64,000 bases of DNA from the NCBI RefSeq assembly GCF_018603515.1, contig NZ_JACATN010000002.1, positions 806,001 through 870,000 of the forward strand, given 5' to 3'. A model generated the notes under the pieces. The model was given only the letters and a program-made list of their open reading frames with translations. It had not been told where the DNA came from and did not search any database. Source of the DNA: Zobellia barbeyronii. GTDB taxonomy: Bacteria; Bacteroidota; Bacteroidia; Flavobacteriales; Flavobacteriaceae. The translations under genes and the position numbers were made by a program. Below, piece after piece: positions 1 through 64,000 of the stretch; positions within the stretch are counted from its first letter, which is position 1, and each line of letters opens with the position of its first letter.

Positions 1-1545
1 GTAGACACCGATAAAAACATCTCTAAATCCAAAATATTCTTAACAGATAAAACATCAAAATTTCCTGAATACAAACATACCGAAAACGAGTATGATGATT
101 TTGAGGACCAGGTTTTACTTCCACATAAAATGTCATCTTTTGGTCCAACTTTAGCGGTTAGAGACCTTAATAACGATGGTTTAGAAGATTATTTTGTTGG
201 AGGTTCTTCTGGTAATATAGGTAGTCTATTTATGCAAACTTCAACCGGGTTTCAAAAACACCCTTCTACCTTTTTAGAGGACGATATTAAAAGTGAGGAT
301 TCTGGCTCTTTAATTTTTGATGCCGATGGTGATGGAGATAATGACCTGTACGTAGTAAGCGGTGGGTATGAATTTTCAAATAATTCCGAAGCTCTCCAAG
401 ACCGATTATACCTAAATGATGGTCAAGGAAATTTTACTAAAGCAAACGCTACTGCTCTACCTGATTTAAAAATAAGCGGTTCCAAGGTCTATCAATCAGA
501 TTTTAACGGTGATGGCAAGCCTGACCTTTTGGTATTAGGTAGACAGGTTCCTAAAAATTATCCCAGCCCTGCTACGAGCCACATTTTAAAAAATACGAGT
601 AGTAACGGAAAGGTTAGTTTTGAAATTTTTGAAGAAATACAACCCAAAGAATTTCAAAACCTTGGGATGGCTACCAGTGCCGTAATTACAGATTATGACA
701 ATGATGGTAGACAAGATATTATGATTGTTGGCGAATGGATGCCTATACGTATGTTCCACAATACCAAAACGGGCTTTAAAGAAGTTTCTGAATCTTTGGG
801 ATTAACAAAAGATACCACTGGCTGGTGGTGGAGCGTACAAGGGGGTGATTTTGACAATGATGGTGATATGGATTATGTTGTTGGCAATAATGGTCAAAAC
901 TACAAATACAAGGCTACTGAAGAAGAAACTTTTGATATTTTCGTAAGTGATTTTGACAAAGATAACAATCAAGATATTGTACTTAGTTATTATAATGACG
1001 GTAAGCAATATCCCGTTCGTGGCCGCGGATGTTCATCGCAACAGATACCTGCCATTAAACAAAAATTTCAGGATTACGAGAGTTTTGCAGAAGCTACTTT
1101 AGAGGATGTATACACCGAAAAATCTCTAGAGTCTGCACTGCACTATCAAGTGAAATCTTTTGCCAGTATCTATTTAGAAAATAGGGATGGAAAATTCATA
1201 GTTCATGAGCTTCCGGTTTTAGCCCAAACCTCTAGCATTAATGAGATATTAATAGATGATTATAACCTAGATGGCAATCTGGATATCCTTGTAGCAGGAA
1301 ACCTTTATGCTTCTGAAGTTGAAACCCCTCGTAACGATGCTGGTCATGGATTATTTTTAGAAGGAAATGGTAGAGGAGAGTTCACAGCTATTCCGCCATC
1401 AGACAGTGGTTTTTTTGTCTCTGGTGATGTGAAGAATATGTCTAGCATACAATTAAACTCGCAGCCTTATATCATCGCTGCAAAAAACAATGACTACCTT
1501 CAATTTATTGGATTGAAAAAGAAAAAGGGACTATCATCAGAATAG
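1..1545 (+). CDS. VCBS/FG-GAP repeat surface protein, C-terminal part (5' truncated by window)
   Basis: The reading frame is open from base 1 with no credible start, so only the last ~515 codons are present. At least seven Ca-binding-like DxDxDG blades are visible, for example DLNNDGLEDYFVGG, DADGDGDNDLYVVSGG, DFNGDGKPDLLVLG and DYDNDGRQDIMIVG. This is the FG-GAP/VCBS beta-propeller pattern of large (~1,100 aa) CRTAC1/ASPIC-UnbV-type exported proteins of marine Bacteroidota, often encoded beside SusC/SusD genes. A role in binding extracellular glycans is inferred from that context only. The methionine at 130 is internal, because the upstream residues (LLPHKMSSFGP) continue the family pattern. 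The stop codon lies inside a strong terminator hairpin. Confidence 0.85.
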   Translation, partial: VDTDKNISKSKIFLTDKTSKFPEYKHTENEYDDFEDQVLLPHKMSSFGPTLAVRDLNNDGLEDYFVGGSSGNIGSLFMQTSTGFQKHPSTFLEDDIKSEDSGSLIFDADGDGDNDLYVVSGGYEFSNNSEALQDRLYLNDGQGNFTKANATALPDLKISGSKVYQSDFNGDGKPDLLVLGRQVPKNYPSPATSHILKNTSSNGKVSFEIFEEIQPKEFQNLGMATSAVITDYDNDGRQDIMIVGEWMPIRMFHNTKTGFKEVSESLGLTKDTTGWWWSVQGGDFDNDGDMDYVVGNNGQNYKYKATEEETFDIFVSDFDKDNNQDIVLSYYNDGKQYPVRGRGCSSQQIPAIKQKFQDYESFAEATLEDVYTEKSLESALHYQVKSFASIYLENRDGKFIVHELPVLAQTSSINEILIDDYNLDGNLDILVAGNLYASEVETPRNDAGHGLFLEGNGRGEFTAIPPSDSGFFVSGDVKNMSSIQLNSQPYIIAAKNNDYLQFIGLKKKKGLSSE

Positions 1546-1553
1546 TCCCTTTT
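1524..1553. terminator. Bidirectional rho-independent terminator
   Basis: A perfect 11-bp stem, AAAGGGACTAT (1524-1534) with ATAGTCCCTTT (1542-1552), closes a 7-nt loop and has T-rich tracts on both strands. It overlaps the stop codon of the VCBS gene. It can also end transcription of the convergent GH43 gene, whose stop is only 23 nt away. Confidence 0.85.
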
Positions 1554-1575
1554 ATATATTTTAATATTTAATTTA

Positions 1576-2595
1576 CTACTTAAGATAAGGGTCTAGAGTT
1601 ACTATGCTCCCATCTGGATTATAAGTGAGTTCTGCAATTTTTACAGAACGTAAATGAGTTACACCTTTAGACAGGCTAGAATCATGATAAAATAAATACC
1701 ACTTACCTTCTACCTCACAAATGGAATGATGAGAGGTCCAACCTACAACAGGGTTTAATATACGACCGGTATACGTAAAAGGTCCATAGGGGTTATCGCC
1801 TATCGCGTAGCAGATAAAATGGGTATCTCCCGTAGAATAGGAAAAGTAATATTTACCATCGTATTTATGTATCCAAGAAGCTTCAAAGAAACGTCTATCA
1901 TTATCAGCCTCTAAAAGTAATTCCCCATCTGCATCTAAAATTTGCACCTCTTTTGGCTCTTCTGCAAATTCTAGCATATCATCAGTTAGTTTGGCTACAA
2001 TAGGTAATAGCGCCACTTCTTCAAGTTCTGGCATTTCATTGCTTTTATCGTATGTATTATTACGATATTTTTGAAGCTGTCCGCCCCAAATTCCACCAAA
2101 ATACATATAATAACTACCGTCTTCATCTTCAAAAACCGCAGGATCTATGGAGTAGCTACCTTTAATTGCTTCAGAATGAGGCGCAAAAGGACCTTCTGGA
2201 GTATCACCTACAGCTACGCCTATTTTGAAAATTCCGTCATATCCTCGTGCGGGAAAATATAAATAGTATTTGCCATCTTTATGTGCTGCATCTGGTGCCC
2301 ACATTTGTTTTTCTGCCCACGGCACATCATCAACATGAAGCGCTACTCCGTTATCAACCGCTTCACTATGTACTCCATCCATAGAAATTACATGATAATC
2401 CTGCATGGCAAAATGGCTCCCTAAATCATCAAAGGGAATCCCTGATTCTACGTCATGAGATGGGTAGATATATATTTTTCCATTAAAAACATGAGCAGAT
2501 GGATCTGCCGTGTATATATTCTTTACCAACGGCTGGGAAATAGCTGTTTCGTTTAACTTATCAAAATCGATATTTTCTATAGATTCTTCTGGCAT
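1576..2595 (-). CDS. Glycoside hydrolase family 43, probable intracellular beta-xylosidase/arabinofuranosidase
   Basis: 339 aa without signal peptide, so probably cytoplasmic. The GH43 five-bladed propeller triad is recognisable: catalytic base D31 in YTADPSAHVFNGK, pKa-modulating D151 in SIDPAVFEDEDG, and general acid E238 in FFEASWIHKYDG. H289/H290 in GWTSHH would be near the active-site metal seen in several GH43 enzymes. It is the last gene of a three-gene operon after a GH10 xylanase and a GPH symporter (24 nt after the transporter), so hydrolysis of imported xylo-oligosaccharides is the likely role. The substrate (xylose or arabinose end) cannot be fixed from sequence. Confidence 0.88.
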   Translation of the reverse strand: MPEESIENIDFDKLNETAISQPLVKNIYTADPSAHVFNGKIYIYPSHDVESGIPFDDLGSHFAMQDYHVISMDGVHSEAVDNGVALHVDDVPWAEKQMWAPDAAHKDGKYYLYFPARGYDGIFKIGVAVGDTPEGPFAPHSEAIKGSYSIDPAVFEDEDGSYYMYFGGIWGGQLQKYRNNTYDKSNEMPELEEVALLPIVAKLTDDMLEFAEEPKEVQILDADGELLLEADNDRRFFEASWIHKYDGKYYFSYSTGDTHFICYAIGDNPYGPFTYTGRILNPVVGWTSHHSICEVEGKWYLFYHDSSLSKGVTHLRSVKIAELTYNPDGSIVTLDPYLK

Positions 2596-2619
2596 GTGAT
2601 ATTCGTGTTATATTATCAT

Positions 2620-4077
2620 TTATTTTAGTCTTCGTTTCTTTAAGTCTACCTCTATCTGAGTTTCCATCTTTTTATTTATCTCATATAAAAATAGCAAAGC
2701 AATTCCCAATAAAAACGGAATTGCAGGGTAAATACTCACTAACATTTTTGTTCCTTGAATAGCACTTTCGGGTTGCACAATAGCTTCTCCCGCAACCATA
2801 GCTTCTTTTGAAATATAACCATACGCCCCCAAGATACCAGTCAGCAATGCGCTTCCAATACTTAGACCTCCCTTTAAACCCACCATCATAGCAGAAAAAA
2901 TTATAGCCGTAGCTCTTCTATTGTTCTTCCATTCCGAGAAATCTGCTACGTCTGCAATCATGGCCCAGAGTAAGGGGATTGTTAAGCCATAAAAGAAACC
3001 ATGAAAAATCTGCGATGTAAAAATTAGTCCCACTGAACTTGGTGAAAAGAAGTAAAAGAAAATAATAAAAAGTGTTGATATAAAAAGAGCTACCATAAAG
3101 ACATCTCGCTTTCCATATTTATCGGCAAATCTTTTTGATAACGTAATACCTACAATCATAAAAATAATACCACCTGCATTAAAAAGCCCAAAACCTGCAG
3201 AAACCGGATTCTCACCAAAAAAATTGACACCAATAGATGCTAGAGCATCTAATATAGGTTGTATAAAAACCGTCAAACTTTCTTTATTCACGTAGTTCTC
3301 AAAGTAGTACACATAAGACCCACCTTTCATTGCCAAGGTTACAAATACGAGCGTAGTAAGCACCAACATAATGATCCATGGTTTGTTACCGAATAAATCA
3401 CCCAAATCTTCTTTTAAAGTAGATTTCTGTTCCGGAGTAGGTACAATACGTTCCTTAGTAGTCAAAAAAGTAATTATGAGCATCACTGTGCCAATAATGG
3501 CCAACCAAGTCATTACAATCTCTATACCCACAGCTTTATCTCCATTACCTGCAGATTCAATTATAGGCAGCATAAATACCTGTACAAAAAACTGCGCGAA
3601 CATTACAGCTACAAAACGATAAGCGGATAGACTATTCCTTTCGCCCATATCGCCTGTAATCACCCCACTTAATGCAGAGTACGGCAAATTGTTTGCTGCA
3701 TATAACAACAATAACAAAGTGTAGGTTACAACGGCATAAATAACCTTGCCTTTATAATCAAAATCAGGAGTGCTGAAAGCCAAAAGTGCTACAATGCCCA
3801 GAGGAACCGCAGTAAATAAAATCCACGGTCTAAACTTACCCCACTTAGAAGTTGTACGGTCCGCAAGAGCACCTATGATAGGATTAAAACCGAATGCAGC
3901 TACAAGACCAACGGTTAATATAATGGCCGATGCATGGCTAGTTTCCAGACCATAAATATCTGTATAGAAATAGGCCAGATACGTCATTAAAGTCTGAAAG
4001 ACCAAGTTTGCCGCTAAATCACCTAGGCTGTAACCAATTTTCTCTTTTACAGATAATTTTTGAGATTCTAAATTCAT
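2620..4077 (-). CDS. GPH-family sugar:cation symporter (MelB/XynP-like)
   Basis: 485 aa, about 12 hydrophobic segments. The N-terminal KEKIGYSLGDLAANLVFQ and the motif ADRTTSKWGKFRPW after the second membrane segment are hallmarks of the glycoside-pentoside-hexuronide:cation symporter family in the MFS. The inner-membrane protein lies 5 nt after the GH10 xylanase stop and 24 nt before the GH43 gene. This suggests it imports xylobiose or other short xylo-oligosaccharides made by the xylanase. Substrate is inferred from neighbours; alpha-glucuronides or other pentosides are possible. Confidence 0.9.
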   Translation of the reverse strand: MNLESQKLSVKEKIGYSLGDLAANLVFQTLMTYLAYFYTDIYGLETSHASAIILTVGLVAAFGFNPIIGALADRTTSKWGKFRPWILFTAVPLGIVALLAFSTPDFDYKGKVIYAVVTYTLLLLLYAANNLPYSALSGVITGDMGERNSLSAYRFVAVMFAQFFVQVFMLPIIESAGNGDKAVGIEIVMTWLAIIGTVMLIITFLTTKERIVPTPEQKSTLKEDLGDLFGNKPWIIMLVLTTLVFVTLAMKGGSYVYYFENYVNKESLTVFIQPILDALASIGVNFFGENPVSAGFGLFNAGGIIFMIVGITLSKRFADKYGKRDVFMVALFISTLFIIFFYFFSPSSVGLIFTSQIFHGFFYGLTIPLLWAMIADVADFSEWKNNRRATAIIFSAMMVGLKGGLSIGSALLTGILGAYGYISKEAMVAGEAIVQPESAIQGTKMLVSIYPAIPFLLGIALLFLYEINKKMETQIEVDLKKRRLK

Positions 4078-4082
4078 GAGAA

Positions 4083-5222
4083 TTACTGTTGGTTGGTTGA
4101 ATCTGTTTTAATTTGAATTACTGCTTGATATGCTTTTTTAGCATCAAATTTTCTATCAAAAAGTAACGGGTAGTTGGTTCTATTTTTAATTGGCCAATTG
4201 TTGAGCCAAGAACTTTGGTCATTCACTCCCCAGAAAGTAACCCTATCAATCTTATCACTATGCTTTAGGAAAAGTTTAAAAATATCTTGATACCGCTGGG
4301 CCAATTGAACTTCTACAGAGTCTGGCAAAGCATTTGGATAAGGATTCATTTCTTCGCTCTCCTCATAGTTTTGACTTATTTCTGCGCCTTCCAAATCCCA
4401 TGGGTTTGGTAAAACGGTAACATCCAGTTCCGTAATGGCAACCTTTAATCCCAGTTTTGCATAGGCAACAATACTATTCTCTACTTCTTCCAATGAAGGT
4501 TCTGTCAAACCCCAATGTGCTTGCATGCCTACCCCGTTAATCTTAGCTCCGCTTTTTTGTAGATTTTCTATAAGCCGTATAGCCCCTTCCCGTTTTTTGG
4601 GTTTCCACATATTATAATCGTTATAATATAACTCAGCAGATGGGTCCGCTTTTTCAGCTACCTTAAATGCAAATTCCAAATACCGCTCTCCCATCACCTT
4701 TAAAAAGACAGATTCTCTTAGCGAACCATCTTCATTTAAAGCCTCGTTTACCACATCCCAACCATCAATTTTACCACTATACCTACTGGCCACGGTTGTA
4801 ATATGATCACGAATGTAATTTGCCATAGTGGCACTATCATTTACAGTATTCATCCATGGTCCTATTTGGCTATGCCATAGAAGGGTATGACCAATTACGA
4901 ACATGTTATTTTTTTTGCCAAGAGCCACATATTTGTCGGCCATATCAAAATAAAATGTATCTGGAGACGGATGAATCTCTTCCCATTTCATGACGTTTTC
5001 TGGACTTATCGTATTGAATTCCCTCTTCAAAACTTCAAGGGCTTTTTTATCTTTTCCTGTTATAATTTTGTCATTAATAGCCGCTCCTATATAAAACTCT
5101 TTTTGGAATGCATTTTTAAGACCAGTAACCTCATCGCCTGTCTGAAACTTATTTTCTCTTAGTTTTCCAAAACCAAACAAGAACAACAGGATTGCAAAAA
5201 ATACTACAACAGTTTTAAACAT
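4083..5222 (-). CDS. GH10 endo-beta-1,4-xylanase
   Basis: 379 aa with an N-terminal hydrophobic segment (about residues 4-18) and no lipobox cysteine, so exported or membrane-anchored rather than a lipoprotein. GH10 (beta/alpha)8 motifs are clear: GHTLLWHSQ (111-119), acid/base E160 in WDVVNEALNEDG, and nucleophile E265 in AITELDVTV, followed by TFWGVNDQSSW. There is no carbohydrate-binding module. As first gene of the operon it would cleave xylan before uptake by the downstream symporter. A 283-bp upstream region carries a candidate promoter and direct repeats. Confidence 0.93.
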   Translation of the reverse strand: MFKTVVVFFAILLFLFGFGKLRENKFQTGDEVTGLKNAFQKEFYIGAAINDKIITGKDKKALEVLKREFNTISPENVMKWEEIHPSPDTFYFDMADKYVALGKKNNMFVIGHTLLWHSQIGPWMNTVNDSATMANYIRDHITTVASRYSGKIDGWDVVNEALNEDGSLRESVFLKVMGERYLEFAFKVAEKADPSAELYYNDYNMWKPKKREGAIRLIENLQKSGAKINGVGMQAHWGLTEPSLEEVENSIVAYAKLGLKVAITELDVTVLPNPWDLEGAEISQNYEESEEMNPYPNALPDSVEVQLAQRYQDIFKLFLKHSDKIDRVTFWGVNDQSSWLNNWPIKNRTNYPLLFDRKFDAKKAYQAVIQIKTDSTNQQ

Positions 5223-5270
5223 ATCATTAAATTAAAATGGTTAAATAGAGAAATCGATAATATAACTAGT

Positions 5271-5278
5271 CAAATCTA
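5271..5278 (-). promoter_or_regulatory. Putative -7 element of the xylan operon
   Basis: On the minus strand this reads TAGATTTG, matching the Bacteroidota -7 consensus TAnnTTTG, about 50 nt upstream of the GH10 start. No good -33 TTTG is found at the usual 19-21 nt spacing, which fits a promoter that needs an activator. Confidence 0.35.
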
Positions 5279-5350
5279 TTAACTATGAATATGATAAAAG
5301 TCGTGAAATTCCTATGTTGCCTATATTACAAATGAAGCGCTGTATAGAAC

Positions 5351-5405
5351 AATTGTGGCATTTTGCCCTATAAAAGCGATGGCCCTAAGGTAATTGGGCA
5401 TTTTG
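5351..5405. promoter_or_regulatory. Direct repeats upstream of the xylan operon, candidate activator site
   Basis: AATTGTGGCATTTTG (5351-5365) and AATTGGGCATTTTG (5392-5405) share GGCATTTTG 40 bp apart, 130-185 bp upstream of the GH10 start and upstream of the putative -7. AraC-type DNA-binding domains of HTCS proteins commonly use direct repeats. Assignment to HTCS 1 is inference. Confidence 0.35.
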
Positions 5406-5505
5406 TGGAAAACGTGAGTGCTTAAAACTCGCATTTTTGAATGTAGAAAATGAGCGGTTTTAATTGAATTTTGAGAGGGTCAGTTGATTGCTAAACAATC
5501 CTATT

Positions 5506-5985
5506 TTAGCTTTCTTCAGCATTGTTTTTAGTAGTTTCTATTCCTTTATAGACATTTGGATTATGCTTTTCCATGTAAAATTCAGGATGAGGCAATTCTG
5601 TAAATCCAAATTTCTTATAAAGCCATTCTGCAGTGTCAGTTAGTAAAATCCATCGTCTTAATCCTTGTAGGTTTGGATGTTGCATGATTTCATTTATCAA
5701 CCACTTACTTAATCCTTTTCCTCTATATTCTTTAAGAACAAATACATCTCCTAAATACGCAATTGTGGAATAGTCTGAAATTATTCTGGCGTAACCTATT
5801 TGTTTGTTATTATGATACAGCCCAAAATTCAAAGAGTTTTCAATGGATGTTTTTAGGGTATTCATTGGAATTCCCTTAGCCCAATCAGTTTCGTTTGAAA
5901 GGAATTTGAAGATGCTCAAAATATCTAGCTTATCCTTGTCGGTTGAAATGGTATAATCATTTCTATATGTTTCTACTATTTCCAA
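5506..5985 (-). CDS. GNAT-family N-acetyltransferase
   Basis: 159 aa. The acetyl-CoA pyrophosphate-binding motif A is visible as VLKEYRGKGLSKWLI (R/Q-x-x-G-x-G), preceded by the beta4 strand IAYLGDVFV. The end WLYKKFGFTELPHPEFYMEK is typical of small soluble GNAT proteins. The acceptor is unknown. It is separated from both neighbours by more than 100 bp and seems monocistronic. Confidence 0.85.
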   Translation of the reverse strand: MEIVETYRNDYTISTDKDKLDILSIFKFLSNETDWAKGIPMNTLKTSIENSLNFGLYHNNKQIGYARIISDYSTIAYLGDVFVLKEYRGKGLSKWLINEIMQHPNLQGLRRWILLTDTAEWLYKKFGFTELPHPEFYMEKHNPNVYKGIETTKNNAEES

Positions 5986-6112
5986 GACAGTATATTTAAT
6001 TCATATAAAGATATGGATTTACCTAAAACACTACATATACTTCTATTGTTCCCGTAATTTTATTTAATCATTTGTAGTGTCAACATCTAAGAAAGCGTAA
6101 TAAATAGAATAC

Positions 6113-6673
6113 TTAACGAGAGCCCACTAGACTTCTTTCTACCGCCAAATTCGATTTTATAAACCGTAATGCTAGTGTAATCTGGTTCTCTACCGTTTTT
6201 GGACTGACCTCCATTTCTTGTGCAATTTCTTTTACCGAAAGACCATCAAACCTGCTCTTCATAAAAGTTTCTCTTCTTCGTAACGGTATTTTTGCAACAA
6301 CGCCCATAAGATTATCCATTAGAAAAGTATAATCAACCATATTCATGGTAGAGTAATCTAAACTTTCCCCGTCTGCTTTAGAGTTCATGTAATTTTTATG
6401 AGCGGTTCTTTTTGAAAACATGCTTTTAATCTGATTGAAACCTATGGTGAAAATGTACGATTTAAAGGAGCACTCCGGCTTTAAGTCAGCTCTCTTTTTC
6501 CAAATGATAACAAAAACATCTTGAACCAATCCTTCTGCTTCTACATGGGATTTTAAATATCCGAATGCAAAGTGATAGAGTCTATTTCTATATTTTTCAT
6601 ATAGTGCCTCATATGCCTTTATATCACCAGCTTTTAGATTACTTACTAAAACCTGGTCCTTTTCTATTATCAT
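6113..6673 (-). CDS. ECF RNA polymerase sigma factor (Bacteroidetes expansion type), orphan
   Basis: 186 aa. Region 2 is seen as AYEALYEKYRNRLYHFAFGYLKS followed by VQDVFVIIWKKR; region 4 helix-turn-helix as LRRRETFMKSRFDGLSVKEIA then EVSPKTVENQ. This matches the family that in Bacteroidota usually precedes a FecR-type anti-sigma gene and SusC/SusD genes. Neither is adjacent: the flanking genes are GNAT and an SDR. Its target regulon is therefore unknown and it may act in trans or be a remnant of a lost locus. Confidence 0.87.
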   Translation of the reverse strand: MIIEKDQVLVSNLKAGDIKAYEALYEKYRNRLYHFAFGYLKSHVEAEGLVQDVFVIIWKKRADLKPECSFKSYIFTIGFNQIKSMFSKRTAHKNYMNSKADGESLDYSTMNMVDYTFLMDNLMGVVAKIPLRRRETFMKSRFDGLSVKEIAQEMEVSPKTVENQITLALRFIKSNLAVERSLVGSR

Positions 6674-6773
6674 ATTTTCTTTACTTCTTTTGAAATGTTC
6701 CTACCTACTACCCCGCACTATTGTGCACGTAATTTTTCTATAAATAGTAATAGCAAGTCAGTATTTTTTGTCG

Positions 6774-7562
6774 TTAAGCATCTTGCATTAGTGCAGACCT
6801 TCCCCCGTCCATTAGGTATGTTGTTCCGTTCATGAATTTTCCGTAATCACTACATAAGAAAGCGCAAAAGGCTCCCACCTCCTCTGGTGTTCCAATCCTT
6901 CCACTAGGATGCAAAGCGTTGGTTCTCTTCCGCTCCTGCTCTGGGTCAGGAAAAGAGTCAAACCAAGTTTGTGTTCCCGCAGTCTCTATAAATCCTGGAG
7001 CTATACCCACGGCCCTTATTTTTGGTCCCCATTCAATTGCTAACGACTGTACTAAACCTCTTAATGCCGTTTTAGTGGTGTTATACGGAAAACAGCCCGG
7101 CATGGTAGAATAGCCATGGTTTGAGGTGATAATAACGATGGTTCCATTATCGCTCTTACTTAAATGAGGTTGACATAATTGGCTTATTTTCCAATGTGAC
7201 CTCAAGTTCAAGTTTAGGTTTTTATCAAAATCTGAATCGCTACATTCCTTTGCTCCCTGAAAAGAATTTGCTCCTGCATTGGATATTAAAAAATCGATTT
7301 TCCCAAATTTATCTACGGTACGGTCAACAAGATTTTTCAGGTCCTCATCATTTGTAACATCGGTTTGGGTATAGAGAGTAGCTAATTCATATTGCTTTCC
7401 ATTGCTATGAAATTTTTGAACATCGGAATGAGATTCTTCCCTTCTTCCACAACCCGAAACAAGACAACCTGCTTCTGAAAATATGGCAGCTATTCCAGCC
7501 CCTATGCCACTGGTTACTCCTGTAATTAGTACAACCTTATTTTTAAAATCTATGTTCAGCAT
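6774..7562 (-). CDS. SDR-family NAD(P)-dependent sugar or keto-acid dehydrogenase
   Basis: 262 aa classical short-chain dehydrogenase/reductase. Cofactor motif TGVTSGIG (14-21), SNAG (95-98), catalytic S147, Y160 and K164 (YNTTK) are all intact. It is the last gene of a cluster with an SMP-30 lactonase, an enolase-superfamily dehydratase and an RraA-type aldolase. It could oxidise an aldose to the lactone, or a 2-keto-3-deoxy sugar acid at C4 as in the L-rhamnose LRA5 route. Cofactor choice is not clear. Confidence 0.85.
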   Translation of the reverse strand: MLNIDFKNKVVLITGVTSGIGAGIAAIFSEAGCLVSGCGRREESHSDVQKFHSNGKQYELATLYTQTDVTNDEDLKNLVDRTVDKFGKIDFLISNAGANSFQGAKECSDSDFDKNLNLNLRSHWKISQLCQPHLSKSDNGTIVIITSNHGYSTMPGCFPYNTTKTALRGLVQSLAIEWGPKIRAVGIAPGFIETAGTQTWFDSFPDPEQERKRTNALHPSGRIGTPEEVGAFCAFLCSDYGKFMNGTTYLMDGGRSALMQDA

Positions 7563-7574
7563 ATCAATTTGTAA

Positions 7575-8462
7575 TTAAGAATTAGGAGCTATTAATTTAT
7601 TAAAAAAGAAAACCTCCGGGCCGCCCACAGTTAGGTCTATAGAAAAAAGACTTCCGCTTAATGGGTACTCGGACAATTGTTCTTCGGTAAGGCCTTCTCT
7701 TGCCGTCGTGATAAAAAGTTTGCGCTGATCTTCTCCCCCAAAAGCACATGATGTTACATGAGGGGCAGGTATCATTATCTTTTGGATAAGTTCGCCCGTA
7801 TTAGGATTCCATTGAGATACCGAGTTTCCGCCCCACAAAGCAATCCATAACATTCCATCGTTATCAATCGTCATTCCATCGGGAAAACCAAATTCTTCAG
7901 GTACATCAATTACTTTTATGGGGTTAGATATATTTCCGGTTTCTACATCGTATGAATATGCGACTACTTTTCTTGTTGGCGAGTCTATATAGTACATGAT
8001 CTTATGGTCCAAACTCCAAGTGATACCGTTTGACACGGTAATATTTTCCACTCTTTTCACAAAGCTCTTGTCTGTGTTTATAGTGTATAAAGCTCCTGTT
8101 GGGTTTAATCCATGACGGCACATACTGCCTAACCAAAACCTTCCCTTTGGGTCGCACTTACCGTCGTTAAACCTATTACTGGATTTATCTTTTTCGAGTT
8201 CTAAAACGGAGGAAAATTCGCCTGTTTCGGTATCTAGTTCTACTATACCATTTTCTAAGGCCACCAACAATCCCCCAGAAACAATGGGAGCAATAGTACC
8301 CACAAATTCAGGAAAATTAAAAGTTTGGTTACTTCCGGTCTTTGGGTCGGTGGCGTGAATTTCTTTGCCATAAATATCTATCCAATAGACTTTTTTTTCT
8401 TGGGGATGCCAAAAAACACCTTCACCTAATGTTGCCGTACTATTTAGAACCGTTTCAACCAT
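7575..8462 (-). CDS. SMP-30/gluconolactonase family sugar lactonase
   Basis: 295 aa, full length for the SMP-30/gluconolactonase/LRE-like six-bladed propeller. Metal-ligand motifs: E14 in TLGEGVFWHP, the asparagine in ITVSNGITWS, and the aspartate region FPDGMTIDNDGMLWIALWGG; substrate-side RFNDGKCDPKGRFWLGSM is also conserved. No signal peptide, so cytoplasmic. It would hydrolyse the aldonolactone made by a sugar dehydrogenase. It lies 12 nt before the SDR gene and 20 nt after the dehydratase gene, supporting one transcript. Confidence 0.9.
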   Translation of the reverse strand: MVETVLNSTATLGEGVFWHPQEKKVYWIDIYGKEIHATDPKTGSNQTFNFPEFVGTIAPIVSGGLLVALENGIVELDTETGEFSSVLELEKDKSSNRFNDGKCDPKGRFWLGSMCRHGLNPTGALYTINTDKSFVKRVENITVSNGITWSLDHKIMYYIDSPTRKVVAYSYDVETGNISNPIKVIDVPEEFGFPDGMTIDNDGMLWIALWGGNSVSQWNPNTGELIQKIMIPAPHVTSCAFGGEDQRKLFITTAREGLTEEQLSEYPLSGSLFSIDLTVGGPEVFFFNKLIAPNS

Positions 8463-8482
8463 ATAACTCTACTACTGTTTAA

Positions 8483-9643
8483 TTAAATATAATACCCCTC
8501 CCTATGTTTTCGTATACCAGGGTGCTTTTCCATTTCGCTCTCAACAAGATCCACTCCAAGTCCTGGTCTATCTGAAATTATCAATTTACCATTTTTAATA
8601 TTGAGTGGGTGGCTTATAACTTCATCCCTCCAAGGTACATCGTTGAAAATAAATTCTTGACGAAAGAAATTGGGAATAGAAGCACAAACATGAGAGCTTG
8701 CCAAGGTAGATAACGGTCCGTTTGGATTATGCGGAGCCACCAAAACATTGTAGGCTTCCGCCATTGTTGCCATACGTTTCATTTCACTAGGGCCACCGCA
8801 TCTTGTAATATCCGGCATAATAACATCTGCTACGTAACTCTCCAAAACATCCCGTATACCATATCGTGTATAGTGTCTTTCTCCAACGCAAATAGAAACT
8901 TTAGGGTCTATGCGTTCTCTAAACGCCCTTAAGGTCTTTGTACTTTCCGGTCCTGCCGGCTCTTCAAACCAAGCAATGTCTAACGCAGCCAATCTTTCTG
9001 CCATGGCCACGGCAACTTTAAAATTCAGCATGGCGTGTGTTTCAATCATCATGTCCATATCCGGACCTATGGCATCACGTACAGCCTTACTTATATTAAA
9101 TGCCAAATCTTGTTGTGTTCTGGTAAGGGTAAGCTCCGTACTAAGGTCTTCGCCATAAAAATAATTGGTATGCGCAAAGGGGTCAAATTTCAAGCCGCTA
9201 AAACCTGCTTCTTTTACTATTTTGGCCTGACGTACATAGTCTTCTGTATTGTGGCCGCCGCCTACAAACCAATAATTGGCATATAGTGGAATTTCCGTAC
9301 GGTACTGACCTCCCAACAGCTCATACATGGGAACTCCCAACACCTTGCCCTTCAAATCCAAAAGAGCCATATCAATACCACTTATAGCACACATACTGGC
9401 GCCATAAGGCCCCACCCAGTTTAGATCGCGGTATAATTTTGTCCATATAAAATCGGTTCGCATGGGGTCAAGACCTATAATTCTTTCGCCTAGCTCTCGG
9501 GTAGCTGCCTCCACAATTTGGCTACCGGGCCAGTTTGTAGACTCACCCACACCGGTATGGCCGGTGTCCGTATAGATTTTTAAAAGTGTCCAGTTATATT
9601 TCACCCCTTCTACCAGCCAAACTTTTACTTCCGTAATTTTCAT
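8483..9643 (-). CDS. Enolase-superfamily sugar-acid dehydratase (mandelate racemase/DgoD-like)
   Basis: 386 aa. Residues follow the galactonate-dehydratase plan: K152 region (GLKFDP), metal ligand and base E201-x-H203 in IETHAML (Asp-x-His in DgoD), FEEP at 226-229, E255 in CVGER, D278 and H305 in VAPHNPNGP. A dehydration of an aldonate to a 2-keto-3-deoxy acid fits this and the neighbouring lactonase. Substrate is unknown; a cycloisomerase on anhydro-sugar acids, known in the same superfamily for algal 3,6-anhydrogalactonate, is the alternative worth testing in a marine alga degrader. Confidence 0.85.
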   Translation of the reverse strand: MKITEVKVWLVEGVKYNWTLLKIYTDTGHTGVGESTNWPGSQIVEAATRELGERIIGLDPMRTDFIWTKLYRDLNWVGPYGASMCAISGIDMALLDLKGKVLGVPMYELLGGQYRTEIPLYANYWFVGGGHNTEDYVRQAKIVKEAGFSGLKFDPFAHTNYFYGEDLSTELTLTRTQQDLAFNISKAVRDAIGPDMDMMIETHAMLNFKVAVAMAERLAALDIAWFEEPAGPESTKTLRAFRERIDPKVSICVGERHYTRYGIRDVLESYVADVIMPDITRCGGPSEMKRMATMAEAYNVLVAPHNPNGPLSTLASSHVCASIPNFFRQEFIFNDVPWRDEVISHPLNIKNGKLIISDRPGLGVDLVESEMEKHPGIRKHREGYYI

Positions 9644-9687
9644 TATGCTATATTCTAATTAGTATTACTTTCTTCTCTTTTTGGTAT

Positions 9688-10383
9688 TTACATGATGCCA
9701 TAGGTGTTCCATGCGTCTACAGCGCTCATCCCATCTTGTACCGCTTTCAACACTTTTCGTTCGCCTCTTGCTTTTTCAAAAGCTCGCTCAAAAACTTCCT
9801 TTTCATGTGCTTTAGGTACAACACACACGCCATCTACATCGCCTATTACGATATCTCCGGGATTAATTCTCACGCCTTCAATCTCTATGGGCACCCGAAA
9901 ATCTATTACCCTTCCTCTAGGCCCTTGGTCCTGAGCATAATTTCCATAAGAAAAAATGGGCATATCCAAATCTAACAATCCATGGGTATCCCTAGAATAA
10001 CCGTTTACTACGGCACCGGCGGCACCTAGCTTTTTAGCTCGGGTCATCATAATCTCCCCAATTAAAGCATAGTGATCAGAGGCTCCGGTACATATGTATA
10101 CCTCGTCTTTTTTTAAATCATCCAAAGCTTCTAGCATTAGCCCGAATGGTTTTTTAAGTATAGGGTTGTTCGTAAAGCTTGGCGTTTCTTCAAAAGTATC
10201 GGCTTCAAGCACGGTCATCGCCCTTCCTATTAAAAGCATGTCAGATTTAAGTGGCTGTACTTTAGCTGGCAAAAACTGATGGAGCAATTTCATCTTATCC
10301 ATAGCATCACCAACTACGGCCGTAAACAATTCTTTTCGGGCCGCTGTGAACAATTCTTCATCCGACATATCCTGTACATTCAT
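9688..10383 (-). CDS. RraA/HMG aldolase-family protein, putative class II pyruvate-releasing aldolase
   Basis: 231 aa. The RraA-like (HMG/CHA aldolase, DlpA) fold is indicated by TAVVGDAMDK (21-30), the metal and substrate motif GAVVNGYSRDTHGL with R131-D132, and PGDIVIGDVDGVCVVP. The Arg-Asp pair is the catalytic and metal signature of the aldolase branch. As first gene of the dehydratase-lactonase-SDR cluster it may split a keto-deoxy sugar acid to pyruvate plus an aldehyde, replacing a KDG/KDPG-type aldolase, which is absent here. Function in this pathway is inferred. Confidence 0.8.
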   Translation of the reverse strand: MNVQDMSDEELFTAARKELFTAVVGDAMDKMKLLHQFLPAKVQPLKSDMLLIGRAMTVLEADTFEETPSFTNNPILKKPFGLMLEALDDLKKDEVYICTGASDHYALIGEIMMTRAKKLGAAGAVVNGYSRDTHGLLDLDMPIFSYGNYAQDQGPRGRVIDFRVPIEIEGVRINPGDIVIGDVDGVCVVPKAHEKEVFERAFEKARGERKVLKAVQDGMSAVDAWNTYGIM

Positions 10384-10385
10384 AT

Positions 10386-10521
10386 ACGCTTATTTTTAGA
10401 ATAGATTAGAAATCCAAAACTAGTGTACAAGAGCACTCAACACCTCCACACCGTTTACAATAAAATACACTATATTCACATTTTATTGATAATTTGAATT
10501 ACAAATTGACAATATAAGCGT
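10386..10521. promoter_or_regulatory. Divergent control region with matched leader sequences
   Basis: The 140-bp gap between the RraA-type gene and araC carries ACGCTTAT (10386-10393) and its exact inverse ATAAGCGT (10514-10521). Both genes therefore begin ATAAGCGTMTATG, with the ATG included. A minus-strand TAGTTTTG (10422-10415) fits the -7 consensus TAnnTTTG 32 nt before the RraA-type start. The matched boxes could be operator halves or translation-initiation context. Confidence 0.45.
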
Positions 10522-10523
10522 CT

Positions 10524-11399
10524 ATGAAAGCCATTTCCCAGAAAATAACACTACCCTCAAATAAGGCATTTGAAGTTAGAAAAGATGAATTGCCCCATTT
10601 TTACAACTCGTGGCACTTTCACGACCAAATTGAGCTTACCCTTATTTTAAAGAGTGATGGAATACGGTTTATTGGTGATCATATTGACCAGTTCTCCGCG
10701 GGCGATTTGGTATTGATAGGACCTAATTTGCCCCACCTATGGCAGAACGAAGCATCCTATTACCAGAATACCTCGGGTAATCATGCTGCTGCAATAATCA
10801 TTCATTTTGAACCTGAGCTTTGGGGAAGCAGGTTTTTGACCCTGGAAGGTATAAAAGCGGTAGACGATTTATTAAAAAAAGCAAAGTACGGTATTCGTAT
10901 AGATGGTCTGGCCCGAACGGAAATCGCTGTAAAAATCGAAAAGCTGACTCATATTGAAGGTTTTGAAAAACTGATGTTGTTCTTTGAGGTATTGAACGAT
11001 ATTGCAACCAATACAGAGCACCAGCTCTTGGCCACTTCGGGTTTTGTTAAATCGTTTAATAAGGGAAATGACGAAAGACTGGATAAGGTGTATGAATACG
11101 TCATGGAGCATCTGACCGAGAACATAAGTTTAGACGAAGCGGCAAACCTGCTAAATCTTTCCAAAAGTGCATTCTGTAGATTCTTTAAAAAGAAGACCCG
11201 AAAAACATTTTCACAATTTGTTAAGGAAGCTAGAATAGGCTATGCCTGTAAACTTTTACAAAGCAATGACCTATCTACTAGTCAAATTTGTTATGAGTGT
11301 GGGTTTGACAGTTTCACTTATTTCAGTCGCTCGTTTAAAAACATTACAGGAAAAACCCCTACCATTTACCGGAATCAGTACAATTTTGATACAGTTTAG
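10524..11399 (+). CDS. AraC-family transcriptional regulator
   Basis: 291 aa. An N-terminal cupin sensing domain (HFHDQIELTLI, then FSAGDLVLIGPNLPHLWQN) is followed by two C-terminal helix-turn-helix motifs: LDEAANLLNLSKSAFCRFFKK and ICYECGFDSFTYFSRSFKNITGKTP. It is divergent from the sugar-acid cluster with a shared 140-bp control region, so it is the likely local regulator and may respond to a sugar or sugar acid of that pathway. Confidence 0.9.
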   Translation: MKAISQKITLPSNKAFEVRKDELPHFYNSWHFHDQIELTLILKSDGIRFIGDHIDQFSAGDLVLIGPNLPHLWQNEASYYQNTSGNHAAAIIIHFEPELWGSRFLTLEGIKAVDDLLKKAKYGIRIDGLARTEIAVKIEKLTHIEGFEKLMLFFEVLNDIATNTEHQLLATSGFVKSFNKGNDERLDKVYEYVMEHLTENISLDEAANLLNLSKSAFCRFFKKKTRKTFSQFVKEARIGYACKLLQSNDLSTSQICYECGFDSFTYFSRSFKNITGKTPTIYRNQYNFDTV

Positions 11400-11548
11400 A
11401 ATCAGGTAAACCTTGTATTTAACCTTTCATTTTACTTCTATCAGTTCGTAAAACTGCTATCCATTAATTTGATAAAAGATACAATAAATCATTCCCAGAT
11501 TAAAAGCTGCATGACAAGGATTGTGGTCAAAATAGTTTTTTTTACGAA

Positions 11549-11896
11549 TTACTGGCTTGTACCGAGGTTAGCTTTACTCGTGTTTGATTTCTCCATCAAC
11601 TCGGTACCAAAAGCTTTTATCTGATCTATAATTGGTAGTATTTTTTGTCCTTCTTCGGTCAATGAGTATTCTACTTTAGGTGGAATCTCATTGTAAGCTT
11701 TTCTATTTAAAATTCCTGCTCCAGTCAAATTTTTCAGTTCTTGGATGAGCATTTTTTCGCTAATTGCAGGAATGAGCCTTTTTAGTTCTCCAAATCTCCT
11801 TTTTTCATTACCAATTTGAAAAATTATCTGTAACCTCCATTTTCCTCCTATGATGCTTAATGCTGTACCTACAGGACAGGTTTCATCTTTTAACAT
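11549..11896 (-). CDS. HxlR-family winged-helix regulator
   Basis: 115 aa, typical HxlR length. It begins with CPVGTALSIIGGKWRLQI; C7 matches the redox- and quinone-sensing N-terminal cysteine of YodB/QorR-type members. The wing EYSLTEEGQKILPII follows. It is divergent from an NmrA-like reductase with an HxlR-type operator between them, so it probably represses that gene and itself, with release by electrophile or thiol stress. The effector is inferred from the family. Confidence 0.9.
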   Translation of the reverse strand: MLKDETCPVGTALSIIGGKWRLQIIFQIGNEKRRFGELKRLIPAISEKMLIQELKNLTGAGILNRKAYNEIPPKVEYSLTEEGQKILPIIDQIKAFGTELMEKSNTSKANLGTSQ

Positions 11897-11950
11897 TTTT
11901 TTATTTATTACAACTAGTTGATTATCAATTTTACATACCTTTTAGTAGGC

Positions 11951-11987
11951 ACCTTACTTTTTGGTAAGTACTTAAAAAAAGTAAGGT
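11951..11987. promoter_or_regulatory. HxlR-type operator
   Basis: A perfect 12-bp inverted repeat, ACCTTACTTTTT (11951-11962) and AAAAAGTAAGGT (11976-11987). Inside it, TACT-N7-AGTA (11969-11983) equals the YodB-box form known for HxlR proteins. TAGTA (11943-11947) and TACTA (11992-11996) extend the symmetry. It covers the -33 area of the promoter of the NmrA-like gene. Confidence 0.6.
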
Positions 11988-12012
11988 AATATACTATTTT
12001 TAGACTATAATT

Positions 12013-12020
12013 TAAATTTG
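12013..12020 (+). promoter_or_regulatory. -7 promoter element of the NmrA-like gene
   Basis: TAAATTTG matches TAnnTTTG and sits 12 nt before the start codon, giving a very short leader. The HxlR operator lies directly upstream, consistent with repression by blocking RNA polymerase. Confidence 0.5.
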
Positions 12021-12031
12021 AAATAAGAAAG

Positions 12032-12901
12032 ATGAAGATATTTGTATCAGCAGCTACTGGGTTCCAGGGAGGCAGCATAGCACAACAGTTAATCAAAAAA
12101 GGACATGAGGTAACCACATTATCTCGTTCAGAAGGCAATGTCCCAGATATACATGTTGTAAAAGGAGGATTAGAAAATAAGGAAGCTTTACATAAAGCAT
12201 TGACGGGAGTAGATGCGGCTATTTATACGTTCCCTTTACTATTTGATTTAAATTTAGCAAAGGAGTATACTTTAAATTTTATTGACGCGGCAAAAGAGCA
12301 AAATGTATCCCACGTGGTATACAATGTAGGTTTTGATTTGCCTGAAAAAAGTCATGGACTGTTAGCCCTTGACATAAAAACAGAAGTTAAAAACTTACTG
12401 GATGCATCTGGACTAAATGTAACCACATTAGTACCTGACATCTATATTGATAATATTTCTGCACCTTGGTCTATTCCGGTTATTTTAAATAACAATATTG
12501 TTCCTTACCCAGTGGCATCAGGAAGTAAAGTGCCATGGATTAGCCATACGGATTTAGCAAAATATGTAGCCTCTGCGATTGAAAAACCAGAGTTGTCCGG
12601 TAAAGTTTTACCTATTGGAGGGAACTTGTTTTCTGGAGAAGAAATAGCAGCAGCCATTTCATCAGAAATAGGCAAAGAACTCCATTATGTTCCTATGACT
12701 CCTGATGAATTCGAAAAGAAAATTTCACCTGCTTTTGGAGAAGTTGCAGGAAGAGAAATCTCCAATCTTTATAGATATGTAGAGAGCAATAGAGAAGAAC
12801 TGATTGCTAAAGACTTTAAACGTACACAGGAACTGTTAGGAGTAACTCCACAAAGTTTAACGGACTGGGTTAAGTCTGTAAAATGGGAATTGACATCCTA
12901 A
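12032..12901 (+). CDS. NmrA-like/atypical SDR NAD(P)-binding protein
   Basis: 289 aa. The Rossmann motif ATGFQGGSIAQQL (about 8-20) has the GxxGxxG spacing of atypical SDRs. The continuation (HVVYNVGFDLPEKSHG, then TTLVPDIYIDNI) follows the NmrA/QOR2 pattern, without the classical YxxxK. Such proteins are NADPH:quinone oxidoreductases or redox sensors. Control by an adjacent HxlR regulator supports a role in quinone or aldehyde detoxification; the reaction itself is not shown by sequence. Confidence 0.85.
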   Translation: MKIFVSAATGFQGGSIAQQLIKKGHEVTTLSRSEGNVPDIHVVKGGLENKEALHKALTGVDAAIYTFPLLFDLNLAKEYTLNFIDAAKEQNVSHVVYNVGFDLPEKSHGLLALDIKTEVKNLLDASGLNVTTLVPDIYIDNISAPWSIPVILNNNIVPYPVASGSKVPWISHTDLAKYVASAIEKPELSGKVLPIGGNLFSGEEIAAAISSEIGKELHYVPMTPDEFEKKISPAFGEVAGREISNLYRYVESNREELIAKDFKRTQELLGVTPQSLTDWVKSVKWELTS

Positions 12902-13170
12902 TTTTGAAAGGTTATGATTAACATTTGCCACAGACGGCGGGCTCTAGTTTATCCAATATGGACAGTATCCAGAATTTTGTTTGTACAGAATTTTGGGTAC
13001 TGTTTAAATTTTGTTTCGCTTATAAACTAATCAACAAAGTGAGCATGGAAACGAAAGCCATTAACCCATAAAGAATTTTGGAGGTTTAAAAACTTTTATC
13101 CTTTAAGAAATCAGCAGCAGATTTGAATGGACAAGTTTGGGGTAATCTAAATATATATTACTACGATTTT
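12902..13170. other. Intergenic region at the edge of an AT-rich islet
   Basis: Beyond the 42-nt hairpin at 12962-13003 no gene, promoter or known RNA was recognised here. Both flanking genes end into it. Confidence 0.5.
12962..13003. terminator. Long hairpin downstream of the NmrA-like gene
   Basis: A 19-bp stem (12962-12980 with 12985-13003) around a TTGT loop. The only three non-Watson-Crick pairs are G-U wobbles when read as plus-strand RNA, followed by TTAAATTTTG. The wobble pattern suggests an RNA structure, either a terminator or a structured 3' end. Confidence 0.5.
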
Positions 13171-13605
13171 TTACTTGTCAATTCTGGCGCAAAGCCAAGT
13201 TGCTTCTACAATAGGTTCATCCTTTGCATATGCAATTCCAGATTGCTTTATTAATTTGTTGCTAACTCTAATGTTTTTAATGACATATTTAACTTCTTCA
13301 TTATAAGTCACTCCTTTTAAAAAAGTAACTTTTTCCATACTTGCCAGTCCAAAAAAACCATTTGCAAGTCCAGCTTTTTTTAAGCCTGCACCTCCACATT
13401 GAGCCATGGATTCTACCAAAATCGTCCCAGGTATAAAATTATATTCTGGAAAACTACCTGTTAGCATTTCATTTGATTTGTCAAAACTTTTGATTCCAAT
13501 AATTTCTTTTTCATTTGCAGTAATAATTTTATCTACAAATAAAAAGGGGAATCTATGGGGAATTAATTTTTCTATTTCTGTTTCCATTTTATTTCTGTTT
13601 ATCAA
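13171..13605 (-). CDS. FabZ-like hotdog protein lacking the catalytic histidine
   Basis: 144 aa; translation may begin at the second Met (13587). It has the beta-hydroxyacyl-ACP dehydratase opening KLIPHRFPFLFVDKI and the central-helix glutamate E65 in ILVESMAQCGG. The FabZ active-site GHFP, however, reads G50-S51-F52-P53, so the catalytic His is Ser. It is therefore probably not a normal FabZ. It may be a FabZ-fold protein of the type linked to lipid or aryl-polyene pathways, or an inactive paralogue. It is isolated from fatty-acid genes and lies in an AT-rich islet. Confidence 0.75.
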   Translation of the reverse strand: MINRNKMETEIEKLIPHRFPFLFVDKIITANEKEIIGIKSFDKSNEMLTGSFPEYNFIPGTILVESMAQCGGAGLKKAGLANGFFGLASMEKVTFLKGVTYNEEVKYVIKNIRVSNKLIKQSGIAYAKDEPIVEATWLCARIDK

Positions 13606-13622
13606 ATGACGAACAACGTTTC

Positions 13623-13696
13623 AACTAAGCGCATTGCGGAGACAATTAAACTTTTCGTTTCCTACTCCGCACGAAGCTAAAGCTTATTATTTAGTT
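13623..13696. repeat. Palindromic intergenic element
   Basis: Outer arms AACTAA (13623-13628) and TTAGTT (13691-13696), and inner arms TGCGGAG (13635-13641) and CTCCGCA (13665-13671), enclose an AT-rich centre. This resembles imperfect palindromes often found between cassette-like genes in flavobacterial genomes. It does not carry the R'/R'' consensus of integron attC sites, so no integron is claimed. Confidence 0.4.
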
Positions 13697-14338
13697 TTAT
13701 CTTTTGTTAAATCTATTTATGAAATCAATTAAACTCTCTTTATCGCCGTTCATTCTTAGGTAACCAGTATTATTAATTATCATTTTGTTTAGTATTCGCT
13801 TACTAATTTTTTTAGATCTCGAAAGATTAAAAATATCTTTAGTTAATAAATACGGAGTTGAAAATATACCACTTTTTGACCACCAACCAAAGAGTGAATT
13901 TTGAATAATAGATAACGCTTTTTCTTTTTTTCCACACGCAGAGCATAGAATCTTTTCTTTTTGTGATTCTGATGAACTTATGACATATGAAAAAATTTTA
14001 TTAATCTCATAACCATAAAGAATTGAAGAATTTTTGGAACATTTTGGACAGGGTAAAATTGAAATGTCTTTTATTAAACCTTCTAATTCATTCTCTTCAA
14101 ATTTTTTACTACCAGCGTTCACCCAATTTAATAAATTAGAGTTCAAACCCCTAATTTTAATTTCTGATCTTAAAATTTCAATAACTTTTCTCTCTAAACC
14201 TATAGATTCAAAAAGGGCTATTTTTTCAATTTCAGAATCTGACATTTTTTTGTAATTATTTTTTATTTCGTCAAATCTGTGCATTGATATTTTGTGGTTT
14301 TTTAAATTGGTTACATCGTACGTATATATGTAATACAC
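13697..14338 (-). CDS. Hypothetical zinc-ribbon protein
   Basis: 213 aa, not recognised. A start at Met19 (14284) is plausible, as the first 18 residues look unlike the rest. The N-terminal part (MSDSEIEKIALFE, then KVIEILRSEIKIRGL) is helical. Two cysteine pairs, CPKC and CSAC, about 35 residues apart, form a probable zinc ribbon near residues 95-135. A basic C-terminal region with NLSRSKKISKRILNK follows. Base composition is more AT-rich than the flanking operons, which suggests acquisition. No function can be given. Confidence 0.65.
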   Translation of the reverse strand: MYYIYTYDVTNLKNHKISMHRFDEIKNNYKKMSDSEIEKIALFESIGLERKVIEILRSEIKIRGLNSNLLNWVNAGSKKFEENELEGLIKDISILPCPKCSKNSSILYGYEINKIFSYVISSSESQKEKILCSACGKKEKALSIIQNSLFGWWSKSGIFSTPYLLTKDIFNLSRSKKISKRILNKMIINNTGYLRMNGDKESLIDFINRFNKR

Positions 14339-14422
14339 AATTCGTGTACATCGATTTTACCCCTAATTTAATTAAATTTAACAAAGTCATGGGTTTATAA
14401 AACAATAGAAATTATCAAGTGA

Positions 14423-17400
14423 TTACTTAACCTCGGTAGGAAGAAACCCAAACTGGGCCTTAAAGCATTTGGTAAAATAAGAAGGAGAGGAAAAGCCTAC
14501 TTTAAAGCAAACTTCACTTATAGATTCGTTTCCGTTCTCTATCATCTGCTTGGCTTTTTCAAGTCTTATTTTGCGTAGAAACTCATTTGCGGAGTAGCCT
14601 GTGAGTGCTTTTATCTTTCTATATAATTGACTTCTACTTAAATTTAATTCCTCTGCTAACTGCTCTACATTAAGATTTTCATCAGATAGATTAGCGGTAA
14701 CATAATCTAATACTTTAGTAATAAAACCTTTGTCTAGCTCAGAAGCACTTTCAGGGACTTTTACGTTGTTTGAATCCTTCAAATACTTATTAAAAAGTAC
14801 TTGTCTGCTGCTCAATATTTGCTTTAACTGAGCTCTAAGCACGGTCATTTCAAAAGGTTTGGTCAGATAAACATCCGCTCCGCAGTCAATACCCTTTACC
14901 CAATCATCCGTCATGGTTTTGGCGGTGAGCATTAGAATGGGAATATGGCTTGTTTTAAGGTCTTCCCTTATATGTCTACAAAACTCAAATCCGTCCATTT
15001 CTGGCATGACCACATCAGAAAGAATAATGTCTGGTGTTCTTTTTTCGGCAGCCTTTAAGGCTTCCATTCCGTTTACTGCTTCAATAACTTTATACTCGCC
15101 CTTTAGCTCACTTCTTAGATAAGCCCTTAGCTCAGCGTTATCTTCAACAATTAGAAGCGTAGTATCCAAACCATTATTTGCATACTGATTAACGATATCT
15201 CCGGTCATTGCAACCGGTTTTAATTCCTCGCTCTTTTCCTCAGGTTTTAAAAACAACTCGCTGGGTTTGAAATGGGCATTACCAAGGGGTAGAAAGATTC
15301 TGAATTTGGTACCAAGTCCTTCTTCACTTTCTACAACTATTTTCCCTTTTAGCAGGTCTATAAAATTCTTTACTACTTCTAAACCAATACCTGTACCACC
15401 ATAATACTGGCTGTTCATTTTTTCTACTTGGTAAAACCGTTCAAAAACCTTTTCCAATTCTTCTTTTCCAATACCGCTTCCTGTATCCTCTATACTTATT
15501 TCCAAGGCTTGAAAAGGTTCATTCTCATTTACCAGAGGGAATATAATTTTATTGGCGCATTTAAAAACACCTACCGTTATGGTTCCCCTATCCGGAGTAA
15601 TTTTAAAGGCATTTGAAAGGATGTTGAAAATTACTTTTTCTAACATAGATGGGTCACTCCAGAGCGTTATGGGTTGCTCCTCCGATTCTACTAAAAAGTG
15701 AATATCCTTTAGCGTAGCCTCTTCCTCAAAATGATTTGTAATCTCTTTGATGAACGTTATGGCCTCTAGCTCTGACACCTTAACGTTGAGCTTGTTAATG
15801 TCCAGTTTTCTAAAATCCATCAACTCATCAATCAATCGTTTTAATCTGTTGGTATTTTTATGGATGATACCCAGCTTCTCCTTCATTTTTTGAGAAAAAG
15901 AAGTGCCCGAATCTCTAAGAATGTCTTCTAACGGATTTAAAATAAGTGTAAGCGGCGTTCTAAATTCATGGGAGATATTAGTGAAAAACTGAATCTTTCT
16001 ATCGTTCAACACTTCTTCTTGCAAACGCTTTTCTCGTTCAAACTGAACCATTCTTTTTTCCTGAACTCGCTGATTTGCCAGCTTAATCAAAAAGTAAGTT
16101 ATTAGCAAAATGGCAAGTATATACAGTAAAATAGCCGTAGTTGTTCCCCACCAAGGTGCTAAAATAGTAAGCTTCAAAGTTTTGGGCGTTTCATTCCAAA
16201 CACCATCATTATTAGCTGCTTTCACCTTAAAAACATAATCGCCCACAGGAAGATTCGTATAGGTTGCAGTTCTGCTTTTCCCTACATAGTTCCACCTATT
16301 GTCAAACCCTTGTAAAAAGTAAGCGTATTGGTTCTTTTTAGGTCTTGTAAAGTTAATACCTGCATATTCTATGGTAAAAACGGACTGGTTATGAGTGAGG
16401 GTTAAATTTTCTGTACGTCCTATAACTTTTTCTAAAGGCGATTTTTCCGTTCCTGGAACAACGGACTTATTGAACAGCTTAAAATCTGTAAAGTAAACTT
16501 GTGGTTCATTACTATTGAAACTTAAGTTTTGGGGATCTATAGAATTAACCCCTTCATAGCTACCAAAGTACAGAATACCAGAATCATCTTTATACGTAGC
16601 ATTGTAATTAAAATCGTTAGCCAATAACCCGTCATGAATATCAAAGTTTTTAATACTTTCTTCCGCTACATCCAACCTAGAAATACCATTATTACCGCCT
16701 AACCAAAGCGCACCATTATCATCTTCTAAAATTGAAGCTATGGTCTGTTGCCCTAAACCATTTCTATCTCCATACCATGTAAATACATCTTTAAAGGGGT
16801 TATATTTACATAAACCTCCGCCATCTGTGCCTATCCAAATGATATTATTACTATCCTCAAATAACGATACTATTCTATCTACGGTAGGCTTTAGACCAGT
16901 ATCTGCGTGCATGCGATCTACCAAAGAAATGGCCTTATCCTCTCCAGAAAAATCATTGGCTATTTTATACAGACCACCTGTGGTACCCAACCAAATAAAG
17001 TCATTACTATCTACTAAAATTTTACGCACTTCTCCATGACTAGGAATTACGTCTTCATAAATTTGTGTATTGTAAGGCGTGAATATTTTGGTTTCCGGGT
17101 TATAGGAATGTAAGCCCGTTACGTAAGAGCCAATCCAAATAATTCCGTTTTTATCTTCATCAAATGTCATTATACGGTTGCTTGTAAGCCCACCGTTCGT
17201 ATTTGAAATCTTATAATTTATAAATTTTGATGAGTTTTTAGGAAGGTAATAGATACCGGAATTCCATGTTCCCACCCAAAGATTGCCTTTACTATCAAAA
17301 AACATTCCTGCAACAGCTGCCGCATGCAGGTTAGTTGCTATTGAATTTTCAGAGTCTTTTAAATGAACTATACTTTTTTCTGCAGCATCATATACGTCTA

Positions 17401-18562
17401 TACCGCCACCATCTAAACCAATCCACAATCTACCTTCTTTATCACTAGCAATACCGGTAACCGAAGGCAGCAGCAGGGAATTATTGATATTGGCCAAACT
17501 TTCAATATCCTTAAACTTGTCAAACAACTTATCGTAAACCCCTACCCCTTTGTTGTAATATCCAATCCAAATGCGTTCTTGGCTGTCTACGAAAACGGAC
17601 CAAATGGAGTTGGATTTTACACTTTTAACATCAAACTTATCATAGCGATAATTCTTTATTAAAGTTCCGTCTGATTTTAGTACAAAAAGCCCGTCATTCT
17701 CCGTACCACATATGATATTACCATCTGCTCCTTGGGCTATGGATAACACCCTTTCTGGGGTTACCTTAAAGGAATCTATTTTATACTTATTTGCAGACTG
17801 TAGTTTTATTCTAATCAATCCGTCTGATAGGGTACCCAACCAGATTGCACCTTCTTTATCTTGAAATAACGTCTCTATATTTACATTCAGGTTTTTAGCT
17901 ATTTCCCCGCTTTCATTCAGAAGTTGCGAGGGTGCAACCTTAACCCCGTCATACTCAAAAAGACCGTGATTAGTAGCTACAAATACGTTACCTGTTTTAC
18001 TTTTCAAAATACAATTTACCTGTATGGCCGATTTGGCTATAGTAGACTGAAAAGGAATTGACTCACTGCGTAAGGTTAACGGATCTACTCTAAATACCCC
18101 ATGATAATGAGAACCTACTAAAAGCTCTCCATTAATACCTTCTTGAATTGCTCTAATTAGGACACCATTTTCTAATCCGGGTTCTCCCCTCAACTCTATT
18201 TTATCAAAATTATCAAAATCTCTATTGTACAAATCCAAGCCCGTTTCCGTACCTATCCAAAATCTATTAGACTTATCAATGTACGACGTGTGGATAAGCG
18301 AATTGCTCAGTGATTTTGATTCGCTAATATCTTGCTTATAGGTAGTAAAATCAATACCATTATATTTCTTTAGCCCCACCCCATTGGTACCCATCCAAAT
18401 AAGGCCCATGCTGTCTTCAACGATAGTGGAAACCGCTCTTTGGGTATTATCTTGTTCTATATCTATAAAGGTGTAATCGTCATTTGAATTTTGTCCATAG
18501 AGATGACATTGCGTAAGAAAGACGCAAAAAACTAAACTCAAAATTATATTACTTAATCTCAT
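14423..18562 (-). CDS. Hybrid two-component system regulator (HTCS 1)
   Basis: 1,379 aa one-protein signalling system. An N-terminal signal peptide (1-24) is followed by Reg_prop propeller repeats (motifs such as LIWMGTNGVGLKKYN, about 40-680), a Y_Y_Y domain (about 735-800), a transmembrane helix (about 805-826), HisKA with H865 in NISHEFRTP, HATPase (about 970-1085), a receiver with D1183 in SDVVMPEMDG, and a C-terminal AraC HTH (about 1270-1379). All phosphotransfer residues are present. HTCS proteins sense oligosaccharides in the periplasm and activate glycan operons. Location between the xylan and xylose operons makes xylo-oligosaccharides the likely signal, by inference. Confidence 0.95.
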   Translation of the reverse strand: MRLSNIILSLVFCVFLTQCHLYGQNSNDDYTFIDIEQDNTQRAVSTIVEDSMGLIWMGTNGVGLKKYNGIDFTTYKQDISESKSLSNSLIHTSYIDKSNRFWIGTETGLDLYNRDFDNFDKIELRGEPGLENGVLIRAIQEGINGELLVGSHYHGVFRVDPLTLRSESIPFQSTIAKSAIQVNCILKSKTGNVFVATNHGLFEYDGVKVAPSQLLNESGEIAKNLNVNIETLFQDKEGAIWLGTLSDGLIRIKLQSANKYKIDSFKVTPERVLSIAQGADGNIICGTENDGLFVLKSDGTLIKNYRYDKFDVKSVKSNSIWSVFVDSQERIWIGYYNKGVGVYDKLFDKFKDIESLANINNSLLLPSVTGIASDKEGRLWIGLDGGGIDVYDAAEKSIVHLKDSENSIATNLHAAAVAGMFFDSKGNLWVGTWNSGIYYLPKNSSKFINYKISNTNGGLTSNRIMTFDEDKNGIIWIGSYVTGLHSYNPETKIFTPYNTQIYEDVIPSHGEVRKILVDSNDFIWLGTTGGLYKIANDFSGEDKAISLVDRMHADTGLKPTVDRIVSLFEDSNNIIWIGTDGGGLCKYNPFKDVFTWYGDRNGLGQQTIASILEDDNGALWLGGNNGISRLDVAEESIKNFDIHDGLLANDFNYNATYKDDSGILYFGSYEGVNSIDPQNLSFNSNEPQVYFTDFKLFNKSVVPGTEKSPLEKVIGRTENLTLTHNQSVFTIEYAGINFTRPKKNQYAYFLQGFDNRWNYVGKSRTATYTNLPVGDYVFKVKAANNDGVWNETPKTLKLTILAPWWGTTTAILLYILAILLITYFLIKLANQRVQEKRMVQFEREKRLQEEVLNDRKIQFFTNISHEFRTPLTLILNPLEDILRDSGTSFSQKMKEKLGIIHKNTNRLKRLIDELMDFRKLDINKLNVKVSELEAITFIKEITNHFEEEATLKDIHFLVESEEQPITLWSDPSMLEKVIFNILSNAFKITPDRGTITVGVFKCANKIIFPLVNENEPFQALEISIEDTGSGIGKEELEKVFERFYQVEKMNSQYYGGTGIGLEVVKNFIDLLKGKIVVESEEGLGTKFRIFLPLGNAHFKPSELFLKPEEKSEELKPVAMTGDIVNQYANNGLDTTLLIVEDNAELRAYLRSELKGEYKVIEAVNGMEALKAAEKRTPDIILSDVVMPEMDGFEFCRHIREDLKTSHIPILMLTAKTMTDDWVKGIDCGADVYLTKPFEMTVLRAQLKQILSSRQVLFNKYLKDSNNVKVPESASELDKGFITKVLDYVTANLSDENLNVEQLAEELNLSRSQLYRKIKALTGYSANEFLRKIRLEKAKQMIENGNESISEVCFKVGFSSPSYFTKCFKAQFGFLPTEVK

Positions 18563-19010
18563 ATAGGAGTGCTTCTACTCTGTTGTATTTTTAAAAATTG
18601 ATATTTGATAAGGTGAAAAACCAAAATATGCTGTGCATTATGGAATCGGTTAGAAGATAGGGTAAATGACTATTGCACACAAACAGATTAGTTATTCTGC
18701 ACCATATCCAGACTCCGGTATTACTTTTTTACATAACGGGTTTTCCAGAGTATCTTGCCTACTTTATCCTGTCCTTCTAGATACACCTCATTATCTGAGA
18801 AAAACTGAAAAGAGACCGTCAATACACTCTTCTCATATAGAAACACAAGTAACATTAGTTTGTAATTCATAAGAGTGATTAATTTAGGTGAAACAGAAGT
18901 ATTCTTTAACCAAATTGCCGGTAGTTTCAACCACCGGCAATATAGTCTATAAAATAAATTAGAAACTGTTGTTCAGACTTGTCTATTACGTCTGTTTACG
19001 ACAGGTTTAC
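18563..19010. other. 448-bp intergenic region
   Basis: It holds the upstream region of HTCS 1 and the 3' region of the xylose operon, including the hairpin at 18914-18941. A minus-strand frame of 49-69 codons (18721-18930) starts inside that hairpin, lacks a recognisable domain and may be a decayed remnant; it is not called as a gene. No promoter was convincing. Confidence 0.4.
18914..18941 (-). terminator. Probable terminator of the xylose operon
   Basis: Perfect 9-bp stem ATTGCCGGT (18914-18922) with ACCGGCAAT (18933-18941), about 70 nt beyond the transaldolase stop. The U-tract on the minus strand is weak, so termination strength is uncertain. Confidence 0.5.
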
Positions 19011-19667
19011 CTATTGATTTCCTTTGTTATAATCTGCCAAGAATTTCTCTAAACCACTATCCGTTAACGGGTGCTTAAGTAGACCTTCAATAGCTGACAA
19101 TGGACCTGTCATTACATCTGACCCCAATTTAGCACAGTTAATTACGTGCATAGTATGACGAACAGAAGCCGACAAAATTTGCGTTTCAAAACCGTAGTTA
19201 TCATATATAAGACGGATTTCTTCAATCAAACGCATACCGTCTGTAGAAATATCATCTAACCTACCTAAAAATGGAGAAACATAGGTAGCTCCAGCTTTAG
19301 CAGCTAATAATGCCTGACCTACTGAAAATACAAGAGTAACGTTTGTTTTTATTCCTTTATCAGAGAAATATTTACACGCTTTTACCCCATCTGCAATCAT
19401 TGGTAATTTTACTACAATCTGAGGATGTAAAGCGGCTAACTCTTCACCTTCTTTGATCATACCTGCATAATCGGTTGCAATAACCTCAGCAGAAACATCA
19501 CCTTCAACTTTTTCGCAAATTGCCAAGTAATGCTTTAAAATATTGTCTTTTCCGGTTATACCTTCTTTAGCCATTAAAGAAGGATTGGTAGTTACGCCAT
19601 CCAAAACACCTAATTCGTAGGCGCTTTGAATGTCGTTTAAATTTGCTGTATCTATAAAAAACTTCAT
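19011..19667 (-). CDS. tal: Transaldolase (short, FSA/TalC-type)
   Basis: 218 aa, the short class I aldolase form. [13 protein letters not shown] and [13 protein letters not shown] are the family signature; the Schiff-base lysine is K87 in VVKLPM. F133 in [10 protein letters not shown] stands where E. coli fructose-6-phosphate aldolase has Tyr131; Phe at this site is the transaldolase state, so transaldolase activity is favoured. It follows xylA by 5 nt. With xylA and xylB it would link xylulose 5-phosphate to the non-oxidative pentose phosphate pathway. Confidence 0.92.
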
Positions 19668-19672
19668 ATATT

Positions 19673-20998
19673 CTAGATGTACTGATTAATAATGTTTTCG
19701 AACAATTCTTGCTTACCACTCTTAAGCTCTAACTCGCCATTTGTAGTTGCTAAATCGTATAAGTTCTCAAGGCTTAATTTACCTCCTTCAAACTCTTTTC
19801 CTTTTCCTGAATCAAAAGAGCTGTAACGGTTTTCACGAAGCTTGGAATAATCAGAAGACTGGATTATTTTATCGGCAGTAATTAAACCTCTTGCAAACGT
19901 GTCCGCACCACCAATATGAGCCAAGAAAATATCTTCTAGGTCAGTAGAATTTCTTCTGATTTTAGCATCAAAATTAACACCTCCACCTTGTAAACCGCCT
20001 GCTTGTAAGAATACCAACATAGCTTCAGTAGTTTCTTGAATATTGTTTGGGAACTGATCGGTATCCCATCCGTTTTGGTAATCCCCACGGTTGGCATCTA
20101 AACTACCTAACATTCCTGCTTTGGCGGAAACTTCCATTTCATGCTGAAAAGTGTGTTGTGCCAAAGTTGCATGGTTTACTTCTATGTTTATTTTAAAATC
20201 TTTATCCAATCCGTACTCTTTTAAGAAACCGATTGCTGTAGCCGAATCAAAATCATACTGGTGCTTAGTTGGCTCCATTGGTTTTGGTTCAATAAAGAAA
20301 TTACCTTTAAAACCTTGCTTACGAGCATAATCTCTAGCCATAGTTAAGAACTGCGCCATATGATCTAATTCGCGACCCATGTTTGTGTTCAAAAGAGACA
20401 TATACCCTTCACGGCCTCCCCAGAAAACATAGTTCTCACCGTCTAATGCAATAGTTGCATCCATCGCTAATTTTACTTGACCACCTGCTCTAGCAACCAC
20501 ATCAAAATCTGGGTTTGTAGCAGCACCGTTCATGTATCTTGGATTAGAGAAACAGTTAGCCGTACCCCACAATAATTTAATACCTGAAGCCGCTTTTTTC
20601 TGCTTTATATAATCTGTAATAGTAGCTAATCTTTTTTCTGACTCCGCGAAAGTTGGACCTTCTTGAATCAAATCGAAATCATGAAAACAGAAATAATCGA
20701 ATCCCATTTTACTGATAAACTCAAAAGCAGCATCTGCCTTATCTTTTGCAGCTTGAACGGCATCTGAAGATTTATCCCAAGCAAAATTCTGCGTACCTGG
20801 GCCAAATGGATCAGAACCTTGCCCACAGAATGTATGCCAGTATGCGATAGCAAATTTGAAGTGCTCCTTCATTGTTTTACCTGCAACAATCTGGTCCGGG
20901 TTGTAATATTTAAATGCTAAAGGGTTGTCTGATTCTTTCCCTTCAAACTTAATTTCTCCAATACCTTTAAAGTACTCTTTGTCTCCTAATAATGCCAT
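19673..20998 (-). CDS. xylA: Xylose isomerase
   Basis: 441 aa, the length of class II xylose isomerases. Active-site H106 and D109 in FCFHDFDLI, metal-site region [18 protein letters not shown] and [14 protein letters not shown] are conserved. Converts D-xylose to D-xylulose in the cytoplasm using divalent metal. It is one base after xylB and 5 nt before tal, so xylB-xylA-tal is a tight operon. Confidence 0.97.
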
Positions 20999-20999
20999 G

Positions 21000-22484
21000 T
21001 TACTTGTTTTTTAATAATTGTTCTAATTCTTTTTTCCATGCGGAATATGCAGATTGTAATGCTTCTTTTTCTGCGGAAGGTTTATAGCTCATGACATAAT
21101 CATTAGCCATAATCTGTTCGCCAAAGCTTGAAAAATCTCCATCACGTAAAATACAGGCCCTAGCTGCGCCAATGGCACCTGTGGTATTATATATTTCTAT
21201 CTCGCGGTCAATAAGCGTTGCTATTGTATTTGAGAAGATTTCTGATCTAAACAGGTTATCGTTTCCTGCCCGTATTTTGGTAGCGGTAATACCATCTGAC
21301 CTAAGGATTTCCATACCGTACACAAAAGAGAAGGCAATACCTTCTAATGAAGCTCTACATAAATGTGCTTTGGTATGGTTGTTTAAGTTGATGCCAAACA
21401 TATTGGTACCTAAATCCACATTATTCAACATACGTTCTGCACCATTACCGAAAGGCAATATTTTTACGCCATCCGAACCTTGTGGCACGGAATTGGCCAA
21501 ATCGTTCATTTCATCATATGAAGCTACAGCCAAGTTGTTCAACAACCATCTGTACTGAATACCAGCTCCGTTTATACAAAGTAGTTTACCTATGTTCTTA
21601 TTTTCCGCACTGTAATTAACGTGGGCAAAATTGTTAACTCGTGAGCTTTCTTTAACCGAAAGATTATCTGTAACAGCATAAATAACCCCAGATGTTCCAC
21701 CAGTTGCAGCTACCTCTCCTGGATTAAAAACATTCAAAGACAATGCATTGTTAGGCTGATCTCCTGCACGGTATAAAATAGGCGTACCTACTTTTAAACC
21801 TGATTCTTTTGCTCCTTGCTCCGATACTGTACTTTGAACAGAAAAGGTATCAACTATTTCAGGTACATGAGATTCGTTCAATCCGTAATAATCCAATAAC
21901 CAAGTGGCTAAACTATTCGTCTTAAAATCCCAAAATATACCTTCGGATAAACCAGATAAAGTTGTATTTGCTGTACCGCTCAACCTACAGGCTATATAAT
22001 CTCCAGGAAGCATGAACTTATGAATACGTTCAAAATTTTCCGGCTCGTTTTCCTTTACCCACTTTAATTTGGATGCGGTAAAATTAGAAGGCGAGTTTAA
22101 TAAGTGCTCACTACAACGGTCATTGCCAAGTTCATCAAATGCTTTTTGACCAATACCTACCGCTCTACTATCACACCAAATAATGGAATCACGTAAAGGC
22201 TTTAGGTTCTCATCAACAACAACCAATCCGTGCATCTGGTATGAAATACCAATACCCGTAACCTCTTCTGGTTTTATATTATTTTCCGATAGCAATGTTT
22301 TTGTAGCGGTACAAACATGTTTCCACCATGTATCTGGATCCTGTTCTGCCCAACCATTGTTAATGGCAAGAATATCCATTTCTGTTTTAGGTTCGCTCAC
22401 TACAGCAACGGGTTTACCCGTACTTACCTCAACTAAGGCCGCTTTTATTGACGAACTTCCTATATCGTAACCTATACTGTACAT
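21000..22484 (-). CDS. xylB: Xylulokinase
   Basis: 494 aa FGGY-family kinase. N-terminal phosphate-binding [14 protein letters not shown], substrate region [13 protein letters not shown], and nucleotide-binding [16 protein letters not shown] are typical of XylB. It phosphorylates D-xylulose to the 5-phosphate and is first in the xylose operon, divergent from a LacI-type regulator. Confidence 0.95.
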
Positions 22485-22816
22485 AATTTTTTGGTGTTTG
22501 TAAGTGCTTCTGTTTTTTGAACGTTGTCCTATTGGATATTTTGTATTCTCTTAAAAACCAAGCACTTTTGTCAAATTTAAACTATAACTTAAAACGAGTT
22601 CTAGATAATTCGTTTCTGTACTAAAAATACAAAATAGAACCTTTTGTAAATTCAAAATTTCATAATCACAACGTGCTTATAATCAGATATTTGTAATATT
22701 TTGTATTTTTCGAAATGGGTTTCGTAAAAAGCGTAGGTCCAAAATGCTATTTTAGCGATCGGAATGGCAAAAATGAAGTAATGTCTTAATATGATATTTA
22801 GTATCTTGATACTGTT
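22485..22816. promoter_or_regulatory. xylB-lacI divergent control region (332 bp)
   Basis: Minus-strand TAAATTTG (22579-22572) fits the -7 consensus for the xylose operon. Operator candidates are CGAAA-TGGG-TTTCG (22711-22724), which resembles LacI-family sites, and AAACGA...TCGTTT (22592-22597, 22610-22615). The leader also has AAGTGCTT (22502-22509) and its inverse AAGCACTT (22560-22567), able to form a long-loop hairpin. Confidence 0.4.
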
Positions 22817-23848
22817 ATGAAACGAAAACTTAGTTTAGACGATATTGCCAAGCATTTTAAAGTCTCTAAATCTACCGTATCCAAGGCGTTAAATGATAGC
22901 CATGAAATAAGCGCCAAAACCAAGGCGAAAATCATTGCGTATGCACGGGAACACAAATACCGTCCCAACCTGAATGCTATTAACCTTAGAAAAGAACCTT
23001 CGCAATCTGTGGGTGTCATCATTCCAAATATCCTCAACTACTTCTTTGCCCAAGTTATTAGTGGTGTAGAAAAAGTATTGAATGATCGTGGTTATAATAT
23101 GATTGCCTGTATCTCTAACGAATCCTACAAAAAGGAAGTTGCTATTACGGAAATGCTACGCAAAGGTGCTATATCCGGACTCTTAGTTTCGCTTGCGGAG
23201 GAAACAGGTAAACTTGACAATACAGACCATTTTGAGCCCTTCTTGAACAAAGGTATACCGGTAGTAATGTTTGATCGCGTATCATCAAAACTGGACTGTG
23301 ACAAAGTAACCATAGATGATACCAAAGCTGCTTACAATGCAACGGAACATCTTATAAAAAGCGGATGTAAGCGTATTGCCGTGGTTTCGCTTTTGGGCGA
23401 CCTTGAGATATCAAAACTGAGAATAAACGGTTACCATCAGTGTCTAAAGGACCATAATATAGACTTGGACCAGAGTTTGATTTTTGAAAAGTTGGAAAAA
23501 TCATTTATGGAAGTGGAAATACGAAAACTACTATCCGCAGGAAAAGTAGATGCCATTTTAGGTTTAGAAGAAGAAGCGGGTGTCACCTCATTATTGACCG
23601 CAAATTCTTTGGGAATAAAAATTCCTGAAGAGCTTTCCATTATCTGCTTTACAAACGGAATTTTACCTAAATATGTAGTTCCTAGCCTAACTTCTATCAG
23701 TCAGCATGGGTATCATATGGGGCAGCGCGCCGCTCAACAATTGGTGAACCGTATAGAACAAAGTGATCCCGAAAAGCCATTTGAAACTGAAGTAATCAAA
23801 ACCACTATGATCGAACGGGATTCCACCATACCCCTAATCAAGGCCTAG
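22817..23848 (+). CDS. LacI-family transcriptional regulator (xylose operon)
   Basis: 343 aa. The N-terminal HTH (LDDIAKHFKVSKSTVSKALN) plus hinge (YRPNLNAINLRK) is classic LacI, followed by a periplasmic-binding-protein-like sensor domain (SVGVIIPNILNYFFAQVISG, then GIPVVMFDRV). It is divergent from xylB-xylA-tal, so probably controls it in response to xylose or a metabolite. Its stop is 2 nt from that of the convergent cytochrome gene. Confidence 0.92.
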   Translation: MKRKLSLDDIAKHFKVSKSTVSKALNDSHEISAKTKAKIIAYAREHKYRPNLNAINLRKEPSQSVGVIIPNILNYFFAQVISGVEKVLNDRGYNMIACISNESYKKEVAITEMLRKGAISGLLVSLAEETGKLDNTDHFEPFLNKGIPVVMFDRVSSKLDCDKVTIDDTKAAYNATEHLIKSGCKRIAVVSLLGDLEISKLRINGYHQCLKDHNIDLDQSLIFEKLEKSFMEVEIRKLLSAGKVDAILGLEEEAGVTSLLTANSLGIKIPEELSIICFTNGILPKYVVPSLTSISQHGYHMGQRAAQQLVNRIEQSDPEKPFETEVIKTTMIERDSTIPLIKA

Positions 23849-23850
23849 CC

Positions 23851-25956
23851 TTAAAAAAAGAACAATTGATTGATTCGTATAGTTTGCTCTTTTTGGGGCT
23901 GGGCTACTATTTTTAAATATTTATACGATTTCTGCGGAAGCTCTATTGAGATTTCCTCTAGTCTGTCTAAATTGTTTTCATTGGCAAAAGACTTCTTTTT
24001 AACCAATTGCCATTTTACTTTATCATCACTAGCCCAAACCCCTACAAAATCTAATGGTGATTTCTTTTGTTTGTAATGGATACCACAGCTTAAAACCACC
24101 TCTTTTATTTTGGGAGTGGATACGCTAAAGTCAACAATGGCCTCCAGTGGTTTTTTGTTATAAGATGCCCAGAATTTAGAGAATCCTATTTTTTCATTAT
24201 TCCGAACGGCATCGGTCAGTATTTTTTCTGTATCACCTGTATACGAGCTTAAAACGCCAGGATACAAAACTTCAATACCATCGGGCACTAGGCCTCTATC
24301 GTAAAAAACATAGGAAACAGGCTTGCTAGGTAACCAACCTTCTTTGTAGGCTAACGTTTTTATAGTTTGTTGTCTTTTCCCTTTTAAATCCAATGAAAAC
24401 GCTTTTTCAAAAGCTATTGAAGTGGAGTCTGGTTCGCTCTCATCTAAAGTATATTGAATGGTAACTCCATTCATTTTATGCCCAAGAGAAACCAAATCGC
24501 CCGAACTAATTATATTCCCTTCGTTAACCAAAGTTGGTGGTGTTAATTGTAGCTCCTCTTCTGGATTTGGAATATAACCTTCGTTAATGATAACCTTGGG
24601 TAATTCGCTTCTTAACACCTCTATATCCTCAGCTTCCAAATTGGTATTCCATACGAACACTTCCTTTAAACTCTTTAAGCCTTTCAAATGCTCCAACACA
24701 GTCGCGTCTATAGCGGTCCCTGACAAGGACAACGTTTCTAGTTTGGCACAACTCGCCAATGATGCTAAAGACTCACTGCTGATATCTGTAAAATTGAGTA
24801 CAAGGTGCTCTAGGTTACCTAATTTTCCAATGCTACCCATCTGCTTGCTTGTAATAGGAAGATTAGCCAAATTCAAATACACCACCTGATCTTTTACCTT
24901 TTCAAGTTCGGTTAAGTTATTTTCCTGAAAAGCGCTTCTACCAAATATAACAACGTCAATAGCTGGTGACGTAGGTGATTTTTGAACTACCGTTCTATAT
25001 GGATTATTCAGTTCCTTGATGGTTTTTGCCGTTACAAAATCGAACTCATATTGCTTATCCTCAATAGATTTTAGCCATTTGCTGGTAACAAGTTGTTTTA
25101 AGGTGTCCCCTTCTTTTAGTTGAGCATAAGTAATTTGGTCATCGGCGCCATGTGCAATCCAAATCTGCATTAATTCTATTTCTCCTGCCGTCAATTGGGG
25201 TTTTCCTTCGGGTGGCATGTGCTCTTCATCTTCAATAGGTAAGGCTGCTCTTTTCAATAAAAGGCTTTCTTCCGGATTATGAGCTAACCATACGTCTCCA
25301 TTCTCACCACCTTTGGTTATGGCTTCGATTGTGGTCAAATCTAAATCACCTTTATGCTTTTGAGGATTATGGCAACTGGTACATTTCGACTTTAAAACAG
25401 GTACGATATAAGCCGAATAAATAGGTGTATTTTCATCTACGATTTCTTCTTTTGAAGCGGTAATAGGCTCCATTAAAAAATTGGTGCCATGGGTCAATCC
25501 CGCTCCAAAGTGCCCGCCTACCAATACTCCTATCAAACCAACATATAGCAATACCTGAAATACTTTCTTATAAGCGTAACACCAAACCAAAGCATATATG
25601 ACAAAACATAACGCTATACCTACCCACTTGTGAAGCGTCAATAATTCTGAGTCGTAACCTTCCAGTGATAACAATAGTCCCATTAGGGTTGCCAAAACCG
25701 TGGTAAAAGATGTGAGCAATAAGAGCGCGAAGTTTATCTTTTCGAAAGAAGCAGGCTCCAACTGTTTTTTGAAAAAATTGAGCATTACTAAAAGCACAAT
25801 AAATGCTACCGGAAAGTGTAAAACCAAAGGATGCATTCTTCCTAAAGGTTGAACCCAAAACGGAACTTTCATATACCCTTCAAAGAGCACCAAAAATGCC
25901 AGCAAAACATGTAGAAAGAATAAAACATTCAAAAAGAAAGGGACTGCTTTTTTCAT
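23851..25956 (-). CDS. Membrane cytochrome c with DUF2231-like helices, LRR and chitobiase-like domain
   Basis: 701 aa chimera. About five transmembrane helices (residues 1-160, including RMHPLVLHFPVAFIVLLV, a DUF2231-like pattern) precede a planctomycete-type cytochrome c domain (PSCyt1) with heme motif C192-T-S-C195-H196 and distal methionine region EHMPPEGKP. Then come leucine-rich repeats (about 355-470: LEHLVLNFTDISSESLASL and further repeats), a chitobiase/FN3-like stretch (TIQYTLDESEPDSTSIAF) and a C-terminal discoidin-like beta region. It would be a membrane-bound electron carrier with a periplasmic or outer-facing recognition part. It is last gene of a four-gene cluster; partners and substrate are unknown. 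Confidence 0.82.
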   Translation of the reverse strand: MKKAVPFFLNVLFFLHVLLAFLVLFEGYMKVPFWVQPLGRMHPLVLHFPVAFIVLLVMLNFFKKQLEPASFEKINFALLLLTSFTTVLATLMGLLLSLEGYDSELLTLHKWVGIALCFVIYALVWCYAYKKVFQVLLYVGLIGVLVGGHFGAGLTHGTNFLMEPITASKEEIVDENTPIYSAYIVPVLKSKCTSCHNPQKHKGDLDLTTIEAITKGGENGDVWLAHNPEESLLLKRAALPIEDEEHMPPEGKPQLTAGEIELMQIWIAHGADDQITYAQLKEGDTLKQLVTSKWLKSIEDKQYEFDFVTAKTIKELNNPYRTVVQKSPTSPAIDVVIFGRSAFQENNLTELEKVKDQVVYLNLANLPITSKQMGSIGKLGNLEHLVLNFTDISSESLASLASCAKLETLSLSGTAIDATVLEHLKGLKSLKEVFVWNTNLEAEDIEVLRSELPKVIINEGYIPNPEEELQLTPPTLVNEGNIISSGDLVSLGHKMNGVTIQYTLDESEPDSTSIAFEKAFSLDLKGKRQQTIKTLAYKEGWLPSKPVSYVFYDRGLVPDGIEVLYPGVLSSYTGDTEKILTDAVRNNEKIGFSKFWASYNKKPLEAIVDFSVSTPKIKEVVLSCGIHYKQKKSPLDFVGVWASDDKVKWQLVKKKSFANENNLDRLEEISIELPQKSYKYLKIVAQPQKEQTIRINQLFFF

Positions 25957-25960
25957 ATAG

Positions 25961-27415
25961 CTACGCTAGAATATCTTTTACCACATGACCATGAACATCG
26001 GTCAACCTAAATCTTCTACCTAGGTGTTTGTGCGTTAGTTTTTCATGATCTAAGCCCATTAAGTGCATGATAGTAGCATGTAAATCGTGAATATGCACGG
26101 GGCTTTCTACAATGTTATATCCTAATTCATCTGTCTTACCATAAGACATCCCTGCCTTTACACCACCACCGGCCATAAAGATGCTAAAACAACGTGGGTG
26201 ATGATCTCGTCCGTAATTATCTTTGGTGAGTTTACCTTGGCAGTAGTTTGTTCTACCAAATTCTCCGCTCCATACCACTAAGGTTTCATCTAAAAGTCCC
26301 CTTTGTTTTAAATCGGTAATCAAAGCAGCAGATGCTTTATCTACATCTTTTGCCTGTCCTTTAATTTCGCCTACCAAGTTATTATGCTGATCCCAACCTT
26401 GATGATACAATTGCACAAAACGCACACCGGATTCGGACAGTTTTCTAGCTAACAAACAATTGGCTGCATAGGTACCCGGTACCATACAATCAGGACCATA
26501 CAGTTTTTTAATATGATCTGGTTCTTTAGAAACATCGGTAATTTCTGGCACGGCCGTTTGCATTCTAAAAGCCATTTCATATTGTTTGATTTTTGCTGGA
26601 ATTTCCGGATCACCAAACTCATCATACCCCAGTTGATTTAACGATGCCAGGTGGTCTAGCATCTTACGACGGGTTTCCCTATCCATTCCTTTTGGATTGT
26701 TCAAGTATAGAATTGGGTCTTCACTGGCACTCAATTGCACCCCTTGGTGCGAACTATCTAAAAACCCGTTAGACCATAATTTTGAGTATACACCTTGTCC
26801 ATTACCTTTTCCTTTGGAAAGCAACACGCAGTACGCAGGTAAATTTTGATTCTCACTACCCAGTCCATAACTAAACCAAGAACCAATACTAGGTCTGTTA
26901 CCCACTTGGGCTCCGGTTTGCATGAAAGTTAGGGCAGGATCATGGTTAATAGCATCTGTATGCATGCTCTTTATCATGCAAATATCATCTGTGATTTTGG
27001 CAATATTAGGAAGAAGCTCGCTTACCCAAGTACCGGATTCTCCATATTGTTTAAAGCTGAATTTAGACCCCACCAACGGAAACGATTCTTGTCCTGCCGT
27101 CATGCCTGTCAATTTTTGCTCCCCTCTAATTGAAGGAGGTAGTTCTTGACCGAACATATCATTCAACTTAGGTTTGTAATCAAAAGTCTCCAATTGAGAA
27201 GGTGCCCCATTTTGCACTAATAAAATGATTCGTTTGGCTTTGGCAGCAAAGTGTTTTAACCCTAGAGGTAACTGTTCTTCGGTTGCTTTCTTTCCTGTTA
27301 ACAAATCGGGCATTAAAAGCGAGCCTAAAGCCACGCCGCCCATTCCCATGGCCATTTTACCTAAAAAATGTCTTCGGTTCGTATTCAAGTAATGTTCAAA
27401 AACTTCTTTATCCAT
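25961..27415 (-). CDS. DUF1501 family protein, Tat-exported
   Basis: 484 aa. A twin-arginine signal (R14-R15 in TNRRHFLGKMAMGMGG) precedes a DUF1501 domain of the alkaline-phosphatase/sulfatase-like superfamily: LLVQNGAPSQLETFDYKP, HTDAINHDPALTFMQTG, VVWSGEFGRTNYCQG and GRDHHPRCFSIFMAGGG are characteristic. DUF1501 genes almost always pair with PSD1/PSCyt genes, as here (16 nt after that gene). No enzymatic activity is established for the family. Confidence 0.9.
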   Translation of the reverse strand: MDKEVFEHYLNTNRRHFLGKMAMGMGGVALGSLLMPDLLTGKKATEEQLPLGLKHFAAKAKRIILLVQNGAPSQLETFDYKPKLNDMFGQELPPSIRGEQKLTGMTAGQESFPLVGSKFSFKQYGESGTWVSELLPNIAKITDDICMIKSMHTDAINHDPALTFMQTGAQVGNRPSIGSWFSYGLGSENQNLPAYCVLLSKGKGNGQGVYSKLWSNGFLDSSHQGVQLSASEDPILYLNNPKGMDRETRRKMLDHLASLNQLGYDEFGDPEIPAKIKQYEMAFRMQTAVPEITDVSKEPDHIKKLYGPDCMVPGTYAANCLLARKLSESGVRFVQLYHQGWDQHNNLVGEIKGQAKDVDKASAALITDLKQRGLLDETLVVWSGEFGRTNYCQGKLTKDNYGRDHHPRCFSIFMAGGGVKAGMSYGKTDELGYNIVESPVHIHDLHATIMHLMGLDHEKLTHKHLGRRFRLTDVHGHVVKDILA

Positions 27416-27431
27416 ATTGTTTGATTGACCG

Positions 27432-29735
27432 TTAACCTTTTACTATTGTTTCTTCTAGATTGTAGATGGTGTGAATGATTTGCATGAGTGCTGCAACTTT
27501 AACTTCATCCCTATCTTTCAAAATAGGATACTCCCCTACTTCAATAAAATCTATTGCCTTCTGCTTATCGTTTGCAAAAGCATCTTCCTGATCATGGTAA
27601 TACCCCACTAACATTTCCTTTTCTTGGGGTTTAATGGTTCTGCTCATAATGCGCCCAAAAGCTTCCACTATCTTCTCATCTACGGTACTTTCTTCTTGTA
27701 TTAATGTTTCCGATAATACCCGAGAAGCTTCCAAAATAGTTGGGTCATTTAAAGCAATGAGTGCTTGAAGCGGAGTCATGGTAGATTGTCGTTTCACCTC
27801 GCATTGGTCACGTGTGGCAGCATCAAAAGTTAACTGTACCGGAGGGAGCGTGGTTCGTTTTATAAAAACATAAATACCACGTCTATACAGGTCTTTGCCA
27901 TGGTCTTGTACATAATTCGCCAAAATACCACGCCCTGAACTTGCTGCTTCCCAGATACCATCTGGCTGATACACCTTTACGCTACGACCTCCTATTTCCT
28001 CGTTTAACAAACCACTAGTTGCCAATGCATGGTCTCTAATAGTCTCCGCACTAAACCGCAAACGGCTCATATGCGACAAATACCTATTGTCTGGATCTAA
28101 CGCGAGTTTTTTATCATCAACCACAGAAGATTGCTTGTAGGTAGATGACATAACTATTTGCTTCATCAAACGTTTCATATCCCAATCATTCTCTATGAAA
28201 TCTGCGGAAAGCCAGTTGAGCAAACCAATATGCGTGGGTAAATCTCCCTGCATACCAAAATCTCCGGAAGACCTAACAATACCTTCTCCAAAAATTTCTT
28301 GCCATACCCTATTGACAAAAACCCTACTTGTTAAAGGATTTTTGACATCAAAGAGCCATTTTGTAAGCCCAAGACGATTACTATCGTAAACAAGCGTATC
28401 AAACTTTAAAACTGACTCTGGTGTGCTTGGCTGAACAATCTCTCCTTTATCATCATATACACCTCTATTCAATACGTGGGTTGTTCTAATATCCACCTTC
28501 TCCTCAATAACCATGACCTCTATATCCTCTGGCTCTTTTTTATTCACAAACGGAAGTTCCTTTTCAACAACCTCATCCGTAATTGTGATTAGCGGAGCTT
28601 CTGCCAATACTTCTCCCATAGGTTTTGACCTATGAATTACTTTATCAAAAAAGGCAAAAGTGTTGAAGTATTCTTTCTGTGAAATAGGATCATATTTATG
28701 ATCATGGCACTTAGCACATTCTAATGTCAATCCTAAAAATGCTTTACCAAAAGTATTGGTTCTATCGGTTACATTTTCTATTCTAAACTCCTCTTCTATT
28801 ATGCCTGCCTCTTGGTTTATTTTGTGGTTTCTATTGAAGCCTGTTGCCAAAATAGTTTCTATATTTTTCTTGGGCATTAAATCTCCTGCTAACTGATAGG
28901 TTACAAATTTTTTGTAACTATAATTTTCATTGAATGCATGAATTACCCAATCTCGCCAAGGCCACATGGTACGTAACTGATCGTTCTGAAATCCGTGCGA
29001 ATCTGCATAGCGGGCTACATCTAACCAATGACTGGCCATTTTTTCACCATAATGAGCGCTGCCCAATAATTCATCTACTATTTGTTCGTAAGCATCAGGA
29101 GCATTGTCACCAATGAATTTTTCTCGCATTTCAGGTGTAGGCGGCAAACCTGTAATATCTAATGAAACCCTTTTCAACAAACGTTCTTTATCTGCAATCT
29201 GGTTTGGCTCAAGATTAACCTCATCTAGTTTTTCCAAAACAAAATGGTCAATCTCATTATTCACCCAATCTTTATCTGTATTAGGAATTTGGGGTTTTTC
29301 CACCGGACTAAAAGCCCAATGCTCGTCATAGACCGCACCTTGTTCTATCCACTTTTTCAACACCTTTATTTCGTAGTCGGACAGTTTTAAATTGGAGTCC
29401 ACGGGAGGCATAAGGTTGGAACTATCTTTAGCCGTAATCCGCTGATACACCACCGATTTTTCAATGTTCTTAGGCACTATCGCAAACTCGTTCTCAGAAT
29501 CTTTTAAAGCCCCATAAGCACCTTCTGGAGTATCTAACCGTAAATCTTCCGACCTTTTATTCGCATCCGGACCATGGCAATTAAAACACTTGTCAGATAA
29601 TATAGGCCGCACATCAAAATTATAGTCTACCATGTCCGGCACTTTTTTCTGCGGAATGGAAGCGTATTGGCCCTCTTCTTTACAAGAGACCAGAAGTAAA
29701 CCTAGGACGATAAGCTGTAAAACGATTTTTTTCAT
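27432..29735 (-). CDS. PSCyt1/PSCyt2(DUF1549)/PSD1(DUF1553) cytochrome lipoprotein
   Basis: 767 aa. A lipobox (LLLVSC18) predicts an outer or inner membrane lipoprotein. PSCyt1 has heme motif C50-F-N-C53-H54 followed by GPDANKRSEDLRLD. PSCyt2/DUF1549 (about 130-345) includes DITGLPPTPEMREKF and HWLDVARYADSHGFQND, with a second CAKCH-type motif (LECAKCHDHKYDP). PSD1/DUF1553 (about 450-710) includes WLFDVKNPLTSRVFVNRVWQ. Two CxxCH motifs predict c-type heme. These domains are abundant in Planctomycetes and occur in some Bacteroidota; the substrate oxidised is unknown. Confidence 0.9.
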   Translation of the reverse strand: MKKIVLQLIVLGLLLVSCKEEGQYASIPQKKVPDMVDYNFDVRPILSDKCFNCHGPDANKRSEDLRLDTPEGAYGALKDSENEFAIVPKNIEKSVVYQRITAKDSSNLMPPVDSNLKLSDYEIKVLKKWIEQGAVYDEHWAFSPVEKPQIPNTDKDWVNNEIDHFVLEKLDEVNLEPNQIADKERLLKRVSLDITGLPPTPEMREKFIGDNAPDAYEQIVDELLGSAHYGEKMASHWLDVARYADSHGFQNDQLRTMWPWRDWVIHAFNENYSYKKFVTYQLAGDLMPKKNIETILATGFNRNHKINQEAGIIEEEFRIENVTDRTNTFGKAFLGLTLECAKCHDHKYDPISQKEYFNTFAFFDKVIHRSKPMGEVLAEAPLITITDEVVEKELPFVNKKEPEDIEVMVIEEKVDIRTTHVLNRGVYDDKGEIVQPSTPESVLKFDTLVYDSNRLGLTKWLFDVKNPLTSRVFVNRVWQEIFGEGIVRSSGDFGMQGDLPTHIGLLNWLSADFIENDWDMKRLMKQIVMSSTYKQSSVVDDKKLALDPDNRYLSHMSRLRFSAETIRDHALATSGLLNEEIGGRSVKVYQPDGIWEAASSGRGILANYVQDHGKDLYRRGIYVFIKRTTLPPVQLTFDAATRDQCEVKRQSTMTPLQALIALNDPTILEASRVLSETLIQEESTVDEKIVEAFGRIMSRTIKPQEKEMLVGYYHDQEDAFANDKQKAIDFIEVGEYPILKDRDEVKVAALMQIIHTIYNLEETIVKG

Positions 29736-29738
29736 AAA

Positions 29739-30794
29739 CTAAACCCTTTCAAGTTTTATAGGATAAGTTTTGTTTGCATTCCACTGGCAGACGTATATAT
29801 TCTTATCGTCGTCTATACAAACATCATGACAGTGATTAAAAAGAGGTACATCTTGAACCATCATTTGCAACTCTCCCTTTTCATAAACCGGTGCCGTCCC
29901 ACCAGGGTTTGAGATTACTTTATTATCCTTATCTAAAATGGTAACAAAGCCTGAATCTGGCGTTTGCTCTAAATACTTTAACCTTGACCAACATACTCCA
30001 GAATATAAATTCTCACCATCTATAACTGGCCTACAAACAAAAGCTCCGGGCAGAAAAATACTAGATAAGTACTTACCATCTAGACTATAGCGTTTAAAAG
30101 AATTGTGTTTTCTAGAGGTACACAACAACGTAATATTATTTGGATCTCTATCATCTATGGTAACACCATGGGCCGTACTGAACAAATGATCTTCAAAACC
30201 ACGACCTCCAAATTTTCGGATAAACTCTCCGTCTTTGGAGTATTGTAAAATGAAATCAGAACCATAACCATCCGCCACATAGATATCTCCGTTGGGACCA
30301 ACGGCGGTTTCGGTAGGCCGATACTTTTGGTCTTTTTCATACACACCTATTTTATGCGGATTTGGCAACTCCATAAGTACCTTACCGTCTACCGTAGTCT
30401 TTAGAATAGCTCCGTCGTTATCAGTTATATACAGCATATCAACTTCACCTTCCTTGGATAAGGTTAGGCCGTGAGCAGATTTCAAATCATGTGTCCACGT
30501 TTTTAATAGTTTACCAGACTTGTCATAAACAATAACATTGTTCTTAATCTCATCCGTTACCATAATAAGTCTGCCCTTAGAATCCATCACCATTTCATGG
30601 CAATTTTTTACTGGCGTATTTGCAGGATTCAGGTTTCCCCATTCTTTATGAACGCGGTACGTAAAATCTCCATGCCCTATAATTTGCTCGGAAAATTTTG
30701 GCTTATTTATAATCCCAAAACTATATGTGGGCACGGTTAATGCGGCGCTTGCAAAAGCGGACTGTTTAATGAAGTTTCGTCTGGAGTTTTTCAT
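29739..30794 (-). CDS. NHL-repeat beta-propeller protein, Tat-exported
   Basis: 351 aa. Twin-arginine signal KNSRRNFIKQSAFASAALTV at the N terminus. The rest is a six-bladed NHL/PAL-like propeller with blades such as GNLNPANTPVKNCHEMVMDSK, TAVGPNGDIYVADGYGSDFI and HDVCIDDDKNIYVCQWNANKT. Regular histidines (KNCHEMV, AHGLTL, AHGVTI, NHCHDV) at blade ends recall metal-binding peptidyl-amidating lyase propellers. It is the first gene of the cytochrome/DUF1501 cluster (3 nt from the next), so probably a periplasmic subunit or enzyme of that system. Confidence 0.82.
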   Translation of the reverse strand: MKNSRRNFIKQSAFASAALTVPTYSFGIINKPKFSEQIIGHGDFTYRVHKEWGNLNPANTPVKNCHEMVMDSKGRLIMVTDEIKNNVIVYDKSGKLLKTWTHDLKSAHGLTLSKEGEVDMLYITDNDGAILKTTVDGKVLMELPNPHKIGVYEKDQKYRPTETAVGPNGDIYVADGYGSDFILQYSKDGEFIRKFGGRGFEDHLFSTAHGVTIDDRDPNNITLLCTSRKHNSFKRYSLDGKYLSSIFLPGAFVCRPVIDGENLYSGVCWSRLKYLEQTPDSGFVTILDKDNKVISNPGGTAPVYEKGELQMMVQDVPLFNHCHDVCIDDDKNIYVCQWNANKTYPIKLERV

Positions 30795-30832
30795 TCAGGT
30801 ATTTTTTGGTTGCAGCAATACTATGAGCTCCT

Positions 30833-30840
30833 CAAAATTA
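30833..30840 (-). promoter_or_regulatory. Putative -7 element of the NHL-cytochrome operon
   Basis: Minus strand reads TAATTTTG (TAnnTTTG), about 40 nt before the start codon. A -33-like TTG lies 16-17 nt upstream, shorter than the usual spacing. Confidence 0.4.
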
Positions 30841-30872
30841 CCTAACTACCTGTTTTACAAGGTAGACTAATT

Positions 30873-30908
30873 GTGCAAAAGGGTGCACTTTTTGTGTATC
30901 ACGTACAC
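30873..30908. promoter_or_regulatory. Tandem inverted repeats upstream of the NHL-cytochrome operon
   Basis: GTGCA-N6-TGCAC (30873-30888) and GTGTA-N5-TACAC (30894-30908) are two similar dyads (GTGYA...TRCAC) lying 80-115 nt upstream of the operon, next to the stop of HTCS 2. Candidate regulator binding sites; the protein that binds is unknown. Confidence 0.35.
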
Positions 30909-30913
30909 TTAAT

Positions 30914-34846
<3,933 letters not shown>

Positions 34847-35089
34847 TTCTCATGAAAGGTAAATTAATTTTAATTTCTATAACAGGATAATTCAAATTGA
34901 CTCTATTTAAATTGCTAAAAATGGACTATAATAGAAAGTATGCAGATATGGTTAAAATAGTGCCGACCATTGATAAAATCGAGAAATCAATACACGCAAT
35001 TTTAAAGTTAATTTGTAGTCGGTTCAAAATACTGTTTTGTACTTCTTACTATAATCCACTTTTAAATCGTTTTATAAAACTCGATAAAA

Positions 35090-36742
35090 ATGAACATTCG
35101 TATACTCGCTCTTGTCTCTATTGGGCTATTGTTTAGCTGTAAGAACACTACAACTCCTGTAAAAAAAGCAAAGCAACCCAACATTCTATTTCTTGCTATT
35201 GATGACCTTAGGCCAGAGCTTGGTGTATATGGCTCCGATATTGCCATCACTCCAAATATTGATGCGTTGGCCCAAGACGGACTTCGCTTTAATAATGCGT
35301 ATTGCCAGCAAGCCATTTGCAGCCCATCTAGAGCAAGTTTAATGACTGGTGCACGACCCGAAACCATTCAGGTCATTGAAAATTTCACCTATTTCAGAGA
35401 TAAAAACCCTGATATTATAACACTTCCTCAGCATTTTAAAGACAATGGTTATGAGGCAGTACACACCGGAAAAATCTATCATGGCAAATATAACGACCCA
35501 TTACTTTCTTGGAGTAGAGAACCCGTTAAGATGAATAAAACCGATGTAAAATTCGGATTCAAACTACCGGAGAACATAAAAATGCAAAAAGAGAATAGCG
35601 CTGCCATGGTAGCCAAATACGGAGAAAAAGCACTAAGAAATGGTCTAGGTAAAGGTCCTTCTTACGAATTTGCCGATTTTCCAGATAACGCCTATGAAGA
35701 CGGATTCAATACTGATTTGGCCATTGCCACCATGAAAGATATGCTTCAGAAAAATCCTGAAAAGCCTTTTTTCTTAGGTATGGGAATGAAAAAACCGCAC
35801 CTAGATTGGATTGCCCCAAAGAAATATTGGGATATGTATGATGAGGCAGACATAAAACTTGCGGCACAGGACAAAGCTCCAAAAGACGGAGCCGCCATGG
35901 GGTTACATGCTTCTTTTGAATTGCGAGCAAGAGCCGGCATTCCCAAAAAAGGAGATATATCTCCAGAGCAGGCCATAAAATTGAAGCATGCTTATCTAGC
36001 TTGTGTAAGTTACGTAGATGCGCAAATTGGTAAGATGCTCAGTGCTCTTGACGATGCCGGGATCAAAGACAACACCATTGTTATTCTGTGGAGTGACCAT
36101 GGCTGGCATTTAGGTGATATGGGTATTTGGGGAAAAGCTACAAACTATGAAATTGCCACAAGAGTCCCCTTAATTATCTGGACACCGGATATGGCAAAAG
36201 AAACCAGAGGAAAATCTACCGATGCCCTCGTAGAGCTCGTAGATATGTATCCTACCTTATGTGATCTTGCAGAAATTTCTAAACCCAACACTTTGGAAGG
36301 TCAAAGTTTTGCTCCTTTACTTTCCAATCCTGAGCAGGAATGGAAAACCGCAGTTTTTTCTCAGTTTCCTACACCAGCATTACGCGAGTGGGCTGCCAAC
36401 CCATTATCCAAAGGAATGCGGGAAACTTCTTTTGGACCTTTAATAGAAGAAGTTGAAGGGCGTATTAAAAAACAACAAGGCGAAAAATGGGATCGTGATT
36501 TATTTGAAAACCGACTTATGGGCTATTCCATGCGGACTAAAAATTATCGGTTTATAGTTTGGAAAGACTATACTGATAAAAATGCAGAGCCGGTTTTCAT
36601 AGAACTTTATGACCATAATAAAGACCCATCAGAAACCGTAAATATTGCAAAAGAAAATCCTGAAATTGTAAAAGATCTTCTAGAACAATTCAACAAAGGA
36701 TGGAAAGGGAACCGGGCAAAAGTAAGTCAAACGGGAGCCTAA
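35090..36742 (+). CDS. S1-family sulfatase, iduronate-2-sulfatase-like lipoprotein
   Basis: 550 aa. Lipobox LLFSC17 predicts a lipoprotein. The formylglycine motif is C77-S-P-S-R81 in QQAICSPSRASLMTG; metal ligands D38-D39 in LAIDDLRPELG and SDHGWHLGDMGIWGK match iduronate-2-sulfatase-type enzymes. An anaerobic (anSME) or FGE-type maturase must be encoded elsewhere. Divergent from HTCS 2 with a 243-bp gap. It removes sulfate esters from an algal or other sulfated glycan; exact position unknown. Confidence 0.92.
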   Translation: MNIRILALVSIGLLFSCKNTTTPVKKAKQPNILFLAIDDLRPELGVYGSDIAITPNIDALAQDGLRFNNAYCQQAICSPSRASLMTGARPETIQVIENFTYFRDKNPDIITLPQHFKDNGYEAVHTGKIYHGKYNDPLLSWSREPVKMNKTDVKFGFKLPENIKMQKENSAAMVAKYGEKALRNGLGKGPSYEFADFPDNAYEDGFNTDLAIATMKDMLQKNPEKPFFLGMGMKKPHLDWIAPKKYWDMYDEADIKLAAQDKAPKDGAAMGLHASFELRARAGIPKKGDISPEQAIKLKHAYLACVSYVDAQIGKMLSALDDAGIKDNTIVILWSDHGWHLGDMGIWGKATNYEIATRVPLIIWTPDMAKETRGKSTDALVELVDMYPTLCDLAEISKPNTLEGQSFAPLLSNPEQEWKTAVFSQFPTPALREWAANPLSKGMRETSFGPLIEEVEGRIKKQQGEKWDRDLFENRLMGYSMRTKNYRFIVWKDYTDKNAEPVFIELYDHNKDPSETVNIAKENPEIVKDLLEQFNKGWKGNRAKVSQTGA

Positions 36743-36807
36743 TATCTTTATAATGAAAGGTGACTATGCTTAGACAATAAGAGCTAAGAGAAGCTAGAGT
36801 ACAACTA

Positions 36808-37353
36808 CTATAATTTCTCTTCGCTTTTCTTTGCTTTTGCCAGCGCTCGTTTCTTTTTATAGTGGGCCTTATCTGCTATATAGATTGTTTTTTTCACTTC
36901 ACAAAAAACAGTATTCCGCTCCGCGTTCATTAAGCGCGTAGTCTTTACAATGTCTATCTCATCTTCCTGCGCTACCCTTAACTTTATTTCGTCTATTTCT
37001 TCCTGGTTGTATTCAAAATCTGCATAAACATCCTCCTTTGCAGGTCTTTTGAAAGCTATCTCTGCCGATTTATCCCAAACAACAAAATCATTACCAAGAA
37101 TATTGATTAGTTGAGTCATGGGTATTGGGTCTACTGCTGAAAAGAGACTCCCACCAAAAATGGTGCTTACGTAATTTCGGTTTTTATAGCTAATAGGGAG
37201 CTTAATAGTCACTTTTCTAAGGTCCTCAGAAACATGCTTTATTCTAGCTGTGCTTCTGCGGTACATAGGTGAAAGGTTAAAGCCGTGTTTAAAGAGGATA
37301 TGCTTACCAACAAAACGAGAACCAAAATCTGATAACTTACTATAAAATGACAT
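36808..37353 (-). CDS. DUF4442 hotdog-fold protein (putative thioesterase)
   Basis: 181 aa. The hotdog fold of DUF4442 is suggested by RKVTIKLPISYKNRNYVSTIFGGSLFSAVDPI and the following strand pattern, with a lysine-rich C-terminal tail. Proteins of this type are presumed acyl-CoA thioesterases but lack an agreed catalytic residue. It stands alone between convergent and parallel neighbours, apparently housekeeping. Confidence 0.78.
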   Translation of the reverse strand: MSFYSKLSDFGSRFVGKHILFKHGFNLSPMYRRSTARIKHVSEDLRKVTIKLPISYKNRNYVSTIFGGSLFSAVDPIPMTQLINILGNDFVVWDKSAEIAFKRPAKEDVYADFEYNQEEIDEIKLRVAQEDEIDIVKTTRLMNAERNTVFCEVKKTIYIADKAHYKKKRALAKAKKSEEKL

Positions 37354-37480
37354 TTTTTTTGTTGTTCTTATTAATGTTAACTGACATCAAATTTATCACT
37401 CTAAATGGGTTAAAAAAAATAAGGAATACTGACGGCACTATTTTCTATAATAGACTAGGATTTTAATACTGAGCTACATA

Positions 37481-38671
37481 TTAATTATCTGTAACCTTTA
37501 TACCCAATGGCTGATTTAAACGCTCAGCATAATTTTTAATGACCTTTACAGGGGATTCTGAACCTACTGGAAAAATTAAATAAGCATTTTTCTCATAATA
37601 CTGACTTCCGACCGGAAAAGTCTGAATAGTATCAGATAAAACTCTATTCCAATATCTACCATTATTTGAAGATTTGGTAATCTTAGTGTATGGATTATGC
37701 ATTGGAGAAGGCCCTCCTTTAGTATTTGTATTATCATACTGAAGACGTATTGAACCAAAACCGTAACCTTTTTCCAAATTATAAAAAGCCAACCAAGGCG
37801 CATCATCAGTAACATGATTTTCTTCTAAAACATCTAGTTCATCAGAATATAGATTTAATCGTTTAATTGTACCGTCTTTTTGAGCGTAGGCGAGATGAGT
37901 AAAGAGACTATCCATGGTCATTTCATCATTCCGTAAGAGATTTAGTTCCACTTCTTTTTGAACCGAAATCATAGACTCAAATAAAAAATAGGGTAGATTA
38001 TCATAAAACTCATAACGTCCTTCAATTAGAATTTCCGGCACACTATCCGTGATACCTGAGCGCTCCTTAATTACACGGTATTTCTCTACTTCTATAAGAT
38101 TTTTAGAATCCGGTCGTAAATCTTCTAAATTGAAATACAACTCTGAACTACTTTTAGAAAAATTAGGAGCCCAATGCATTGCAATGTGGCTTCTTTTTAA
38201 GAGCTGATTTTTAAAGTTCTTCAACTCTATTCCATTTACTTGTCCGCCGCGTTTATCATCTTCTGTACTAAAAGTAGCTTTGTAATACTTATTTTCTATA
38301 ACAAGATTATCATCGGATAGCATTTGCTGAACAGGTAATGAACTCTTCTTTTTTTCTTGAATACTAATATTGAATTTTTTGGATTGATTTGCCGTAACCG
38401 CAACCGGAAAAATAATTGAATATTCAAATCGGTTTTCAATTTCAGCAAAAGCTATATCATCTACCGGTATTACAGAACCATCTTCTGAATCCATAGCTAC
38501 GAACACTTCATTCTCCTTTAATTTATTACCTAAACTAATTATTGGGTTTACATATTCTAAAGGACGGTCTAAGCCTGCAGTTTCTGAAACAATAATGATA
38601 GGCATCTTATCTGGTGTAGAACAACCAGCAATCAATACGATTAAAACAATGTATTTAATTAGGTTTCTCAT
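37481..38671 (-). CDS. Uncharacterised lipoprotein, possibly DUF4861
   Basis: 396 aa. Lipobox LIVLIAGC17 predicts a lipoprotein. The body is all-beta, with patterns like LVIENKYYKATFSTEDDKRGGQVNGIE and YEFYDNLPYFLFESMISVQ that resemble DUF4861 proteins found beside pectin and uronic-acid genes; I am not certain of the family. It ends a cluster of five same-strand genes and is 16 nt after the Gfo/Idh/MocA gene. A carbohydrate-binding or lyase-like role is possible but unproven. Confidence 0.7.
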   Translation of the reverse strand: MRNLIKYIVLIVLIAGCSTPDKMPIIIVSETAGLDRPLEYVNPIISLGNKLKENEVFVAMDSEDGSVIPVDDIAFAEIENRFEYSIIFPVAVTANQSKKFNISIQEKKKSSLPVQQMLSDDNLVIENKYYKATFSTEDDKRGGQVNGIELKNFKNQLLKRSHIAMHWAPNFSKSSSELYFNLEDLRPDSKNLIEVEKYRVIKERSGITDSVPEILIEGRYEFYDNLPYFLFESMISVQKEVELNLLRNDEMTMDSLFTHLAYAQKDGTIKRLNLYSDELDVLEENHVTDDAPWLAFYNLEKGYGFGSIRLQYDNTNTKGGPSPMHNPYTKITKSSNNGRYWNRVLSDTIQTFPVGSQYYEKNAYLIFPVGSESPVKVIKNYAERLNQPLGIKVTDN

Positions 38672-38687
38672 TCTTAAACTAATTCAT

Positions 38688-39986
38688 TTATAACACAGGA
38701 ATTCCTGGTTTAGGGATCACATAATTACCATCTTCCAATGGTGCATTAGGCATTTTCATATCCCAAGAAAATTCAGAAGGGACTATACTTAAATTAGAAG
38801 CTTTCGCCTTTTCTAAATCAATAATTTCACCAGATTCAATTGCCATTCTACCCATTATGGTAGTCATAGAGCTTTCAGCACCATACTTAGTATTATTTAC
38901 ATAGGGTTTATCTCCTAAGATTGCTCCTATAAACTCATCTTGTTCTATTTGAGAAGACGATGGATCATCTTTATCTCTGTATCTCCAAAGCGAATTTCCT
39001 TTTAAATCAACCATCTGGAAACGTTCATCGGCTTTACCTTTTGAACCTTGAATATTAAAACCTAACCTATTGGCACAATTATCCATTTGTCTACACTGCA
39101 CATGTAGTTTTGTACCATCTGCATACTCATATTCTACATAATGATGGTCAAATATTTCTCCATGGTCAGGTCCTTTTAGCATTGCCCTACCTCCCATTCC
39201 ACTTGCTTTGATGGGGTAATTTTTTTTAATCCAATTAACCACATCAATTTGGTGAATGGCCTGACCAGCAAGCTGACCGCCCCATAACCAATTAAAATAA
39301 TGCCAATTGCTAATTTGATATTCCAATTCCGTTTGACCTGGCTTTCGAGGATGTACCGTGGCCAAGCCAATGTTATAATACACATCCATAGAAAGAACGT
39401 CTCCAATATCACCTGCATGAATTTTTTCCACCATTTTATTGAGCGCAATTTCATAGCGGGATTGTAGACCTACCACAACATTTAATTTCTTCTCTGTCGC
39501 CAATTTTCCGGTCTCTATAATCCTTCTATATCCAGGACCATCAACAGCCAATGGTTTTTCTAGAAAGACATGCTTGCCCGATGCTATGGCGTATTCAAAA
39601 TGATCAGGTCTAAAACCAGGTGGTGTAGCCAAAATTACCGCATCACATTCATCAATGACTTTCTTATAAGCATCTAAACCTAAAAACTGACGTTCTCCTG
39701 GCACGCTGACTTGTGTTGGAAAATCTTTAGAAACCCTTTGAAAACTATTGTCCAGCTCATGTTGAAAAACATCTCCCATTGCTACTAACTCAACAGATTT
39801 TGATGCCGTCAAAGCTTGAAATATAGCGCCGGTACCACGACCTCCACAGCCCACTAAACCTAATTTTATTTTTTCTTGCCCAAAGACATTAGCATTTGAA
39901 AAAACAGGAAGATGACTGAAAACCATCCCGGCTGCTACTGTTTTTGAAGTTTGTTTTATAAATTTTCTCCGTGGATTAGTTTTCAT
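38688..39986 (-). CDS. Gfo/Idh/MocA oxidoreductase with Tat signal
   Basis: 432 aa. A twin-arginine signal (PRRKFIKQTSKTVAAGMVF) indicates export to the periplasm with bound NAD(P), as in glycosidase-like or sugar-modifying members (GH109-like proteins). Rossmann motif GLVGCGGRGTGAIFQ, then VFLEKPLAVDGPG with the conserved EKP, and NWHYFNWLWGGQLAGQAIHQIDVVNW in the substrate domain. Second of the five-gene cluster from the 3' end. It may oxidise or isomerise a sugar at the outer face before uptake; activity not shown by sequence. Confidence 0.88.
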   Translation of the reverse strand: MKTNPRRKFIKQTSKTVAAGMVFSHLPVFSNANVFGQEKIKLGLVGCGGRGTGAIFQALTASKSVELVAMGDVFQHELDNSFQRVSKDFPTQVSVPGERQFLGLDAYKKVIDECDAVILATPPGFRPDHFEYAIASGKHVFLEKPLAVDGPGYRRIIETGKLATEKKLNVVVGLQSRYEIALNKMVEKIHAGDIGDVLSMDVYYNIGLATVHPRKPGQTELEYQISNWHYFNWLWGGQLAGQAIHQIDVVNWIKKNYPIKASGMGGRAMLKGPDHGEIFDHHYVEYEYADGTKLHVQCRQMDNCANRLGFNIQGSKGKADERFQMVDLKGNSLWRYRDKDDPSSSQIEQDEFIGAILGDKPYVNNTKYGAESSMTTIMGRMAIESGEIIDLEKAKASNLSIVPSEFSWDMKMPNAPLEDGNYVIPKPGIPVL

Positions 39987-40045
39987 AAGCTTCTCTATTT
40001 ATTATTCTAAAAATTTTCAATTATAGTTTAAAATTGCTTTCCTAT

Positions 40046-41113
40046 TTACAGTCCTTTCAACCAATTTTCTATGTTATCCCTAACAAAATCATCATCATTT
40101 AAATGCGGGTAATCATTATAAACTCTACTGATTTCTTCATTCTGACCTATAGACAATTTTTCATTTTCATCTAAACACCAAATCCCTTTTAAAAGTCCCT
40201 GTCTTCTTAGCACCTCATGAATACCTGCAATACACCCTTCAAAATTATTGGCCGAATCAAAAAAGGCTGCATTGCTATCTGTAACTGCTATATTTAAGGT
40301 CATTGCTTCTTTGGGTATGGTGGTCCCTGATTCTTTTATTCTATGAATTTCCTCTAAAAGAGAAACAGCCTTATTCGTCCAAACAGCCCAATGCCCCAGT
40401 AACCCTCCTACAATATCTTTTTTGATGACTTTCCCTTCAACAGTTATTTTATAGCTTGTCAAAAGATCAGCTACTATATTATCATCATTACCTGTGTATA
40501 ATGCAATTTCATCACAACGTGATGATGCACATACAGCACGTACCACCTCTAAAGTTTGATACCTATTAAACGGTGCCATTTTTATAGCTAGAACATTTTC
40601 AATCTCCGAAAAGGCCTTCCAAAAATTATAACTCAAAACCCTACCACCCACTGCTGGTTGTAAATAAAATCCGAATACGGGTATGATTTCGCTAATTTTA
40701 GCTGCTCGTTCCAATAATGCCTCTTCTGACCAATCTCCTAAGCCATTTGTACTTACCAAAACAATATCATAACCTAATTCCGCACAGATTTTAGCCTCAT
40801 TCACAGCTTGTTCCGTATTACCACTAACGCCAGCTACTTTTATAAAAGGGCGGTCTAGATTAGCTATTGTAATTTCCTCAATAGCCAGTTGTAATACCTT
40901 TTTATAAAGGTTGATTTTTGGGTCTCGTATTTGGAATTGTGTTGTATGAACACCTATTGCAATACCTCCTGCGCCTGAAGCCATATAATATCTGGTCAAC
41001 AATCGTTGACGTTTCTCATCCAGCTCACGACCTTCTGTCAATCCCAGCGGATGGGCAGGAATTACAGTACCTTGTTGCAATAATTGTTTTAATACAGGGT
41101 CTAAAGTCTTCAT
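40046..41113 (-). CDS. Dihydrodipicolinate synthase/NAL-superfamily lyase
   Basis: 355 aa, longer than DapA (~290). Class I aldolase barrel with Schiff-base lysine K178 in VLAIKMAPFNRYQ and a tyrosine in FGFYLQPAVGG; the start ITVIPAHPL-like segment (TVIPAHPLGLTEG) and GAGGIAIGVHTTQFQIRDP are characteristic of a Bacteroidota/Planctomycetes subgroup of unknown substrate. Candidate roles are cleavage or dehydration of a 2-keto-3-deoxy sugar acid. It follows the epimerase gene by 22 nt. Confidence 0.82.
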   Translation of the reverse strand: MKTLDPVLKQLLQQGTVIPAHPLGLTEGRELDEKRQRLLTRYYMASGAGGIAIGVHTTQFQIRDPKINLYKKVLQLAIEEITIANLDRPFIKVAGVSGNTEQAVNEAKICAELGYDIVLVSTNGLGDWSEEALLERAAKISEIIPVFGFYLQPAVGGRVLSYNFWKAFSEIENVLAIKMAPFNRYQTLEVVRAVCASSRCDEIALYTGNDDNIVADLLTSYKITVEGKVIKKDIVGGLLGHWAVWTNKAVSLLEEIHRIKESGTTIPKEAMTLNIAVTDSNAAFFDSANNFEGCIAGIHEVLRRQGLLKGIWCLDENEKLSIGQNEEISRVYNDYPHLNDDDFVRDNIENWLKGL

Positions 41114-41135
41114 ATTAACTTTGTACTAATTTGAT

Positions 41136-42155
41136 TTAAAAATCTCCTTTTCGTTCTTGAAAATGCGTTGGTTTACCTAATTGCTCCCCTCCAATTTTGA
41201 CCCAATTAGCTGTCCACTTTATCATATCTTGCAGTGAGGTCGTGGGTTTTCCAAATAAACTGTAAGCCCCGCTTGAATTATTCAGCAATGCTGTTTCTGC
41301 AGGCTTATTTTCAAAAATGGTTTCTATCTTAAGTAATTTACCAAATTCTTCTGCCAACCATTGTATTGATATGGTTTCCGGGCCGGTCACGTTTAATTTT
41401 CTGGCTGGTGATTCACAATGTAAAAGGGAACGTATAGCATATTCATTAGCATCGCCTTGCCAAATAACATTGGCGAAACCCATACTTAAATTTATAGGCT
41501 TCTGCTCTATTACCGCCTTTGCGACTTCTAACAAAACTCCGTACCTAAGATCAAGTGCATAATTTAACCGGTACAATAGCATTTCTGTTCCGTTTTTAAC
41601 CGAAAAATGTTCAAATACACGTTCACGTCCCAAGCAAGATTGCGCATATTCACCAATTGGTGAAGGTTTTACCTCTTCCGTAGCACCACCACTTTTAATA
41701 GGCATAAACGGATATATATTACCGGTAGAAAAAACAACTATTTTTGATTCCTTATATTTTTCCGAAACTCTACCCGGAAGGTAAGCGTTCATTGCCCAGG
41801 TAAAATGCTCATTACCCGATGTACCAAACTTATTACCCGCCATATAAATAACGTTTTTAACCTTTGGAAGCTTCATCAACGCTTCATCATCCAATAAATC
41901 TACCTTGATACATTCTATACCAAAATCCGTTAATTCTTGAAATAGATTTTGATTTGAAAAGCGAGAAGCGCCTATTACTTTTTTTGTGCTTCCTGAAGCA
42001 TCAATTGCTCTTTTCGCGAGCTTTGCCAAAGTAGGCCCCATCTTTCCCCCCAAACCTAAAATCATTATATCACCTTCAATTTTACTGATATCTTCTATTA
42101 ATCGTTTTGAAGGTTTAGAGAGTTGTTCCTCTAATTCGGCTATTGTAGCTATCAT
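41136..42155 (-). CDS. NAD-dependent epimerase/dehydratase-like protein with altered active site
   Basis: 339 aa extended SDR with Rossmann motif ILGLGGKMGPTLAK (32-45) and a C-terminal pattern (NVTGPETISIQWLAEEFGKLL) seen in nucleotide-sugar epimerase relatives. The catalytic YxxxK is Y170-A-Q-S-C174: the lysine is replaced by cysteine. It may bind NAD(P) without normal SDR chemistry or use a different mechanism. It lies 11 nt after the Nramp-like gene and 22 nt before the DapA-like gene. Confidence 0.8.
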   Translation of the reverse strand: MIATIAELEEQLSKPSKRLIEDISKIEGDIMILGLGGKMGPTLAKLAKRAIDASGSTKKVIGASRFSNQNLFQELTDFGIECIKVDLLDDEALMKLPKVKNVIYMAGNKFGTSGNEHFTWAMNAYLPGRVSEKYKESKIVVFSTGNIYPFMPIKSGGATEEVKPSPIGEYAQSCLGRERVFEHFSVKNGTEMLLYRLNYALDLRYGVLLEVAKAVIEQKPINLSMGFANVIWQGDANEYAIRSLLHCESPARKLNVTGPETISIQWLAEEFGKLLKIETIFENKPAETALLNNSSGAYSLFGKPTTSLQDMIKWTANWVKIGGEQLGKPTHFQERKGDF

Positions 42156-42166
42156 AGATTTCTAGT

Positions 42167-43375
42167 TTATTTAATAAATATGTTATAGGTGTTTGCCCCT
42201 GCTAATAGCACTAGCATTACCAATCCTAAAATCATAATAATATTCAATGTTGTACTTAATTTAAAAAAGTGTTTTGCCGCTCTATCCCGTGCAATCATAA
42301 AAATCATAAAGCCAATTACAGGAACAACTATGATGGTAAAACCTTGAGCCATAATTATAAGCTGTATAGGTAAATTTCCAAAAATTATAGCAACGGCTGC
42401 GCCAATCAATATGACCGACATTATCACATACCGTACATTTTGGGACTCTAACTTTCTACCAATATTTAGAGCATCGGATAATAAAACACCACCCAAAGTT
42501 GCGTTCCCGATTAGGGAAGAAAAAGAAGCTGCAAACAAACCGAACATAAATATTACAGTGGCATAACTACCAAATATTGGTTCTAACGCTTTACCCATTT
42601 CTGCAGCAGAATTAACCTGAATTCCCTGGGGATAAAGTACCGAAGCAGCAACCAACATAACTGTAGCTGTTATTACTCCAAGAATAAATACGCCGGATAA
42701 ACTTTCTCTTTCATGTGACTTGGACTCACTCTTATCCCATCCTTTTTCTTGGACTAGATACGACTGATAAAATGCTCCTGCAATTGAAAAGCTGGAAGCC
42801 ACTAAAGCCAGAGCCAAAAACTCTGAACCACTTGGTAATTCAAAATTAAATTGCTGTATTAAAAGTGAAATATTAGGCTTTGAAATTATTAGAGTTAGTA
42901 CAAATGAAACCAGCATTAAAACAACCATGCCAATCATAATTTTTTCTAGAATCTTAAAAAATGATTTAAAAAATAGCAAAATGATAGCAATCACGGAAAA
43001 TCCAATTATCCATGGCACAGGTGATACATTGAACATTTCACCGAACACCATACCAGCGCCAATTGAGTTACCTGCCTGAAAAGAAGCTGATACTATAAAA
43101 AGACCTACGCCAATAACAATACAAATTGTATTGCCATATTTTTCACGTATCAGTTCAATAAGTGTTTGTTTTGAACTTAACCCTATTCGAGTAGAAACTA
43201 TGGTGAAAGCCGCCATAAAAAGAATACAAATAGGCACTACCCAAAGTAACCTAAATTCATAGTTAGCCCCAATTTTAGAGCCTATTGCCAAACTACCTGG
43301 TCCCAAAACTAAAGCTGCAGTAATAAAGCCTGGACCTATTAGACTAAGTATATTCTTCTTTTTTCTATCTGTCAT
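42167..43375 (-). CDS. Nramp-fold transporter lacking the metal-binding motifs
   Basis: 402 aa, 11 or so transmembrane helices; GPGFITAALVLGPGSLAIGS aligns with Nramp TM1, but the metal-binding DPGN reads G25-P26-G27-S28. In TM6 the usual MPH/TPY segment is IAGAFYQ (198-204). Both metal-coordinating loops are therefore lost. It is the first gene of the cluster with an SDR, a DapA-like lyase, a Gfo/Idh/MocA enzyme and a lipoprotein. Transport of a sugar acid or other organic solute rather than Mn/Fe is a reasonable hypothesis; it is inferred from motif loss and context only. Confidence 0.85.
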   Translation of the reverse strand: MTDRKKKNILSLIGPGFITAALVLGPGSLAIGSKIGANYEFRLLWVVPICILFMAAFTIVSTRIGLSSKQTLIELIREKYGNTICIVIGVGLFIVSASFQAGNSIGAGMVFGEMFNVSPVPWIIGFSVIAIILLFFKSFFKILEKIMIGMVVLMLVSFVLTLIISKPNISLLIQQFNFELPSGSEFLALALVASSFSIAGAFYQSYLVQEKGWDKSESKSHERESLSGVFILGVITATVMLVAASVLYPQGIQVNSAAEMGKALEPIFGSYATVIFMFGLFAASFSSLIGNATLGGVLLSDALNIGRKLESQNVRYVIMSVILIGAAVAIIFGNLPIQLIIMAQGFTIIVVPVIGFMIFMIARDRAAKHFFKLSTTLNIIMILGLVMLVLLAGANTYNIFIK

Positions 43376-43607
43376 TTAAAATCCAACTCATTTATTATTT
43401 CGGACTAAAACCTCATGAGATAAGGCCATTTACAGGAATACCTAAAAGTAACATTAAAAACAGAATAACCTTTAATTTGCAATTCACAAAAAAACGTTGC
43501 ATTTTTCTAAGTGACAATTATTGAAACTTCACATCCAAAATTTTATTGAATATCGAAGTAAAAGTATTTTGAGGAAGGAAGTAAATGAACTTTAAAGAAT
43601 TTTTAGA

Positions 43608-45137
43608 ATGATGAAAATATTACGCATTAGCTTTTTAGTTTTAATTTTTGGTTTCGTTTCTAATAGCGCGTATGCAGAACTAGATAATTCAATTAAAAAG
43701 AAAGGCTTCATCATAACCGATTATGGTGCAAAAGGGGATGGGGAATTTTTAAACACAAAATCTATTCAAAAAGCAATTGATGCTTGTGCTGCAAAAGGAG
43801 GTGGAAAAGTAATTATCCCTGCTGGAATTTTTAAATCCGGGACTATTATTCTGAAGAGTAATGTTGAGTTGCATTTTGAACATAACTCTGTTTTACTTTC
43901 AAGTATTAATGTCACTGATTTCCCATTACAACCCATGCCAAAATATAGATCGCATAAAGACCAACTTGGCGGATTTAATGCTCTTATTTATGCAGAAGGC
44001 CAAGAAAACATAGCTATAACGGGTAACGGAACTATTGACGGACAAGGACCACTTCATACTCCCATGCCCAACCCTTATGCAGGTGATGTTGATGGTAGAC
44101 CTAGAAATATACTTTTAATTTCCTGCAAGAATATTAAAATAGACGGCCTACGGATGCTCAATGCATCCATTTGGAACCAACATTATCTAGACTGCGAAGA
44201 CTTATTTATTTCCAACATTTATGTGTACAGTCATGGAAGTCGAAATAATGATGGTATTGATATTGACGGGTGCCGCCGTGTTGTTCTTTCAAATAGTATC
44301 ATTGATTCTGATGATGATGGTATTGTTTTAAAAAGTACAGGGGCAGCTGCTTGTGAAGATATTGTTATTACCAATTGCGTAGTCAGTAGTTTTTGCAATG
44401 CTATAAAAGCAGGTACAGAAACCACTGGCGGCTTTAAAAATATTTCTATAAGTAATTGTGTAATTAAGCCCTCAAAAGAAAAAGGGAAGCCTATTTGGGA
44501 TACGCCACGTATAGGTGTATCCGGCCTTTCACTTATGATTGTAGATGGTGGTACCTTGGAAGGTTTTACCGTAAACAACCTAACCATTCATGGCACTGAA
44601 TCTCCCATTTACATTCGTTTAGGCAATAGAGCACGACCTCATACGCCTGGTGCTGTGGTAAATACTATTGGCGAAGTAAAAAATATTTCAATCAGTAATG
44701 TAGTTGCTTACGGTGCGGGCACATGGGGTTCCTCTATTACAGGGCTTGAAGGACATCCAATCAAAAATATATCACTGAACAACATTCAGCTTTTCTCTAA
44801 AGGCGGACTTAAGATGGGAGATTTTAGTACTACTGTTGAAGAAGATGAAAAAGGATATCCGCATGCAATTACCTATGGTAATTTACCAAGTCATACATTG
44901 TATGTTAGGCATGCAGAAAACATATCCTTGAACAATGTTACCATTGGAACGGATATACCAGATTCTAGATTCCCTATCATAGTAGATGATGTAGATGGCC
45001 TTCAAGTTAGAAATATAGTCTGGAAAAATGCCGATGGAACAAAACCCTTAGTTAAAGGAAAAGCAATTAGTAATCATGCCGTTGAAGCCCCATTAGGATG
45101 GACAGACGGAGATTATTTTGACTTAATGGATGAGTAG
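43608..45137 (+). CDS. Glycoside hydrolase family 28, polygalacturonase-like
   Basis: 509 aa. A signal peptide (cleavage near A23) precedes a right-handed parallel beta-helix with N-terminal DYGAKGDGEFLNTKSIQKAI. Catalytic aspartates are D215 in NNDGIDIDG and D235-D236-D237 in SDDDGIVLKS. The GHG motif of fungal polygalacturonases is replaced by CNAIKAGTE, as in exo-acting or rhamnogalacturonan-type bacterial members. Divergent from the Nramp-like gene with a 232-bp shared region, so it may supply galacturonate oligosaccharides or a related sugar to that cluster. Export to periplasm likely. Confidence 0.9.
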   Translation: MMKILRISFLVLIFGFVSNSAYAELDNSIKKKGFIITDYGAKGDGEFLNTKSIQKAIDACAAKGGGKVIIPAGIFKSGTIILKSNVELHFEHNSVLLSSINVTDFPLQPMPKYRSHKDQLGGFNALIYAEGQENIAITGNGTIDGQGPLHTPMPNPYAGDVDGRPRNILLISCKNIKIDGLRMLNASIWNQHYLDCEDLFISNIYVYSHGSRNNDGIDIDGCRRVVLSNSIIDSDDDGIVLKSTGAAACEDIVITNCVVSSFCNAIKAGTETTGGFKNISISNCVIKPSKEKGKPIWDTPRIGVSGLSLMIVDGGTLEGFTVNNLTIHGTESPIYIRLGNRARPHTPGAVVNTIGEVKNISISNVVAYGAGTWGSSITGLEGHPIKNISLNNIQLFSKGGLKMGDFSTTVEEDEKGYPHAITYGNLPSHTLYVRHAENISLNNVTIGTDIPDSRFPIIVDDVDGLQVRNIVWKNADGTKPLVKGKAISNHAVEAPLGWTDGDYFDLMDE

Positions 45138-45174
45138 ACTCCCAATAGTTCATATTAGGCGGAAAGAAAATATA

Positions 45175-45310
45175 AAAATGCGAACGATAATTTCAACTAG
45201 GCCGATTGCTGTTTTTTCAAAAAAGGGGGAACATTTAATATCATTCTATCATAAACAACAGTAATTGACCTTTTTCAAACTTCCTATCAGACATATATCG
45301 TCCGCATTTT
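45175..45310. repeat. Inverted-repeat element, possible MITE
   Basis: AAAATGCGAACGATA (45175-45189) and TATCGTCCGCATTTT (45296-45310) are 15-bp terminal inverted repeats with one mismatch enclosing 106 bp. No target-site duplication was found. A degenerate miniature element or a regulatory pair are both possible. Confidence 0.35.
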
Positions 45311-45488
45311 AATGAGCTAAATTGTGATTTCTTTGTTTTGCTTACACCAAAATTACGGTATCGTTCTAGTTGAAATTTGATATTTTCGGTGAGTACCGTT
45401 TATCTACACTTGAAACCTAATTACCTATAGACGAATGGAAATTGGAAATGAGAAGTAGCTACTTATTCTGATAAAATCCGGGTATAAA

Positions 45489-45517
45489 AAAAGAGCATCA
45501 TAATATGATGCTCTTTT
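45489..45517. terminator. Rho-independent terminator, bidirectional
   Basis: 13-bp stem AAAAGAGCATCAT (45489-45501) with ATGATGCTCTTTT (45505-45517) and a 3-nt loop, with T-tracts on both strands. It lies 20 nt beyond the GH117 stop. Confidence 0.85.
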
Positions 45518-45536
45518 AAATAAATGTATTAAAGCA

Positions 45537-46808
45537 TTAATTAGATTTCAAGCTTTCAGATTGTAAACGTTCTATCTGTTTTTTACTCAACCCTTGCCTG
45601 AAGTACACGTCAGGTTTATGTTTGACTCGGTGCTCTTTCATTTCTGGATCATGTATATCCAAGCTTAAATCGCAGTCAAAACGTACCAGTTTTGAATGGA
45701 ATTCACCTTTTCCTCCTAAATTAATAAAATGGGCCAAGCCCCAGGTAATCCCACGACCATCTTCTGTATTCGTAAAAGCATCTGGTACGTGAGGTGCAGC
45801 TGCGTAAGGCATCAGTTCCGTGATTGAAGCAATTTCAAAATTCACCCAATCTTCGGCATATTGAATAGTATTATGCTCCGGTCCGTCTTTATATACCAAA
45901 GCCGCTACTCCTTTTCGAAACGGAAACAATGAAGTTTCGTGCCCCGAAGTTATCACCGGGTTTAATGGGTGCTTCTCAAAAGGTCCTAAAGGATTATCAG
46001 CAATGGCAAGCCCTTGCATACGAACCTTATCTGGCTTTTCACCAAAGTCAGATTTATAATAGATATAGACCTTACCATTATGTACTAACGGATAAGGATC
46101 ATGAATAGAATATTGGTCCCACTCCCCTTCTTTTCCATTTTCGATTACAATCTTGTTATAAGGCGTCCAAGGGCCTTCTGGAGAATCTGCATAAGAAACT
46201 GCAACAGGACAGTCGTCTCCTCTTTTGCCACTAGCTTCCATGAAACCTTGGTAATAGAGGTAATACTTTCCTTCCCATTCTAAAATATCTGTAGTGGTTA
46301 CAGACCGCCAGCCTACCATAGGCTTTTTGGGTCTTTTAATGGCCACACCTTGTTCTTCCCAAGTAAAACCATCTGTGGAAGTAGCGAACCAAATTTCCGA
46401 TAAATCCCAATCTGAAGACGGAATAGTATCATTGCTCATATCTGCTCCTCTTGGCGGTGTAGGCGTATTTCTATACGTATACCACACGTAGTACTTTCCG
46501 TTATGCAAAAGTGTTTTTGATGGATCTCTTCTTGTAATTGTACCATCGTGACCATTATAGTCAAATCCTTTTAACTCTGTATACTTGAACTGACTAAATA
46601 GCTCGTTGTGCTGTGGTTGCGGGGCTTCATAATCCGTATAAATACGTTCCATGGCTGCACTCATTTTTCTATTGGGCTTTTCCTTTGGTAACACAAAAGG
46701 GAAACCTTCTTGGTTTTCCGTCGATTCAACTACAACAAATTTTTCAGATTGTGCTTTGCATGAGCTTAGCACAAAAAGTAACAGTATTACAGTGGTAATA
46801 TTCTTCAT
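45537..46808 (-). CDS. Glycoside hydrolase family 117 (anhydrogalactosidase-type)
   Basis: 423 aa lipoprotein (lipobox VLSSC17). The GH117 dimerisation motif SxAxxR is present as S50-A-A52-M-E-R55. The five-bladed propeller carries base D95 in TRRDPSKTL, pKa-modulating D237 in SIHDPYP, and the H290-E291 pair in SGHETSLFP, the region of the family's catalytic acid. Known GH117 enzymes release 3,6-anhydro-galactose from agar or carrageenan oligosaccharides. It follows a sulfatase by 36 nt; no agarase or carrageenase is in the window, so the substrate could be another algal galactan. Confidence 0.88.
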   Translation of the reverse strand: MKNITTVILLLFVLSSCKAQSEKFVVVESTENQEGFPFVLPKEKPNRKMSAAMERIYTDYEAPQPQHNELFSQFKYTELKGFDYNGHDGTITRRDPSKTLLHNGKYYVWYTYRNTPTPPRGADMSNDTIPSSDWDLSEIWFATSTDGFTWEEQGVAIKRPKKPMVGWRSVTTTDILEWEGKYYLYYQGFMEASGKRGDDCPVAVSYADSPEGPWTPYNKIVIENGKEGEWDQYSIHDPYPLVHNGKVYIYYKSDFGEKPDKVRMQGLAIADNPLGPFEKHPLNPVITSGHETSLFPFRKGVAALVYKDGPEHNTIQYAEDWVNFEIASITELMPYAAAPHVPDAFTNTEDGRGITWGLAHFINLGGKGEFHSKLVRFDCDLSLDIHDPEMKEHRVKHKPDVYFRQGLSKKQIERLQSESLKSN

Positions 46809-46844
46809 AATATGGTCTGATTATAATTCTAAAAACTCTAATTA

Positions 46845-48719
46845 TTATTTACCTAGGTATTCAATGTAGGTGTAGTACACGCCATAGGTTTCTCCATTTT
46901 CAATAAAGTCATTTACCAACATAGTTTTGCCTTCTTGAAGGTTCAAGATAAAATCTGCGCTCTGCATATCTCCCTCTATAGTTTGTTCCTTAATTTGATT
47001 GGCAATTTGTATACGCACCTTTTCTGGATGCATAGTTTTATACTCGTACTGGTTTTTTGGATTCTCTTCAGGTATACCTAAAATAGGTCCAGCGCATTCT
47101 TTTGGCCAGCGCATACACGATATTTTATACCTACCCGCTTTCTCCACTTTTATTGGATGTGTATTGTTTCTATTTTTCATTCCTGACGCTACTTGCTCAG
47201 GTTTCCAGATTCCACCATCTTCTCCAATAGCATGCTGGATGGTTAGTTTAATTTCCTTTTGATTCTCATTCCCAACAGTACTCACCGGAAATTCTTGGTA
47301 TTCGTAACCTAATTTTGCCACATCCAAAAATGCCTTGTTCTGAGATAAAAGTCCTTCTACCACGTCCTTATTTCCTGATGCTACATCTGTATCTTGATGT
47401 TTATCTGCCTCGATATCATAAAGCTCTTTACCGTTTACCAATCGCCATTTCTCATTTAGTATAGCGGTTTCTTCTTTATCATGCGGCGTGCGCCAATCTT
47501 GACGAGTATGAACAAACACTGTTCTTTTATCATCTAACTTTCCGTTTTTAAGTAATAAAGGCGAAAAATCTATTCCATCTAACTTCATACCTTCAGGAAT
47601 TTCAAGATTACAAAGTCCAGCTAAAGTTGGAATCAAATCCACATGTGCCGTTAATTCATTTAAGTCTTTTCCTCCTTTTATTTTTCCATCTTTCCAACGG
47701 ATAAAGAAAGGAACACGATGACCTCCTTCTGTACGTTGGCCTTTTCTTCCTCTAAACCCTTTATTGAACCCTAACTTACCATCTTCACTAAGCCCACCTC
47801 CAGAACCATTGTCCGTCATGTAAATTAGTATGGTATTATCCGCTAGATTTTTCTCTTTTAAATAAGCTTCTAGTTTTCCAAAGTTCTCATCTATGTTGGT
47901 AATCATTCCGTAGAATTCGGCACCAACAATTTCTTTTCCAACTAAATGCCGATAAGGAGCCGCGTACTTTTCTGCAACAATAAATGGACTGTGAGGTGCA
48001 TTGGTTGGTAGATAAAGAAAGAACGGAGCATCTTTGTTTTTATCCATAAAACGCATGGCTTGTTGGAACCATACATCTGTACAATAGCCTGAAAATTGTT
48101 TGGGCTCATTATTCACGTAATACACATCATCATTATAACTATTGCCCCAATAATCAGATAGTTCTCCTACTCCACCAGCTTTATGATGAATAGCAACATC
48201 AAAACCACTGTCCGTAGGTCTTGAAGGATAATTATCTCCCAAATGCCATTTACCGAACATGGCCGTTTTATAACCATTCTTTTTAAATACATCTGCCATG
48301 GTATTTGCATTTTCAGCCAAAGCATCCCTGCCTTTATATGTTGCCCAAGTACCATTATTTACCGGATATCTCCCTGTCATTAAAGCAGCACGTGTTGGCG
48401 TACACATTGGGCTAACGTGAAAATCGGTCATGCGCACCGCTTGTTTATAGAACTTATCTATGTTAGGAGTCTTGATCCAAGGGTTACCATGACAACCTAG
48501 ATCTCCTATGCCTTGGTCATCTGTCATTACCAAAATTACATTGGGTGGTTTCCCTTCTTGTGCAAATCCGTCACTCACAAATAATACCAACAAAAACATC
48601 AGGACATTATCTGCCAACCCATATCTGAACATCTTAAATTTTATCATACTATTGAATGGTAATATTACTTTATTCAAGTTTCTTAATTGCAAACGTTTAA
48701 CCTTAATCCAACCTCTCAA
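46845..48719 (-). CDS. S1-family sulfatase with C-terminal beta domain
   Basis: Up to 624 aa; the true start is probably Met25 (48647) or Met30 (48632), which gives a proper signal peptide ending near FVSDGFAQ. Formylglycine motif C106-T-P-T-R in SPMCTPTRAALMTGRYP, and metal residues in MTDDQGIGDLG and IYMTDNGSGGG. About 110 C-terminal residues form an extra beta domain (VEKAGRYKISCMRWP). It is the first gene of a sulfatase-GH117 operon, likely desulfating an algal galactan before or with GH117. Exported. Confidence 0.92.
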   Translation of the reverse strand: MRGWIKVKRLQLRNLNKVILPFNSMIKFKMFRYGLADNVLMFLLVLFVSDGFAQEGKPPNVILVMTDDQGIGDLGCHGNPWIKTPNIDKFYKQAVRMTDFHVSPMCTPTRAALMTGRYPVNNGTWATYKGRDALAENANTMADVFKKNGYKTAMFGKWHLGDNYPSRPTDSGFDVAIHHKAGGVGELSDYWGNSYNDDVYYVNNEPKQFSGYCTDVWFQQAMRFMDKNKDAPFFLYLPTNAPHSPFIVAEKYAAPYRHLVGKEIVGAEFYGMITNIDENFGKLEAYLKEKNLADNTILIYMTDNGSGGGLSEDGKLGFNKGFRGRKGQRTEGGHRVPFFIRWKDGKIKGGKDLNELTAHVDLIPTLAGLCNLEIPEGMKLDGIDFSPLLLKNGKLDDKRTVFVHTRQDWRTPHDKEETAILNEKWRLVNGKELYDIEADKHQDTDVASGNKDVVEGLLSQNKAFLDVAKLGYEYQEFPVSTVGNENQKEIKLTIQHAIGEDGGIWKPEQVASGMKNRNNTHPIKVEKAGRYKISCMRWPKECAGPILGIPEENPKNQYEYKTMHPEKVRIQIANQIKEQTIEGDMQSADFILNLQEGKTMLVNDFIENGETYGVYYTYIEYLGK

Positions 48720-48825
48720 AACTAACCATAGAAAATGAAAAGATGCTAAAAATGTACTTTACAAATATTATACAAGTGTATATTTACCCTTAATTATAAC
48801 TCTATTCCTATTATTATTTAATATC

Positions 48826-50490
48826 TTGATTTTACCAATCCCACAAACACATATGATTCTGTATACCAGAATATTACATATTTTCATTATTCTCTTTTTA
48901 GTCACAGAAATTGGAATTTGTCAAACTATAGAATCTAAAAATAGTATACAAGACAGTACTTCTTATTATACAAACCGATTAAAGGAAGCAATGGCGGAGT
49001 CAAACTTGTTTCCTACTACATCCTATAAAATTCTTGATGAATCCAAAGTATATTTTGAAAGTAAAAAGGACACAAGTAGAGCGGTAAAATGTCTTCTGGC
49101 TATGTCCGAAATTCAAAAGAGAAAGGGGAAATTCAGTAAAACTTTTGACCACCTTTGGCAGGCTAAATATCTAAGTGACCAAGCTTTTGATAGAGCTCAA
49201 AAAGTTAAGATACGAATTAGTTTGGCTCGTCTTTACGATGAGTTTAATATGAACGAGCAATCTGTTTTCTATCTAACGGAAGCCTTAGAAATCGCAAAAG
49301 GAATTTATGCTCAAGACTCTACGCAAGTAGATAATCTTATTTCTAGCTATATGTACATGGCTGTGCGGCAACGAAAAATGGGTAACCACCAAGAAGCACT
49401 TCATTATCTAGACTCTTGTTTTGTAACTCCTTCTATTGCTCTGGAAAAAAGTATAGAAATGCCTTTTTGGGATGCTGAAAAGGGTAAAATTATGCAAGAA
49501 CTACATCAGTATAAAAAAGCAAATACCTTTTTGCATTTATCTCGCAACAATACGTTAGGAAAAAAAGCAAGTTACAGGCCCAATATCTCTATGTATTTAG
49601 GCGACCTAAAAAAAGACCTTGGTCAGAAAGATAGTGCCCTATTTTTTTATAACGAGAGTTTAACCCTGAGTCAAGACCAAGGATTCAGGAACGATTTAGA
49701 AACGGAAGTACTGCGAAAAATATCTGAAGTATATTCCGCAAACGGAGATACCAAACTTGCCTATAACTATCTTGTAAGGTCAACAAATACTGCTGACCAG
49801 GTCCTCCAGAACAAGAACCAAACCAATAGCGAGCTTTTTCAAATAAAGGATTCTTATCTAAAATCTATTTCGGAAAAGAACGAACAGTTAGAGCAAAAAA
49901 CACGGACTATAGAAAAGAATAATACTATCCAGTTTAGGCTTAAAATTATTCTCTTTTTACTAGTTCTATTAGGCCTTGTTTTAGGTATTGTATTTCAAAT
50001 GCGTTTAAAGCTCAAAAAGACCCTTTTACATAAAAAAGAAGCTGAACTACAAACGAAATTTGTAGAAGAACGCAGCAACAATGAGATAGAATTAAAAAGC
50101 AGAGAACTTACCTCTTATGCACTGCAATTAATTGATAAGGATAGCGCAATAGATGAACTGTTGAACATGCTAAAAACAGAATCATCCCCTCGTTATAAAT
50201 CGCTTTTTAGTAAATATAAAAAAGGTTCTAAAGACCTCTGGAATGAATTCAACCTTCAGTTTACCCAAGTCAATTCAGCATTTTATGATAAACTAAAAGA
50301 ACTACACCCCAAATTAAGCTCAACAGAACAGAAACACTGTGCCCTCATAAAACTAAATTTAAGCACTAAGGAAATGGCCAGGATCCTGAATATAGAACCC
50401 CATAGTGTTCATGTTTCACGTTCTAGAATACGTAAGAAAATGGGGTTGGAACGTTCGGTAAATTTAGAGAGTTATATAGCTGGTATTTAG
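48826..50490 (+). CDS. TPR sensor with LuxR-like HTH, membrane-anchored regulator
   Basis: 554 aa; start probably Met10 (48853), giving signal sequence ILYTRILHIFIILFLVTEIGICQ. TPR-like helical repeats (about 60-330), coiled coil (about 335-365), a transmembrane helix (about 371-390), a second coiled coil, then a C-terminal LuxR/SpoIIE-type HTH (LSSTEQKHCALIKLNLSTKE then ILNIEPHSVHVSRSRIRKKM). This architecture is common in Bacteroidota regulators. Divergent from the sulfatase-GH117 operon, so perhaps its regulator; the link is inferred. Confidence 0.85.
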   Translation: MILPIPQTHMILYTRILHIFIILFLVTEIGICQTIESKNSIQDSTSYYTNRLKEAMAESNLFPTTSYKILDESKVYFESKKDTSRAVKCLLAMSEIQKRKGKFSKTFDHLWQAKYLSDQAFDRAQKVKIRISLARLYDEFNMNEQSVFYLTEALEIAKGIYAQDSTQVDNLISSYMYMAVRQRKMGNHQEALHYLDSCFVTPSIALEKSIEMPFWDAEKGKIMQELHQYKKANTFLHLSRNNTLGKKASYRPNISMYLGDLKKDLGQKDSALFFYNESLTLSQDQGFRNDLETEVLRKISEVYSANGDTKLAYNYLVRSTNTADQVLQNKNQTNSELFQIKDSYLKSISEKNEQLEQKTRTIEKNNTIQFRLKIILFLLVLLGLVLGIVFQMRLKLKKTLLHKKEAELQTKFVEERSNNEIELKSRELTSYALQLIDKDSAIDELLNMLKTESSPRYKSLFSKYKKGSKDLWNEFNLQFTQVNSAFYDKLKELHPKLSSTEQKHCALIKLNLSTKEMARILNIEPHSVHVSRSRIRKKMGLERSVNLESYIAGI

Positions 50491-50683
50491 TTACCCCAAT
50501 TCTACCCATCTATTTTTCTAAAACAAAATACATTTAAGATTGTATGAGAAAAAGTAGTATTTACCATTGTAATTCATAACTTTAACTACTTAACTAGCGG
50601 ATGGTTAAGGTTTTTTATTCTATTAATACTCCTTAGTCCAGACCTTAGGAAAATCATCTATAAACGATTAAGATATCTGAGCT

Positions 50684-51025
50684 ATGAAAAAATTAATACC
50701 CCTCCTTATTCTTGTTCTAGTTGCAAACCTATTGCAAGGTCAAAGCGAAGACAGTAAAATAATGCACATGATAGATGCTTCCTACGACAGTAAATCTGAG
50801 CTAGGCTATCTTTTTATTAGTCGGTTAGATGAAAGTCCGATAACTTTCAATCAAATTAATCTTGAACTGCTTCAAAAATTTAATTTAAACGACGACTCTC
50901 TCAAAGGCTCTACTTTTAAAATTACCTATGGCACTGAGAAGTTATACGCTGAAGAAAACAACGCACAGAACAGCATACCGATAAAAGAGAAAAAAATTAT
51001 TCTGAATTTAGAACAGATTGAATAA
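50684..51025 (+). CDS. Small secreted hypothetical protein
   Basis: 113 aa with a signal peptide (KKLIPLLILVLVANLLQGQ, cleavage near residue 20) and no lipobox. The mature part is short, acidic and beta-rich (TFKITYGTEKLYAEENN). I do not recognise a family. It stands alone and ends 13 nt from the convergent peptidase gene. Confidence 0.7.
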   Translation: MKKLIPLLILVLVANLLQGQSEDSKIMHMIDASYDSKSELGYLFISRLDESPITFNQINLELLQKFNLNDDSLKGSTFKITYGTEKLYAEENNAQNSIPIKEKKIILNLEQIE

Positions 51026-51038
51026 ATGGTCTTACTAA

Positions 51039-51815
51039 TCAGAAAGAATGGCGGTACATTTTCTGCATTAACCCATAAAGTTCAGGGTGTTTTTTCTGAA
51101 ATGCCTCAGGATTACTAAAGAAATATTCGCTGGCCACGCTAAGAAACTCTACTTCGCTGGTAGCGCCGTAAGGGTTAATATCGGACTTATTTTCCCTAAT
51201 ATTATCTATTTCTTTGTGCATCAGTTTTAGCCATGGAGCAACATATGTATTATGCATTAGGCTTTCTGGTATACCATCAATAGCACCATCTGCCTTATCT
51301 ATTAGATGAACAAATTCATGTATACCTACATTGCTGGTCGCGTTTTTATTTTGGAATCCTGCACGTAGCGCTGGTAAGGACAAAATCATTAAACGGTTCA
51401 TATCTCCCGTGCCAACTTTTCCTAAAATATTACGTCCTTCACCCTCGGTCTGGTGTTCTTCATTAAAACTACTCTCATATAACAGGACCTCATTAATATT
51501 TCGGTAACGTAATTCTGGAAAACCAAATAACGGTATTACCGCACTTGCGGCTACTAACAAGCGATCGGTATCGTTAATTTCAATTTTTACGCCCGTAATT
51601 GTTACATCATCAAAAAAGTATAAAACCTCCTGTTCAAAACGAATCTTATCTGTTTTAGATAAATCAGCATAGAACAATACTTCTTTGTTAAGGATATTAC
51701 GCCACGCTGGATTAAAGTCATTCAGATTAATTTTTTTCTTATAAAACCAAATCCGCCAAACAATGAGCATCACCAGTACTAAAAGAGGGATAAAAATATA
51801 GAAATTAGTGGTCAT
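51039..51815 (-). CDS. MtfA-like zinc-dependent peptidase
   Basis: 258 aa. An N-terminal transmembrane helix (5-20) precedes a cytoplasmic or periplasmic metallopeptidase domain of the M90/MtfA family. The zinc motif H166-E-F-V-H170 is followed by LIDKADG, and IEINDTDRLLVAASAVIPLF is typical of the family. The E. coli enzyme acts on Mlc; substrate here is unknown. Confidence 0.88.
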   Translation of the reverse strand: MTTNFYIFIPLLVLVMLIVWRIWFYKKKINLNDFNPAWRNILNKEVLFYADLSKTDKIRFEQEVLYFFDDVTITGVKIEINDTDRLLVAASAVIPLFGFPELRYRNINEVLLYESSFNEEHQTEGEGRNILGKVGTGDMNRLMILSLPALRAGFQNKNATSNVGIHEFVHLIDKADGAIDGIPESLMHNTYVAPWLKLMHKEIDNIRENKSDINPYGATSEVEFLSVASEYFFSNPEAFQKKHPELYGLMQKMYRHSF

Positions 51816-51880
51816 ACTTTAAAATGAGGATTTGATTACTGTTTGTAAATTAGCCTAAGATTCCTGACACTACCTGCTGG

Positions 51881-53119
51881 TTACTTTGTTAAACGAATTA
51901 TTACTTTCTCTAGCGTTAAACCTTGTACGATTATAGAAAATATAACTACTAAATAGGTTACAGGCACAATGTAATTCCAGGAAACTTCCTCGGGTAAGGA
52001 CAGTGCCATTGCTATAGAAATACCTCCTCTTAATCCGCCCCACGTCATTAATAATGATGTTTTTGAATCAAAATGCAACCATTTTTTTAATAAAACTATT
52101 AGAACACTTACCGATAAAAAACGCGAAATTATTACCACGATAGCGGCTAAAAAACCAACAACTATAAGTTGTTGTGTAAAAGGAATTAACACAATTTCTA
52201 AACCAATTAACACGAACAAAACGGCATTAGACAGAATATCTATAAGCTCCCAGAACTTATCTACGTAATCTACTGTTTTTTCTTTTTTCTCCTGACGATA
52301 CGTTCTGTTCCCAATAAAAAGTCCAGCAACAACCATACTTAATGGACCCGAAACACCAATCTTTCCTGCTACAGCATAACCCCCCATTACCATTCCCAAA
52401 GTAATAAGAACTTCCGTTTCATAGGAATTAATCTTTGAAATTGCCCTATGTGCAATACGGCCAAGAAGATACCCGAACAGAAGTCCTCCGCCTATTTCAA
52501 GTAAGAAATTTTCTGCTATACCCCATGGATCAATACCTTCTAAATTACCCGCATTGGCAAACTGTAACAAGGTTAAAAAAACCACCACTCCTACTCCGTC
52601 ATTAAAAAGACTTTCACCAACTATAGTGGTTTCCATAGATTTTTTAATTCCGATTTTCTTTAGAATTCCTAAAACGGATATTGGGTCCGTGGGAGAAATA
52701 AGGGCGCCGAACAATAAGCAATGAACTAATGGTAAGGGCATTCCTATTTGTTGTAATACCCAGAAAAAAATACTTCCTATTAAAGCTGTTGAAATCAACA
52801 CCCCTAAACTAGAAAAAGCCACGATTTTCCATTTCTCTGATTTTAGTTCATTTATCTTCACGTGCACCGCGCCCGCAAAAAGCATGAAACTTAACAAACC
52901 GTCCATCAATAATTTTTTAAAATCGATGGATCCTACAATGTCTTTTTCAAATTTTATTAGCTCAGGAAAGAGTTTAGATAAACCGAGTATTCCCAATGAA
53001 AAAACAATGGAAATTATCATAGTACCTATGGTGGTCTGTAACTTTAAGAATCGTGTATTGAGGTATGCAAAGATGGATACCAGTACCATGAGTATACTAA
53101 TAATCGTAAATAAATCCAT
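51881..53119 (-). CDS. Na+/H+ antiporter, CPA1 family
   Basis: 412 aa with about 12 transmembrane helices. The CPA1 motifs ALISPTDPISVLGILKKIG and VGESLFNDGVGVVVFLTLLQ carry the ND-type ion-binding acidic pair. GGLRGGISIAMALSLPEE near the C terminus is also typical. It exchanges sodium for protons, consistent with a marine lifestyle. Monocistronic. Confidence 0.92.
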   Translation of the reverse strand: MDLFTIISILMVLVSIFAYLNTRFLKLQTTIGTMIISIVFSLGILGLSKLFPELIKFEKDIVGSIDFKKLLMDGLLSFMLFAGAVHVKINELKSEKWKIVAFSSLGVLISTALIGSIFFWVLQQIGMPLPLVHCLLFGALISPTDPISVLGILKKIGIKKSMETTIVGESLFNDGVGVVVFLTLLQFANAGNLEGIDPWGIAENFLLEIGGGLLFGYLLGRIAHRAISKINSYETEVLITLGMVMGGYAVAGKIGVSGPLSMVVAGLFIGNRTYRQEKKEKTVDYVDKFWELIDILSNAVLFVLIGLEIVLIPFTQQLIVVGFLAAIVVIISRFLSVSVLIVLLKKWLHFDSKTSLLMTWGGLRGGISIAMALSLPEEVSWNYIVPVTYLVVIFSIIVQGLTLEKVIIRLTK

Positions 53120-53534
53120 ATCTCAAATTAAGCTGTTAACAATTGTACTACATTAATTATATCTAATACGGATTATACTTTCTGCCTATCAAAAATGAGT
53201 ATTGATACCAATATACCGCTGTAAAGAAGCCGCTAGGCTTGAGGGCAAAAGTAATCTAACAGCTTTAAATCTCTCTCCTATTATATAAAACTAAATCTCA
53301 TGTTTCTATTATTTTTATTGAAATCATTAGAACTTTATTCTTTACAGCCCATTCTCGAATATCTGTTTATCAAAAATCAACAATATTGTATTAGGAACTT
53401 CGCTCTGTTTTGTTCGGAATAAAAAGAAACCCGGTAAATTAAATCAACGGCCGCTCTTTGGACCATGATTTCATTTACCGGGTTTGAATAAAAAAAGTAC
53501 TTCTTTGATCTAAAATTTAATCCATAATGAATTT
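53120..53534. other. 415-bp intergenic region
   Basis: Upstream region of the antiporter and 3' region of the next gene. Minus-strand TACTTTTG (53253-53246) is a possible -7 element for the antiporter. The terminator at 53427-53485 fills the distal part. No gene seen. Confidence 0.4.
53427..53485 (-). terminator. Terminator with long loop
   Basis: Perfect 13-bp stem AAACCCGGTAAAT (53427-53439) with ATTTACCGGGTTT (53473-53485), a 33-nt loop, then a T-rich minus-strand tail, about 50 nt beyond the stop of the 53535 gene. The size of the loop also allows a small RNA. Confidence 0.6.
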
Positions 53535-53993
53535 TCAATTTTTAAACTTAATATTGGTCAACTGTTGATCATACTTCAACAGCCAATCTTTTATTTTTTG
53601 CGCAGAATCCTCATCTGTCTGAGAAGAATAATAACTGCCATCCGGAAGCTCTATCCATAAAGTCAATAATACTCCGTTCTCTGAATAATTGGGGGCGAAA
53701 CGTGAATGTAATATCACCAATTTTTCACCTAACATAGGAAGTAATACATGTTCGCTCTCAAACTCTACATTACCTTCATTGGCAGAAACCAAGTAGGTTT
53801 TTCCTTGGTGACCCTCAATAAATTTTTGCCATTGATAGTAGACATTACTTTCATTCTGTCCAATAATATTAGCCGTAAAACTAGTTGCCATTTTATTGTA
53901 CGGCATGTTTTGCTCCGTAATTTCATACGGGTTTTGGGCGTTGACCATTGGCATTAAAAAGAGCATTAGTGCACCTATTAAAAATGTTTTCAT
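53535..53993 (-). CDS. Secreted hypothetical protein
   Basis: 152 aa with signal peptide (KTFLIGALMLFLMPMVNAQ, cleaved near 19-20). The mature part (YQWQKFIEGHQGKTYL, then LWIELPDGSYYSSQ) resembles small periplasmic proteins widespread in Flavobacteria; family not recognised. It may be cotranscribed with the SYLF gene upstream (59 nt gap). Confidence 0.7.
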   Translation of the reverse strand: MKTFLIGALMLFLMPMVNAQNPYEITEQNMPYNKMATSFTANIIGQNESNVYYQWQKFIEGHQGKTYLVSANEGNVEFESEHVLLPMLGEKLVILHSRFAPNYSENGVLLTLWIELPDGSYYSSQTDEDSAQKIKDWLLKYDQQLTNIKFKN

Positions 53994-54052
53994 GGTTCTT
54001 CTAAATTGAATTTATGATTTCCTTTTTTGTGAAGGCTTAAACCTTCCTCCTT

Positions 54053-54574
54053 TTAAAAAGAACTGTACTTAAATTTTTGCCCACCTACGGTAGCCTTTGC
54101 CATAAGTCCTGATTTAGGAAGGGTAAAAACCGCAACACCATCTTTGTATTTAGCGTTTGCAGCCACACCAGACTTGAGGGCTACAGCAGAAATTTGAGCC
54201 GAAAATTCAAAATTGTCTTCTTCAAATTGCATAACATCATCTTCAGTTTCAAAAAAGATAACCTCAATAACAGATTGGCCACCAGCTTGAAAACCTACAT
54301 CTAGTTTTTTAAGATCAGCCATACCTAGGGCAGTACCTTCTTGGTAAAGAACACCGTTACCAGATGCTGCGCCAACTAAAAAACCACCTTCACCAACATT
54401 TGGAAATATGACATAACCGGCAGAGTTTTCAAAAAACGTATTAATATTGGCATCGGTCTTTACCAATTCCTTTTTTGCCTTAGCGGCATCTTTAATAATT
54501 TTTTTATCCTTTCTTGTTTGTGCAGACACAACAAACGTCATGCTCAATGCAAGTACCATTGTAATTAGTTTCAT
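54053..54574 (-). CDS. SYLF/YSC84-domain lipid-binding protein
   Basis: 173 aa. Signal peptide (1-18), then a SYLF domain: AGYVIFPNVGEGGFLVGAAS, LGMADLKKLDVGFQAGGQS and ALKSGVAANAKYKDGVAVFT. The eukaryotic YSC84/SH3YL1 version binds phosphoinositides; in bacteria an envelope lipid-associated role is presumed. Grouped with stress-type genes. Confidence 0.9.
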   Translation of the reverse strand: MKLITMVLALSMTFVVSAQTRKDKKIIKDAAKAKKELVKTDANINTFFENSAGYVIFPNVGEGGFLVGAASGNGVLYQEGTALGMADLKKLDVGFQAGGQSVIEVIFFETEDDVMQFEEDNFEFSAQISAVALKSGVAANAKYKDGVAVFTLPKSGLMAKATVGGQKFKYSSF

Positions 54575-54677
54575 CTTCTTTTTTTTTATTATTACTGTTC
54601 TATTTTGGGGTTAGAAATAGGTTTCCAATTCCCGATTTTTAATATAATTTCATTAGAAAATACGTCTAATGATTCAC

Positions 54678-55049
54678 CTAATAAGCTTCAATACGTCCCA
54701 TGGTTCCAACAATGACACTTAACTCAAAAGTTTTTTTAGTTTCCATTCCATTGGTGTAATCTATTTTAAGCATATCCTCTCCCGTACCCACTGTCATAAA
54801 ATTAAACGTAGATATGGTGTTTGTTGCGCTGGTCTCCGCAGTTACTGGTTCCGCAAGTTTTATATGGTTATTTTCTGAAACAATATGCCATTCATACTCT
54901 GGAAAATCTTCTCCTTGCAGGTTAATTGTAAATACATCGTCCTCACTTAATTCAATAGTAGAACCACTATCTTTATTGGTCAAGGGGCTGCTACACCCTA
55001 TCACCAATAGTAAAATCGAAAAAATTAAAATTGCGCTTCTTTTTAACAT
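54678..55049 (-). CDS. Lipoprotein with possible I42 (chagasin-like) inhibitor domain
   Basis: 123 aa. Lipobox LVIGC19. The mature part (STIELSEDDVFTINLQ, then FPEYEWHIVSENNHIKL) recalls the beta-sandwich I42 cysteine-protease inhibitors, with an aromatic EYEW loop in place of GYxW. Assignment is tentative; otherwise a small envelope lipoprotein. Confidence 0.6.
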   Translation of the reverse strand: MLKRSAILIFSILLLVIGCSSPLTNKDSGSTIELSEDDVFTINLQGEDFPEYEWHIVSENNHIKLAEPVTAETSATNTISTFNFMTVGTGEDMLKIDYTNGMETKKTFELSVIVGTMGRIEAY

Positions 55050-55113
55050 CGGATGGTTAATTTAATGCCGACCCTATTTCTCCAAACTAGAAAACCGAGC
55101 CGTATTTATAATG

Positions 55114-55572
55114 TTATTCAACTTTGGTTGGCACTACCAACAAAGGTGTTTTAGTATGCTTTACAATTTTTACAGCGGTGTTACCCATCAACACATTTTC
55201 AAAAGAGCTATGGCTGTGTGTACCAATTACTAATAAATCCATCTTATTATTCTCCACATACTCTAAAATAGCAACATCAGTTTCTCCTTCTAAAACAGCT
55301 GTCTTTATATTTTCTCCTCCCAAATGCTCCGCAGAATCTATTAAAAAATTATTGGCACCCTGTATCAGTTCTTTTACCAATTTCAAAGAGCCCGTGTTAA
55401 AGGGACTTTCATAACCCAAAAATGGAGAATAGTCAATAGCATAATAGGAAGCATCAGAGATTACGTGTATCAAAAAAATCTCTGCATCTAAGGCCTCCGC
55501 ATAAGCATACCCTGTTTTTCCCACTTTTTCTGCTGATGGATTATAATCTAATGCTATACATATCCTTTTCAT
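55114..55572 (-). CDS. Universal stress protein (UspA family)
   Basis: 152 aa single Usp domain. ICIALDYNPSAEKVGKTGYAYA at the N terminus and LLVIGTHSHSSFENVLMGNTAVKIVKHTKTPLLVVP carry the ATP-binding GxxGxx(9)G(S/T)-like loop in variant form. Clustered with SYLF and ArsC-fold genes; probable general stress role. Confidence 0.9.
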   Translation of the reverse strand: MKRICIALDYNPSAEKVGKTGYAYAEALDAEIFLIHVISDASYYAIDYSPFLGYESPFNTGSLKLVKELIQGANNFLIDSAEHLGGENIKTAVLEGETDVAILEYVENNKMDLLVIGTHSHSSFENVLMGNTAVKIVKHTKTPLLVVPTKVE

Positions 55573-55625
55573 ATCTCTTTATTTTAGTTGAAAAATTAAT
55601 AAGCTCATTATAATTAATGGGCAGT

Positions 55626-55991
55626 TTATAATCTTGATAAATCGCTAGGCGTTTCTACGAATATGCTTTTATGACCCCGAATAGCAATTGGTTCTTTTAT
55701 ATATTTCGGACTCTTTCGCAGCAGCTTGATCCAATCATTATCCGAGAGGTTCGCATCATTAAATTGAGACGGAAAATCAGGATGCTCTTTATTAACCAAC
55801 CCTTCAAGAGTTACAGACAGACGTTCGGCCAATTCTTCCAACTGGGTTCCCGTAAATATATTTTTAAGAATGTCTACGTCCCGTACCGGTAGTCCCTCTC
55901 CTATTGCATATGCCAATGTCTTTTCTGCAGACGCTCTGCTAGGGTTGTAATACAAAATAATTTCATATTCTGATGTGGCTAATTCGGGCAT
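55626..55991 (-). CDS. ArsC/Spx-fold protein without cysteines
   Basis: 121 aa. The ArsC-family opening IILYYNPSRASAEKTLAYA is present, but the active-site Cys of NPxCS is R19. The protein has no cysteine at all. The distal part, RKSPKYIKEPIAIRGHKSIF, matches the family's RPI...G region. A reductase is excluded; a structural or binding role is likely. It ends 53 nt before the UspA gene. Confidence 0.8.
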   Translation of the reverse strand: MPELATSEYEIILYYNPSRASAEKTLAYAIGEGLPVRDVDILKNIFTGTQLEELAERLSVTLEGLVNKEHPDFPSQFNDANLSDNDWIKLLRKSPKYIKEPIAIRGHKSIFVETPSDLSRL

Positions 55992-56183
55992 AATTTTTAG
56001 AATTTATATCAAGTTAATGTTGCCTCATATTAAAGGTTTGAAATAAGTATTCTCTGGGTTCACAGCTAGGCCTTTACTATTAATTACTCAAAATTATAAA
56101 GTTTGAAATATTGATGAACTGACCTAAATCATGTTGTGAGTTATTTATGATATACTGTACAATTAGTTACACTTTTTTTAGGA

Positions 56184-56765
56184 ATGTACTTCTACTGTTC
56201 AAACAACCAAATGCAAAACATCTCTAGCATGACCTGCGTCATGCTTTCTTCATCACAACCACAATACATTTGTACTAGTAAATTGTATAACTTAAACAAT
56301 TCCGTTGTGAGCGATTTTAGAAAAAGACCGAAAGATAGCTATATTCATGAAGCTGATTGGGCAGAATTGTATGTTCTAACTGAGCATTGGAAATCAGATC
56401 TTGAATTTTATAACGACGACCTAAAGTTTTTGCATCATCTTATTGACAAATATTTTATGTGGATCTCAAAAAAAGAGAACATAGATATGGTGCGACAAAT
56501 TGAAGTTGGTCTAGTTGAGATGGATAACCAATCTAGCAAATTATTAAAGCAAGTAAATACAAGTTTGCACCATTTGGCTGAGTTAATGGATAATCCGTTT
56601 GCTTACGATTCCCATAAGTTTAGGACAGAACACCAACAAATAGAAGATGACCTTACCTCTTTTGTTAAGAGCTTTAGAAAAAACAGAAAAGCAGTTTTCT
56701 CCATTACGGAACACGTAATAGATGCAGAAGAAATGGTACGACGTCTAAATTTAATTCCAAAATAA
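56184..56765 (+). CDS. Hypothetical helical protein
   Basis: 193 aa; the start may be Met10-Met20 (56211-56241), as the first residues look random. From about residue 50 it is a long helical bundle (WAELYVLTEHWKSDLEFYND...). It shares a W-x-L-x-F-[YW]-x-x-[DE]-L-K pattern with the 57132 gene, suggesting paralogy. Function unknown; it lies with other small helical genes on the plus strand after the stress cluster. Confidence 0.65.
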   Translation: MYFYCSNNQMQNISSMTCVMLSSSQPQYICTSKLYNLNNSVVSDFRKRPKDSYIHEADWAELYVLTEHWKSDLEFYNDDLKFLHHLIDKYFMWISKKENIDMVRQIEVGLVEMDNQSSKLLKQVNTSLHHLAELMDNPFAYDSHKFRTEHQQIEDDLTSFVKSFRKNRKAVFSITEHVIDAEEMVRRLNLIPK

Positions 56766-56838
56766 ACCAATCAGAATTGTTGTGAAGATTTCATCATTGG
56801 TAGAACACATATAATTTAGAAGATTTAAGACTGATAAA

Positions 56839-57051
56839 ATGAAAGATCTACATAAAATACTAAATCAAATTACGCAGCTTACCACCAATATAGAAACTAA
56901 TTATCCGGAACTTTATCGTTCATTGGATGAAAATCCTATGACCCTGCCAACAAAGAACCATCCGCAAATGGATAAAGAGGTAATGCAGGAATATTTAGAA
57001 GATTTAAAAGAGCTGCTTGAGCATCATTTAGATACTCATAAAAAGAAATAA
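56839..57051 (+). CDS. Small helical hypothetical protein
   Basis: 70 aa, two amphipathic helices (LHKILNQITQLTTNIETNYPE and MQEYLEDLKELLEHHLDTHK) linked by a proline-rich loop; it resembles DUF4404-type small proteins but without certainty. It lies 73 nt after the previous helical gene. Confidence 0.65.
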   Translation: MKDLHKILNQITQLTTNIETNYPELYRSLDENPMTLPTKNHPQMDKEVMQEYLEDLKELLEHHLDTHKKK

Positions 57052-57131
57052 TTTGGGTTTACAAAAGATGGAATGTGCCGTACTTTTTGTAGTACAGATA
57101 AAAACCAATTATTGAATAAAAACAAAACATC

Positions 57132-57515
57132 ATGGTAGACGTAACTTATAATTCTGACCTACATTTTGAACACACTTTATGGACGTCAGAACTTACCTTT
57201 TGGGGAGGCGAGTTAAAGTCATTAGAGAACAGGCTAAATGAATTGATAAGCCATTGGACAGATAAAGAAGTACTCACAAAACTGGAGCATTACCTAGATG
57301 AATTTAACCTTCAAAGTAATATAGTCAGGGATATACAAAAAAGCATTCAACAACATGAGATAAACATTTTAGACCATACGCCCAATGGTAGTGAATCCAT
57401 GGATATTCCCAGAGTTAAAGAACACCTAAAACTTCGCCATAAAATGGAAGCCCAACGAGAAATATATGGAAATCTCAAAAAAGATTTTTTCCTATTTTCG
57501 AGCGAAAACTTATAG
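57132..57515 (+). CDS. Hypothetical helical protein, paralogue of the 56184 gene product
   Basis: 127 aa, almost all helical. Its core LWTSELTFWGGELKSLENRL matches the pattern in the protein at 56184, and both continue with helices of similar length. Role unknown; third of three small genes in the same direction. Confidence 0.65.
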   Translation: MVDVTYNSDLHFEHTLWTSELTFWGGELKSLENRLNELISHWTDKEVLTKLEHYLDEFNLQSNIVRDIQKSIQQHEINILDHTPNGSESMDIPRVKEHLKLRHKMEAQREIYGNLKKDFFLFSSENL

Positions 57516-57520
57516 GTGTA

Positions 57521-57580
57521 AAAAGACTTAATTAGGTAAATCTCTCAAACTAAAACTTGAACAACCTAAAGGTCTTTTCA
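57521..57580. terminator. Weak convergent terminator
   Basis: AAAAGAC and GTCTTTT arms, with AGGT/ACCT inner pairing, bracket the 65-bp gap between convergent genes. The stem is bulged and the loop long, so efficiency is uncertain. Confidence 0.35.
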
Positions 57581-58771
57581 TTAAATAGTCAAGGCTACCC
57601 GCTTATATTTCAACAAAGTATCTTGAAAAGCTTGCAAGCCTTTTCCAGACTCAAAAGAATGACCTAATTCTAATAGCGCCATTTCTAAAGCACTCAATAC
57701 GGCTACCAAATCACTAGAGGATACCGAGCCCATATGACCTATTCTAAAATAGGATGCTTTCATTTCGGTAAGTAACCCTCCTGCAATAATAACATCATAA
57801 TTAGCAATTTTTGAGCGTATTTCTGCGCCATCAATACCCTTAGGATAATAGATTGCTGTTAAAGTATTGGCCGTAATTTTTTCTGTTTTTGGTAATGTTT
57901 CCAAATTAAGCGCCTTAATTCCTGCTCTAAAGGCTTCTGCCAAATTTCTATGTCTTTCTATCCTATTGGCTATCTTCTCTGCGCAGATGATTTTTAAACT
58001 AGCTTCTAAGGCTACGATTAAATTAACGGCGGGTGTTCCAAAATAAGAAGGGCGTCTTTCTTCATACGCCTTCATAATCGGCAACCAATTGTTCCAATCA
58101 GAATAATAGCTAGACACGGGTGTTTTTCTATTTTTCCAAACCTCCATTGCTTTTTGGGAAGCCACTAAAAGTGCTAGACCAGGAGGTACACCTATTGCTT
58201 TTTGAGAACCGGTAAGAACAACATCAACACCCCATTCTTCTTGTTTAATTTTTTCACCTGCTACAGAACAAACACCGTCTAAAATGCTTAAAACATTATA
58301 TTTTTTAGCCAATTGTGCTATAGGCTCCGGATCAACAAGAACTCCTGTAGAAGTATCTACATGGGTCATGGTCAATACTTTGTATGGTTTAGACCTTAGC
58401 TCATTCTCAATAGCGTCAATAGATACAACTTCGCCTACGGGAGCTTCCAATATTGTTGTATTAGCTCCGTATCTATCTAAAATATCCTTAAACCTTTCTC
58501 CAAAGTATCCGGTAGAAATCACAAGAGCATTATCTCCCTTTTCTATAAGATTGGCTGCAGCCATATCCATAGCTAAAGTTCCTGTTCCGGCAACTATAAA
58601 GGGTTGTCCGTTTGGTGCCAACCAAACCTCTCTCATCATCTCTAGACTTTTTCCAAAAATCTCAATAAAATTTGGAGCTACATGGCTCGTAGTTGCCATA
58701 CCCATGGCACGTAAAACTTCTGGCTCAAATTCTATAGGACCAGGAATCATTAATAATTTTCTGTTTTTCAT
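57581..58771 (-). CDS. Class V PLP aminotransferase (alanine/serine-glyoxylate type)
   Basis: 396 aa. The PLP lysine is K191 in VLTGSQKAIGVPPGLALL; MIPGPIEFEPEVLRAMG and MTHVDTSTGVLVDPEP are characteristic of the serine-pyruvate/alanine-glyoxylate aminotransferase group. It would convert glyoxylate to glycine with alanine or serine as donor. It lies 25 nt after the RraA-like gene and near aceA/aceB, which produce and consume glyoxylate, so a link to glyoxylate metabolism is likely. Confidence 0.88.
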   Translation of the reverse strand: MKNRKLLMIPGPIEFEPEVLRAMGMATTSHVAPNFIEIFGKSLEMMREVWLAPNGQPFIVAGTGTLAMDMAAANLIEKGDNALVISTGYFGERFKDILDRYGANTTILEAPVGEVVSIDAIENELRSKPYKVLTMTHVDTSTGVLVDPEPIAQLAKKYNVLSILDGVCSVAGEKIKQEEWGVDVVLTGSQKAIGVPPGLALLVASQKAMEVWKNRKTPVSSYYSDWNNWLPIMKAYEERRPSYFGTPAVNLIVALEASLKIICAEKIANRIERHRNLAEAFRAGIKALNLETLPKTEKITANTLTAIYYPKGIDGAEIRSKIANYDVIIAGGLLTEMKASYFRIGHMGSVSSSDLVAVLSALEMALLELGHSFESGKGLQAFQDTLLKYKRVALTI

Positions 58772-58796
58772 ATCTTTAATTTTATTGATGAAAAAT

Positions 58797-59282
58797 TTAA
58801 AAAATAGCTTGCTCGCTCAATAATAGGCCATCTGCATCTACGTATACGTAGTGATTAGGTACAAAGGTAACACCAGCAAAATTTACAGGAATATCATTCT
58901 CTCCAATATTACGTTTTATACTCTTAACTGGGCACGTATTCAGAGCTCTTATACCCACATCCATCGTATTAATTAGTTCACTATCCCTAATACAACCATT
59001 TACAATAATTCCGGACCAATTATTCTTTAAAGCCAATGCGGCAAGTTGATCCCCAACTAAGGCACAACGTAAAGAACCGCCTCCATCTATAACCAACACT
59101 TTTCCTTCTCCTTTAGTTTCTAATTTTTTGCGCACCAAGGAATTATCTTCAAATAGTTTTAAGGTCGCTATTTTTCCCCAGAAGGTCTTCTTTTTTCCAA
59201 AAGGTTTAAAAATAGGGTTTGCGCATTCAAAAATCCCAATGTTATCATCCCAAAGATCTGCTGTAGTAAACATAAATAGCAA
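58797..59282 (-). CDS. RraA-family protein (RraA or HMG/oxaloacetate aldolase type)
   Basis: 161 aa, the size of E. coli RraA; Met4 (59273) is the likely start. TTADLWDD, VIDGGGSLRCALVGDQLA and GIIVNGCIRDSEL carry the family signature, with R99-D100 conserved. The Arg-Asp pair is shared with the aldolases, so either RNase E regulation or a class II aldolase/decarboxylase is possible. The aminotransferase neighbour supports metabolism; no RNase E link is visible. Confidence 0.85.
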   Translation of the reverse strand: MLFMFTTADLWDDNIGIFECANPIFKPFGKKKTFWGKIATLKLFEDNSLVRKKLETKGEGKVLVIDGGGSLRCALVGDQLAALALKNNWSGIIVNGCIRDSELINTMDVGIRALNTCPVKSIKRNIGENDIPVNFAGVTFVPNHYVYVDADGLLLSEQAIF

Positions 59283-59340
59283 TTGTAGTTATGGTCCAAG
59301 TTTTAATGTATTGAAATAGATTACATATCTATTATAAAAT

Positions 59341-59380
59341 AATGATAAAGGCGAAGTTCAGACACACCGCCTTTATCATT
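59341..59380 (-). terminator. Terminator after aceA
   Basis: 13-bp perfect stem AATGATAAAGGCG (59341-59353) with CGCCTTTATCATT (59368-59380) and a T-rich minus-strand tail, 14 nt beyond the isocitrate lyase stop. It separates aceB-aceA from the RraA-like gene. Confidence 0.8.
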
Positions 59381-59393
59381 AAACAGAATAAGA

Positions 59394-61001
59394 CTAACTG
59401 GTCAAAGCAGTTTCTCGTTTCACCTTTTTATCAATCGTAAACTGATTACTTGTGTTCTTTTCTCCACCTGCTTTTAGAGCTTTATCACCTGCAAAGAAAG
59501 TTTTGTGATCGTCACCCAAATCAGAACCGGCCATACGTTGGTGCTTAACACAAGACACTCCTTTACGTATTTCTTGTCGCTGAACATTACCTACATAAGC
59601 CAACATGCCCATATCACCAAAATAGCCTTCCACAAGATTGTTCATATGTAATGCCGTTGTGTGGTACGTTGGCAATGTAATTAAGTGATGAAATACACCT
59701 GCATGTAAAGCGGCATCCTCTTGAAATGTTCTGATCATTTCATCTGCACGTTCTGACAATTCCGTTTTATCATATTTAGCATCCATCAGCTCTGCTCTAT
59801 CATATCCTAATATATTGTCGCCAGCTTCTTTCATAAGGTCATATGCCTGTTGTCTAAAATTAAGCGTCCAATTAAAAGATGGTGAATTATTGTATACCAA
59901 CTTCGCATTAGGTACCTGCTCTTTCACCCTGTTTACCATGTTCGCAATTTGGCCTACATGCGGTGTTGGTGTTTCTATCCAAAGTAAATCTGCACCGTTC
60001 TGTAGACTGGTAATACAGTCAAGAACAACCCTATCTATATTAGAGTTTGCTTTAAACTTGTAGAGTCCGTTAGGCATACGAACGGGACGAACCAATTTAC
60101 CATCGCGCTTGATCAATACATCGTTCTCTTTTACATCTTCCATAGAAATTTCTTCAGCCTCTATAAAATCGATATACTTAGAAGCCAAATCTCCTTTTTC
60201 TTGAGAAACAGGAAGCTTTTGAGTTAAACCGGCACCTTCGGAATCTGTGCGAGCCACAATTACGCCTTCATCTACTCCTAGCTCTAAAAACGCATAACGT
60301 AAAGCATTTAGTTTTGCTATAAAATCTTCATGAGGTACGGTTACCTTACCATCTTGGTGACCACATTGTTTGGCATCTGAAACCTGATTTTCAATCTGAA
60401 GAGCACAAGCGCCTGCTTCAATCATTTTCTTGGCCAATAAATAAGTGGCCTCCTCATTACCGAATCCGGCATCAATATCCGCGATAATAGGAACTATATG
60501 CGTTTCAAAATTATCAATCTCATTCTGTACATCCTCTCCTGCATCTAGACGATGAAATAAATCATTTAGTTCAACAGCATCTGCTTGTCTTAAAAACTGA
60601 TAGATTTCTTCAATTAATTTAGGTACCGAAGTTTTTTCGTGCATAGACTGATCAGGTAAAGGACCAAACTCTGAACGTAATGCCGCTACCATCCAACCAG
60701 AAAGATATAAATATGATTTATCTGTAGTACCGTGGTGCTTTTTTACCGCTATCATTTTTTGCTGCGCCACAAAACCATGCCAGCAACCTAAGGATCGGGT
60801 ATAGTTCATAGGGTCTGCATCATAGTCCGCCATGTCTTTACGCATGATAGACGCAGTATATTTTGCAATATCCAATCCTGTTTTAAATCTGTTCTGAATA
60901 GCCATTCTAGCCGAATTCTCTGGATTTATGCCTGCCCAAGTATTTCCGTGTTTAGCTTTTAAGTTACGTACAACATCAAGAGCCGAATTATAATTTGTCA
61001 T
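59394..61001 (-). CDS. aceA: Isocitrate lyase
   Basis: 535 aa. The catalytic signature K-Q-C213-G-H lies in SDAKQCGHQDGKV. It is longer than E. coli AceA (434 aa), which is usual for the isocitrate lyase form with an extra insert. It splits isocitrate to glyoxylate and succinate. It follows malate synthase with a short gap containing a 39-codon frame and a hairpin, so the glyoxylate bypass is complete. Confidence 0.96.
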   Translation of the reverse strand: MTNYNSALDVVRNLKAKHGNTWAGINPENSARMAIQNRFKTGLDIAKYTASIMRKDMADYDADPMNYTRSLGCWHGFVAQQKMIAVKKHHGTTDKSYLYLSGWMVAALRSEFGPLPDQSMHEKTSVPKLIEEIYQFLRQADAVELNDLFHRLDAGEDVQNEIDNFETHIVPIIADIDAGFGNEEATYLLAKKMIEAGACALQIENQVSDAKQCGHQDGKVTVPHEDFIAKLNALRYAFLELGVDEGVIVARTDSEGAGLTQKLPVSQEKGDLASKYIDFIEAEEISMEDVKENDVLIKRDGKLVRPVRMPNGLYKFKANSNIDRVVLDCITSLQNGADLLWIETPTPHVGQIANMVNRVKEQVPNAKLVYNNSPSFNWTLNFRQQAYDLMKEAGDNILGYDRAELMDAKYDKTELSERADEMIRTFQEDAALHAGVFHHLITLPTYHTTALHMNNLVEGYFGDMGMLAYVGNVQRQEIRKGVSCVKHQRMAGSDLGDDHKTFFAGDKALKAGGEKNTSNQFTIDKKVKRETALTS

Positions 61002-61013
61002 AATAGTAGCGTT

Positions 61014-61133
61014 TTAAGAGTTAAGATTAATTGTTGTAAACAGCCCTTTTCTAATTCTAGACCCGTTGTATTGTAACGTGTTATTAATTGCCCATTCGGT
61101 AATTAATGCTTGAGTTTTTTTTAAAGATTCCAT
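61014..61133 (-). CDS. Possible 39-aa small protein between aceB and aceA
   Basis: A minus-strand frame with ATG at 61133 and TAA at 61014, encoding MESLKKTQALITEWAINN and a basic tail (NGSRIRKGLF). It has no Shine-Dalgarno, which is normal here. It lies between the two glyoxylate-cycle genes, its stop 13 nt from the aceA start. It could be a translated leader or small protein; only conservation in related genomes would show this. Confidence 0.35.
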   Translation of the reverse strand: MESLKKTQALITEWAINNTLQYNGSRIRKGLFTTINLNS

Positions 61134-61170
61134 ACTTTTGTTTTACGTTATTATTTATTAATAATTTGGG

Positions 61171-61201
61171 CCCTGCAATAGATGTTGTAGCATCTGCAGG
61201 G
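61171..61201 (-). ncRNA. Hairpin between aceB and aceA
   Basis: Stem CCCTGC (61171-61176) with GCAGGG (61196-61201) and inner AGATG/CATCT around a TTGTAG loop, with one 3-nt bulge. There is no strong U-tract on the minus strand, so it may be a processing or attenuation hairpin in the aceB-aceA transcript rather than a full terminator. Confidence 0.45.
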
Positions 61202-61213
61202 TTCCTTTTTTGT

Positions 61214-62812
61214 TTAGATATACTTATAGGCCGGTATTGTAAGAAACTCCTCAAAATCATCGGCTAAAATCAATTCTCTAAATAGGTCAAAAGCCCTTTT
61301 AAACTGAGTGTCTTTTATTTTAGATGGTCCTACTTCTGTTAGAATTTTTTCCACCTCTTCATCAAAAATGGTATTGAAAAGAGCATTGTCAAATTTTCTA
61401 CCATCTTCTAGAACAACCTCCTTATTTAACCAATGCCAAATCTGTGTTCTTGAAATTTCAGCTGTCGCCGCATCCTCCATGAGATTATATAATGCTACCG
61501 CACCATTGCCTTGAAGCCAAGCTTCTAAATACAAGGTTCCTACATTAATGTTTTTACGTACTCCCTCTTCGGTAACCGTACCTGTGGGAAGAGCTACCAA
61601 ATCTGTAGCTGATATGGATATATCATTACGTGTAACATGCAATTGATTTGGAGTTGGCATGTGTTTATTGAACTCATTCATTGCCACCTCTACCAAATCA
61701 GGATGTGCTACCCAGGTACCATCATGCCCGTTTTGAACTTCTCGCTCTTTATCCAACCTCACTTTTTCCAAAGCAGCTGAATTTGCTTTAGGATTATTCT
61801 TGATTGGAATTTGAGCCGCCATACCACCTATTGCAAGAATTCCCCTTTTGTGACAACGTTGAATTACCAATTTTGAATAGGCGTCCATAAAAGGAGACGT
61901 CATTGTTACTTGATCACGATTAGGAACTAAAAAGTTAGGGTGGTTTCTAAACTTTTTGATATAAGAGAATATATAATCCCATCGGCCACAGTTTAAACCA
62001 ACAATATGGTTTTTAAGCTCATATATAATCTCATCTAGTTGATGGCTTGCCGTAATGGTTTCAACCAGTACGGTAGTTTTGAAAGTACCTGTTGGTACAC
62101 TAAGATACTCTTGGGCAAATTCAAAAACTTCGTTCCACCAACGAGCTTCTAAATAGTGCTCCAACTTTGGAAGATAAAAATATGGGGCAGTGTTATTTGC
62201 CATCATAGTTTTAGTATTGTGAAATACATAAAGTCCAAAGTCAAACAAACTGGCAGACATTTCAACTTCTTTAATTTGAATATGGCGTTCGTTTAAATGA
62301 AGGCCTCTTGGGCGTACCAACAAAACAGCTGTCTTGCCATTTAAAGTGTAAGACTTGTCTTTCTGGCGATTGTAATAATTAATTGTTTTTTTGTTGGCAT
62401 CAATTAAGTTCTGTTGCCCCTCAACACAGTTAGACCAGGTAGGTGAATTACTATCTTCAAAATCTGCCATAAAGGTTTTAGCACCTGAGTTCAGGGCATT
62501 GATTACCATTTTACGATCTACAGGTCCAGTAATCTCTACACGACGATCTTGCAAATCATGCGGGATGGATGAGGCTGTCCAATCAGATGCTCTAACACTT
62601 TTGGTTTCAACAGGAAATTCAGGAAATTTTCCTTTATCAAAAAAAGCTTGTTCTGCCTTTCTTCTCTCCAAAAGTGATAATCTTTTATTATCAAAACGCT
62701 CATGGAGGGCCGTTAAAAAAGCCATAGCTTCTTCTGTTAATACCTGTGGATAGTAATTTTTTACTTCCGTATTAAACTGCCATTTGGTAAATGTTGTTGT
62801 TCTATTTTCCAT
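61214..62812 (-). CDS. aceB: Malate synthase A
   Basis: 532 aa, the length of malate synthase A. KTFMADFEDSNSPTWSN, LLVRPRGLHLNERH and GRWDYIFSYIKKF are characteristic; the DFEDS segment holds active-site acidic residues. Condenses glyoxylate and acetyl-CoA to malate. It is first in the aceB-aceA unit and divergent from the XRE regulator. Confidence 0.96.
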   Translation of the reverse strand: MENRTTTFTKWQFNTEVKNYYPQVLTEEAMAFLTALHERFDNKRLSLLERRKAEQAFFDKGKFPEFPVETKSVRASDWTASSIPHDLQDRRVEITGPVDRKMVINALNSGAKTFMADFEDSNSPTWSNCVEGQQNLIDANKKTINYYNRQKDKSYTLNGKTAVLLVRPRGLHLNERHIQIKEVEMSASLFDFGLYVFHNTKTMMANNTAPYFYLPKLEHYLEARWWNEVFEFAQEYLSVPTGTFKTTVLVETITASHQLDEIIYELKNHIVGLNCGRWDYIFSYIKKFRNHPNFLVPNRDQVTMTSPFMDAYSKLVIQRCHKRGILAIGGMAAQIPIKNNPKANSAALEKVRLDKEREVQNGHDGTWVAHPDLVEVAMNEFNKHMPTPNQLHVTRNDISISATDLVALPTGTVTEEGVRKNINVGTLYLEAWLQGNGAVALYNLMEDAATAEISRTQIWHWLNKEVVLEDGRKFDNALFNTIFDEEVEKILTEVGPSKIKDTQFKRAFDLFRELILADDFEEFLTIPAYKYI

Positions 62813-62861
62813 ATCTCGATTGTTTTATGAAACAATATTAAAATAAAGTTTTCACATATTC

Positions 62862-62877
62862 TAGCGAACGTTCGCTA
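62862..62877. promoter_or_regulatory. Perfect palindrome, candidate operator of the glyoxylate regulator
   Basis: TAGCGAACGTTCGCTA is a perfect 16-bp palindrome. A half-site GTTCGC repeats at 62906-62911, between the -33 and -7 of the regulator's promoter. Placement suggests autoregulation plus control of aceB. Confidence 0.6.
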
Positions 62878-62897
62878 AATATTAAACTTTAACATAA

Positions 62898-62928
62898 TTT
62901 ACAATGTTCGCATATTTGATTATCTTTG
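62898..62928 (+). promoter_or_regulatory. Promoter of the XRE/RamB-like regulator
   Basis: TTTA (62898-62901), 19-nt spacer, TATCTTTG (62921-62928), which fits the Bacteroidota -33/-7 promoter. The predicted transcript starts just before the ATG at 62939, so the leader is a few nucleotides. Confidence 0.5.
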
Positions 62929-62938
62929 CTCTTGAACT

Positions 62939-64000
62939 ATGGAAGAAGAATACGTTAAGCTCATTTTTGGACTGAAATTAAAGCAGATCCGCACCGAAAG
63001 AAATCTATCTCTATTCGGTTTATCTAAACTTGCCAAACTATCAAAATCGTATCTGAACGAAATTGAGAAGGGCAAAAAATATCCGAAGACGGATAAGATT
63101 ATTATACTATCCGAAAAATTAGATATTCCTTATGACGACCTCGTTTCTTTGAAGTTGGATAAGAATCTTGCCCCTATTGGTGAAATTTTGCAATCCAAGA
63201 TTCTAAAGGAAATTCCATTGGAACTTTTTGGGATAAAAGAGAGTAACCTAATTGATATTATAGCAAATGCCCCTGATAAGGTCAATGCCTTTATTACTAC
63301 TATAATTGAAGTTGCTAAACATTACAACTTCAATAGGGAGAGTTTTTACCTTTCCTCTTTACGCTCCTACCAACAGTCCAACTATAATTATTTTGATGAT
63401 TTAGAACAGAAAGTAGTTAAGTTTTGTAAAGCATATCAGATAGATTTGAAGTCTCCGGTATCTTCTAAAGAATTAGAAGAGGTTCTTGTTGAAGAATACG
63501 GGTACACTATAAATAATAACGATTTAAAAAAGCACAAAGAACTTTACGACCTGCGCTCTGTCTTTGTACCAAAAACTAAAACATTACTACTCGCTAGTGA
63601 TATAGATGAGGCGCAACGCACTTTTATATATGCCAAAGAAATAGGCTATAACTACTTGGATTTTGAGCAACGTCTTTACACCTTTCCATGGATTAAGTTT
63701 GAAAATTTTGACCAAGTTTTGAATAATTTTTACGCGTCCTATTTTGCCGGCGCACTGTTACTACCTAGAGCAGCACTGGTTAATGAATTTTCTAAGCTCA
63801 TTAAGAAAGACACCTTTGACAAGGTTGCCTTTATAAAGATTTTTTCCTTTTTTGCGGCATCACCAGAGACTTTCTACCAACGTTTAACAAACCTGTTGCC
63901 ACAAGATTTTAATATTCAAACACTGTTCTTTCTACGTTTCACCCATGACGTAGGTAGTAAAAATTATTACCTAACAAAAGAATTGCATTTACCTAATCAA
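62939..64000 (+). CDS. XRE-family regulator, RamB/ScfR-like (3' truncated by window)
   Basis: The frame is open for 354 codons to the last base, so the gene is cut. N-terminal Cro/C1 HTH (LKQIRTERNLSLFGLSKLAK then SKSYLNEIEKGKKYPKTDKI), then a large domain with an IrrE/DUF955-like part (VFVPKTKTLLLASDIDEAQR... FALL-like AYFAGALLLPRAAL). This matches short-chain fatty acyl regulators including RamB, which controls glyoxylate-cycle genes in Actinobacteria. Divergent from aceB, so it likely senses acetyl- or other acyl-CoA; this is inference from the family. Confidence 0.85.
   Translation, partial: MEEEYVKLIFGLKLKQIRTERNLSLFGLSKLAKLSKSYLNEIEKGKKYPKTDKIIILSEKLDIPYDDLVSLKLDKNLAPIGEILQSKILKEIPLELFGIKESNLIDIIANAPDKVNAFITTIIEVAKHYNFNRESFYLSSLRSYQQSNYNYFDDLEQKVVKFCKAYQIDLKSPVSSKELEEVLVEEYGYTINNNDLKKHKELYDLRSVFVPKTKTLLLASDIDEAQRTFIYAKEIGYNYLDFEQRLYTFPWIKFENFDQVLNNFYASYFAGALLLPRAALVNEFSKLIKKDTFDKVAFIKIFSFFAASPETFYQRLTNLLPQDFNIQTLFFLRFTHDVGSKNYYLTKELHLPNQ

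Follow-up and report, generated by a model that had tools for sequence, protein, structure and literature searches.

An Nramp-related carrier of Zobellia barbeyronii and its relatives lacks the canonical metal ligands, pairs with an SDR-like and a DHDPS-like enzyme, and is a candidate importer of small organic acids

The gene at 42167..43375 (minus strand) of the window, meaning the whole 64,000-nucleotide stretch of Zobellia barbeyronii DNA that was analysed, encodes an Nramp-related carrier of 402 aa with a predicted LeuT fold. Frame 1 of the plus strand contains stops throughout the same interval. The protein belongs to the Nramp superfamily, matching Pfam PF01566 with 218.4 bits (cut-off 29.8) and NCBIfam Nramp_1 above its cut-off, and a 97% identical protein is encoded on a Zobellia uliginosa contig. 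As an earlier note on this DNA had described, the carrier gene heads a tight, co-directional run of five genes that is divergent from a GH28 gene. From the carrier on, the intergenic gaps are 11, 22, 59, and 16 bp. The four downstream genes, all on the minus strand, encode an SDR-like protein (339 aa; 41136..42155), a DHDPS-like protein (355 aa; 40046..41113), a Gfo/Idh/MocA oxidoreductase with a twin-arginine-like N-terminus (432 aa; 38688..39986; PF01408, 40.5 bits), and a protein of unknown family that looks secreted (396 aa; 37481..38671). The earlier note called them carbohydrate enzymes. The label is in part presumed, because two of the four, the SDR-like and secreted proteins, have no Pfam match at E ≤ 0.001.

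A sequence search of solved structures gave nothing useful for the SDR-like partner. Its model (pLDDT 92.6) has an extended-SDR fold, and Foldseek matches it to TerB, UDP-sugar epimerases, and SDR oxidoreductases. The motif YxxxK of SDRs reads YxxxC in this protein, with Cys in at least 80% of sequences in one comparison and at least 90% in another. Lacking the usual catalytic Lys, it is perhaps no ordinary dehydrogenase. The DHDPS-like partner, of the class I aldolase/lyase superfamily, scores 23.0 bits against PF00701 (cut-off 22.1), and a search of solved-structure sequences returned weak DHDPS matches alone (best E 6.4e-6). Its conserved blocks retain K178 and Y150, which we take to correspond to the Schiff-base lysine and the catalytic tyrosine of DHDPS. 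The functions of both enzymes are putative. A crude hydropathy and twin-arginine scan indicates that neither is generally exported.

The carrier and these two enzymes form a near-obligate pairing. Their linkage was followed in a non-random clade set that combines the window, the best 80 of 260 matches, and L036, L037, L039, and L040. Since L036 and L060 are one record, the set holds 84 distinct loci rather than 85, spanning Bacteroidota, Balneolota, and Bacillota. The ORFs of these loci were clustered by BLAST. The SDR-like partner is present at 76 of the 84 loci (67 in the carrier's same-strand run) and the DHDPS-like partner at 73 (63 in the run); these figures describe this clade alone. At each of the three loci with just one partner, the contig breaks off downstream of the carrier after no more than about 1.7 kb. 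Eight loci show neither partner, and in three of them (L062, L067, and L081) the sequence stops at the carrier or no more than 0.5 kb from it. All eight genomes except that of L092 were searchable, and six of these seven contain a DHDPS-like gene elsewhere (those of L071, L101, L062, L075, L081, and L089); none was found in the 11.2-Mb assembly behind L067. When the DHDPS-like gene lies away from the carrier, an SDR-like gene, or its visible part, adjoins it in L164, L165, L174, L180, L181, and L182; no such gene was called in L179.

The pairing extends to sampled genomes. Carriers in the family sample (199 genomes) were taken as the clade plus its sisters of 36-37% identity, at a cut-off chosen after inspecting the match list (E ≤ 8.3e-72; next match 1.5e-40). 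Six genomes encode a carrier (G000, which is the window's own, G011, G018, G115, G129, and G184), and exactly the same six encode the DHDPS-like protein (E ≤ 1e-50). The phylum sample (395 genomes) shares G000 and some other genomes with the family sample. Here, the carrier (E ≤ 1e-55) and the DHDPS-like protein (E ≤ 1e-50) occur in an identical set of five (G000, G348, G352, G487, and G361), spread over four different families, and G361 carries them on separate contigs. The chance of identical sets would be about one in 8.0e10 (family) and 7.8e10 (phylum) for independent genomes, which these are not. The carrier is absent from G001, another genome of the same genus.

The remaining neighbours vary among species. 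The window's Gfo/Idh/MocA cluster is present at 16 of the 84 loci, with a twin-Arg-like start in 15 of 16. The secreted protein (7/84 loci) looks exported in all eight rows from the seven distinct loci and has no Pfam, NCBIfam, or meaningful PDB sequence match. LacI-cluster regulators occur in 11 of 84 runs, and one representative was confirmed as LacI. Of the 84 loci, 2 hold the GH28 and GH43 clusters, the window itself and a locus of Zobellia uliginosa. The galacturonate link implied in the earlier note, and a pectin substrate with it, are therefore weak and not supported for the clade, and a galacturonate or pectin substrate was rejected as a general reading.

A wider view comes from a Pfam scan based on 162 genes, taken up to four per side within the same-strand run at loci other than the window, L036, L039, and L040, with proteins above 900 aa left out. 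One gene was chosen for each of 76 clusters, four cut by contig ends were dropped, and 72 were scanned. Further Gfo/Idh/MocA proteins, M20 amidohydrolases, glucose/sorbosone dehydrogenase, enolase-superfamily proteins, and glucosamine isomerases are among the variable neighbours, and galactonate dehydratase and NagA match above NCBIfam cut-offs. These neighbours suggest that a compound of the acid or amino-sugar type is broken down, without agreement on one substrate. Metal-homeostasis genes, which the earlier note had proposed to look for outside this genome, are absent from the 25 of 102 Pfam families listed for the 72 scanned neighbours; the annotated ones are metabolic. In three Paenibacillus loci (L164, L179, and L181), the carrier-distant DHDPS-like gene adjoins an L-serine ammonia-lyase-like gene. 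The single one scanned, L164, has a serine ammonia-lyase beta subunit above the NCBIfam cut-off beside the partner pair. A protein of about 440 aa adjoins the module in five Bacilli loci (L099, L106, L113, L120, and L165). Its GGDEF-GdpP-like or GTP-cyclohydrolase-IIa-like match is weak (L106 and L165), and it is possibly the module's regulator.

The AlphaFold2 model of the carrier (mean pLDDT 85.8), computed from 47 aligned sequences, shows 11 TM helices on our reading, with breaks in TM1 at residues 24-25 and in TM6 at residues 196-197. Foldseek ranks 1 to 29 are all Nramp-family structures. EleNRMT (7qia; TMq 0.85) is first by E-value, DraNramp (6d91; TMq 0.87) is fourth, and the integrative YcsG model (9a52; TMq 0.79) is sixteenth. 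The YcsG model was matched by fold and is absent from the sequence search of solved structures. Amino-acid carriers and others follow, such as ApcT (3gia; TMq 0.68).

The substrate site departs from that of canonical MntH/Nramp proteins, although the fold is common and the TM10 Gln is kept. Fifty-six Nramp-type proteins were aligned with E. coli MntH as the reference. In TM1, MntH D34-P35-G36-N37 align exactly with carrier G25-P26-G27-S28 (codons 43292..43303, minus strand), in agreement with the change from DPGN to GPGS reported earlier. In TM6, M209, P210, and H211 align with S197-I198-A199 (codons 42779..42787, minus strand). The MPH motif is absent, as had been claimed, but the segment quoted as its replacement, IAGAFYQ, begins one residue late. 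The A/CxxMPH pattern of TM6 reads S194-xx-S197-I-A in the carrier, and the proton-pathway residues of TM3 are changed from D109 to Q100 and from E112 to N103. The canonical metal ligands are missing from all 84 distinct relatives compared: Gly is at the TM1 Asp position in 84/84, and Met at 197 and His at 199 in 0/84. G25, P26, N103, Y203, Q204, N291, and Q344 are invariant, and Q100 is present at 83 loci, with Glu at the remaining one. The fourth TM1 position, canonically Asn, is Ser at 61 loci (GPGS) and Lys at 23 (GPSK). All GPSK forms are from Bacteroidota, and all 23 of their loci hold both the SDR-like and DHDPS-like partners.

The chief rival reading is Mn supply, in which the carrier would import Mn2+ or Mg2+ through a non-canonical site and feed a metalloenzyme of the cluster. 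The GPSK forms weigh against it: with Lys at a metal-ligand position in 23 of 84 loci, it is hard to see how a divalent cation would be bound there. SDR and DHDPS enzymes, the classes of both near-universal partners, are also metal-independent. In favour of metal supply, metal-dependent classes (M20 and sulfatase) are near some members. A search of the window's own genome with PF01566 and E. coli MntH as queries found no canonical DPGN Nramp, which slightly favours a metal importer and means that a Mn role is not absurd. However, the carrier is rare (5/395 phylum genomes) and absent from G001, which weighs against a general Mn route.

Published systems also bear on Mn supply. Feeding of a metalloenzyme has been proposed for MumT, with urea carboxylase as the enzyme, and possibly holds for MntG; both belong to the Nramp family and are encoded in catabolic operons. 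An important role in Mn accumulation is reported for mumT, and MumT is less than 25% identical to reported NRAMPs (PMC5050338). MntG/YcsG is a reported Mn importer: its overexpression increases the Mn content of cells, and an mntH mntA ycsG triple mutant proved unobtainable unless a covering copy was present (PMC10448178). In the work of Ray et al., MntG falls into the "G-motif 3" group (PMC12873925). Relatives reported to raise cellular Mn are thus in print, which goes part of the way towards the counter-evidence named in the earlier note, GPGS-type homologues shown to transport Mn or Mg. Changes at the metal site have also been reported. EcoDMT tolerates several binding-site changes, and the mutants named leave the TM1 Asp unaltered. 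By contrast, Mn transport by DraNramp strictly requires Asp at D56 (PMC13060092), and D38A drastically impairs BfraNramp (PMC12873925). On this evidence, Mn or Mg import is unlikely, though it is the strongest competitor of organic-acid import.

The sequences separate the clade from its relatives. In a quick maximum-likelihood tree (IQ-TREE, SH-aLRT support alone, long branches flagged) built from 56 proteins, the window clade has 29 rows (SH-aLRT 99) and, together with three sister proteins of 36-37% identity, 32 rows (SH-aLRT 96). A PxpT-like group (7 rows, SH-aLRT 99; 5/7 pxp-adjacent), a GTGS group (9 rows, SH-aLRT 99), and a DPGN group including E. coli MntH (5 rows, SH-aLRT 100) are also recovered, and the deeper branching order is weakly supported. 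The clade is accordingly judged, from sequence comparison, to be distinct from canonical Nramps and from PxpT/YcsG-type and GTGS-type relatives. In a published rooted phylogeny, Nramp-related proteins are paraphyletic with respect to canonical Nramps and branch below them (PMC12873925). For this reason, the earlier statement that the carrier has lost its metal residues is doubtful and probably reverses the polarity. It is more likely that canonical Nramps gained the metal site than that the window clade lost one.

PxpT of C. glutamicum is the closest precedent for a carrier of this kind. Its deletion abolishes growth on 5-oxoproline, plasmid-borne pxpT restores it, and the authors leave metal transport open as well (PMC13274462). 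The precedent is genetic because a search of that text gave no mention of an uptake assay, radiolabel, transport assay, or manganese. The need for PxpT in growth on 5-oxoproline, together with the LeuT fold that amino-acid carriers share in the Foldseek matches, counters the earlier suggestion that organic solute transport would be new for this fold. Like PxpT/YcsG (MntG), the window carrier has the Nramp fold and lies beside cytosolic catabolic enzymes. The pxp-adjacent relatives, which stand in here for PxpT/YcsG themselves, also share Gly at the TM1 Asp position with the window clade.

These likenesses raise the question of whether the carrier is a PxpT/YcsG orthologue importing 5-oxoproline. 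The PxpT-like group gives the next-best matches after the clade in the family search, at about 30% identity, and 23 of the 24 loci L012-L035 contain pxpA and pxpB matches; in L044, the three pxp proteins match LamB/YcsF and two carboxyltransferase families. However, pxpA/B/C matches occur in 0 of 80 clade loci (L051-L130) and are absent from the window, where the partners are SDR-like and DHDPS-like rather than PxpABC. The site residues differ as well: TM1 reads GPGT in the pxp-adjacent relatives and GPGS or GPSK in the clade, TM3 has Glu versus Gln, and TM6 has VPYN versus SIAG. The two types form separate tree groups (SH-aLRT 99 each), and both are present in Zobellia uliginosa. Orthology was rejected on group membership and pxpABC linkage, and import of 5-oxoproline by this route is highly improbable.

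Other known systems share single features with the locus. EleNRMT, a Mg2+ transporter, is alike in fold (TMq 0.85), but the NRMT motif is DxxG in TM1 with TxxA/T in TM6 (PMC8806188), whereas TM1 of the carrier reads GxxS, so that it is not an NRMT. Ray et al. (2026) sort Nramp-related proteins, which likewise lack the TM1/TM6 and proton-pathway residues, into groups that include "G-motif" ones, and the groups other than NRMT-like and MntG are called uncharacterized (PMC12873925). The carrier has Gly at the D56 position, as "G-motif" would need if its meaning is read from the figure legend. The available text of that article describes neither the partner linkage nor the GPSK subgroup. In xylonate-type operons of Salmonella, a transporter and a dehydratase likewise accompany a DHDPS-type aldolase, but the carrier there is of the MFS type and the dehydratase of the dihydroxy-acid type, whereas the window has an Nramp-type carrier and an SDR-like protein instead (PMC12445098). 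Nramp-family carriers in catabolic modules are thus a known kind. In the literature searched, which mostly excluded subscription journals, no description of the carrier's linkage to the SDR-like and DHDPS-like enzymes was found. A "Nramp, metal-ion transporter" is labelled inside the alginolytic systems of Alteromonas (PMC6431674) and is a possible further Nramp-type carrier in a uronate cluster.

Taken with the predicted fold, the site residues and the partner linkage are easier to explain by uptake of a small organic acid than by uptake of a metal. The carrier is probably, at about 0.7, an inner-membrane importer of a sugar-acid-, amino-sugar-acid-, or N-acyl/imino-acid-like compound. We infer the substrate, the direction of transport, its coupling, and the order of the reactions from these features. 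The unwound, glycine-rich TM1 (GPGS/GPSK), together with Q100, N103, Q204, N291, and Q344, would form a neutral or positive pocket for the carboxylate and the hydroxyl or amide groups of the substrate, and the carboxylate would rest where this glycine-rich helix is broken. In APC amino-acid carriers, a glycine-rich TM1 holds the substrate in a similar way. The carrier may alternate by the usual bundle movement of the LeuT fold. Species-variable secreted or periplasmic enzymes (Gfo/Idh/MocA, glycosidases or sulfatases, and SusCD) would supply the substrate. Once imported, the acid may be handled first by the SDR-like protein, and the DHDPS-like Schiff-base enzyme would then cleave or dehydrate it to central metabolites such as pyruvate.

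Because sequence gives no direction of transport, the protein might instead be an exporter or a transport-dead sensor of the pathway. A full-length carrier with 11 predicted TM helices and core polar positions invariant in 84/84 loci argues against this, and import is in keeping with the exported-looking enzymes that the run encodes. Nramps import, and PxpT is inferred to do so. An exporter or sensor is therefore quite improbable.

Further Nramp-related carriers accompany the clade. The window's own genome encodes two GTGS-type paralogues. One (G000:C32:253618-254691; L048:7511-8785) adjoins a lyase of the chondroitinase-B type (PF14592, 589 bits) and has a pair of TonB-dependent receptor and SusD genes close by, and the other (G000:C36:78817-79881; L049:7722-8984) adjoins a phosphomannose-isomerase-like protein. 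Arg is found at the canonical TM6 His216 column in 9 of 9 GTGS-type proteins compared. GTGS-type and GPGS-type carriers also share a single gene run, alongside NagB-like and M20 proteins in L036:681-10600 and alongside NagA in L038:7296-14580 and L094:7406-11191 (the same record), as if one cluster needed two Nramp-related carriers.

A broader proposal, which we offer tentatively and with the odds against it, is that Nramp-related proteins whose TM1 has Gly where Asp is canonical make up a large family that imports organic anions, with a separate catabolic module for each clade. The modules would be the SDR-like and DHDPS-like enzymes in the window clade, 5-oxoprolinase for PxpT, and amino-sugar or uronate clusters for GTGS-type carriers. 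Metal transport would then be derived, gained at the change from Gly to Asp in TM1.

If the window clade carries an organic acid, database labels that call its members divalent-metal transporters are wrong, and the cargo of uncharacterised Nramp-related proteins becomes approachable through a concrete enzyme pair. This pair would mark a catabolic step common to Bacteroidota and Bacilli and undescribed in the literature searched. The origin of metal selectivity in Nramps could then be examined as something acquired by a scaffold for organic solutes.
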